The notes beneath the pieces are model-generated. The model made no database searches and had not been told where the DNA came from. It saw only the letters and a list, made by a program, of their open reading frames with translations. The translations under genes and the position numbers were made by a program. From an uncultured Gilliamella sp. (lineage in GTDB: Bacteria > Pseudomonadota > Gammaproteobacteria > Enterobacterales > Orbaceae), in contig CAMLMY010000018.1 of the NCBI GenBank assembly GCA_946481345.1, positions 1-40,262 of the forward strand: DNA of 40,262 nucleotides, written 5' to 3'. Positions 1 to 40,262 of this stretch are shown in pieces; position 1 is the stretch's first letter, and every line of letters starts with the position of its first letter.

Positions 1-54
1 AGCAGCGGACTTTTAATCCGTTTGTCGAGCGTTCGAATCGCTCACGACCCACCA
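1..54 (+). tRNA. tRNA-Lys (UUU), 5' truncated by the window edge
   Basis: The visible part runs from the D-arm end through the anticodon arm, variable loop and T arm to an encoded CCA (52-54). The anticodon loop reads CTTTTAA, giving anticodon TTT (Lys). The T loop GTTCGAATC and the 3' acceptor strand CGACCC followed by A-CCA match bacterial tRNA-Lys. About 20 bases of the 5' end lie outside the window. A short T run follows directly and may help termination. Confidence 0.93.
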
Positions 55-599
55 CCTTTTTTAATTCTCTGTTTTACCAATCAAAGACAATAATTAAATA
101 TATTGAGTTATAAGAATACTAGCGTTCAACTAATCCGCTCGTAATGAATCTGAACAATATTAAATGTCTGCGCTATGAAATGATAAGGTACATAATATGC
201 CGAATAATCAAGCTTAAAATCTACCAATTATTTCTCCTTTAGAAAATCAATACGAACGATAATAAATTAAACAGTAAAAACACCAACATTCAATAAATTA
301 ATATGCAACTATTTTTAATTAACATAGAATATTAGCTCAAAAGGAGCATGTAAACGATTGTTCAAATTATCAAATTTAACACCTTGAGTTTTCTACAAAA
401 TGTAACCCTTAAAATCAATTCTATTTAATAAAATTAAGTTTCAAGAACACCAACATTTGATAAACGTTGCTAAAATAGCAAATACCCTATTAATCATTTA
501 TAACCCTGACTTCTCCATCCTCAATAAATCAACTAACACCCTAAATTTGTTATCATGTAAAATATATCAATATCAAAAGGATATGATTTAGGAAATATT
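55..599. other. 545-base gap, no gene seen
   Basis: Very AT-rich, with no credible reading frame. It contains a near-identical 19-base direct repeat of the form AACACCAACATTYRATAAA at 279-297 and 446-464. The last 60 bases should hold the promoter of the Sel1 gene; no clear -35/-10 pair stands out. The ribosome binding site TTAGGA lies just before the ATG at 600. Confidence 0.5.
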
Positions 600-1304
600 A
601 TGAAAAAGTTATTATTATCGACGTTTATTATGATCAATTTGTTGACGGGTTGTAGTTCTGATTCTGATTATAATGAGGTTGAAACTTATAACGATAAAGA
701 TGTGTTATATAAAAAAGCAGCTGTATTACAGGATGCTGCAGCGCAATTTGCTTTAGGTGCCAATTACTATTTTGGGCAAAATGGTTATACCCAAGATTAT
801 AGTCAAGCTAAAAAATGGTTTGAAGCGTCAGCCAAGCAAGGATATACGACATCTCAATATAATCTAGGTCTTATGTATAATAAAGGAGAAGGCGTAAAAC
901 CTGATTATAAAAAAGCAATAATGTATTATGAACAAGCCGCTCAGGCTAACTTTGTGAGAGCGCAAAATAATTTAGGTTTAATATATTATGAAGGTAAAGT
1001 GGTTCCACAAGATTTAGATAAAGCGAAATTCTGGTTTGAAAAAGCTGCTAATCAAGGTCATCTAAAATCTCAAGTAGCGTTAGCAACTATATATCTGTCA
1101 AATAAAAAAAACTACCCTAAAGGATTAGAGCTACTTAAACAAGGGCTAAAAGCCAATAATCCTGAAGCACAATTATTAATGGGCGTATTGTATTATAATG
1201 GAATAGCAGTATCACAAGATATTAATGAAGCCAAAAAGTATTATGACTTGGCTTGCAAAAATGGATTACAAAAAGGGTGTGAACTCTCCAAAAATATTCA
1301 ATAA
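600..1304 (+). CDS. Sel1-repeat lipoprotein
   Basis: The 234-residue product starts with a lipoprotein signal peptide ending in the lipobox LTGC (Cys18), so the mature protein should be membrane-anchored in the envelope. The rest is about five Sel1-like (TPR-type) repeats of about 36 residues. They show the alternating signatures AQxxLGxxYxxG and AKxWFEKAAxQG, from residue 47 to the C-terminus. Sel1 proteins serve as protein-interaction scaffolds; the partner cannot be read from sequence. A good Shine-Dalgarno (AGGA, about 6 bases upstream) supports the start. A second Sel1 gene follows 182 bases downstream on the same strand, suggesting tandem paralogues. Whether it binds murein enzymes, signalling proteins or a host factor is open. 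Confidence 0.88.
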   Translation: MKKLLLSTFIMINLLTGCSSDSDYNEVETYNDKDVLYKKAAVLQDAAAQFALGANYYFGQNGYTQDYSQAKKWFEASAKQGYTTSQYNLGLMYNKGEGVKPDYKKAIMYYEQAAQANFVRAQNNLGLIYYEGKVVPQDLDKAKFWFEKAANQGHLKSQVALATIYLSNKKNYPKGLELLKQGLKANNPEAQLLMGVLYYNGIAVSQDINEAKKYYDLACKNGLQKGCELSKNIQ

Positions 1305-1465
1305 CACCAAATTAATTAAAAATCTTTCAATTTTTAATGGCTAGATGTTTAAGTGTAATTAAATGAGATTTCCATTATATTTATATTATTTATGATATTT
1401 TAACCTAATATATGGCAATATACACAAAACAGGTAATCCAAAGCATGCCAACGAATGATTTACTG

Positions 1466-1485
1466 TAGGATGAAGTAGGATGAAG
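1466..1485 (+). promoter_or_regulatory. Duplicated ribosome binding site
   Basis: The 10-mer TAGGATGAAG occurs twice in direct tandem, immediately before T-ATG at 1487. Each copy holds an AGGA core. The proximal one (1477-1480) has ideal 6-base spacing to the ATG; the distal one is 10 bases further away. This settles the start of the second Sel1 gene and looks like a recent small duplication. Confidence 0.6.
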
Positions 1486-1486
1486 T

Positions 1487-2095
1487 ATGATTAAGTTCTT
1501 TACTAAAATGATATTAGGTTTATGTTTCAGTATTTCTGTCAGTGCTAATTCACAAATATTATTTGATTTTAACCAAGAATATCAGAAAGCGACTGAACAA
1601 AACAATGCTGAAGCTCAGTTTCATTTAGGTATTATGTATGCCAATGGTACGCATACTAAAAAGCGTCATTTTAAGGGTATTGAAAAACAATTTGAGCAAC
1701 CCGATGAATCTCAACCAGATTATACTAAAGCTAAAGAGTGGTTCGAAAAAGCAGCCAATCAAGGTCATATTGAAGCACAACATCAACTTGCTTTACTTTA
1801 TTATAATGGTCAAGGGACTAAACAAAATTATTCACAAGGAATTAAGTGGGATACCAAAGCGGCAAAAAAAGGTAATGTGATAGCCCAATATACTTTAGCG
1901 AATCTTTATTATAAAGGTACAGGCGTAAAACAAGACTATTTTAAAGCAAAACAATGGTTTGCTAAAGCAGCTGAACAAAACTACTCTGATTCCAAAGAAC
2001 AATTGGCCATTGTATCGAAAAAAGTATCAGCGATTGTTGCTAAGCAACAAGCAGCTAAAAAACAAAAAAGTAATTATGATTGTGGTTGTGATTAA
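1487..2095 (+). CDS. Secreted Sel1-repeat protein
   Basis: The 202-residue protein has a Sec signal peptide (residues 1 to about 20, ending near SVSANS) and no lipobox, so it is probably periplasmic or secreted, unlike its lipidated neighbour. About four Sel1 repeats follow. The first is interrupted by an insertion of roughly 20 residues (around residues 58-78) rich in Lys, Gln and Asp. The later repeats are canonical (AKEWFEKAANQG, YYNGQGTKQNYSQ). The C-terminus is a Lys/Gln/Ala-rich helix ending in a Cys-X-Cys tail (YDCGCD), which could bind metal or form a disulphide. It is probably a divergent paralogue of the gene upstream. The molecular partner is unknown. Confidence 0.85.
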   Translation: MIKFFTKMILGLCFSISVSANSQILFDFNQEYQKATEQNNAEAQFHLGIMYANGTHTKKRHFKGIEKQFEQPDESQPDYTKAKEWFEKAANQGHIEAQHQLALLYYNGQGTKQNYSQGIKWDTKAAKKGNVIAQYTLANLYYKGTGVKQDYFKAKQWFAKAAEQNYSDSKEQLAIVSKKVSAIVAKQQAAKKQKSNYDCGCD

Positions 2096-2428
2096 CATAA
2101 AATAATTATAACGCTATTTTCTATTATTATAGGTACGCCTAATAATTTTGATATTAAAGTCAGATCATATATCACAAGAAAGTAAAATAGAGATTTAATA
2201 AATTTATTTTTTTACTAAAACCTAGGTGTAACCTGTAACTCTTTCAGCAAAAAAACGAGTGAAGAATACGTTACCATTGAATATTAATTACAGCAAAAAT
2301 CGTATTTGAAAAGCCCTTAATTCATAGTTTGGATGATTATAAAATAGAATAATAAAAGATATACTAACTGATGACGATAGTAATATTATTGCCATCATTA
2401 AGATAGCAATAATATTTAACAAGATAAA
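2096..2428. other. 333-base convergent gap with a weak hairpin
   Basis: This separates the convergent Sel1 and GH3 genes. No gene is seen. An 11-bp perfect but very AT-rich inverted repeat (AATATTATTGC at 2382-2392, its complement at 2406-2416, 13-base loop) lies 13 bases past the GH3 stop. It could be a weak terminator for the minus-strand gene, but there is no convincing T tract. Confidence 0.35.
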
Positions 2429-4390
2429 TTAATGCGTTAATCCATAACCTAATGGATATAAAGATTTCATGTCATTTGGTAAATCAGTAGCTTGTTGAAG
2501 TACACTTTCCATTGAATCAGGTAAAGCAAACGGCATTTTAGCGCTATACGGTTTATCCGCAAACAAACGTTCAAACAACACTTCATCATTTACACCAAAA
2601 TTAGCCACAATAGCGCTAGCATATTGTTTTATCGGTGTAAGAACGGCTGGTCGATCTAAATAAACTGTTACAATAACAGGACGCTTTTTACTTGCCTTGG
2701 CGATAAATTTAATATTTTTATCTTTTTCAGGAAACGCAAGTGAACCTTCATGATGTCTTAAACCAAAAAAGTAATTTTTATGATTTTGCTCAAAAGGTGC
2801 ATCAATACGTGCAACCACCACATCAGCATCATCAATATCATCAACAATAGTCACTTTATTTTTTAATTGATTTTTTGCCTCCGCCATAAAACCATGTAAG
2901 TAGACTTTTTTATTAGTGTCTAGTGGTAAAGTTTGTTGTTCATTTTCAAGCAATACCATTGAGTTAAATTGTGCCTTATTTGCAATTTGTTGGAATTGTT
3001 GATTACCCACAAATTTGCTTGCTTCAGTTGGATCATTATAAGGTGTTTCAAATTGGCCTAAGGCAAATTTTTGCGTCAAAATTGCCAATACTGCACTGTC
3101 TATTAGTTTCTCATCTAGTTTTTTATTTTTAACTGCCGAGACAATAGTTGAACTGTCGCTTACGCCTCCAAATTGTTGAACACCCGCTAGGATAGCTTTA
3201 ATAAAACGCTCTTCTACTGTTAGATCCTCAACCCCCCAAGGCATTCCTTCTGCTTTAGGTGCAACACCTTGAGGTGATCCATTAATGCATACTTCATTGC
3301 AATCTTTAGTAATATTCCAATCACTCATGATGACACCTTTAAATTTATAGGTATCACGTAGTAAATCTTTCAATAAATAATTATTAAAACCTGCACCAAC
3401 AGGATCGATTTTATGATTATTTATTTGAGCATTTTTCAATATGGAATATGTCGGCATTATAGCGGCCACATTCACCTCAAAAGCACCAGTAAATGGAATA
3501 ATATGCTGTTTCAAACTATCATTTTGTGTAAATAAAGCATATTTGCCATAAAAACTATGGCTATCAAGCCCTTCTTCGGCAGCACCATACCCCACCCAAT
3601 GCTTAACAACGGCAGAAACGCTTTGTGAATTTAATCCATTTTTACCATTTTGCATACCTGATATATAACCACGCACCATCTTTTTACTTAATTCAGGGTT
3701 TTCGCCAAAGGTACCCTCAAAACGAGCCCAACGTGGTTCAGTACCTAAATCGGCCATCGGTGATAATGCTTGAGTTACTCCCAAAGATCGATATTCTTGT
3801 CGAATTATATCGCCATATTCATTAATATCTTTTTCACTGCCAATTGCAGCCATTCCTAATGTACCCGGCCATTGGCTAAAACCACTTTTACTGGTCACTT
3901 CATTACCATAATAGAATGTATTTCGAGGATCGACACTGATAGTTAAAGGAATAGAGAGGCGTGATAGTTCAGCAATTTTTTGCAACTGATTATTTTGTTG
4001 TGCAAAATCTTCTGGGCTGACTTCTAAACGAGTGATTAAACTATTTACTTTATCATTTAATACTAGATCCTTGATCTCTTCTAAATTATATTTATCACCA
4101 TGACCAAGTTCATCATTTAAACTTCGAGCATTGCCATGCATCATCATGCCTGCTTTTTCTTCAAGCGTCATTCTAGCAAGTAGATCTTTTGCGCGCTGAG
4201 CCGGTGTTAAACGCCAATCTTCATAAGGCGTTAGTTTGCCATCTTTATTCATATCTTTAAATTTAAGATTATCAACGGTAATGATTTTTAATTCTTGGCT
4301 TTCAATTTTAACCTGCTCAATTGCCCATAATGTGTTGGATACAAGTGCAGCGCTAATCAACAATGCTAGCTTTATGGATTTACATTTCAT
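2429..4390 (-). CDS. Secreted glycoside hydrolase family 3 (beta-glucosidase-like)
   Basis: The 653-residue protein has a Sec signal peptide (cleavage after about residue 23, LWA). A canonical 12-position EF-hand-like loop follows at D46-E57 (DMNKDGKLTPYE), a probable calcium site seen in some members of this GH3 branch. The GH3 (beta/alpha)8 domain starts near DLLARMTLEEKAG and carries KHW (263-265). The retaining nucleophile lies in VIMSDW, with Asp357 the predicted catalytic residue. The second alpha/beta sandwich domain follows (VLLENEQQTLPL onward). The C-terminal fibronectin-III-like domain of E. coli BglX (765 aa) is absent. Predicted role: periplasmic or extracellular cleavage of beta-glycosides; the sugar specificity cannot be read from sequence. 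AAGGAG lies 7 bases before the ATG. The leader carries CRP, promoter and RAT/terminator elements, implying inducible, catabolite-controlled expression. Confidence 0.92.
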   Translation of the reverse strand: MKCKSIKLALLISAALVSNTLWAIEQVKIESQELKIITVDNLKFKDMNKDGKLTPYEDWRLTPAQRAKDLLARMTLEEKAGMMMHGNARSLNDELGHGDKYNLEEIKDLVLNDKVNSLITRLEVSPEDFAQQNNQLQKIAELSRLSIPLTISVDPRNTFYYGNEVTSKSGFSQWPGTLGMAAIGSEKDINEYGDIIRQEYRSLGVTQALSPMADLGTEPRWARFEGTFGENPELSKKMVRGYISGMQNGKNGLNSQSVSAVVKHWVGYGAAEEGLDSHSFYGKYALFTQNDSLKQHIIPFTGAFEVNVAAIMPTYSILKNAQINNHKIDPVGAGFNNYLLKDLLRDTYKFKGVIMSDWNITKDCNEVCINGSPQGVAPKAEGMPWGVEDLTVEERFIKAILAGVQQFGGVSDSSTIVSAVKNKKLDEKLIDSAVLAILTQKFALGQFETPYNDPTEASKFVGNQQFQQIANKAQFNSMVLLENEQQTLPLDTNKKVYLHGFMAEAKNQLKNKVTIVDDIDDADVVVARIDAPFEQNHKNYFFGLRHHEGSLAFPEKDKNIKFIAKASKKRPVIVTVYLDRPAVLTPIKQYASAIVANFGVNDEVLFERLFADKPYSAKMPFALPDSMESVLQQATDLPNDMKSLYPLGYGLTH

Positions 4391-4449
4391 ATTATACTCC
4401 TTGAATAACTTATTATATTTAAGCTAATTTTTGTGCGCTTAAAACAACA

Positions 4450-4488
4450 AAAACCTAAGCACTTTGCTAACCAAAGTGCTTAGGTTTT
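4450..4488 (-). terminator. Conditional terminator in the GH3 leader
   Basis: A perfect 17-bp stem (arms 4450-4466 and 4472-4488, 5-base loop) is followed on the minus strand by TTGTTGTTTT, so it reads as an intrinsic terminator about 50 bases before the GH3 start codon. Its 5' arm begins AAAACC, and these six bases (4488-4483) are also the 3' end of the RAT element. Forming the RAT would therefore block the terminator. That overlap is the hallmark of BglG/LicT/SacY antitermination. Confidence 0.82.
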
Positions 4489-4523
4489 GCCTGCATACTT
4501 GTTAAGTTTTACAGTAACAATCC
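4483..4523 (-). promoter_or_regulatory. RAT (ribonucleic antiterminator) for a BglG/LicT-type protein
   Basis: On the minus strand the 5' half is GGATTGTTACTG (4523-4512) and the 3' half is GCAGGCAAAACC (4494-4483). Both match the E. coli bgl RAT halves base for base, as I recall that sequence. The usual apical loop of about 4-5 bases is replaced by 17 bases (4511-4495). These can form a small extra ACTT/AAGT hairpin. A PTS-controlled antiterminator protein would bind here and let transcription pass into the GH3 gene. No such protein is encoded in this window, so it must act from elsewhere. Confidence 0.82.
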
Positions 4524-4550
4524 AAAATTATGCTCAATAAATTAGCATTA

Positions 4551-4556
4551 ATCATA
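4551..4556 (-). promoter_or_regulatory. Probable -10 of the GH3 promoter
   Basis: TATGAT on the minus strand, with a poor -35 (TTTAAT, 4579-4574, 17-base spacer). The implied transcription start is near 4544. That puts the CRP site about 59 bases upstream (class I-like geometry) and the RAT about 20 bases into the transcript. The geometry is consistent; the exact start is inferred. Confidence 0.45.
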
Positions 4557-4594
4557 GAAATAAGAAATCAACAATTAAAACTAAATGATACAAT

Positions 4595-4610
4595 TGTGAT
4601 AATAATCACA
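4595..4610. promoter_or_regulatory. CRP (cAMP receptor protein) binding site
   Basis: TGTGATAATAATCACA is a perfect TGTGA-N6-TCACA palindrome, the consensus CRP half-sites with the correct spacing. It sits upstream of the GH3 leader and about 190 bases beyond the stop of the exporter gene, so GH3 is the only sensible target. It implies carbon catabolite control. Confidence 0.78.
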
Positions 4611-4797
4611 TTTTTTATGTTATTACTTCAACAAAACATCAATTTTATATATCTCTTTAATATTTATGGAAAAAAGTGATATGACAAAGAAAGGAAAGAG
4701 AAAAGAGTTTAAACAAATCAGAACAAAAATAAGGCACAATATGCTTTAGCTAATGCTGTAACTCACTGAAATTGCGCTTAGAATAGATAATTTTAGC

Positions 4798-5424
4798 CTA
4801 ATTACCACAATATACGTACATAATTAAACGATAAGCAATATAAAACATTACCAGACCAACTAAACAATCTAAAATCACCCACATTCTTTTTTGTTTAAAT
4901 AAAGGAGTAAGTAATCTTGCACCATAACCAATACTGAAAAACCAGATGAATGAAACACATACAGCCCCAATCAGAAAAGCAATTTTTTGTTCACTGCTTA
5001 ACGTTCCAGCAATACCGCCAACAATAACGACAGTATCTAAATATACGTGTGGATTAAGTAAAGTAATGGCCAATGTTGCCAAAATCACTTTGACTAAACT
5101 GTTGTCATTTGAGTTTTGAGATTGAACTTGCATACTACTGGTACCTTTAATTGCACTTTTAAACGCCTTAAAGCCATACCAAAGTAAAAAAAGTGCACCT
5201 AATATTGCTAATATATTCGTAATTAAGGGATTAGTACTGATAAATGTCCCAACCCCAAGAATACCAATTGACATCAATACAAAATCACAGATAAAACAGA
5301 TCCCCGAAACATAAAATATATGATTTCGTAATAATCCCTGCTTTAATACAAATAGATTTTGAGCACCAATGGCAATAATTAAACTGGCTGAAATTAAAGC
5401 CCCTCGTAATATTTCTGAAATCAT
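4798..5424 (-). CDS. LysE/ArgO-family amino-acid exporter
   Basis: A hydrophobic inner-membrane protein of the LysE superfamily, with about six membrane segments. The N-terminal hallmark region LIIAIGAQNLFVLKQG corresponds to the conserved GPQN-x-F/V-V-x-x-QG motif of ArgO and LysE. These carriers export basic amino acids such as arginine or lysine, driven by the proton gradient. The ATG at 5424 gives 208 residues and aligns from residue 1 with E. coli ArgO (211 aa). A TTG at 5454 would add 10 residues and is less likely. Neither start has a strong ribosome binding site. It lies 88 bases downstream of the APC permease and may be co-transcribed, pairing an importer with an exporter. Substrate is inferred from the family only. 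The 373 bases between its stop and the GH3 leader terminator hold the GH3 regulatory elements and no gene. Confidence 0.85.
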   Translation of the reverse strand: MISEILRGALISASLIIAIGAQNLFVLKQGLLRNHIFYVSGICFICDFVLMSIGILGVGTFISTNPLITNILAILGALFLLWYGFKAFKSAIKGTSSMQVQSQNSNDNSLVKVILATLAITLLNPHVYLDTVVIVGGIAGTLSSEQKIAFLIGAVCVSFIWFFSIGYGARLLTPLFKQKRMWVILDCLVGLVMFYIAYRLIMYVYCGN

Positions 5425-5512
5425 TTTGTTATAATATTGAGTTAAAATGGACAAGCATTGTTATATAATTAATACCATTAATCAAATAGTTCAAATTATT
5501 TCAATCAGATAA

Positions 5513-6862
5513 TTAATATTTAACTTTATCTAACCAATTTAATTGAGCTTTATCTCTATTAAAATAAAGAATTATCAAACCGATTGCTAACCACACAATA
5601 CCTACAATTTTTGCGTAATTATCAATGTGTAATAGCACGGGTAATAGCATTAAAATACCCACAATAGGTATAAACACATCAAGACACCATGAAAGTGCTC
5701 CTTTTGAAGCTTTCTTGAATTTAAAGTAACCAATAACTGAAATATGTAACATAATAAATGCGGTTAAGGCTCCAATATCAACAAATGATACTAACGTCGG
5801 TAATCCCTTAGCATTATTAGCGGCAATAATCACTAAGCATAAATTAAATAGAGCTGCAAATAAGATTGCCATTGTTGGAACACCGCTTTTCTGACTTACT
5901 TTGGCAAAAAAAGGTGGTAAGCGCTTATCACGTCCCATACTGAATAAAAGACGACTTGCAGCAGCCTGCCCTACCATTGCAGCAAATGACGCTCCGATCG
6001 CTTTCATTAAACTTAATGCCCATCCCAACCATAAATTAATCTCTTGATTGACAATATGATAGTAAGCTTTTCCTTGTAGTTCAGGATGATTACGCAAATA
6101 TTCAGAATCATAAGGAGAAAGTAAGGCTGCAACGTAAATCTGCATTACAAATAGACAACCAGCTAGAACTAAACAACTAATAATAGCCTTGCTAACTAAG
6201 TTGCGCTGACCACTATTTTCTTCCGAAAAAGTGGCAATAGCATCAAATCCCAAATAGGATAAAACAGCAATCGATACGGCATTAAATAGATTACTCCAAG
6301 TAAATGCTGCTCCACCAATAAAAGGTTGTAACCAATTTCGGTTAAGATCCGTAGTCACTATGATCCAAATACCCACCAATAACACCACAAACAGTACTAG
6401 GATTTCAAGTAACAAAATGATTAAAGTAATTTTGGCAGATTTTTTTGCTCCAATTAAATTTAGAGTAGTTGTTAACACTACCGCCAAACAAGTCCATAGC
6501 CATACTGGCACACCAGGTATCAAAGCGTTGAGTGAAATTCCACTAAATAAGTAAGCAACGGCTGGAATAAACATGTAATCAAGAAGTAACAGCCAACCGA
6601 CTAAAAAACCCGCATTGGGATGAATGCCTAAAGAACAATAAGCATAAACGGCCCCCGCATGAGGTAAAGCATTCGTCATTCTGGCATACGAATAAGCAGT
6701 AAATGCCATCACTAAAGTTGCAACAATATAAACTAAAGCAATAGCACCATCGCTTATCGCATCTAAAACACCAAACAAACCCACTGGTGCGGCAGGGCCA
6801 ATAAAAAGCAATCCCAAAATAACCATATCTCGAAATCGCATATTTTTACTTAACTGTTGCAT
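5513..6862 (-). CDS. APC-family amino-acid/polyamine permease
   Basis: The 449-residue protein has about 12 membrane segments and belongs to the amino acid-polyamine-organocation superfamily. FIGPAAPVGLFG in TM1 and the segment YAYCSLGIHPNAGFLVGW in TM3 resemble the PuuP/PlaP putrescine importer branch. So do SYLGFDAIATFSEE in TM6 and GRDKRLPPFFAKV. Putrescine or a related amine/amino acid is therefore a reasonable but unproven substrate. I chose ATG 6862 because AAAGGA is spaced correctly before it; the upstream in-frame starts overlap or precede that site. The exporter gene follows on the same strand. Confidence 0.87.
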   Translation of the reverse strand: MQQLSKNMRFRDMVILGLLFIGPAAPVGLFGVLDAISDGAIALVYIVATLVMAFTAYSYARMTNALPHAGAVYAYCSLGIHPNAGFLVGWLLLLDYMFIPAVAYLFSGISLNALIPGVPVWLWTCLAVVLTTTLNLIGAKKSAKITLIILLLEILVLFVVLLVGIWIIVTTDLNRNWLQPFIGGAAFTWSNLFNAVSIAVLSYLGFDAIATFSEENSGQRNLVSKAIISCLVLAGCLFVMQIYVAALLSPYDSEYLRNHPELQGKAYYHIVNQEINLWLGWALSLMKAIGASFAAMVGQAAASRLLFSMGRDKRLPPFFAKVSQKSGVPTMAILFAALFNLCLVIIAANNAKGLPTLVSFVDIGALTAFIMLHISVIGYFKFKKASKGALSWCLDVFIPIVGILMLLPVLLHIDNYAKIVGIVWLAIGLIILYFNRDKAQLNWLDKVKY

Positions 6863-6973
6863 AATCATTCCTTTGTAACAATCTATCAATTAAATAAAAT
6901 GTTAAATGATTACTGCAAAACTCACTAATATTAGCTAGTTATTAGATTATAATTTTTTGTTATAAGAAGATAT

Positions 6974-7393
6974 TTACTCATGTACACGTATTTCATAGGT
7001 GTAGGACATTTTCGCTGTCTTACCTAACATGATAGAGGCACTGCAATATTTTTCAGAAGCAAGTTTTATCGCATTTTCAACCGCTTCGTTATCCACATTC
7101 ATACCTGTAATTACGATATGAAAATTAATTGTGGTATAAACTTTTGGTGAAGATTCTGCCTGAGTTTTATCAATTTCAATCCAAAGATCACGCACATCCT
7201 TTTTTTTATTTTTTAATATAGCGATAATATCATACGCCATACAACCAGCAGCGCCGTGCAGTAAAAGTTCCATAGGACGAGCACCACGATTACGCCCACC
7301 ATGCTCAATTCCGCCATCCATCACTAACGAATGACCACTTGCGGTTTCACCTAAAAAACCAAAATCATCAATCCACTTTAAACGATCTTTCAT
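6974..7393 (-). CDS. yhfA: OsmC-family protein (YhfA type)
   Basis: This 139-residue cytosolic protein aligns along its whole length with E. coli YhfA (WxxxxxFLGExASGH near the start; RPMELLLHGAAGC; EKYCSASIMLGK). The OsmC/Ohr fold carries two conserved cysteines, here Cys51 and Cys117. In Ohr and OsmC these form the thiol-peroxidase centre. The YhfA branch has no settled function, so peroxide or hydroperoxide detoxification is only a family-level inference. A strong AAGGAG precedes the ATG. It is divergent from the TauE-type permease. Confidence 0.88.
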   Translation of the reverse strand: MKDRLKWIDDFGFLGETASGHSLVMDGGIEHGGRNRGARPMELLLHGAAGCMAYDIIAILKNKKKDVRDLWIEIDKTQAESSPKVYTTINFHIVITGMNVDNEAVENAIKLASEKYCSASIMLGKTAKMSYTYEIRVHE

Positions 7394-7432
7394 TTCTCAC
7401 TCCTTTCAATTTAAATTTATCTTAAAACTTTT

Positions 7433-7539
7433 ATCGATTAGGCTAAATAACATAAGATTTTTTAAGCACTATGTCATCTTTTAGCTGATTACTTTGTTAA
7501 TCAATTAAAACTTAATGTTAATTACTTTGCTAATCGATT
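7433..7539. repeat. Paired direct repeats plus an inverted copy in a divergent promoter region
   Basis: ATTACTTTGYTAATCRATT occurs at 7488-7506 and 7521-7539 (17 of 19 positions identical, offset 33 bases, about three helical turns). The core CTAATCGAT of the second copy (7530-7538) recurs inverted at 7433-7441. The region lies between yhfA (minus) and the TauE-type permease (plus). It looks like a multi-site operator for an unidentified regulator. Confidence 0.4.
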
Positions 7540-7689
7540 TCTCGTTATATATTAAACAACTCGGATAGAATAACCAAATTATTTGCAACAAGAATGAAAC
7601 ATATTTACAATCAATTGGCTAGCTATGATTTTTATTTTTGAAACAAATAGGCAGGCTAATGACGTTATCCCATCTTAAGGATTAAAAAT

Positions 7690-8496
7690 ATGATTTTTGA
7701 GTTTGTTATCTTCCTCATTATCGGGGCTGCGGCTGGTTTGCTTGCAGGTATGTTCGGTGTTGGTGGGGGAGCATTGATTGTACCGGCTCTAATTTTTACG
7801 CTCAATTATTTCAATCTGGGGAACCATTGGACTCACCATATTGCTATAGCTTCATCCTTAGCGACAATTATTGGCACTAGTTTATCATCAAGTTGGACTC
7901 AAAATAAAAACAAAAACATTGAATGGTCAATTCTAAAAAAGATGGTAATAGGTTGCATTATCGGTACAATTGCCGGTTCTTACATGACCCCTTATATTCC
8001 AGGTATATGGTTAAAATGGCTATTTATCATTTTTCTAATTTATGTTGGTAGTAAATTTATTTTTAAAACTAATAAAGTGATACAAAATCAAATATCTGAA
8101 GTAACTTCGTCGGGTAACAGTATTTTTATTGCTGTTGGTACATTAATTGGTGTTTTTGCTGCACTGGTCGGTGTGGGTGGCGGTGTACTGGTTGTACCGT
8201 TTTTGAAAAAATGCGGAGTCGATATGCGTAAAGCAATTGGAACATCAGCTGCATTCACCTTACCCGTCGCTTTTGGTGGCACTATTGGTTACATTATTGC
8301 GGGTTGGAATATCCAAGAACTTCCTGAATATAGCTTAGGTTTTATCTATTTACCTGCGGTATTTTCAATTATGCTCACCAGTATACCTATGGCAAAAGTC
8401 GGCGTGCAAATCTCGCAAAAATTACCAGTAAATAAACTGATTACCTATTTCGGTATTTTTTTATTAATGCTTGCAGTAAAGCTTATTGTTTCCTAA
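7690..8496 (+). CDS. TauE/SafE-family anion permease (probable sulfite/sulfur-compound transporter)
   Basis: The 268-residue integral membrane protein has about eight hydrophobic segments arranged as two homologous halves. Each half opens with a glycine-rich hallmark: GMFGVGGGALIVPAL (about residues 21-35) and ALVGVGGGVLVVPFL (about residues 157-171). Members move sulfite, sulfoacetate, organosulfonates or related anions across the inner membrane; the substrate is not deducible here. AAGGA lies at good spacing before the ATG. It is divergent from the OsmC gene across a 296-base region with direct repeats. No sulfur-metabolism genes are adjacent to narrow the function. Confidence 0.87.
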   Translation: MIFEFVIFLIIGAAAGLLAGMFGVGGGALIVPALIFTLNYFNLGNHWTHHIAIASSLATIIGTSLSSSWTQNKNKNIEWSILKKMVIGCIIGTIAGSYMTPYIPGIWLKWLFIIFLIYVGSKFIFKTNKVIQNQISEVTSSGNSIFIAVGTLIGVFAALVGVGGGVLVVPFLKKCGVDMRKAIGTSAAFTLPVAFGGTIGYIIAGWNIQELPEYSLGFIYLPAVFSIMLTSIPMAKVGVQISQKLPVNKLITYFGIFLLMLAVKLIVS

Positions 8497-8629
8497 TTTT
8501 TTATTTTCATAATTATATAATTCAAAAAATTAGAAAATTAAAACTATCAAAAACAATTCTAAAATAACACTTTAAATTATAAATCATTGTGTATTCTATC
8601 TCTTGAAATTTTAATTAGTATAACAAAAA

Positions 8630-9001
8630 TTACAAATATCGGTACGACTGAGGAGCAACAATGTTTTTTCCAAAATAGTTCAAAGATTTAGGTTCATCAT
8701 ACAAAGTTACTTTGCCAACTGCGATAGCAAAGGCCAAGGATTTTTCTTCAAAATACTCATCATAAAAGCTTTTACTAACACCTGCATATTTTTTGGTTTT
8801 TTCCCATACTAAATTTGGCTCATCGGAAATTACGTGATCTATATCAAATTCACCAACTACTTTTCCAATAGGCATCGTTGCGTAAATTACAATAGTCTTA
8901 ACGGATTGTCTTTTGAAAAGTTTTTTTCTAAACTCATATTTCTTTTCACCAGATAATATTTTTTCAACAAATTCTGGTTTAATTGATAATAAAACTTTCA
9001 T
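8630..9001 (-). CDS. ASCH-domain protein
   Basis: A 123-residue single-domain protein of the ASCH fold, a PUA-like beta-barrel. The diagnostic motif G-x-K-x-Y-E-x-R is at residues 18-25 (GEKKYEFR), after an N-terminal strand VLLSIKPEFVEKIL. Family members bind RNA, and some act on modified nucleosides (N4-acetylcytidine amidohydrolase YqfB is a small ASCH enzyme). ATG 9001 is preceded by AGGTGA at proper spacing; an in-frame GTG at 9010 is less likely. The start lies inside the 3' end of the GNAT gene (23-base overlap), so the two are translationally coupled and should act together. Very AT-rich. Confidence 0.83.
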   Translation of the reverse strand: MKVLLSIKPEFVEKILSGEKKYEFRKKLFKRQSVKTIVIYATMPIGKVVGEFDIDHVISDEPNLVWEKTKKYAGVSKSFYDEYFEEKSLAFAIAVGKVTLYDEPKSLNYFGKNIVAPQSYRYL

Positions 9002-10049
9002 TGACATCACCTAATTTCAAAATTTTATCAAATTGTTTATCAGTAAGTTTTAAACATCCCCACCTTATTTCACTATCTAAGCCTACTTCGTTAATAAGAG
9101 CTTTTCTATTTGGCCGATGTGATAAAGCAATATTATATGTAAACTTTATTACATAACAAGGAAAAGAAGTTTTGTAATGATTTTCATCATACAGCCTATT
9201 TAATTCTTCCGAAGTAAATACACTATATTTAGTGCAATATTCAACATATTCTTTTTTATTAGAAAAAGTAGACATTTGTCTTACTTCTTCAATAACACAA
9301 ATTGATGTGGCAACAGAGGAAAAATATGCTTTTTTGCCTTCATCCGCTGTTCTATAAATTACAACAATATCTCCTTTTTTTAAATTACCAAGCGTTTGTA
9401 TTTTAGAAATATAAACTTTATGAATACTGTTAGTATGGGATACATCATGAATTATTGAACTTGATTCTGTTATTAAAATTGAATCAGGGAAAAGTTGGGT
9501 GTGAAATTTGGGATATATAGCTAATAAATATTTATTATTATTCGTATTAATATAAGGATAATCTTTTTCCAAATTACCTGTAAATTGTCGTTTTTTTAGT
9601 AATACATTTTCAGAACCATTATCACTTTTTTTTACTCCAGCAGAGTGAAAACCATATCTTTTGAATAAATTAATTAAATAATCATGTTTATCAAAAATTG
9701 TTACATATATACCCATCACATTATTTACAATTGCGACATCAAATATTTTTTTTATAAAACGTTCACCTCGTAACGTACCTGCAGGATTGAATTTAAAAGT
9801 ACCAACTTTTAAGTAACAACCATCCATTAATGGGGGATTTATATCATCAATATTATTCTCTAATTTTAAATACATAAAACCATCTATGGTTGAAAAATTA
9901 TCATTGTAAAGAACAAAGGCTTTATCTTGTAATTGAACTTTTTTAAGCCACCAATTTATAAAACCATGCGAATAATCTTTCTTGAGTGTATCAAAAAAAG
10001 GGTCAGAAAAATCAATTTCTCCAAACTCTTGAATCTTTAAGTTATCCAT
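8979..10049 (-). CDS. GNAT-like acetyltransferase fused to a PUA/EVE-like domain
   Basis: A 356-residue, two-part protein. Residues about 40-160 look like a GNAT fold. TLRGERFIKKIFDVA (92-106) sits where the acetyl-CoA-binding motif A lies. The segment LINLFKRYGFHSAG (125-138) is the usual motif B end (x-L-Y-x-k-x-G-F). Residues about 170-350 resemble a PUA/EVE/ASCH-type barrel, with GDIVVIYRT (226-234) followed by a strand with SICVIEEV. It is coupled to a second PUA-like protein, ASCH. This suggests recognition of a modified nucleic acid or nucleotide, possibly in defence or tRNA/RNA modification, but no function is established. AAGGA before the ATG supports the start. Confidence 0.7.
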   Translation of the reverse strand: MDNLKIQEFGEIDFSDPFFDTLKKDYSHGFINWWLKKVQLQDKAFVLYNDNFSTIDGFMYLKLENNIDDINPPLMDGCYLKVGTFKFNPAGTLRGERFIKKIFDVAIVNNVMGIYVTIFDKHDYLINLFKRYGFHSAGVKKSDNGSENVLLKKRQFTGNLEKDYPYINTNNNKYLLAIYPKFHTQLFPDSILITESSSIIHDVSHTNSIHKVYISKIQTLGNLKKGDIVVIYRTADEGKKAYFSSVATSICVIEEVRQMSTFSNKKEYVEYCTKYSVFTSEELNRLYDENHYKTSFPCYVIKFTYNIALSHRPNRKALINEVGLDSEIRWGCLKLTDKQFDKILKLGDVNESFIIN

Positions 10050-10244
10050 ATTATTCCTTATTATTAAAATAATCTATTATAAGTATCATTTTTTTATTTT
10101 TATATTTGATTATATAATAAACCATATATAACACTAAGATAATATTATAATTTCAAAAATTTTCGTTCTTGATCGGAAAATTTCCCATTGTAGATAAAAA
10201 TCTAATCTTCTGAAATTTTAATTAAGTGCTTTCGATAATCATTT
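10050..10244. other. Upstream region of the GNAT/ASCH pair
   Basis: These 195 bases contain no gene. An imperfect AAATTTTC-G / CGGAAAATTT inverted repeat (around 10158-10182) lies between the promoter area and the tandem array. It may be an operator or weak hairpin; nothing else is evident. Confidence 0.3.
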
Positions 10245-10399
10245 GTGATGAAAGAGAAGTTTAGAGAGTTCTAACTAATGATATTGATATAACAGACAGC
10301 TTTGTAAAAATTATTCAGGAGTCTATACCATTTCAATTTTAAATAATTAAAAAGGTAGCTAATGCAAATTATTGATTTAATTGCTAAATATACTAGACG

Positions 10400-10465
10400 T
10401 TTTCGCACTTCTTTCACCACTAAGTTTTTTGCATATCGCCATAATAGGATCAGTAGTTATAACAT
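10400..10465 (-). pseudogene. Decayed mltB 3'-end fragment (copy A)
   Basis: Corresponds to the last codons of mltB, displaced by two 221-bp periods. The stop codon position reads AAA here instead of TAA. The coding segment is frameshifted relative to mltB, as in copy B. Non-functional by appearance. Confidence 0.7.
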
Positions 10466-10620
10466 GTGATCACAGAGAAGTTTAGAGTATTCTTACTAAT
10501 TTTATTGATATAACAGACAGCTTTGTAAAAATTATTCAGGAGTCTATACCGTTTCAATTTTAAATAATTAAAAAGGTCGCTAATGCAAATTATTGATTTA
10601 GTTGCTAAATATACTAGACG

Positions 10621-10686
10621 TTATCGCACTTCTTTCACCACTAAGTTTTTTGCATACCGCCATAATAGGATCAGTAGTTATAACAT
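10621..10686 (-). pseudogene. Decayed mltB 3'-end fragment (copy B)
   Basis: Read on the minus strand it gives VIT-TDPIMAV in one frame and LVVKEVR-stop in another. This parallels the mltB ending VITRYN...MAVWQLGLAVKEAR-stop. A frameshift and a short deletion separate the two parts. It is a degenerated duplicate of the true gene end, one 221-bp period away. Confidence 0.75.
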
Positions 10687-10791
10687 GTGATCACAGAGAA
10701 GTTTAGAGTATTCTTACTAATTTTATTGATATAACAGACAGCTTTGTAAAAATTATTCAGGAGTCTATACCGTTTCAATTTTAAATAATTA

Positions 10792-10815
10792 AAAAGGTCG
10801 CTAATGCGACCTTTT
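10792..10815 (-). terminator. mltB intrinsic terminator
   Basis: A perfect 10-bp stem AAAAGGTCGC / GCGACCTTTT with loop TAAT lies 26 bases past the mltB stop. On the minus strand it is followed by a T-rich tail (TTAATTATTT). In tandem copies A and B only the AAAAGGT half survives. The other arm has become GCAAATTATT, so those copies cannot form the hairpin. Confidence 0.8.
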
Positions 10816-10841
10816 GTTTCAGTTACGAAATATGCTTGGCA

Positions 10842-11921
10842 TTATCGCGCCTCTTTCACCGCTAAGCCTAATTGCCATACGGCCATAGCATAATGCGTAC
10901 TATGATTGTATCGAGTGATGACATAAAAGTTTGGTAAGCCATACCAATATTGATAGCTATCGCCCATATCCAACCGCAATAAACTGACCTTATTATGGCC
11001 ATCTAATGAACTTTTTGGTTTTAGTCCTGCTTTAGCTAACGTTTCAACGGTGTATTTTGTACTAAAACCCGTATCAAGTGATAGCGCTTGCCCATCGGCG
11101 ATAACCGCGACTTTTTTACCACTTTGCCAACCATGTGCTTTAAAGTAGTTAGCCACACTGCCGATTGCATCAACCGGATCCCACAGATCGATGTGTCCAT
11201 CATTGTTAAAATCGACAGCATGATTTCTGAACGCTGATGGCATAAATTGACCATATCCCATCGCCCCAGCGAATGATCCACTCAGATCAAATGGGTCAAC
11301 GCTTTCATCACGGCACATAACTAAAAAGTGCTCTAACTCATCTGTAAAATACTGTGCTCGTCTTGGATAATAGAAAGCAAGAGTTGAGAGTGCATCAATA
11401 ATTTTGGTTTTACCCATCACTCGCCCCCAACCCGTTTCTACACCAATAATGCCCACAATAATTTCAGGTGGTACACCATATTGGTCATACGCTTGTTGTA
11501 ACTCTTTTTTATAATTATTCCAAAATTCTACCCCACGAGGTAAATTACTTGGCGTGATAAATTTGTTTTTATAACGGATCCATGCACCATTAGGTTTAGA
11601 TACTGTAGAAGAACCTGATGTTGGCGCTTGCTTATCCATTAAATTAATTACCCAGTCAAGTTTGTTGGTTTGCGAAAGCACTTCGCGTAATTGCTCACGA
11701 TTAAATCCATGTTTATTGACCATTCTGGTAATAAAATTTTCTTGATCAACAGCCAACGGTTCACTGTTGTTTTTTGGAGGATTGTGTTCTTCTTCTAAAT
11801 AGACACCCCCTTCGACATTAGGATGTCCGCGATGTTCTTGCATAGGCGATATTGAAGATTTCTCACTACCACAAGCTGTAAGCAACAATATTATATTAAT
11901 TAGAATGATGATTCGCTGCAT
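10842..11921 (-). CDS. mltB: Membrane-bound lytic murein transglycosylase B
   Basis: A 359-residue lipoprotein (lipobox LTAC, Cys17) anchored in the outer membrane. MltB cleaves the MurNAc-GlcNAc bond of peptidoglycan, leaving 1,6-anhydroMurNAc ends. The SLT-B domain is clear: the catalytic glutamate is E162 in GIIGVETGWGR, the same number as in E. coli MltB. Further hallmarks are STLAFYYPRRAQYFTDELEHFL, GSFAGAMGYGQFMPS and the EF-hand-like loop DFNNDGHIDLWD. The C-terminal tail AVKEAR is the part duplicated downstream in the tandem array. It lies 50 bases downstream of ldhA on the same strand and may be read through from it. Near full length for the family. Confidence 0.96.
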   Translation of the reverse strand: MQRIIILINIILLLTACGSEKSSISPMQEHRGHPNVEGGVYLEEEHNPPKNNSEPLAVDQENFITRMVNKHGFNREQLREVLSQTNKLDWVINLMDKQAPTSGSSTVSKPNGAWIRYKNKFITPSNLPRGVEFWNNYKKELQQAYDQYGVPPEIIVGIIGVETGWGRVMGKTKIIDALSTLAFYYPRRAQYFTDELEHFLVMCRDESVDPFDLSGSFAGAMGYGQFMPSAFRNHAVDFNNDGHIDLWDPVDAIGSVANYFKAHGWQSGKKVAVIADGQALSLDTGFSTKYTVETLAKAGLKPKSSLDGHNKVSLLRLDMGDSYQYWYGLPNFYVITRYNHSTHYAMAVWQLGLAVKEAR

Positions 11922-11971
11922 ATAAAACCTATATTTTATGTTATTAAAAAATCGACGACATCTTAAAGTAT

Positions 11972-12979
11972 TTATTGTTTTTCAACAATATTTGAACAAT
12001 CTTTACCTTCAACAACCTGTTTAACATTCGTTAAAGTCGTATCAGAAATATTTAACAGTGCTTCTTGAGTTAAAAATGCCTGATGTCCAGTAAAGATAAC
12101 ATTATGACATGACGATAGACGACGAAATACATCATCTAATATTACATCGTTTGATTTATCTTCAAAAAATAGATCGCGTTCGTTTTCATATACATCCATA
12201 CCTAGAGCGCCGATTTTGGTCTGTTTTAATGCATCAATAGCGGCTGTAGCATCCAGTAATGCTCCTCGACTGGTATTAATAATCATGACGCCATCTTTCA
12301 TTTTTTGGAAAGATTCTTTATTCAGTAAGTGATAATTTTCGGGTGTCATTGGACAATGTAATGTGATGATATCCGATTTGGCATAAAGTTCGTCTAATTC
12401 GACATATTGTGCGCCAAGTTCGACAACAATGTCATTTGGATATGGATCATAAGCTAAGATATGCATGCCAAAACCTTTTAAGATACGAATCGCTGCTTGT
12501 CCAATTTTACCTGTGCCAATCACGCCAGCAGTGCGATTGTGCATATTAAAGCCAGTTAATCCATCTAAAGAAAAATTAGCATCGCGTGTGCGTTGATAAG
12601 CCTTATGGGTACGGCGATTAAGAGTCATCATTAACGCAACTGCATGTTCAGCAACCGCTTCAGGTGAATAAGCGGGTACACGCACAACGGTAATACCTAA
12701 TTTTTTTGCCTCAGCAAGATCAACATTATCGAATCCAGCACAACGTAATGCTAGAATTTTTATGCCATATTCAGCCAATTTGTGTAAAACTTTTTTATCA
12801 ACTTCATCATTCACAAATACACAAACTGCATCATAACCTTGCGCAGTAACCACCGTTTTTTGGCTTAATTTGTGTTCATAATATTCGATATCGAAACCAA
12901 ATTTTTTATTGGCGATTTCAAGATGCTCTTTGTCATAATGTTTACTACTGAATACAGCAATTTTTGTTGGATTTTTCAT
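11972..12979 (-). CDS. ldhA: Fermentative D-lactate dehydrogenase
   Basis: The 335-residue protein reduces pyruvate to D-lactate with NADH in the cytosol, regenerating NAD in fermentation. It is closely related to E. coli LdhA (329 aa). The Rossmann motif is GTGKIG (155-160). The catalytic set of D-2-hydroxyacid dehydrogenases is Arg238 in TSRGA, Glu267 (or 265) in VYENERD, and His299 in FTGHQAF. The segment MDVYENERDLFFEDKSNDVI is near-identical to the E. coli enzyme. A strong GGGGTG site precedes the ATG. It is divergent from ampG across 262 bases. Its presence fits a fermenting lifestyle in a low-oxygen habitat such as a gut. Confidence 0.96.
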   Translation of the reverse strand: MKNPTKIAVFSSKHYDKEHLEIANKKFGFDIEYYEHKLSQKTVVTAQGYDAVCVFVNDEVDKKVLHKLAEYGIKILALRCAGFDNVDLAEAKKLGITVVRVPAYSPEAVAEHAVALMMTLNRRTHKAYQRTRDANFSLDGLTGFNMHNRTAGVIGTGKIGQAAIRILKGFGMHILAYDPYPNDIVVELGAQYVELDELYAKSDIITLHCPMTPENYHLLNKESFQKMKDGVMIINTSRGALLDATAAIDALKQTKIGALGMDVYENERDLFFEDKSNDVILDDVFRRLSSCHNVIFTGHQAFLTQEALLNISDTTLTNVKQVVEGKDCSNIVEKQ

Positions 12980-13195
12980 ATTATCACACCCCTTTGAATG
13001 GTGATTAGTTGATCTATTAATCGGTCGTTTTCTTTGATGCTTGATTAATAACAGCGTTTTGAAGCATTTCTTGCATGCTCCAAATAAGTGAAGTTTTTAT
13101 TTCAAAACATCCATTGTCACAGTTTTCCTACTTTAGAATCAGGCTTGAGATAATCCGTTTTATCTTGGCTTGCAGAATTATTTTTTATAGTTGTA

Positions 13196-13204
13196 TGCTA
13201 TGAT
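13196..13204 (+). promoter_or_regulatory. Probable extended -10 promoter of ampG
   Basis: TGCTATGAT matches an extended -10 element (TGN-TATAAT) with one mismatch. No good -35 lies at 17 bases, as is usual for extended -10 promoters. The start of transcription would be near 13211, about 30 bases before the ATG. Confidence 0.45.
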
Positions 13205-13241
13205 AACACTTTGCGAAAAAACTAATCAATAAAGTTAAAGA

Positions 13242-14504
13242 ATGACTAATGAGCAAAATTCACTTATAAAAACAATTTTTACCGAAAAAATGCTAATCTG
13301 TATTTTTACTGGATTTGCATCTGGTTTACCTTTTTATTTATTGTTGCAATTATTACCTGCTTGGCTAGAGAGCGAAGGTATCAATATCAAAACAATTGGC
13401 GCGTTTTCGTTAACACAATTTCCCTATATTTTGAAATTTGTCTGGGCGCCATTTATGGACAATATTTCGCTTTTCAATATAGGTAGAAGACGAGGATGGA
13501 TGCTTGCTTCGCAAATTGTATTAGTATTCTTTATCACAATTTTAGGTTTTTTCTCGCCTACATTAAACATTTGGGTAATCGCTGCTATCTGTTTTATTAT
13601 TGCTCTATTTTCAGCCACACAAGATATTGCCCTTGATGCATTTAGGCGAGAATTACTCTTAGATAACGAACAGGGACTTGGCAACAGTATTCATACCAAT
13701 GCTTATCGTGTTGCTGGTTTAGTACCAGGTTCGCTATCATTAATTTTATCCAACTATCTACCTTGGAACAGTGTTTTTATTATTACTGGGCTATTTATGT
13801 TACCAGCAATTATTATGACATTGAAAGTTAAAGAGCCTATCAATCAAGCGCCAAAAAACCATAGTATTGAAGATATCATCATTAAGCCATTTAGTGAATT
13901 TATTAATCGTCAAGGTATAAAAAGTGCACTCACGATTTTGGCTTTCATCTTTCTTTATAAATTGGGTGACAGTATGGCAACCTCACTAGCAACTCCTTTT
14001 TATTTACAGATGGGTTTTAGCCGTTTGGATATTGGCTGGATTGCTAAAAATGCATCATTATGGCCAAGTGTATTTGGTGCATTAATGGGCGGCATATTGA
14101 TGATCAAAATTGGGATTAATCGTGCACTTTGGCTATTTGGTTTTGTACAAGTTATTTCTATTTTAGGGTTTGCATGGTTGTCTGTTGAAGGTCCATTTAC
14201 TGAAATTACCTACCACGCTAAAATTTTATTAGCTTTAGTGATTAGCTTTGAAGCGTTAGGCGTTGGGCTAGGATCAGCGGCCTTTGTAGCTTTTATAGCA
14301 AAAACAACTAATCCCCTTTATACAGCAACACAATTTGCATTATTTACAAGTATTGCTTCTATCCCAAGAACATTAATTAATGCTACCACTGGCATTATGG
14401 TTAATTATTTAGGATGGACAACTTTCTTTGGTTTATGTACGATTCTTGCCATACCTGGTATGTTACTATTATTAAAAGTTGCCCCATGGAATACAAAAGA
14501 ATAG
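13242..14504 (+). CDS. ampG: AmpG-type muropeptide permease (MFS)
   Basis: The 420-residue inner-membrane protein has about 12 hydrophobic segments. AmpG imports GlcNAc-anhydroMurNAc peptides for cell-wall recycling. The N-terminal signature is typical: GFASGLPFYLLLQLLPAWLE, then LTQFPYILKFVWAPFMD. So is the motif SATQDIALDAFRRELL. It is about 70 residues shorter than E. coli AmpG (491 aa), lacking the two extra C-terminal helices. The ATG at 13242 has only a weak AAAGA site. It is followed 8 bases later by a nitroreductase gene, so the two form a likely operon. mltB, which makes AmpG substrates, lies just across ldhA. Confidence 0.88.
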   Translation: MTNEQNSLIKTIFTEKMLICIFTGFASGLPFYLLLQLLPAWLESEGINIKTIGAFSLTQFPYILKFVWAPFMDNISLFNIGRRRGWMLASQIVLVFFITILGFFSPTLNIWVIAAICFIIALFSATQDIALDAFRRELLLDNEQGLGNSIHTNAYRVAGLVPGSLSLILSNYLPWNSVFIITGLFMLPAIIMTLKVKEPINQAPKNHSIEDIIIKPFSEFINRQGIKSALTILAFIFLYKLGDSMATSLATPFYLQMGFSRLDIGWIAKNASLWPSVFGALMGGILMIKIGINRALWLFGFVQVISILGFAWLSVEGPFTEITYHAKILLALVISFEALGVGLGSAAFVAFIAKTTNPLYTATQFALFTSIASIPRTLINATTGIMVNYLGWTTFFGLCTILAIPGMLLLLKVAPWNTKE

Positions 14505-14512
14505 GAGAAAAC

Positions 14513-15169
14513 ATGGATAAATTAACACAAGCCTTATATTTTCGACACGCATGTAAAAAATTTGACAAGACCAAAAAGATTGATCCTGCTGAAATTGAAT
14601 ATATTTTAGATGCAGGTCGCTTATCCCCTTCAGCATATGGATTGGAGCCTTGGCATTTTGTGGTGGTTGACAGCCCTAAAATTAAAAGCGAATTGTCTGA
14701 GGTTTGTTTCAAGCAAGAGCAAGTGACCAGTTGCTCACATTATGTGATTGTACTTTATCGTAAATCAAACAGTTTCTCTCTACAAAGTGAGTATTTCCGT
14801 AAGGCTGTTGCTCGTACTTTACCTGACCCAGATGATCAAAACAGTATTGATGTTATGTGTCAATCAAGGCTCAACTTTTATGAAAATGGTTTAGCCAGTG
14901 GCCTAACTATGAATCATTCATTAGAAATGCAGGCTTATCTAGCTTGTGCCAATATGCTCACAGCCGCCGCTTATCATAATATCGATTCCTGTGCGATTGG
15001 TGGATTTCAACATGATGGTGTTATTAAAATTTTAGAAAATCACATACCGTCATTTAGTGGTGAAAATTTCGGTGTAGCACTTTGTTTAGCATTTGGTTAT
15101 CGCATCAATGAACCAAAACCTAAAATACGTTGGCCACTCAAGGATATCACCACATATCTATCTGAATAA
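14513..15169 (+). CDS. NAD(P)H nitroreductase family flavoprotein (NfsB-like)
   Basis: A 218-residue FMN-dependent oxidoreductase of the nitroreductase fold. Evidence is the N-terminal FMN phosphate-binding segment RHACKKFD, the motif LSPSAYGLEPWHFVVVD, the helix MQAYLACANMLTAAAYHNIDSCAIGGF, and a C-terminal segment ending PKIRWPL. Enzymes of this group reduce quinones, nitroaromatics or flavins with NAD(P)H. The physiological substrate here is unknown. ATG 14513 is preceded by AGGAGA at proper spacing. Earlier in-frame starts lie inside ampG and would add a non-homologous extension. Probably co-transcribed with ampG. Confidence 0.86.
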   Translation: MDKLTQALYFRHACKKFDKTKKIDPAEIEYILDAGRLSPSAYGLEPWHFVVVDSPKIKSELSEVCFKQEQVTSCSHYVIVLYRKSNSFSLQSEYFRKAVARTLPDPDDQNSIDVMCQSRLNFYENGLASGLTMNHSLEMQAYLACANMLTAAAYHNIDSCAIGGFQHDGVIKILENHIPSFSGENFGVALCLAFGYRINEPKPKIRWPLKDITTYLSE

Positions 15170-15183
15170 ATATAAACTGTCTA

Positions 15184-15212
15184 TTGCTTTATGCCTCAAA
15201 GGCGTAAAGCAA
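15184..15212 (+). terminator. Hairpin after the ampG-nitroreductase operon
   Basis: A 13-bp stem (TTGCTTTATGCCT / AGGCGTAAAGCAA, one G-U pair) with a 3-base loop starts 14 bases past the nitroreductase stop. There is no downstream T tract, so it may be an mRNA-stabilising end or a weak terminator rather than a strong intrinsic one. Confidence 0.5.
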
Positions 15213-16590
<1,378 letters not shown>

Positions 16591-16604
16591 ACTAAAATAT
16601 CATC

Positions 16605-18320
16605 ATGTCACTAGATAAAAAACGTCAAACTTATCTACTTGGCTGGTTGAAACAGCATGCAAAAATGCATAAAGCAGATTTGCGTGCTTCTGCTTTAACT
16701 GGTTTTGCATTGACTTTATTGGTTATTATGCAAGCGGCTCTACTCGCTGTTATTTTACAAAAACTGATTATTGAGCAACAACATTTTGTCGATATCCTAC
16801 CTTACTTTGGCTCACTTATTATTATTTTATTAGGTAGAGCGCTGTTAATGTATGTGCGCGAAAAGATCAACTTTGCACTAGGGAAAAAGGTACGAAAACA
16901 AATTCGCAATGACTTAATTAATCAACTTGAAGCTTATGGCCCTGCTTATTTAAATCAAAGTACTACGGGCGCTTGGAGTACATTACTTATAGAGCAAGTA
17001 GAAAATCTGCATGACTTTTTTGCTCGTTATCTGCCACAAATGCGTTTAGTTAGTATCGTCCCAATTTTAATTTGCATTGCTATTTTACCGTTTAACTGGG
17101 CAGCAGCCGCTATCTTGTTATGTACTGCCCCACTGATTCCAATCTTTATGATTTTAGTTGGTATGGGCGCAGCAGATATTAACCGTCGTCATTTTAAAGC
17201 TCTGGCATATTTAAGTGGTCACTTTTTAGATCGCTTAAAAGGACTTAATACTATCCGTCTATTTAATCAAGGAGAAAAACAAGCCAACGAAATTGCTCAA
17301 GCATCCGAAGACTTTCGCGTTAAAACCATGCAAGTATTAAAAATGGCTTTTTTATCCTCAGCTGTGTTGGAATTTTTTACGTCAATTTCGATCGCCATCG
17401 TAGCGGTGTATTTTGGTTTTTCGTATTTAGGTGAATTTAATTTTGGTTCATATAATGGTACTGTGACCTTATTTGCCGGTTTTTTTACATTAATTTTAGC
17501 ACCCGAATATTTTCAACCATTGCGCGATTTAGGAACTTACTACCATGCCAAAGCTGAAGCCATTGCAGCAGCGGACAATATTGAAGCTTTTTTAAGTAAA
17601 GATGTCTTGTTAAATCAAGCTCATCATGATGCCAACCCAATTCAAATCAATCAACCATTACATACTATTGAAGCAAGTAATTTGATTGTACTGTCTAGCG
17701 AACAGCAACCCATTGTTGGACCATTATCATTCACTTTACAAACACCTTTTAAATTAGCTTTAGTCGGTAAAAGTGGTGAAGGTAAAACTTCGTTAATGCA
17801 AGTTTTGCTTGGCTTTTTACCTTATCAGGGTTCATTGAAGATTAATGGGATCGAATTTAATCAATTAGATATTAGCCATTGGCAACAACAAATCAGTTGG
17901 ATCGGACAGAATCCTTATCTTATTAATGGCTCTGTGCGTGAAAATATTTTATTAGGAAAACCGAATGCTTCTGATGATGAGATTGAAACTGTAATTGCCA
18001 AATCCCAGTTAGTATCTGTTATTGATAAATTACCTCAAGGATTAGATACCCAAGTAGGTGAAGACGCAGTGCGTTTGTCAGTCGGACAAGCACAACGTGT
18101 GGCAATCGCTCGAGCAATGCTAAAACCATGTCAATTACTCATTCTTGATGAGCCTACGGCAAGCCTAGATAGACATACCATGCAAAATATAGATCAACAA
18201 CATATTGCACCAAATACAATTACCATTACCCATCAAACCGATGATATGCACATTTATAACCAAGTTTGGCAGTTAGCAGATGGTCAGTTACATTGTGATA
18301 GCAAGGAGGATTTATGTTAG
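16605..18320 (+). CDS. cydD: Glutathione/cysteine ABC exporter subunit CydD
   Basis: A 571-residue half-transporter: six membrane helices (residues about 30-325) followed by an ATPase domain. Walker A is GKSGEGKTS (388-396), the signature LSVGQ (491-495), Walker B LLILDE (511-516) and the switch histidine His543. With CydC it forms the inner-membrane CydDC complex, which exports glutathione and cysteine to the periplasm and is needed for cytochrome bd assembly. The E. coli protein has 588 residues. The ABC signature has Val in place of the second Ser/Gly (LSVGQ), as in other CydD proteins. The 3' end overlaps cydC by 7 bases. Confidence 0.96.
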   Translation: MSLDKKRQTYLLGWLKQHAKMHKADLRASALTGFALTLLVIMQAALLAVILQKLIIEQQHFVDILPYFGSLIIILLGRALLMYVREKINFALGKKVRKQIRNDLINQLEAYGPAYLNQSTTGAWSTLLIEQVENLHDFFARYLPQMRLVSIVPILICIAILPFNWAAAAILLCTAPLIPIFMILVGMGAADINRRHFKALAYLSGHFLDRLKGLNTIRLFNQGEKQANEIAQASEDFRVKTMQVLKMAFLSSAVLEFFTSISIAIVAVYFGFSYLGEFNFGSYNGTVTLFAGFFTLILAPEYFQPLRDLGTYYHAKAEAIAAADNIEAFLSKDVLLNQAHHDANPIQINQPLHTIEASNLIVLSSEQQPIVGPLSFTLQTPFKLALVGKSGEGKTSLMQVLLGFLPYQGSLKINGIEFNQLDISHWQQQISWIGQNPYLINGSVRENILLGKPNASDDEIETVIAKSQLVSVIDKLPQGLDTQVGEDAVRLSVGQAQRVAIARAMLKPCQLLILDEPTASLDRHTMQNIDQQHIAPNTITITHQTDDMHIYNQVWQLADGQLHCDSKEDLC

Positions 18321-19957
18321 CCATATTACGTCCTTATATCTCACTGTATAAACACTATTTTTGGCAGATTTTGTGTGGTCTATCTTTAGCGCTTTTGACG
18401 CTTTTTACTAGTGTATTTTTACTCTCTTTATCGGGTTGGTTTCTAGCTTCAACGGCAGTTGTTGGGGTTGCTGGCTTATATACTTTTAACTATATGTTAC
18501 CGGCAGCGGGAGTGCGTGGGGCGGCAATTACTCGCACAGCAGCACGCTATATGGAACGCTTGGTGGATCATAATACGACATTTAAGATCTTGGCCTATTT
18601 AAGGACATTAGCTTTTCGTAAGATTTTACCACTGAGTGCCAATCAGTTAGCTCAATATCAAAGAGCCGATTTACTTAACCGCTTTATTGTTGATATTGAT
18701 GCGCTGGATCATCTTTATCTCAAACTGTTTTCGCCTATTGTGACCGCTTTGCTCACGATTGGTATAATCTTTATTGTTCTAAGTAATATCAATCTACCGG
18801 TAGCGCTTGTTATCACTATTATTCTGACTCTTACTTTATTAGTCGTACCCGTTATTTTTTACCAAGCAGGAAAAGAACTGGGCAAGAACTTAGCAAAGCA
18901 ACAAAGTGAATATCGCTTATTACTGATCAATTATTTACAAGGGCAAGCTGAACTTACTCTTTTCAATGCTCAATCACGCTATCGTCACAAACTGGATGAA
19001 CTGGAAACAAATTGGCTTCGTAATCAACAGCAGCAATCAACTTTAATGGCACTTTCAAGTGCATTAGTATTATTGATCGCTGGCTTTTTAACTCTATTGG
19101 TTCTTTGGTTAATTACGCAATATACCCTTTCACCTCTAGTTGCCTTATTTGTATTTGTGAGTCTTGCCAGTGCCGAAATTCTAGCACCAATTCCTGGTGC
19201 GTTTATCTTTTTAGGGCAAGTATTAACCTCCGCTACGCGCACAACAGCAATTTTTAATCAAACACCTGATATTAAATTTGTCTCGGAAAGTGAAAGCAAA
19301 AAAGTTGATTTAAGTTCAGCAACGCTACAATTTGAAAACATCAATTTTAGTTATCCCAATCAACCTTTCGCGGTATTAACAGATTTTTCGTTAACAGTTA
19401 ATCAAGGGGAACATATTGGATTAATTGGAAAAACTGGGGGCGGTAAATCAACATTATTAAATCTCGTTAATCGCGCTTGGGAACCCACATCAGGCAATAT
19501 CTATTTTAATGACACACCATTAAATCAATTGGACGAAAAAACCTTACGACAGGCGATTGCGATGGTGCCACAAGTTATTGCAATTTTTAGTGATACCTTA
19601 AAGCAAAACTTGTTGATAGGCAATGCACAAGCTACTGAACAACAACTTATCGAAGTCTTAAAACAGGTTGAACTTGAAAAATTGTTAAATACAGATCAAG
19701 GTTTGAATTTGCCTATCGGTCAAGGTGGTCGCGCTTTATCGGGTGGAGAAATTCGTCGTATTGGTATTGCCAGAGCTTTACTGCACAACTCTCCACTCAT
19801 TTTGATGGATGAACCAACAGAAAACCTTGATCAGCAGACCGAGCAACAAATTATTCAATTGATCAAACAAACTTGTAAAAATAAAACGTTAATTATGGTT
19901 ACCCATCGTTTAACGGATAATCCATTATTTGATAGAGTTATTGCTCTTAATAGTTGA
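18314..19957 (+). CDS. cydC: Glutathione/cysteine ABC exporter subunit CydC
   Basis: The 547-residue partner of CydD: membrane domain (about residues 15-305) and ATPase domain. Walker A is GKTGGGKST (372-380), the signature LSGGE (475-479) and Walker B LILMDE (495-500), with the switch His in MVTHRLTD. The start codon overlaps the cydD stop region by 7 bases, with GGAGG inside cydD as ribosome binding site, so translation is coupled. Presence of CydDC implies a cytochrome bd oxidase elsewhere in the genome and microaerobic respiration. Confidence 0.96.
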   Translation: MLAILRPYISLYKHYFWQILCGLSLALLTLFTSVFLLSLSGWFLASTAVVGVAGLYTFNYMLPAAGVRGAAITRTAARYMERLVDHNTTFKILAYLRTLAFRKILPLSANQLAQYQRADLLNRFIVDIDALDHLYLKLFSPIVTALLTIGIIFIVLSNINLPVALVITIILTLTLLVVPVIFYQAGKELGKNLAKQQSEYRLLLINYLQGQAELTLFNAQSRYRHKLDELETNWLRNQQQQSTLMALSSALVLLIAGFLTLLVLWLITQYTLSPLVALFVFVSLASAEILAPIPGAFIFLGQVLTSATRTTAIFNQTPDIKFVSESESKKVDLSSATLQFENINFSYPNQPFAVLTDFSLTVNQGEHIGLIGKTGGGKSTLLNLVNRAWEPTSGNIYFNDTPLNQLDEKTLRQAIAMVPQVIAIFSDTLKQNLLIGNAQATEQQLIEVLKQVELEKLLNTDQGLNLPIGQGGRALSGGEIRRIGIARALLHNSPLILMDEPTENLDQQTEQQIIQLIKQTCKNKTLIMVTHRLTDNPLFDRVIALNS

Positions 19958-20004
19958 ATTAATGAAATAATTTTTACTAAAACATATAGTGAATCTGAAA
20001 CTTC

Positions 20005-20035
20005 TTGACAAAATATACAAGGTCAATGTTATCTT
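20005..20035 (+). promoter_or_regulatory. Probable promoter of the rsfS operon
   Basis: A perfect -35 TTGACA (20005-20010) is followed by TGT-TATCTT (20027-20035), an extended -10-like element, with a spacer of about 19 bases. A second -10-like TATACT lies at 20060-20065. Transcription would begin 25-60 bases before rsfS. Confidence 0.45.
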
Positions 20036-20098
20036 CACCGTTATTTTTTAAAAATATGATATACTGATGCTTTAATTTTTTATGATAGAGAGATTATT

Positions 20099-20413
20099 TT
20101 GCAACAGTCGTTACAAGATTTTATTATCGATAAGATTGATGATCTAAAAGGCAAAGATATTGTTACCTTAGATGTGCGTGGTAAATCAAGCATTACCGAT
20201 TATATGATTGTCTGTACGGGCACTTCAAACCGTCATGTCTCATCCATTGCTGGGCATTTACTTGATGAAGCGAAAAAACATGGGCTTCTTGTTTTAGGTA
20301 GCGAGGGCAAAAATGATGCTGATTGGGTAGTGGTTGATATGGATTCAGTCATTGTACATATTATGCAAGAAGAAACCCGTCAACTTTACGAACTCGAAAA
20401 ACTTTGGAGTTAG
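20099..20413 (+). CDS. rsfS: Ribosome silencing factor RsfS
   Basis: This 104-residue protein binds ribosomal protein uL14 on the 50S subunit and blocks subunit joining when nutrients are scarce. It is strongly conserved with E. coli RsfS (YbeB): [71 protein letters not shown]. Translation begins at a TTG (20099), as in E. coli, with a GAGAG ribosome binding site. rlmH starts 4 bases after the stop; the two genes are coupled, as in most gammaproteobacteria. Confidence 0.95.
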
Positions 20414-20417
20414 TGGC

Positions 20418-20888
20418 GTGAAGATACAGCTTATCGCTGTTGGCAACAAAATGCCAAGTTGGGTTACCACCGCTTTTGAAGATTATCGTTCGCGCTTCCC
20501 TAAAGATATGCCACTAGAACTTATCGAAATTCCAGCTGGAAAACGAACTAAAAATGCAGATATTGTCCGAATTTTAGATAAAGAAGGCGAACAAATGTTA
20601 GCAAATTGCGGTAAAGGCAACTGCATTATCACATTAGATATTCCAGGTAAACCTTACACTACGCATAATTTAGCACAACAGTTAGAACGTTGGAAAACTG
20701 ATGGCCGTGATGTGAGCTTGCTCATTGGGGGGCCTGAAGGCTTATCTCCTGCTTGTAAAGCTGCGGCAGAGCAGAGCTGGTCGCTGTCGCCTCTTACGCT
20801 TCCACATCCTTTAGTGCGTGTCATTGTCGCAGAAAGCCTTTATCGAGCATGGAGCTTAACCACTAACCATCCTTATCATCGTGAATAA
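20418..20888 (+). CDS. rlmH: 23S rRNA pseudouridine-1915 N3-methyltransferase
   Basis: A 156-residue SPOUT-class (knotted) methyltransferase. It methylates pseudouridine 1915 in helix 69 of 23S rRNA, using S-adenosylmethionine, on assembled 70S ribosomes. The C-terminal knot is near-identical to E. coli RlmH ([19 protein letters not shown], then [10 protein letters not shown]...NHPYHRE). I chose GTG 20418, which aligns with the E. coli first residue ([13 protein letters not shown]) and has GGAG upstream. A longer frame from 20334 would sit inside rsfS and is unrelated. ybeY follows 23 bases later. Confidence 0.96.
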
Positions 20889-20911
20889 ATAAATTAGGTA
20901 AACACAGTAAA

Positions 20912-21379
20912 ATGAGTGCAATTATTTTAGATTTGCAAATAGCTACAGACGATAACCAAAATTTGCCAACTGAAGAGCAAATTATGCAATGGTTAAACGT
21001 GATTTTGCCTCAATTTATGGATAATGCTGAAATCACTATCCGAATTGTGGATGAACAAGAAAGCCAGCAGTTAAATAACACATACCGCCACAAAGATAAA
21101 CCCACCAATGTACTCTCTTTTCCATTTGAATCACCGATTGAAATTGAGGTACCACTGTTGGGTGATTTGATTATTTGCAAACAAGTGGTGGAAGCTGAAG
21201 CGAAAGAACAACATAAATCGTTAACTTCACATTGGGCACATATGATCGTGCATGGGTGTTTGCATCTATTAGGATATGATCATATTCTTGACGAAGAAGC
21301 CGAAGAAATGGAAAATATCGAAATTGATATAATGCAACAGCTAGGATTTAATAATCCATATCAGCCGATTGACGAATAA
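20912..21379 (+). CDS. ybeY: Endoribonuclease YbeY (16S rRNA maturation and ribosome quality control)
   Basis: A 155-residue zinc-dependent RNase that helps make the 16S rRNA 3' end and degrade faulty ribosomes. The metal site H-x3-H-x5-H is at His114, His118 and His124 ([15 protein letters not shown]), at the same positions as in E. coli. The fold signature [14 protein letters not shown] is also present. In E. coli ybeY follows phoH-like ybeZ and miaB. Here those are absent and it follows rlmH directly, giving a ribosome-biogenesis cluster. A strong hairpin separates it from corC. Confidence 0.96.
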
Positions 21380-21383
21380 CTGT

Positions 21384-21414
21384 GTTTAGTTATCATCATT
21401 GATGATAACTAAAC
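21384..21414 (+). promoter_or_regulatory. Perfect intercistronic hairpin between ybeY and corC
   Basis: A 14-bp perfect stem (GTTTAGTTATCATC, loop ATT, complement) begins 4 bases after the ybeY stop. No T tract follows (TGAAGTAAAAATAATT), so it is more likely an mRNA processing/stability element or partial attenuator than a full terminator. corC and lnt lie downstream on the same strand. Confidence 0.65.
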
Positions 21415-21461
21415 TGAAGTAAAAATAATTAAATACAATAAATTAGTAAAGGAAAAAGCAA

Positions 21462-22325
21462 ATGAGCGATGATAATCCCCGGAGATCCAAAAAAGGGTTT
21501 GCCTTATGGTTAAGTCAGTTATTTCATTCAGAACCCAAAGATAAAGAAGAACTGATTGAAGTTATACGCGAAGCTGAAGAAAACGAACTTATCGATCCAG
21601 ACACACTTGATATGATTGAAGGTGTAATGGATATAGCCGAACAACGCATTCGCGATATTATGATCCCCCGCTCACAAATTGTTACTATCAAAGACAATTA
21701 TTCACTTGATCAATGCTTAGATATTATTTCTGAACATGGTCACTCTCGTTATCCTGTCATTAGTGAAGATAGAGACCACATTGAAGGTGTGTTACTGGCG
21801 AAAGATTTACTCATATTTATCCGCCAAGGTATTGACGGTTTCGATTTAAAAAAGATACTACGACCAACGGTTATTGTGCCAGAAAGTAAACGTGTTGATC
21901 ATATGTTAAAAGAGTTTCGTATGCAACGTTACCATATGGCAATAGCGATTGATGAATTTGGTGGAGTATCAGGTCTTGTTACAATTGAAGATATTTTAGA
22001 GCTCATTGTAGGTGATATTGAAGATGAATATGATGAAGTTGAAGATCGGGATGTTCGTCGCTTATCTCCTTTGGTTTACACCGTACGTGCGCTCACTCCT
22101 GTAGAAGATTTTAACGAAATTTTTGCGACACATTTTAGTGATGACGAAATGGATACGATTGGTGGTTTGGTAATGCAACATTTTGGACGCTTACCTTTAC
22201 GTGGTGAAAATATAATCATTGACGGTTATCAATTTAAAGTAACTATAGCCGATAAAAGACGTATCATCCAACTACATGTAACTATTCCGGAAGATGCCAC
22301 AGTGCCTAATTTAGAGTTGCCATAA
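21462..22325 (+). CDS. corC: CBS-domain protein CorC/YbeX
   Basis: A 287-residue cytosolic protein with an N-terminal helical segment, a pair of CBS domains (about residues 65-190) and a C-terminal CorC/HlyC domain (about 205-285). Hallmarks are [38 protein letters not shown] and [35 protein letters not shown] pairs bind adenosine nucleotides. CorC was linked genetically to magnesium/cobalt efflux, and YbeX to ribosome assembly; the biochemical activity is not fully settled. It sits between ybeY and lnt as in E. coli, with only one base before lnt. AAAGGA precedes the ATG. Confidence 0.93.
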
Positions 22326-22326
22326 C

Positions 22327-23868
22327 ATGCTTAAATATCTGCTACTAAGTTTTATTTACGGTTGCATCGCTGTTTTTAGTTATGCACCCTTTCATATTTG
22401 GCCTTTAGCATTTATCTCTTTTGCTGGCCTATTATGGCTTATTGCGAATAAAACTAAAAAACAAGCAATGTTATTAGGATTGACTTGGGGAATTGGTTAT
22501 TTTACCTCAGGAGTCCATTGGGTTTATATCAGTATTAAACAATATGGGGAACTACCTACACCTATTGCAATGGTGATACTAGGCTTTCTGATCCTATATT
22601 TGTCACTTTACCCGATGTTATTTGCTTTTTTACTTAGAAATGCAGATCGTTTAGCACCTCAATTTTCATTCAAGCAATTGGCATTAGCTGCACCTATCTT
22701 ATGGCAATGTACTGAATTTTTACGTGGTTACATTTTAACGGGTTTTTCCTGGTTACAACTTGGTTATAGCCAACTTGATAGCCCACTGCGGACCTATTTT
22801 CCTATCGTTGGTATAGATGGTGTGAATTTGCTAACTTGTTTTTTATGTGGACTAGCTATTTACAGTTTATATAAAATTAAGCAACATCAATCCCAAAAGC
22901 ACGCGCTTGGTGCAATAATTGCACTATTAACGATCTTCATTGCACCAATTTTATTCAAAGATAAAAACTGGACCGAAGTTGATCATCATCGTATAGCGAA
23001 TTTTTCATTAATTCAGGGCAATATTCCACAAACTTTAAGGTGGAGCAGTGAACAATTAAATAATACTTTAGAAACCTATTATCAACTTACCCAACAAAAT
23101 TTTGGTAAAGACAAGATTATAATATGGTCAGAAGCCAGCATTACAGATTTTGAAACCAATCAACAACCTTTTTTATATTATCTAGATAATCAAGCAAGAG
23201 CGAATGATTCTGAAATAGCCGTTGGTATTATTGATTATCGTTTTAATGAACCAGACAATCGAAATAAAGGCAATATTTATAATTCGTTAATTGTATTGGG
23301 CAAAAAAGAACCCTATCAATACCCAACAGATCATCGTTATCAAAAACATCATTTAGTACCATTTGGTGAATTTACACCATTTGAATCTTTACTTGAACCC
23401 ATTACTGAACTGCTTAATATTCCAATGTCTTCAATGAAAGCAGGCGATGAAACACAGCCCCAATTAACCATGAAAGGGTTTAAATTCACAACCGCTATCT
23501 GTTATGAAGTAATTTTATCCGATCTTATATGGGAAAACTTTAAGCCTGATACAGATTTTTTACTCACTGTCTCAAATGATGCTTGGTTTGGTGATAGTAT
23601 TGGTCCAAAACAGCATTTGCAAATGGCACAAGCTAGAGCATTAGAGTTTGGTCGTCCATTAATTCGCAGTACTAATAATGGTATTACCGCAATAATTAAC
23701 CAGCAAGGAAGAATCATAAAACAAATTCCAGCATTTACCACCACTGTTTTAACTGAGAGTCTATCACCAACTACTGGCCTAACTCCTTATGCTAGATGGG
23801 GAAATAAACCTTATTTATTGTTCATGATATTAATGTGTATCCCAATATTTATAAAAAGACGTTCATAA
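22327..23868 (+). CDS. lnt: Apolipoprotein N-acyltransferase
   Basis: A 513-residue inner-membrane enzyme that adds the third acyl chain to lipoproteins, the last step before Lol-dependent sorting. It has about six to eight N-terminal membrane helices and a periplasmic nitrilase-like domain. The catalytic triad is Glu269 (IWSEAS), Lys340 (QKHHLVPFGEF) and Cys392 (TAICYEV); E. coli uses E267, K335 and C387. The SNDAWFGDSIGPKQHLQMAQARALEFGRP region is typical. It starts one base after the corC stop. gltI follows 227 bases downstream, matching E. coli synteny. Lipoproteins in this window (MltB, the Sel1 protein) would be clients. Confidence 0.96.
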   Translation: MLKYLLLSFIYGCIAVFSYAPFHIWPLAFISFAGLLWLIANKTKKQAMLLGLTWGIGYFTSGVHWVYISIKQYGELPTPIAMVILGFLILYLSLYPMLFAFLLRNADRLAPQFSFKQLALAAPILWQCTEFLRGYILTGFSWLQLGYSQLDSPLRTYFPIVGIDGVNLLTCFLCGLAIYSLYKIKQHQSQKHALGAIIALLTIFIAPILFKDKNWTEVDHHRIANFSLIQGNIPQTLRWSSEQLNNTLETYYQLTQQNFGKDKIIIWSEASITDFETNQQPFLYYLDNQARANDSEIAVGIIDYRFNEPDNRNKGNIYNSLIVLGKKEPYQYPTDHRYQKHHLVPFGEFTPFESLLEPITELLNIPMSSMKAGDETQPQLTMKGFKFTTAICYEVILSDLIWENFKPDTDFLLTVSNDAWFGDSIGPKQHLQMAQARALEFGRPLIRSTNNGITAIINQQGRIIKQIPAFTTTVLTESLSPTTGLTPYARWGNKPYLLFMILMCIPIFIKRRS

Positions 23869-24024
23869 TTTACGATAATGGCATAAATATTGCTTAACTA
23901 TACCTAGTTTCAAATAAAATCATGTTCAGAAATAATTGCTTATAAAGCATAATTATAGCTACGCATTTGGAGCCAATGATATATAAATAAACAGTAAAAA
24001 GTACTTTTATGCTAAAAAATAAGT

Positions 24025-24030
24025 TATAAT
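24025..24030 (+). promoter_or_regulatory. Probable -10 element of the glt operon
   Basis: A consensus TATAAT lies 66 bases before the gltI ATG, with only a poor -35 (TACTTT, 24002-24007, 17-base spacer). The remainder of the 227-base lnt-gltI gap shows no gene and no clear terminator. Confidence 0.5.
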
Positions 24031-24095
24031 ATACGCCCTTTGTAAAAATATTAAATAAATTTAATATGATACAAATCAAACAGTAGGAGACGAGA

Positions 24096-25004
24096 ATGAA
24101 CAAAAAGACAAAATTAACCAAATTAGTTTTATCACTTGCAATGTTAGGTCTAATGACTGGTTCGGCATTAGCTGAAGAACTTACTGGCACGTTAGCTAAA
24201 ATTAAAGAAAGTGGTGTTATTGTTGTTGGTCATCGTGAATCTTCTATTCCATTTTCCTACTATGGCGATAAGCAAGAAGTGATTGGCTATTCACAAGATT
24301 ACTCTAATCTAATCGTAGATGCAGTGAAAAAAGAGTTAAACTTACCTGACCTTAAAGTAAAATATTTACCTGTTACTTCTAAGACACGTATTCAACTTCT
24401 TAACAACTATACTTACGATTTTGAATGTGGTTCAACTACTAACAATCTTGAACGCCAAAAAACAGTTGATTTTTCAGACACCATCTTTATTGTAGGTACG
24501 CGCTTTTTAGTTAAAGCAGATAGTAATATCAATACTATTGAAGATTTAAAAGGCAAAAATGTAGTAACGACTGCGGGTACTACTTCTGAAATCCGTTTAA
24601 ATCAAATCAACAATAAAGAAAAATTAGGTATCCGGATCATTACCCCAAAAGATCATGGTGATGCATTTTATGCACTTGAAACTGGTCGTGCTGCTGCATT
24701 TTTAATGGATGATGCTTTATTGGCTGGTGAACGTTCACGTGCAATTAATCCTGCTGAGTGGAAAATTGTTGGTGAACCTTTATCTTATGAATCTTACGGT
24801 TGTATGTTAAGAAAGGGTGACACTCAATTTAAACAACTAATGGACAACGCCATTGCTGAAGCCCAAAAATCAGGAAAAGCATTAGAGTCTTATAACAAAT
24901 GGTTCACTCAACCAGTACCACCAAAAGGTGCAAATATGGAACTTGAAATTTCACCGAAAATGGTTGAGCTTTTTGCAAACCCTAACGATAAAGCATTAGA
25001 TTAA
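24096..25004 (+). CDS. gltI: Glutamate/aspartate ABC transporter, periplasmic binding protein
   Basis: A 302-residue periplasmic solute-binding protein (family 3) with a Sec signal peptide (about residues 1-26, ending SALA). Conserved features: GTLAKIKESGVIVVGHRESSIPFSY, the ligand-pocket stretch GSTTNNLERQKTVDFS, and VVTTAGTTSEIRLNQIN. It delivers glutamate/aspartate to GltJK. GGAG precedes the ATG. The next gene is separated by 80 bases holding a perfect hairpin. This may protect the gltI mRNA 3' end, so that binding protein exceeds the membrane subunits. Confidence 0.95.
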   Translation: MNKKTKLTKLVLSLAMLGLMTGSALAEELTGTLAKIKESGVIVVGHRESSIPFSYYGDKQEVIGYSQDYSNLIVDAVKKELNLPDLKVKYLPVTSKTRIQLLNNYTYDFECGSTTNNLERQKTVDFSDTIFIVGTRFLVKADSNINTIEDLKGKNVVTTAGTTSEIRLNQINNKEKLGIRIITPKDHGDAFYALETGRAAAFLMDDALLAGERSRAINPAEWKIVGEPLSYESYGCMLRKGDTQFKQLMDNAIAEAQKSGKALESYNKWFTQPVPPKGANMELEISPKMVELFANPNDKALD

Positions 25005-25027
25005 TACTTTTCTTATCTTTCTAATCC

Positions 25028-25057
25028 ATGTACTAAATGCCGCAGCATTTAGTACAT
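25028..25057 (+). promoter_or_regulatory. Perfect intercistronic hairpin between gltI and gltJ
   Basis: A 13-bp perfect stem (ATGTACTAAATGC, loop CGCA, complement) without a following T tract. Stem-loops here in binding-protein operons commonly stabilise the upstream message or cause partial termination, lowering expression of the permease genes. That role is inferred from position. Confidence 0.65.
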
Positions 25058-25084
25058 AATCTAAATTAGTGAATTAAATATATT

Positions 25085-25819
25085 ATGAGTTTTAATTGGA
25101 CACTATTTTTTGAACCCACCCCTTATGGTGATGGGATTTATTTAAATTGGCTGTTAGATGGCATTTTTGTGACCATTTCATTAGCCATTACAGCATGGAT
25201 CATCGCCTTTGTGCTGGGTTCATTGGTTGGTATCTGTAGAACACTTGACAACAAGTTTCTAAGTAATTTTGCGGCAAGCTATATTCAGCTATTTCGTAAT
25301 ATCCCTTTACTTGTACAAATGTTTTTATGGAGTATGCTATTTCCTGAACTTCTGATAGGCAGTTTAAGAACGTGGTTTGTATCTGATTTATCACCAAATA
25401 TTAGTTCGTTCATCATGGCCGCAACTGCTTTAGGATTGTTCACATCTGCGCGAATTGCCGAGCAAGTAAGAACGGGTATTCAAACTTTGCCTAAAGGCCA
25501 AAGATATGCAGCAATCGCACTTGGTTTAACCAATAGTCAAGCATATAGATACGTTTTATTACCTAATGCTTATCGTCGCATTATTCCACCATTAACATCA
25601 GAAATGACTAATATTATTAAAAACTCATCTGTTGCTTCAACAATTGGGTTAATAGATTTAATTGGACAGATTGATCGTATTAATGAATCAACCAATAGTA
25701 TTGTCGAAATTTTGTGTGGTGTAACGATTGCCTTTATGCTAATAAATTATGCGGTACTCACTATTATGCGTATTGTTGAAAAACATACTCGCTTACCTAA
25801 CATGAATCATGGAGGATAA
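25085..25819 (+). CDS. gltJ: Glutamate/aspartate ABC transporter permease
   Basis: The 244-residue inner-membrane subunit has about five helices and the HAAA-type permease signature. The EAA loop is [49 protein letters not shown]. It forms the heterodimeric channel with GltK. The N-terminal segment [26 protein letters not shown] is like E. coli GltJ. Only one base separates its stop from the gltK start codon. Length matches the family. Confidence 0.95.
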
Positions 25820-25820
25820 T

Positions 25821-26522
25821 ATGCAGCTTTTTGATTGGATTGCGGATATACCTTCATTGGTATTTGATAATTATCATTTACTATTAAGTGGTTTATGGTT
25901 AACAACAAAAATCACCCTTAATGCGGTCATTTTTGGTATTGTTTGGGGTACTATGCTTGCGTTAATGCGTTTATCAAATAATAAATTGCTTAATATTTTT
26001 GCTAAATGCTACGTAAATTTATTTCGTTCCATTCCACTATTATTAGTGCTGTTATGGTTCTATTTAGCATTGCCACAAGTTATTAAATATATATTTAATT
26101 TACCACCTTATGCGGATGTACGTATTGTTTCAGCAATGATAGCTTTTGCACTTTTTGAAGCAGCTTATTATTCAGAAATCATTCGCGCGGGTATCAATGC
26201 AGTGAACAAAGGCCAATATCATGCTGCTTATGCTTTAGGTATGACTAAAGGTCAGGCCATGCGCTTAATTATCTTACCTCAAGCATTTCGGTCTATGGTG
26301 CCACTGTTACTAACTCAAGGTATTATCTTATTCCAAGACACCTCGTTAGTTTTTGTGATGAGTTTAATTGACCTTTTCGGTGCAAGTGTAACTCAAATTG
26401 GTAAAGTTCAAGGCGGTACGATTAAATATTCAATGCTTATTTTTGCAGCAGCAAGTTATTTTGTAATTTGTTTTACTGCTTCACTGTTAGTTAATTATTT
26501 TAAGAAAGGGATAAATCGATGA
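25821..26522 (+). CDS. gltK: Glutamate/aspartate ABC transporter permease
   Basis: The 233-residue second channel subunit. The EAA loop [46 protein letters not shown] is strongly conserved, and the start MQLFDW matches E. coli MYEFDW. I chose ATG 25821 because GGAGG lies 5-6 bases upstream; an in-frame ATG at 25809 overlaps gltJ and that site. The 3' end overlaps gltL by 4 bases (ATGA), so translation is coupled. Confidence 0.94.
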
Positions 26523-27244
26523 TCTCCTTAGAAAATATATCAAAATGGTATGGACAATTTCGAGTTTTAAAAAACTGCACAACAAGAGTAGGTAAAGGTG
26601 AGGTTGTCGTTGTTTGTGGACCTTCTGGTTCAGGTAAATCAACATTAATCAAAACTGTTAATGGTTTAGAACCCGTACAACAAGGTAAAATCATTATTGA
26701 AGGGACAGAAATAACCGATCCCGCAACTAATTTAGCGAAATTACGATCAAAAGTGGGTATGGTATTTCAACATTTTGAACTCTTCCCTCATTTAACCATT
26801 TTAAAAAATTTAACGCTTGCCCAAATTAAAGTATTAGGTCGAGCGGATGAAGAGGCTCGTGAAAAAGCTCTTAATCTATTAGCACGTGTGGGTTTACTTG
26901 CTCATGCTGATAAATACCCTGCCCAGCTTTCTGGTGGTCAACAGCAACGTGTTGCGATTGCTCGAGCACTTTGCATGGATCCAATTGTTATGTTATTTGA
27001 CGAACCAACCTCAGCGCTTGATCCAGAAATGGTTAATGAAGTACTTGATGTAATGGTTGAACTTGCTTATGAAGGCATGACGATGATGGTTGTTACTCAT
27101 GAAATGGGCTTTGCGCGTAAAGTTGCACATCGTGTTATCTTTATGGATAAGGGTGAAATTATTGAAGATACCTCAAAAGAACAATTCTTCACTAATCCAC
27201 AATCAGATCGTGCTAAAGACTTCTTAGCTAAAATTATTCATTAA
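26519..27244 (+). CDS. gltL: Glutamate/aspartate ABC transporter ATPase
   Basis: A 241-residue cytosolic ATPase. Walker A is GPSGSGKST (about residues 34-42), the signature [15 protein letters not shown], Walker [13 protein letters not shown] and the switch His VVTHEMGFA. It energises GltJK. It is the last gene of gltIJKL, followed by a GC-rich hairpin. Polar amino-acid uptake ATPases all look alike; the assignment rests on gene order next to lnt and the neighbouring subunits. Confidence 0.94.
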
Positions 27245-27251
27245 TATCAAT

Positions 27252-27272
27252 TACAGGGCGATATGCCCTGTA
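27252..27272. terminator. Terminator between convergent gltL and recD
   Basis: An 8-bp GC-containing stem TACAGGGC / GCCCTGTA with a 5-base loop begins 7 bases after the gltL stop. It is followed by a pyrimidine-rich run (CTCTCTTCTT). It probably ends the glt operon; use by recD from the other side is possible but it lies about 80 bases past the recD stop. Confidence 0.6.
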
Positions 27273-27350
27273 CTCTCTTCTTGCCTATTTAATTTTTTAT
27301 TTTTAATCTTTAATAAAATAATCAATCTGCTAACTTTTATTTATATAACT

Positions 27351-29201
27351 TTATCCTTTATTCAATAATAAATTAACTAAACCACTGTGCCTTTGTGTTT
27401 GAGATTTTATTGCCTGTTGCAGAATTTGTTCCGTTGCATAAATTGAAACCGTTTTTTTAGCACGAGTGATAGCGGTATAAAGTAATGAACGGTTAAGTAA
27501 TGGTGAATAATCCGTTGGCAAAATAATATTTACATGATCAAATTCTGAACCTTGTGATTTATGGATCGTCATTGCATAAGCCGTTTCATGCTCAGGTAAT
27601 CGGAAAGGAGAAAACCCTTTTATCGAACCGTCCGCAAATGGAAAATAGACTCGTAATTTTGAATGGTCGTGCTCTGCCCTTAAAGTAATTCCTATATCAC
27701 CATTATAAAGTCCTAATGAAATGCTATTGCGTAAAATCATAATCGGACGACCGACGTACCAAGCTTCGTCATTCTTAAGTTGAATGAATTTTTTTTGAGC
27801 TAATAAAGACTCGATTTGCTTATTTAAACCACTCACACCAAACTGCCCTTCTCGAACTGCGCAAAGTAAGCGATATTGCGCAAATTTATCTAAAATCGTT
27901 GCAATATCATCAACACCGTGTTGATTTATTGCATTTAGATAATGTTGATATTGATCCACACTATCATGTAAAACAGCTTGGTAGGCTTGCTGAGATGAAA
28001 GTTCCTGATACTTAATATCACTCAATGAAGCATTGTTTAATAATTGTTTAACAACACCTGATTTCCCATCTTTTACCGCATTAGCAAGTAAACCGATACC
28101 CGATGCTTCATCAAATCGATAACTCTTCTGTAATAAGCAAATACTGTCAGTAATGTTGGCTGTTCGCTCTGAAATTGGCACGTCATAACCTGTCACTTGG
28201 CTTAGTTCTTTAGCTCGTAATTCGCTGTATCCATCCGTAATAAATGCACAGAGATCACCAAATACAGCACCTGCTTCGACCGATGAAAGTTGATCTTTAT
28301 CACCAAGTAAAATTAAGCGTGCTGAGGATGGTAACGCATCTATTACTCTCGCCATCATATTTAAGTCTACCATTGATGCTTCGTCTATCACTAATACATC
28401 CAAGTTGAGTGGATTATCTTTATCATACGTGAACGAGCGATTATCCGCTTTGGCGCCCAATAAGCGATGCAAAGTAATTGATTCTGTATTAATATTTAAA
28501 GGTGATAAGGAAAGCTGTTCAATTGCTCGACTTAGCGATTCAGTTAATCTTGACGCCGCTTTACCTGTAGGTGCGGATGTAACTAATCGAGCTTTAGGAT
28601 TTGTTTGTCTAATTGCAGCAAGTATTTTTGCAACTGTTGTGGTTTTCCCCGTTCCCGGCCCACCAGAAATAATGGCTACTTTACGGGTTAATGCAACTGC
28701 CACGGCAACTTTTTGCCAATCGATAGACTCTACATTATTGCTAAAAAGCTGATTGAGAATTACATTTAAGTCAATTAAATAATTGGATTCTTGGGCAAGT
28801 GTTGTGTGATTAAAATATTGAGCTACATTGACTTCATCAAACCACATACGCTGAAAATAGAGTTTATTTTGGGTAAAAATAAGGGGTGATAAGTTTCTGC
28901 CATCACTCACAACGTGTTTACTTTCAGCTTGTTCAAGTACAGCTTGCCAAGCTTGTTCACTCGGTGCCCCCAAATCCTGCCATAATTGTGGTTCAATGAA
29001 TTGTTGATTTAAATTAGTCAGATCAAGACAGACATGACCTGCTCTCACTTCTTTACTCAGTGATAAGACTAAAAAACTAAAACGTTTAGCTGTAATATCA
29101 TCATCTAGCTCCGCTTTATCGGTTAAAAACAGAGCTAAATGAATATCAAGTAAACTGATTTGGCTATTTTGTTCAAATTGGGTTAACCATTCTATTAACA
29201 T
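27351..29201 (-). CDS. recD: Exonuclease V (RecBCD) alpha subunit, 5'-3' helicase
   Basis: This 616-residue superfamily-1B helicase of RecBCD works in double-strand break repair and degradation of foreign linear DNA. It aligns over its full length with E. coli RecD (608 aa). Walker A is GGPGTGKTT (180-188), then TSAPTGKAASRLTES, motif II VLVIDEASMVD, LGDKDQLSSVEAGAVFGD, LLQKSYRF and the C-terminal AMTIHKSQGSEFDHV...YTAITRAK. In E. coli recD follows recB. Here neither recB nor recC is adjacent; the upstream gene is a DUF4139 protein ending 9 bases before the recD start, so the two are probably co-transcribed. It is convergent with gltL. Confidence 0.96.
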   Translation of the reverse strand: MLIEWLTQFEQNSQISLLDIHLALFLTDKAELDDDITAKRFSFLVLSLSKEVRAGHVCLDLTNLNQQFIEPQLWQDLGAPSEQAWQAVLEQAESKHVVSDGRNLSPLIFTQNKLYFQRMWFDEVNVAQYFNHTTLAQESNYLIDLNVILNQLFSNNVESIDWQKVAVAVALTRKVAIISGGPGTGKTTTVAKILAAIRQTNPKARLVTSAPTGKAASRLTESLSRAIEQLSLSPLNINTESITLHRLLGAKADNRSFTYDKDNPLNLDVLVIDEASMVDLNMMARVIDALPSSARLILLGDKDQLSSVEAGAVFGDLCAFITDGYSELRAKELSQVTGYDVPISERTANITDSICLLQKSYRFDEASGIGLLANAVKDGKSGVVKQLLNNASLSDIKYQELSSQQAYQAVLHDSVDQYQHYLNAINQHGVDDIATILDKFAQYRLLCAVREGQFGVSGLNKQIESLLAQKKFIQLKNDEAWYVGRPIMILRNSISLGLYNGDIGITLRAEHDHSKLRVYFPFADGSIKGFSPFRLPEHETAYAMTIHKSQGSEFDHVNIILPTDYSPLLNRSLLYTAITRAKKTVSIYATEQILQQAIKSQTQRHSGLVNLLLNKG

Positions 29202-29210
29202 GGGATATGT

Positions 29211-30800
29211 TCAGTTATTAACTTTTAGTCCCATTATATCGTTAACTTTATCTTTTGGATAAGTGAGTTTGAAGCTTAAATTAAGTTTTTTAGTCTCATT
29301 CGGATTCAAATCAAACTTCCATTTTATTAATCCTGTTTTTTTATCATAACTTGCACCGGTATACTTAATATCATCAAGCGTTACGATTTTATTGATAATA
29401 ACTGGGATCTGATCATAGACAACTAAATTTATTGGCATCGACTTGCCATTTTTTACATCAATCGTATAGGCATATCTTTGTGAAACATCATTACCCACCG
29501 ACACAGGTTTTAAGGTTTCACTATTATCTCGATAGCGTGAAAGTGAAATATTTCTATCTTTACCTAAATAAAGATCTAGAGTCTCTTCAGCAAATATTGT
29601 ATTAATAAAGCTTTTACCTATATATTTACCATTAAAAAATATTGATGATTGACCAGGTAATAAATTAAGTTTATCCCAATCTGCAATTTGTGCTTCCAAA
29701 TAAACGTTATTATCTATTTTTGGTGTTGCCACATAATGGTATTGGGCTTTCACTTCTTTATCTTGTAATGTTAATAAGTCACTTTGATTGTTTGTTTTAA
29801 TGGTATAGGGCAAATTAACTTCAAACTGAGTATTCACACCCAACTCATTAGGAAAATCTTCATCCGATGGTCTTCTCGATCTTGATTCTTTTTCGCTCTT
29901 TTCATCATAACCAATTTTAGAAAAAAAGAACCCACCTTTTTCTGAATAAGTATCAATATGCCATAACCATAATTCCGATGACTTTAGGTTATCTGTAGGT
30001 AGAGACGTTGACAAGCTAAAATTAATATCTTTCCAATCTATACCGCTATTTTGGTAAATATCAGCTTTATAGGTTAAATGTAATGGAGAATCAATATCTT
30101 TAACGCGAATATCATAAACAGGCTTCCAACCTGCGTTTTTAGTTATATAAGAAAGCGTAACGGGTAATGTAATGTCATTTTGAGCATGAACTTTTACGAC
30201 AACAGCACTAACTAAAGCCTCTTGAGCTTGCTTTTGTTTGTCGATTTTAGTTTGGCATTCAGATATCTGAAAGGTTAATTGTTCAATTTCTTGTTGTAAC
30301 TGATATTGTTCATCTAATGCAACAACCAAATTAGTTTTGATAAAATCCATCACTTTTTTTAATTGAGCTAAATCATCATTATCAATTTTAGTTAATTTTT
30401 CTAATCGATTGCCTTTCAAAAGTTCAATTTGCTCATTTACAGCTTTTAACTGAATTTCAGTTGTATCAAACTTTTTTTGTAACTGTTGCAATTGTTGATT
30501 TAATGCACTGATTTCACTACTATTTTCATTAGTTTTTGAATGCTTTTCGTCTAATGATACGGATAATATTTCTACGTTACTATTAACATCAAATCCAACA
30601 TTTATAGAGTTTGGTCTAATACCATCTGCAATTCCAGTTAAAACTATTTCACTTTCACCTTTCTTTAGTGATACCATTGCTTGACCTTGTAATTCGGCAC
30701 CTTGAAAAAATAAAGTCACTTTATTTAAAGTGATATTATTATCGGCAAAAGCACTACCTGAAACTAATGCAATTAAAAAAACTATTTTTTGAATTTTCAT
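29211..30800 (-). CDS. Secreted DUF4140/DUF4139 (MuiA-type) coiled-coil protein
   Basis: The 529-residue protein has a Sec signal peptide (about residues 1-19, ending SAFA). An N-terminal DUF4140 segment is followed by a long coiled coil (about residues 75-190, dense in Gln, Leu and Lys heptads). The C-terminal DUF4139 domain is a beta-rich region, with hallmarks VTLSYITKNAGWKPVYDIRV, GIDWKDINFSLSTSLP and a terminal LNLSFKLTYPKDK. The family is linked by name to mucoidy inhibition, but its biochemical role is not known. AAGGGA precedes the ATG. It directly precedes recD (9-base gap), an unexpected pairing of an envelope protein with a DNA-repair helicase. No Cys lipobox. Confidence 0.82.
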   Translation of the reverse strand: MKIQKIVFLIALVSGSAFADNNITLNKVTLFFQGAELQGQAMVSLKKGESEIVLTGIADGIRPNSINVGFDVNSNVEILSVSLDEKHSKTNENSSEISALNQQLQQLQKKFDTTEIQLKAVNEQIELLKGNRLEKLTKIDNDDLAQLKKVMDFIKTNLVVALDEQYQLQQEIEQLTFQISECQTKIDKQKQAQEALVSAVVVKVHAQNDITLPVTLSYITKNAGWKPVYDIRVKDIDSPLHLTYKADIYQNSGIDWKDINFSLSTSLPTDNLKSSELWLWHIDTYSEKGGFFFSKIGYDEKSEKESRSRRPSDEDFPNELGVNTQFEVNLPYTIKTNNQSDLLTLQDKEVKAQYHYVATPKIDNNVYLEAQIADWDKLNLLPGQSSIFFNGKYIGKSFINTIFAEETLDLYLGKDRNISLSRYRDNSETLKPVSVGNDVSQRYAYTIDVKNGKSMPINLVVYDQIPVIINKIVTLDDIKYTGASYDKKTGLIKWKFDLNPNETKKLNLSFKLTYPKDKVNDIMGLKVNN

Positions 30801-31006
30801 ACTGTCCCTTTTTTAATAATTTTATATTTTAATTATTTAAATATATTCATGTTATAAACATGTCTGTATCGCATATCTATCCATGATAACCGTACTTAAA
30901 ATAGTATTGGCTATTTCTGCTTAAATTTCCATAAAATTTAATTTTGTGTTAAATAAAAAATTAATTTAGTTTTATATATTGAACATTTGATTAAAAAAAA
31001 GTATAT

Positions 31007-31028
31007 TTTGTTAAAAATAAAAAACAAA
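31007..31028. promoter_or_regulatory. Candidate operator palindrome before nadR
   Basis: TTTGTT-N10-AACAAA is a perfect 6-bp inverted repeat lying right before the ribosome binding site AAGGAA of nadR. NadR keeps its helix-turn-helix, so autoregulation or repression of nadR-pnuC is conceivable. In such AT-rich DNA a 6-bp palindrome can arise by chance. The rest of the 243-base divergent gap shows nothing clear. Confidence 0.3.
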
Positions 31029-31034
31029 GTATAA

Positions 31035-32279
<1,245 letters not shown>

Positions 32280-32281
32280 TT

Positions 32282-32971
32282 ATGAATAAATTAAATCAAC
32301 TTATAATATTTATTGGACGAAACAAATTCTATCCACTTTTTTGCATAATATGTGTAACGTTGGCCTTTTTATATACCGACCCATTTAGTCAATTTAATCT
32401 TCGTTACACCATTTCCTATATTGGTGCTTTTTGTGGATTGATCTGTGTAATATTATTGGCCAAACGTAAAAATATGGGAAATGTGATGGGCATGTTAGCT
32501 AATGTTGCTGAATGCTCAGCTAACTTTCTTAATGGTAATATTGGTGCTGGCCTACCGAGTATTTGCTATTTTGGTTCACACATTTATGGCTTAATTAATT
32601 GGCAAAAAAATCAAGATAATAATAAAAATGTTAAATCCAGAACCTTGAGCGAAAGTAATTTTTTATGTGCCATTATCGCCCTTATTGCAGCAGTATTTTT
32701 AAATATTTATATCACTGAATCGCTTGAAGTCAACAATAGTAGTTATCAGCTTATAACTAACTGCTTTATCTTTGGATTAGGGATTGTTGCCCAATTATTG
32801 TTGATGATGCGTTACTCATTCAATTGGTATTTTTGGGTGATACTAAATGTGTTGGTAATTGGTCTTAATATTTATACAGATAACATCGTTATTGCTGCAC
32901 AATATTTAATTTATCTATTTAATGCAATTTATGGTATTTGTGAGTGGAGAAATTCTGAACAAACACAATAA
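32282..32971 (+). CDS. pnuC: Nicotinamide riboside/NMN transporter PnuC
   Basis: The 229-residue inner-membrane protein has about seven helices and belongs to the PnuC facilitators, with the typical FxxSHIYGLINWQKN and C-terminal WVILNVLVIGLNIYTDN...LIYLFNAIYGICEWR segments. It imports nicotinamide riboside, trapped by the NadR kinase. It is preceded by nadR at a 2-base distance, so one operon. A strong terminator follows. Confidence 0.92.
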   Translation: MNKLNQLIIFIGRNKFYPLFCIICVTLAFLYTDPFSQFNLRYTISYIGAFCGLICVILLAKRKNMGNVMGMLANVAECSANFLNGNIGAGLPSICYFGSHIYGLINWQKNQDNNKNVKSRTLSESNFLCAIIALIAAVFLNIYITESLEVNNSSYQLITNCFIFGLGIVAQLLLMMRYSFNWYFWVILNVLVIGLNIYTDNIVIAAQYLIYLFNAIYGICEWRNSEQTQ

Positions 32972-33015
32972 ATATGTCTGTCAAAAAGTTTCAGGTAATG
33001 CATACGTTTCAGTAA

Positions 33016-33048
33016 AAAATTATCCATGCAAGTAGCATGGATAATTTT
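33016..33048 (+). terminator. nadR-pnuC terminator and the 362-base gap around it
   Basis: A perfect 14-bp stem AAAATTATCCATGC / GCATGGATAATTTT (5-base loop), 44 bases after the pnuC stop. The arm itself supplies the T tract (AATTTTAT). The remaining bases up to the pcm stop (33049-33333) hold no gene and no second clear hairpin. In many relatives nlpD and rpoS lie beyond pcm; neither is present here. Confidence 0.75.
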
Positions 33049-33333
33049 ATATCTATTCAATTATATTTAGAAATTAATAATCGAAAGATTTCACCAGCCA
33101 ACAATCAGAATTTTTTAATTAAATAGTTATCACTTTAGTTGCTATTGCTATAAAGACAGGTACCCATGAGTATGGTGGATAATATTCAAAAGAAAATCAG
33201 CAAAATCTAATCAATCACTATTTGTTTATATTATTAAAAATAACAAAAAACAGTAATATAAGATCAGTCAAAAAATACTGAGTATTAAATCTTAAATATT
33301 AACGAGCTCATTAAAGTTATTAATAAGGCTTTG

Positions 33334-33963
33334 TTATTCAATATCACCTTTAATAAGTGGGACAAATTTAACATCTTCGACATTTTTTACAATAAAACCG
33401 TCACCACTGCGTTTTATTAATTGAAGGACTTGATTGTCTTCATCCCCAACAGGGATGACTAAGCGCCCTTTATCCGCTAACTGATCTAAAAGACTTTGTG
33501 GTACCTGTGTTGCAGCAGCAGTGACAATAATACCATCAAATGGACCTCGTTCCGGCCATCCTAACCAACCATCTCCATGTCGAGTTGAAATATTGTGAAT
33601 GTCTAACTGTTTTAAACGACGTTTAGTATTCCATTGTAAACTTTTAATTCTTTCAACCGAACAAACGTGGTTGACTAATTTGGCTAAAATTGCCGTTTGA
33701 TAACCAGATCCAGTTCCAATTTCAAGCACTTTTGAGTTAGGTTCTAAACGTAATAGCTCGGTCATCTTTGCAACGATATAAGGTTGTGAAATGGTTTGCC
33801 CACTCCCTATCGGTAAAGAACAATTATCATAAGCCTGATGGGATAGAGCCTCGTCGATAAAGTGTTCTCGTGGTATAGAGGCAAAAGCTGTTAAGACACG
33901 CTCATCTTTGATTCCCTGCTGACGCAATAATTTAATTAGAGACTGCATTTTTAAACTTTGCAT
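33334..33963 (-). CDS. pcm: Protein-L-isoaspartate O-methyltransferase
   Basis: The 209-residue cytosolic repair enzyme methylates L-isoaspartyl residues in aged proteins using S-adenosylmethionine. It aligns along its length with E. coli Pcm (208 aa): [17 protein letters not shown], the SAM-binding [13 protein letters not shown] (79-91), [25 protein letters not shown] and VRFVPL-like [10 protein letters not shown] at the end. It begins 5 bases after the truD stop; surE, which usually lies between them, is absent. The ribosome binding site AGGA lies within the end of truD. Confidence 0.96.
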
Positions 33964-33968
33964 ATGTA

Positions 33969-34991
33969 TTACTCATTTCCTATTATCAATTCACGTATCA
34001 CACTTGTGGCGTAACATCCTGACGGTAAATAAAAACGCATAGTAAGACTATTATCATTTAACCATTGCCAGTTAAGCTCTAAAGGATAGACCACTATAGA
34101 GCGTCTTGTAGTTTCAATACGCTCTTTTTTAAATAATTCAAGAAAAGTCATCCAATTTTTTAAACAATTTTGCTCAAATTCAAGTGCTTGAGACATTGTT
34201 CCTAGTGGGGAATCGCCCAGCATAGGTGCAGTAATGGTAATTTCACGATTTTCTAAACGGTGTTGCAATAAGTCGAGTTCTTCTGTTTTTGCAACAAACC
34301 AACTTCCACGCCCAGCAAGTTGTAATATATCACCATCGAGCGCGGTACGATGCAAATTTTCGGCAATTCGTTGACTGACAATATCATTAAAAATCGCACT
34401 ACGTGCTGCTGAAAGGTAAAAACTGCGTTTTTTACGATCTTTAACGGAAATCTCGCCATTTGCCCATTTGATAGCTTGAGTGATATTATTTTGTTCGCGA
34501 CCAAAACGCTGTTCGCCAAAATAATTTGGCACCCCATTTTCTTTAATTAACGCTAATTTAGTCTCAATCCCTGATTTATCACTTAGCATTTTCAACGTAA
34601 TATCAAAATAGTTGCCTTTCAAAGCCCCTATTTTTAATTTTTTATTATGTCGTGTAATTTTTAAAATTTCACATCCGTCTAAATTAAAATCCGAAAAATC
34701 AGGTGTTGCTTGACCTGGCATATGTAAACTAAACCACTGACGAGTGACCGCTTGGCGATCTTTTAATCCTGCATAACTGACTAACTTGGCTGAAATACCC
34801 ACATATTTAGCTAATTGCTCAGCAACAAATATCGTATTACAATCACGTTTTTGAAGATAAACCAAGACGTGTTCACCATCACCGGTTAGCTCAAATCCGA
34901 GATCTTCAGTAACAATAAAATCTTCATATTGTTGTTTATATTGTCCTGTTACTGTTGGTTTACCATAAAAATAATTCAGTTCTGTTAACAC
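33969..34991 (-). CDS. truD: tRNA pseudouridine-13 synthase
   Basis: A 340-residue enzyme that isomerises U13 of tRNA-Glu. The catalytic aspartate is Asp78 in [12 protein letters not shown]. Other hallmarks are [29 protein letters not shown] and the C-terminal [14 protein letters not shown]. Translation starts at GTG 34991, with AGGT about 7 bases before it. It sits 21 bases after ispF in an operon that reads ftsB-ispD-ispF-truD-pcm. Length is close to E. coli TruD (349 aa). Confidence 0.96.
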
Positions 34992-35012
34992 GAATGCTAC
35001 CTATCTTTTGAT

Positions 35013-35498
35013 TTAATTGACTTTAGCTATTTTAGTAAGTAATACGACTGCTTCACAGGCTATACCCTCTTTACGCCCGGTAAAACCTAATTGTTCTGTA
35101 GTGGTTGCTTTGACACTAATTTGATCAAAGTGAACATTAAGATCTTCAGCAATATTAACTCGCATTTGATCGACATGCCCACGCATTTTAGGCTCTTGAG
35201 CAATAATAGTCGTATCTAAATTAACCAGTTCATAACCTTTGTTTTGAATAATGCTATAAACTTTTCTTAATAATATTCGGCTATCAATTCCTTTATATTG
35301 AGGATCGTTATCAGGAAAAAGTTTACCAATATCTCCTAACGCTAATGCACCAATTAACGCATCAGTTATGGCATGTAATACCACATCCCCATCGGAATGA
35401 GCAACCAGACCATATTGATAAGGAATTTTCACTCCTCCAAGCGTTATGGGGCCTTCCCCTCCAAATTTATGAACATCAAATCCATGACCTATTCGCAT
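35013..35498 (-). CDS. ispF: 2-C-methyl-D-erythritol 2,4-cyclodiphosphate synthase
   Basis: The 161-residue enzyme catalyses the fifth step of the MEP isoprenoid pathway (CDP-ME 2-phosphate to MEcPP). The zinc ligands Asp8, His10 and His42 ([17 protein letters not shown]) fall at the same positions as in E. coli. ATG 35498 aligns with the E. coli start [10 protein letters not shown] and has AGGTAG upstream. An ATG at 35516, abutting the ispD stop, would add six residues. It follows ispD, the enzyme two steps earlier, in the operon. Confidence 0.97.
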
Positions 35499-35516
35499 AA
35501 TTCTACCTATTGTCAT

Positions 35517-36206
35517 TTATGTAGTTAAATAAAAAGTGGCCAACGCTAAGTCCTCAGGTCGAGTAATTTTGATATTATCACGGCGACATTCAACCAATAA
35601 TGGATGCCCACCACAATATTCAATGGCAGAAGCTTCGTCAGTAATTGTCATATGATTATCTAAAGCCTGCTGCAAACATGATTTTAGCTCATTTGCTTTA
35701 AATAACTGTGGCGTTGCTGCTGCCCATAAATAATTTCTGTCTTCGGAGTATTCAATAATATTATCATTATTTTGATAAGCACGCTTTATGGTATCGCTGA
35801 CGCGAGTAGCTAAAATACCGCCTTGTTGTGCATTGAGTACAATATCAATTAATTGTGTTATATCATCATGGCAAACACAAGGTCTTGCTGCGTCATGAAC
35901 CAGCGCCCATTGATTATCATTTAATAAATGCAAACCCGCTAATACCGACTCGGCACGGGTTTCTCCGCCTATAGTGACTTTTATCTTATCATGCAAAGCA
36001 ATTGCAAGCGTTTTAAATATTACATCTTCACGATTAATAACGACAATCACCTGTGTAATTTTAGGATGCGATAATAGCTTATTTAAAGTGTGCTCAATGA
36101 CCGTCATGGAGCCAATTTTCAAATATTGTTTTGGTATTTGATTATTCATACGGCAACCGATGCCAGCTGCTGGAACAATTGCGACAATATTATTGGTATT
36201 ATTCAC
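35517..36206 (-). CDS. ispD: 2-C-methyl-D-erythritol 4-phosphate cytidylyltransferase
   Basis: A 229-residue enzyme that couples MEP and CTP to CDP-ME in the third step of the MEP pathway. The N-terminal nucleotide loop is VPAAGIGCRM (11-20), with the conserved IPKQY (24-28). Further conserved segments are WALVHDAARPCV and EDRNYLWAAATPQLF. Translation starts at GTG 36206 with AAGGCG before it. The usual E. coli length is 236. It lies 8 bases after the ftsB stop. Confidence 0.96.
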   Translation of the reverse strand: MNNTNNIVAIVPAAGIGCRMNNQIPKQYLKIGSMTVIEHTLNKLLSHPKITQVIVVINREDVIFKTLAIALHDKIKVTIGGETRAESVLAGLHLLNDNQWALVHDAARPCVCHDDITQLIDIVLNAQQGGILATRVSDTIKRAYQNNDNIIEYSEDRNYLWAAATPQLFKANELKSCLQQALDNHMTITDEASAIEYCGGHPLLVECRRDNIKITRPEDLALATFYLTT

Positions 36207-36214
36207 GTTACGCC

Positions 36215-36511
36215 TTATTGAGATTGCGGGTTAGGATCTTTAATAATTCGATAGAAATATTCATTCGGTTTTACCATACCTAAATGGTTGCGCGCACGCT
36301 CTTCTATCGCTTCAGAACCTTGCTGCAAACTATTAATCTCGGCAAACATCTGTTCATTACGATCTTTTAATCGTGCATTTTGCTCATGAAGATCAGCCAA
36401 CACTTGTAGATTATCTTGATAATCATAAATATTATTTTTGCCATACCATAGCGAGTATTGCAAATAACCAAGCACAAAAAGTAAAATTAAAGGCAATTTC
36501 CATCTAATCAT
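36215..36511 (-). CDS. ftsB: Cell division protein FtsB
   Basis: The 98-residue bitopic protein of the divisome FtsQLB complex: one N-terminal membrane helix (about residues 5-21), then a Leu/Gln-rich coiled coil (about 30-70, ADLHEQNARLKDRNEQMFAEINSLQ). The conserved end is EERARNHLGMVKPNEYFYRI. It links FtsL to FtsQ and helps trigger septal peptidoglycan synthesis. ftsB-ispD-ispF is the standard gammaproteobacterial order. tusE sits 21 bases upstream, which is not. Confidence 0.95.
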   Translation of the reverse strand: MIRWKLPLILLFVLGYLQYSLWYGKNNIYDYQDNLQVLADLHEQNARLKDRNEQMFAEINSLQQGSEAIEERARNHLGMVKPNEYFYRIIKDPNPQSQ

Positions 36512-36532
36512 GAGATTATTCTATTCGCTTAT

Positions 36533-36862
36533 TTAGATACATTTAACGGGTTTTGGTAAGCCTGCAAGTTTAGTTGCTTGTTTAGCAGGGCCATCAGGAA
36601 ATAATTTATATAAATAACGACTATTACCCTTTTCTACACCAAATTTTTTTTCCATCGCTTTAACTAACGCTCTAATCGCTGGCGATGTTTTATACTCTAA
36701 ATAAAAATCACGGACAAATAAAATCACTTCCCAATGTGCATCAGTTAATTCGATAGACTCCTTTTTTGCCAATAAAGGAACCAAATCAACAGTCCAATCC
36801 TGCCAATTTTTTAAATAACCATTATCATCAGTTTGTATTTGCTCTAACATTTTTGTAAACAC
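36533..36862 (-). CDS. tusE: Sulfur carrier TusE (DsrC family)
   Basis: The 109-residue sulfur-relay protein takes persulfide sulfur from TusBCD and hands it to MnmA for 2-thiolation of U34 in tRNA-Lys, -Glu and -Gln. The C-terminal tail GLPKPVKCI, with the reactive Cys108 next to last, is diagnostic. [28 protein letters not shown] is also conserved. The GTG at 36862 gives the same length as E. coli TusE; an ATG at 36850 would remove four residues. Neither has a strong ribosome binding site. It heads the ftsB operon here, an unusual place. Confidence 0.93.
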
Positions 36863-37042
36863 GCATTTTTATTTGTGCCATATTATACTCGTTAAAATAA
36901 ATTCCAACACTATTTTGATAGTGGAAGCACCATATTTACACTAATCATGGCCAGATTTGATGAAAATTAAAGCAAACAATCAAAAAATTTAAAATACCTA
37001 TTTACAAATAAGTAAGTCTACTTTAATATGCACAGCCATTGC

Positions 37043-37130
37043 GGAAGTGTGGCTGAGCGGTTGAAAGCACCGGTCTTGAAAACCGGCGAGGGGCGACCCT
37101 CCCAGAGTTCGAATCTCTGCGCTTCCGCCA
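37043..37130 (+). tRNA. tRNA-Ser (UGA)
   Basis: An 88-base class II tRNA. The acceptor stem GGAAGTG pairs with CGCTTCC, discriminator G, CCA encoded. The anticodon loop CTTGAAA gives anticodon TGA. The long variable arm (GCGAGGGGCGACCCTCC region) and GTTCGAATC T loop are typical of serine tRNAs and almost identical to E. coli serT. It marks the border between the core operon and the accessory end of the window. Confidence 0.97.
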
Positions 37131-37166
37131 TCTATTTTTTGTGGCGGGTTCCACAGCAATCCAGAG

Positions 37167-37214
37167 AAATTCATTTTGACCTTTATCATAAAGGGTTTAA
37201 GTGAATTTTTTTTT
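37167..37214 (+). terminator. Terminator downstream of tRNA-Ser
   Basis: A long imperfect hairpin. Arms AAATTCATTTTGACCTTTAT (37167-37186) and ATAAAGG...TGAATTT (37188-37208) are followed by an unbroken T run to 37214. Position and T tract fit an intrinsic terminator for the tRNA transcript. Confidence 0.6.
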
Positions 37215-37351
37215 GCTTTCATTTTTATTATTCATTCCAATTGATCAAGTCTGATCCCTTTTTGACTGAGTTCTAGACTACTTTTCGTGGTGTCCAGTCG
37301 TTGCTTCGCATGATACCCCCCAACAATGAACCTCACAATACAGCAGACAAC

Positions 37352-37545
37352 TTAAACAGCGGAACTAAGCTTAGCCAAAGAAAATAGACTCTCAAGTAAA
37401 CCAATGGTTTGACGTAACGGGAATTGAAATAGTCTTTTATTGTTAAACAACACTCAATAGCTTGATCAGAATAAGTAGCAGATCTCCCCTGCTTTTTAAA
37501 TTCATCTAAACAATTATCAATATTATTTCGATAAGTATCAAGCAT
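37352..37545 (-). pseudogene. Frameshifted IS5-family transposase remnant
   Basis: The minus strand reads RSATYSDQAIECCLTIKDYF and then, one frame over, QFPLRQTIGLLESLFSLAKL. Together these form the conserved N-terminal block of IS5-type DDE transposases (YSD-AI---L-lK--F-LPLRQT-G-l-Sl). A missing T near 37425-37431 (TATTTC for TATTTTC) causes the frameshift, and a stop follows at 37352-37354. The catalytic part is absent. Homology begins near 37515; the ATG at 37545 lies within the neighbouring YhcG remnant. No intact insertion-sequence ends were found. Confidence 0.7.
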
Positions 37546-37727
37546 TTTAGCCGGCGATGAAAAAAGTAAAATCTATTTTTGAAGCAATAATCATCAATTC
37601 TCAGTTTACATTGTTGGGCGGAAAAGGCAAAGTCGTCGCCAAGTTCAAGCAGAAAATTTGTAAGATGTTCGATCAATACTTTTTCAAAATCGGACTCTGA
37701 AGATTGATCTTTTATATTGACAAATAT
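37527..37727 (-). pseudogene. Decayed YhcG (DUF1016) PDDEXK nuclease fragment
   Basis: The minus-strand frame gives FVNIKDQSSESDFEKVLIEH, then LTNFLLELGDDFAFSAQQ, and ends near FFHRRLKCLILIE. This matches the C-terminal nuclease domain of YhcG proteins (FLLELGxGFxFVxRQ ... FYIDLVFYHRRLKCLVLIDLK). The nuclease residues are gone: the IDLVF aspartate region reads KNRFYF, and the E-x-K strand reads LIEII before a stop. No start codon exists. It is fused to the IS remnant, suggesting an old insertion into this gene. The 235 bases from 37728 to the next gene hold nothing else recognisable. Confidence 0.65.
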
Positions 37728-37962
37728 TTACTATAAAACAGATAATCGATATTGTAAAAATAATAAATCAATGTATTCGTTCTTTGTAACAAAAGTTATT
37801 TATAGCTTTCTTATCTTGAAAATTAAATAAATATGGAGCATATCAAATATTATTTATTGATTAAACTTAAATCCATTAACAATTAATGATTTAGAAAATT
37901 AATTCTATTTTATATATAGATTTGTTTTGTTAAATATTTTTCTGATAATGATGGAGCGGAGA

Positions 37963-38823
37963 ATGGTAAATAAACTACAATCATATCATTGCTGTTTCCA
38001 TGATGATTATTTCAAAAACATCATAACTAAATATTTTCAATTTAATTATATAAATATAGTAATTAATGCTGCAAATAGAAATTACAAGGTTGATCTATTT
38101 TACAATGAAATTGATAAAATATACCAAATTGGTGTCATAGGTTATGGCGGTATATTTCCAGCACCACAGAGTTGTTTTGTTCTTGAAGAAATAATTGTTA
38201 ATCTAAAAATTATCCATGATATAGACATAAAAAAAATAATAATCCCTCCACTTTTTCCTTGCGAACTTTCTGTAGAAAACCTAAATAAGTATCTGAAAAC
38301 AGAAATGACTACTCAAATAATTGTAATGCAAGAGTTTAGAGAGTTGGGTTATCGCTTATTTAAAGGTAGTGTGAGAACAGATATTAGATGCGCAGAAAAA
38401 AATCAAATAACAGTTCATTGTTATAATAAAAATAATCGTAGTGAATTAGTGTTTTTTTATGATTTATATATAAAAACCATGAAAAAAGTTAATGCTAATT
38501 ATTGTATCAGTTTGCCTTTAATCGAAGATTTGCTTAATGATGAAAGAAATGCAGAACTATATTTAGCTTACTATAATGGCAAAATTGTATCAGGTAGTAT
38601 TATATTAAAATCAAAAAATAATATCTTTTATTGGATAAACGCTAGTGATAGTGTTTCATTGAAATTTAAACCAAATCATAAAGTACTCTCCCATATTATT
38701 ACTAAGTATTCAGATATTGATTATATCAACTTGGGGTTTTCACATAGTGATACATTAAGACAATTTAAAAAAACATGGGGAGCTAAGGATTTTAAATATT
38801 ATGTGTTTGAAAAATCATTTTAA
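37963..38823 (+). CDS. FemAB/GNAT-like acyl- or aminoacyl-transferase
   Basis: A 286-residue predicted cytosolic protein. The C-terminal half has the shape of FemAB/BioF2-type GNAT domains: LVFFYDLYIKTMKKVNANY, AELYLAYYNGKIVSGSIIL, FYWINASDSV and the end segment INLGFSHSDTLRQFKKTWGAK. The N-terminal GYGGIFPAP loop also resembles FemAB-type proteins. Such enzymes attach amino acids or acyl groups to peptides, peptidoglycan precursors or sugars; the substrate is unknown. I chose ATG 37963 because GGAG lies 6 bases upstream; in-frame starts at 37927 and 37948 are poorer. Codon use is strongly AT-biased compared with the core genes, suggesting transfer. The next gene follows after 54 bases. Confidence 0.6.
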   Translation: MVNKLQSYHCCFHDDYFKNIITKYFQFNYINIVINAANRNYKVDLFYNEIDKIYQIGVIGYGGIFPAPQSCFVLEEIIVNLKIIHDIDIKKIIIPPLFPCELSVENLNKYLKTEMTTQIIVMQEFRELGYRLFKGSVRTDIRCAEKNQITVHCYNKNNRSELVFFYDLYIKTMKKVNANYCISLPLIEDLLNDERNAELYLAYYNGKIVSGSIILKSKNNIFYWINASDSVSLKFKPNHKVLSHIITKYSDIDYINLGFSHSDTLRQFKKTWGAKDFKYYVFEKSF

Positions 38824-38877
38824 ATATTATCGTTTGTTACAAAATTAATTATTAGTTCAATTAACTAAGGAGTAACT

Positions 38878-40191
38878 ATGAAATCAGTATTTTTTATACC
38901 AACAAATAGAAGTATTAAAGATAGTGTTAGTAGTTATATTAAGGAGATTTTATACGCAAATGATGTCTTGCAAGTTAATATTCCTTTAATTGTAGTTGAA
39001 ACCAATGAATTTTCATCTATAGAAAATAATGAAATTATTAAATCATTAAAAAATCAATATCCAAAATTGAATATTCTACATCTATCTGTTGATGTACAGA
39101 AAAAATACTTTAAGTCACTTTTTAAAGGTATGGATGATGATTTCTATAAGATTTTTACTTATACAGGTACCGATTATGCTACTGCTATGAATAAATTAGG
39201 TTTATTTGCGTGTTCAATGGAAGCTAACGCCTATCATAGAAGAGATTCTGATACTTGTTTGTTATTTGATAGAAGGAGTGAAGCTAGGGAAGTCTATCCA
39301 ATTGAGTATGAGTTAAAGTATTTAGGTAAACCAATAATGGAAATAGTTAATGACTTGGATATCAAAAATCTTAAACAAGATATAAACAATAAAAGACGAA
39401 TACTTGTGGTTGGAGGGAATTACTTAGGTGAGTGGAATCTTGATGTAAAAGATTTTGCAAAAGTGTCGTATGACTATATTTATAAAATATATGAACTACT
39501 TGGTTTTAAATCTGAGCATATTATTGATATTTGCGATGATATATTCAAATTAGAACAACCCGTTCCTCAAAATGATGTTATTTCCTTAGTTACTTCTGTT
39601 GACGATGGGTGTAATCCTGACTGTGGTAATGTTAGTGTCTATCGACTATTTGAGTTTCTACCAAACTTACCTGGTAAAAATACATTAGCAGCGGATTATT
39701 TCGCTTTTGATACCTCGACTGCATTAGGCTACCCATCTGTACATCATACTAGACCCGTGTTTCATGAATATCATGATGAAAGATTTGAGTATGATAAAAA
39801 ACTAAAATATTGGTATGGGATGTTAAAATTTGCAGATTATTTTTCATTATATGGAAGTATCTATAATGATAAGCTTATTGATAACTTTTGTGATTATGAT
39901 GATTGCTTGGTTTCTCAACAAATGTGTGAGTCTCTTTCTGAAAAAATAGCATCATTTGCTTCTAATGATACTAAAAGAGAAGAGCATATAATCAGAATTA
40001 TTGATGAAGTATTATTAAAATTCGATGAAAATTATTCAAAGATAGGACAAGAATTAAGGAAAGTCACTGCAAAATGTATTGCCGAATGTAATGAAGAATA
40101 CTTCTTACACGTTAAACTCTTAAAAAACTGGAGTAAAATCATAGTACAGGCCAAGAACATTAATTTGATGGATTTTATTGTTGATCATTAA
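38878..40191 (+). CDS. Putative GT-A-fold glycosyltransferase-like protein (uncharacterised)
   Basis: I do not recognise a named function for this 437-residue protein. It opens with a beta-strand/helix start (SVFFIPTNRSIKDSV). A helix then leads into HRRDSD (120-125), where Asp-Ser-Asp looks like the metal-binding DXD of GT-A glycosyltransferases, preceded by a helix as in that fold. Later come ILVVGGNYLGEW (175-186), a Cys/Asp-rich segment VDDGCNPDCGN (241-251), NTLAADYFAFD (268-278) and HHTRPVFHEYHDER (289-302). From memory the pattern recalls DUF6271-type proteins of actinobacterial biosynthetic clusters; a profile search must decide. No membrane segment. AAGGAG precedes the ATG. It is likely co-transcribed with the FemAB-like gene. 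Confidence 0.5.
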   Translation: MKSVFFIPTNRSIKDSVSSYIKEILYANDVLQVNIPLIVVETNEFSSIENNEIIKSLKNQYPKLNILHLSVDVQKKYFKSLFKGMDDDFYKIFTYTGTDYATAMNKLGLFACSMEANAYHRRDSDTCLLFDRRSEAREVYPIEYELKYLGKPIMEIVNDLDIKNLKQDINNKRRILVVGGNYLGEWNLDVKDFAKVSYDYIYKIYELLGFKSEHIIDICDDIFKLEQPVPQNDVISLVTSVDDGCNPDCGNVSVYRLFEFLPNLPGKNTLAADYFAFDTSTALGYPSVHHTRPVFHEYHDERFEYDKKLKYWYGMLKFADYFSLYGSIYNDKLIDNFCDYDDCLVSQQMCESLSEKIASFASNDTKREEHIIRIIDEVLLKFDENYSKIGQELRKVTAKCIAECNEEYFLHVKLLKNWSKIIVQAKNINLMDFIVDH

Positions 40192-40262
40192 GTAAAATTA
40201 ATATTCTTATGCATACAATTAGAAATACAGTTAAAAATTCCTGACATTGTTTACAATAACCC
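40192..40262. other. Window end after the GT-like gene
   Basis: These 71 AT-rich bases contain no terminator or gene start, so the operon may continue beyond the window. Confidence 0.3.

Follow-up and report, generated by a model that had tools for sequence, protein, structure and literature searches.

What controls an exported glycoside hydrolase that has no PTS gene beside it? The question is raised by a GH3 gene (2429-4390, minus strand) of an uncultured Gilliamella sp., which lies in a 40,262-nt stretch of DNA, here called the window. A first-pass annotation had read a bgl/sac/lic-type antitermination switch in the leader of this gene and had placed its regulator elsewhere in the genome. 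As it had stated, GH3 has no PTS neighbor and the window holds no antiterminator gene: among its 38 ORFs of 100 aa or more, Pfam detects neither PTS nor antiterminator domains. We find that the proposed mechanism is probably right, with support from the architecture of RAT, terminator and CRP site and from an antiterminator, LicT, encoded together with its own PTS operon on another contig.

The GH3 enzyme and its leader

The gene encodes a protein of 653 aa with Pfam GH3 N and C domains. By eye, its N-terminus is signal-peptide-like (MKCKSIKLALLISAALVSNTLWA-IEQ), a feature that we presume to direct export, and Asp357 of the SDW motif (in MSDWN) is a candidate for what we take to be the catalytic nucleophile. 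The best phmmer match in the PDB is 9ul7, a 'beta-glucosidase' (E 5.3e-101). We name no substrate because the best NCBIfam matches lie far below their cut-offs. Judged from these features, the protein is probably a periplasmic glucosidase. It had been annotated as secreted and as acting on extracellular glycans; this is better read as exported, most likely to the periplasm, as the cell is Gram-negative. Two Sel1-repeat proteins adjoin GH3 (600-2095, plus strand), and the related genome G018 has one upstream, placed between LysE-like sequence and GH3. Amygdalin is reported to be broken down by one Gilliamella strain, in an article whose abstract names no enzyme for it (PMC9897726).

Read along the minus strand, the sequence before GH3 contains, in order, a CRP palindrome, a RAT, a terminator, AAGGAG and the ATG. 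Both RAT halves predicted by the annotation were recovered exactly, GGATTGTTACTG at 4523-4512 and GCAGGCAAAACC at 4494-4483, giving a RAT at 4483-4523 with 17 nt between halves that show zero mismatches to the consensus. The joint pattern is unique in the window (no hit in 100 shuffles) and likewise in the 2.2-Mb assembly, where the reversed control pattern gives no match. The 17-bp intrinsic terminator was located at 4450-4488 (minus strand) by scanning and folding. It consists of 17 pairs, a 5-nt loop and a T-rich tail, and no second terminator-like site was detected between 3900 and 5500 (0.6 on average in shuffles). Folding of the leader gives -30.7 kcal/mol with a z of -4.7, and none of the shuffles reaches that low. 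The six bases AAAACC (4483-4488) end the RAT and begin the terminator, so the overlap between the two stands as annotated. An Rfam scan of the window returned two tRNA matches only, none of them at the leader.

The CRP-type palindrome TGTGATTATTATCACA (4595-4610, minus strand) was likewise borne out, agreeing at 10/10 positions with the consensus. The promoter that had been claimed was not recovered: a consensus scan of the region gives 5 sites on both strands compared with a shuffle average of 8.8, and none on the minus strand between CRP site and RAT. A candidate -10 element that the scan missed, TATGAT at 4551-4556 (minus strand), was picked out by eye. It is a plausible guess and would place the start of transcription around 4541-4545, some 60 nt away from the center of the CRP site. 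The ribosome-binding site AAGGAG was read from the sequence at 4397-4402 (minus strand).

RATs are usually short, about 29-30 nt, whereas that of the window measures 41 nt and those kept before GH3 in Gilliamella 41-55 nt. A RAT of 43 nt precedes the bgl genes on contig C8 of the same genome. In a family-wide pattern search other RATs of this class are 28-39 nt long, the gap between the window's halves, on which the annotation did not comment, exceeds that of the non-GH3 RATs, and the GH3 RATs of genome G198 and of Vibrio have 28 and 29 nt. This departure from the usual length is not treated as disqualifying because the conserved half-sites are unaffected. An extended upper stem can form in the gap. 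Its strength varies by species, with -11.6 kcal/mol in G026 and a weak -0.8 kcal/mol in the window, where 24% of shuffles are as low. Folded in isolation, the window RAT is predicted to form a stem with internal loops and a z of only -0.8; the lower stem is invariant across orthologs and thus uninformative. With its ordered half-sites, the overlapping terminator and a BglG-family gene in the genome, the leader fits, at the level of sequence, the BglG/LicT-type class of RAT antitermination.

Conservation of the leader in Gilliamella

Of the 44 family genomes searched, 35 belong to the genus of the window. GH3 matches with E <= 1e-30 were found in 19 of the 44. They comprise 15 full-length Gilliamella orthologs (76-100% identity, window included), one broken remnant and three partial matches of 34-36% identity from another genus. 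The remnant (L023, genome G009) and the partial matches (L024-L026) were excluded from ortholog counts and tree. In G009 the C-terminal 146 residues are matched and stops are present, and the genome retains LicT.

RAT and terminator are kept in 14 of the 15 full-length genes. A first scan detected the RAT in 13, one with a single mismatch, and G016, which has a longer loop, was added on reading its leader. The RAT of G007 carries one substitution in its 5' half, and a few others differ at the base of the upper stem. Only in G032 (L012) has the RAT decayed; a terminator-like hairpin, the CRP site and a close LicT remain, so that GH3 of this strain may be permanently off or under some other control. 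Mean pairwise identity was calculated over 13 leaders, leaving out the near-copies G015 and G036 and including the decayed G032. It amounts to 0.95 and 0.89 for the RAT halves and 0.83 for the CRP site, compared with 0.58 for the stretch between CRP site and RAT and 0.45 for the loop. Each of the 14 ortholog leaders examined (of the 15, G036 was omitted as almost identical to G000) has a CRP site that agrees at 9 or 10 of the 10 positions and is centered 68.5-79.5 nt before the RAT.

Paired changes support the upper stem of the RAT. Across the seven distinct 41-nt RATs (longer ones were left out), 91% of cells are paired compared with at most 49% when partners are slid, and the covariation score is reached by 0/500 shuffles. 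Five pairs have changes on both sides, a count that taken alone is matched by 114/500 shuffles. The terminator stem is kept across eight distinct ortholog sequences with three pairs changed on both sides, matched by 52/500 shuffles.

Antiterminators of the genome and competing readings

The genome search for BglG-family genes that the first-pass annotation had proposed returned three antiterminator genes, on contigs C8, C3 and C33 of an assembly that is 75% complete. The outcome that it had named as refuting, a genome lacking any such protein, is thus not what we observe. The C8 protein (C8 5667-6506) is LicT by NCBIfam, with 388.9 bits and a cut-off of 300; the C3 and C33 proteins score just below this cut-off with 294.0 and 296.5 bits. 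C8 LicT contains His100, His159, His207 and His269, which we take to be the four phosphorylatable PRD histidines, as well as Asn10, Gly26 and Arg27 in the CAT domain, whose roles we likewise presume. Its PRD part aligns to the LicT chains 1tlv and 1h99 and its CAT domain plus first PRD to 6twr. In sequence, the protein fits LicT with a CAT domain, two PRDs and four histidines.

The C8 licT gene is followed by genes for a beta-glucoside EIIBCA and for a 6-phospho-beta-glucosidase. The interval that separates licT from the EII gene contains another RAT with its terminator, GGATTGTCATTG...GCAAGCAAAACC, whose upper stem is long as well. This RAT is of the GGATTG...AAAACC class, whereas the operon leaders on C3 and C33 belong to another, GGCATG...AGGACC. 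Since the C8 leader shares its class with GH3 and the C3 and C33 leaders differ, the GH3 RAT matches LicT's own class. The CAT domains differ as well, with GKG in the C3 and C33 proteins and GRG in LicT. The GGCATG...AGGACC class is located at L006:4763-4793 (+) and L007:4734-4762 (+), before two beta-glucoside-type PTS operons besides the one on C8, in which the antiterminator gene comes last and the CAT domain has GKG, not GRG; the two classes form a natural specificity pair.

Every one of the 15 GH3 genomes encodes a LicT that shares 83-100% identity with the C8 protein. LicT of at least 81% identity is also found in 28/35 Gilliamella genomes, so its presence in every GH3 genome is by itself weak evidence. 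More telling, LicT is the only PF03123 match in six (G005, G007, G008, G013, G022, G026) of the 14 genomes that keep the GH3 RAT.

The mechanism of such switches has been described for LicT (PMC7430163) and BglG (PMC9499468): without inducer, EII keeps the antiterminator phosphorylated and inactive, and with inducer it is released, dimerizes and holds the RAT, blocking the terminator. In E. coli bgl, a CRP-activated promoter is combined with antiterminator sites over terminators (PMC9499468). We infer, with a probability of about 0.83, that GH3 is preceded by an antitermination switch of the BglG/LicT family on which LicT acts in trans. CRP-cAMP would drive transcription of the leader, which without inducer would halt at the terminator at 4450-4488. 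Flow of beta-glucosides through the C8 EIIBCA would free LicT from EII phosphorylation, allowing it to dimerize and clamp the RAT. With AAAACC common to both structures, a clamped RAT would keep the terminator from forming, and the exported GH3 would be transcribed. By acting in trans on the unlinked GH3 gene and, in relatives, also on genes for porins, LicT would co-induce entry, periplasmic trimming, PTS uptake and phospho-beta-glucosidase.

The same RAT could be genuine and yet be read by the C3 or C33 antiterminator, in which case the inducer would differ. With three BglG-family genes in one genome, cross-talk between antiterminators is possible. We consider this unlikely, as the leaders of the C3 and C33 operons are of the other class, their CAT domains have GKG where LicT has GRG, and neither protein has a counterpart among the PF03123 matches of the six genomes in which LicT alone accompanies a kept GH3 RAT. 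The remaining readings dispense with an antiterminator altogether. A terminator together with a CRP site would suffice for catabolite-controlled low expression, so that the leader could be a plain attenuator with constitutive, partial termination under CRP control. Such an arrangement gives no reason for RAT halves that overlap the terminator in 14/15 orthologs, nor for the same RAT before PTS and porin genes, and we give it only a very slight chance.

The hairpin may also belong to the gene upstream, which is of the LysE family, as its terminator, leaving the RAT as a functionless relic. LysE-like sequence indeed lies upstream in 15/15 orthologs (for G017 and G018 it appears only where the retrieved stretch ends), and the RAT of one ortholog has decayed. 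That the RAT halves are far better conserved than the remaining leader argues against a relic, as does a CRP site that separates the RAT from the LysE-family gene. Moreover, the Sel1-repeat gene of G018 intervenes on the opposite strand (the G017 frame is near-identical), yet RAT and terminator stay before GH3. We therefore regard a LysE terminator as very unlikely and retain antitermination by LicT as the preferred reading.

A predicted LicT regulon and its precedents

The class-1 pattern, to which the GH3 RAT belongs, has 54 matches in 33 of the 44 family genomes, and its reversed control has 0. Thirty of these were read, one for each of 30 genomes, and their targets named by eye: 10 precede GH3, 9 a LamB-type porin, 8 an OprD-type porin and 3 an EII gene. 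When three porin examples were submitted to Pfam, LamB was matched; OprD was matched in one and nothing in another. The recurrence of this RAT ahead of both porin types and of the bgl PTS gene suggests a dispersed LicT regulon. The bgl locus of the window genome itself ends in an OprD-type porin gene (Pfam OprD match) with a degenerate RAT-like leader (GGACGATACTGCTTTTGCAGACAAAGCC, L005:1040-1300, minus strand), where several relatives are exact; decay or altered specificity are possible explanations. No relative of the LamB-type porin was found in the window's genome (75% complete; search without a positive control). G033 (67% complete) has a RAT, and no BglG-family match was found there.

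Outside Gilliamella, 16 GH3 loci were scanned (L031, L093-L107). Two of them, on the Vibrio tritonius plasmid pMA35 and in G198 (GH3 identity 47-50%), carry an exact RAT and a terminator-like hairpin before GH3. No RAT was detected in the other 14, nine of which are from one genus. We attribute to chance two weaker RAT-like hits, one with 3 mismatches in L025, among the partial GH3 matches of the family, and one with 2 on the opposite strand of L107. A single BglG-family gene is present in G198, where it adjoins a PTS EIIB/EIIC gene. Of 327 plasmid records with a GH3 match, two (H1, H3) were retrieved. On the GH3 protein tree, which has 31 rows, no fewer than three changes are required for the RAT label. 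The simplest account has two gains, in Gilliamella and in Vibrio with G198, plus the loss in G032. Under a single origin the number of losses rises; the deep forks of the tree are weak and its branches long. In L106, a Pantoea agglomerans plasmid, a carbohydrate porin gene directly follows the GH3 homolog, with no RAT in the fetched stretch; the link between GH3 and porin thus recurs in cis.

The surprise that the annotation expressed at an exported enzyme as target was overstated, as antitermination control of exported enzymes is already known from SacY-sacB and from LicT-bglS, and the E. coli bgl and Erwinia arb loci offer related precedents. B. subtilis LicT controls bglS (licS), an exported lichenase, as an unlinked second target besides bglPH. 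As predicted here, a beta-glucoside PTS operon is thereby joined to an unlinked exported glycoside hydrolase. The Gilliamella system differs in its Gram-negative host, a GH3 instead of a lichenase, the CRP-type site, the extended RAT loop and the porins in the predicted regulon. The RAT overlaps a terminator in B. subtilis too.

B. subtilis SacY similarly works through RATs on two targets, sacB, which encodes the exported levansucrase, and the sacXY sensor operon (PMC12502629); the word 'exoenzyme' stands in a title cited by PMC6148471. SacY, however, belongs to sucrose and to a Gram-positive host. The BglG/ArbG systems resemble the predicted Gilliamella system in a CRP-activated promoter and in antiterminator sites over terminators (E. 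coli, PMC9499468). E. coli bgl includes a porin gene, and for the Erwinia arb locus a porin and an exoenzyme of the glycosyl hydrolase type are listed, each as putative (PMC2646131). Their genes are assembled in one locus, whereas the Gilliamella GH3 stands apart as a unit with a RAT of its own, as do the porins of relatives. The new element is a dispersed regulon in a bee symbiont that LicT is predicted to control in trans, its GH3 RATs measuring 41-55 nt. Among the papers searched, none pairs the words Gilliamella and antiterminator in these exact spellings.

More tentatively, a single LicT sensing PTS flux may open separate RATs on porins, exported GH3 and PTS operon as a 'virtual utilization locus', with the length of the upper stem at each target setting the order or strength of induction, and the pairing of GH3 and RAT may have been assembled more than once in gammaproteobacteria. 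The upper stem is long for Gilliamella GH3 and short in Vibrio and G198. Such long upper-stem RATs are natural variants for studying how antiterminators tolerate or use these stems. The LicT regulon of porins, GH3 and PTS outlined here was predicted from RNA sites alone. If it holds true, the intake of plant beta-glucosides would be tied to periplasmic glycoside cleavage in a bee gut symbiont through one regulator.
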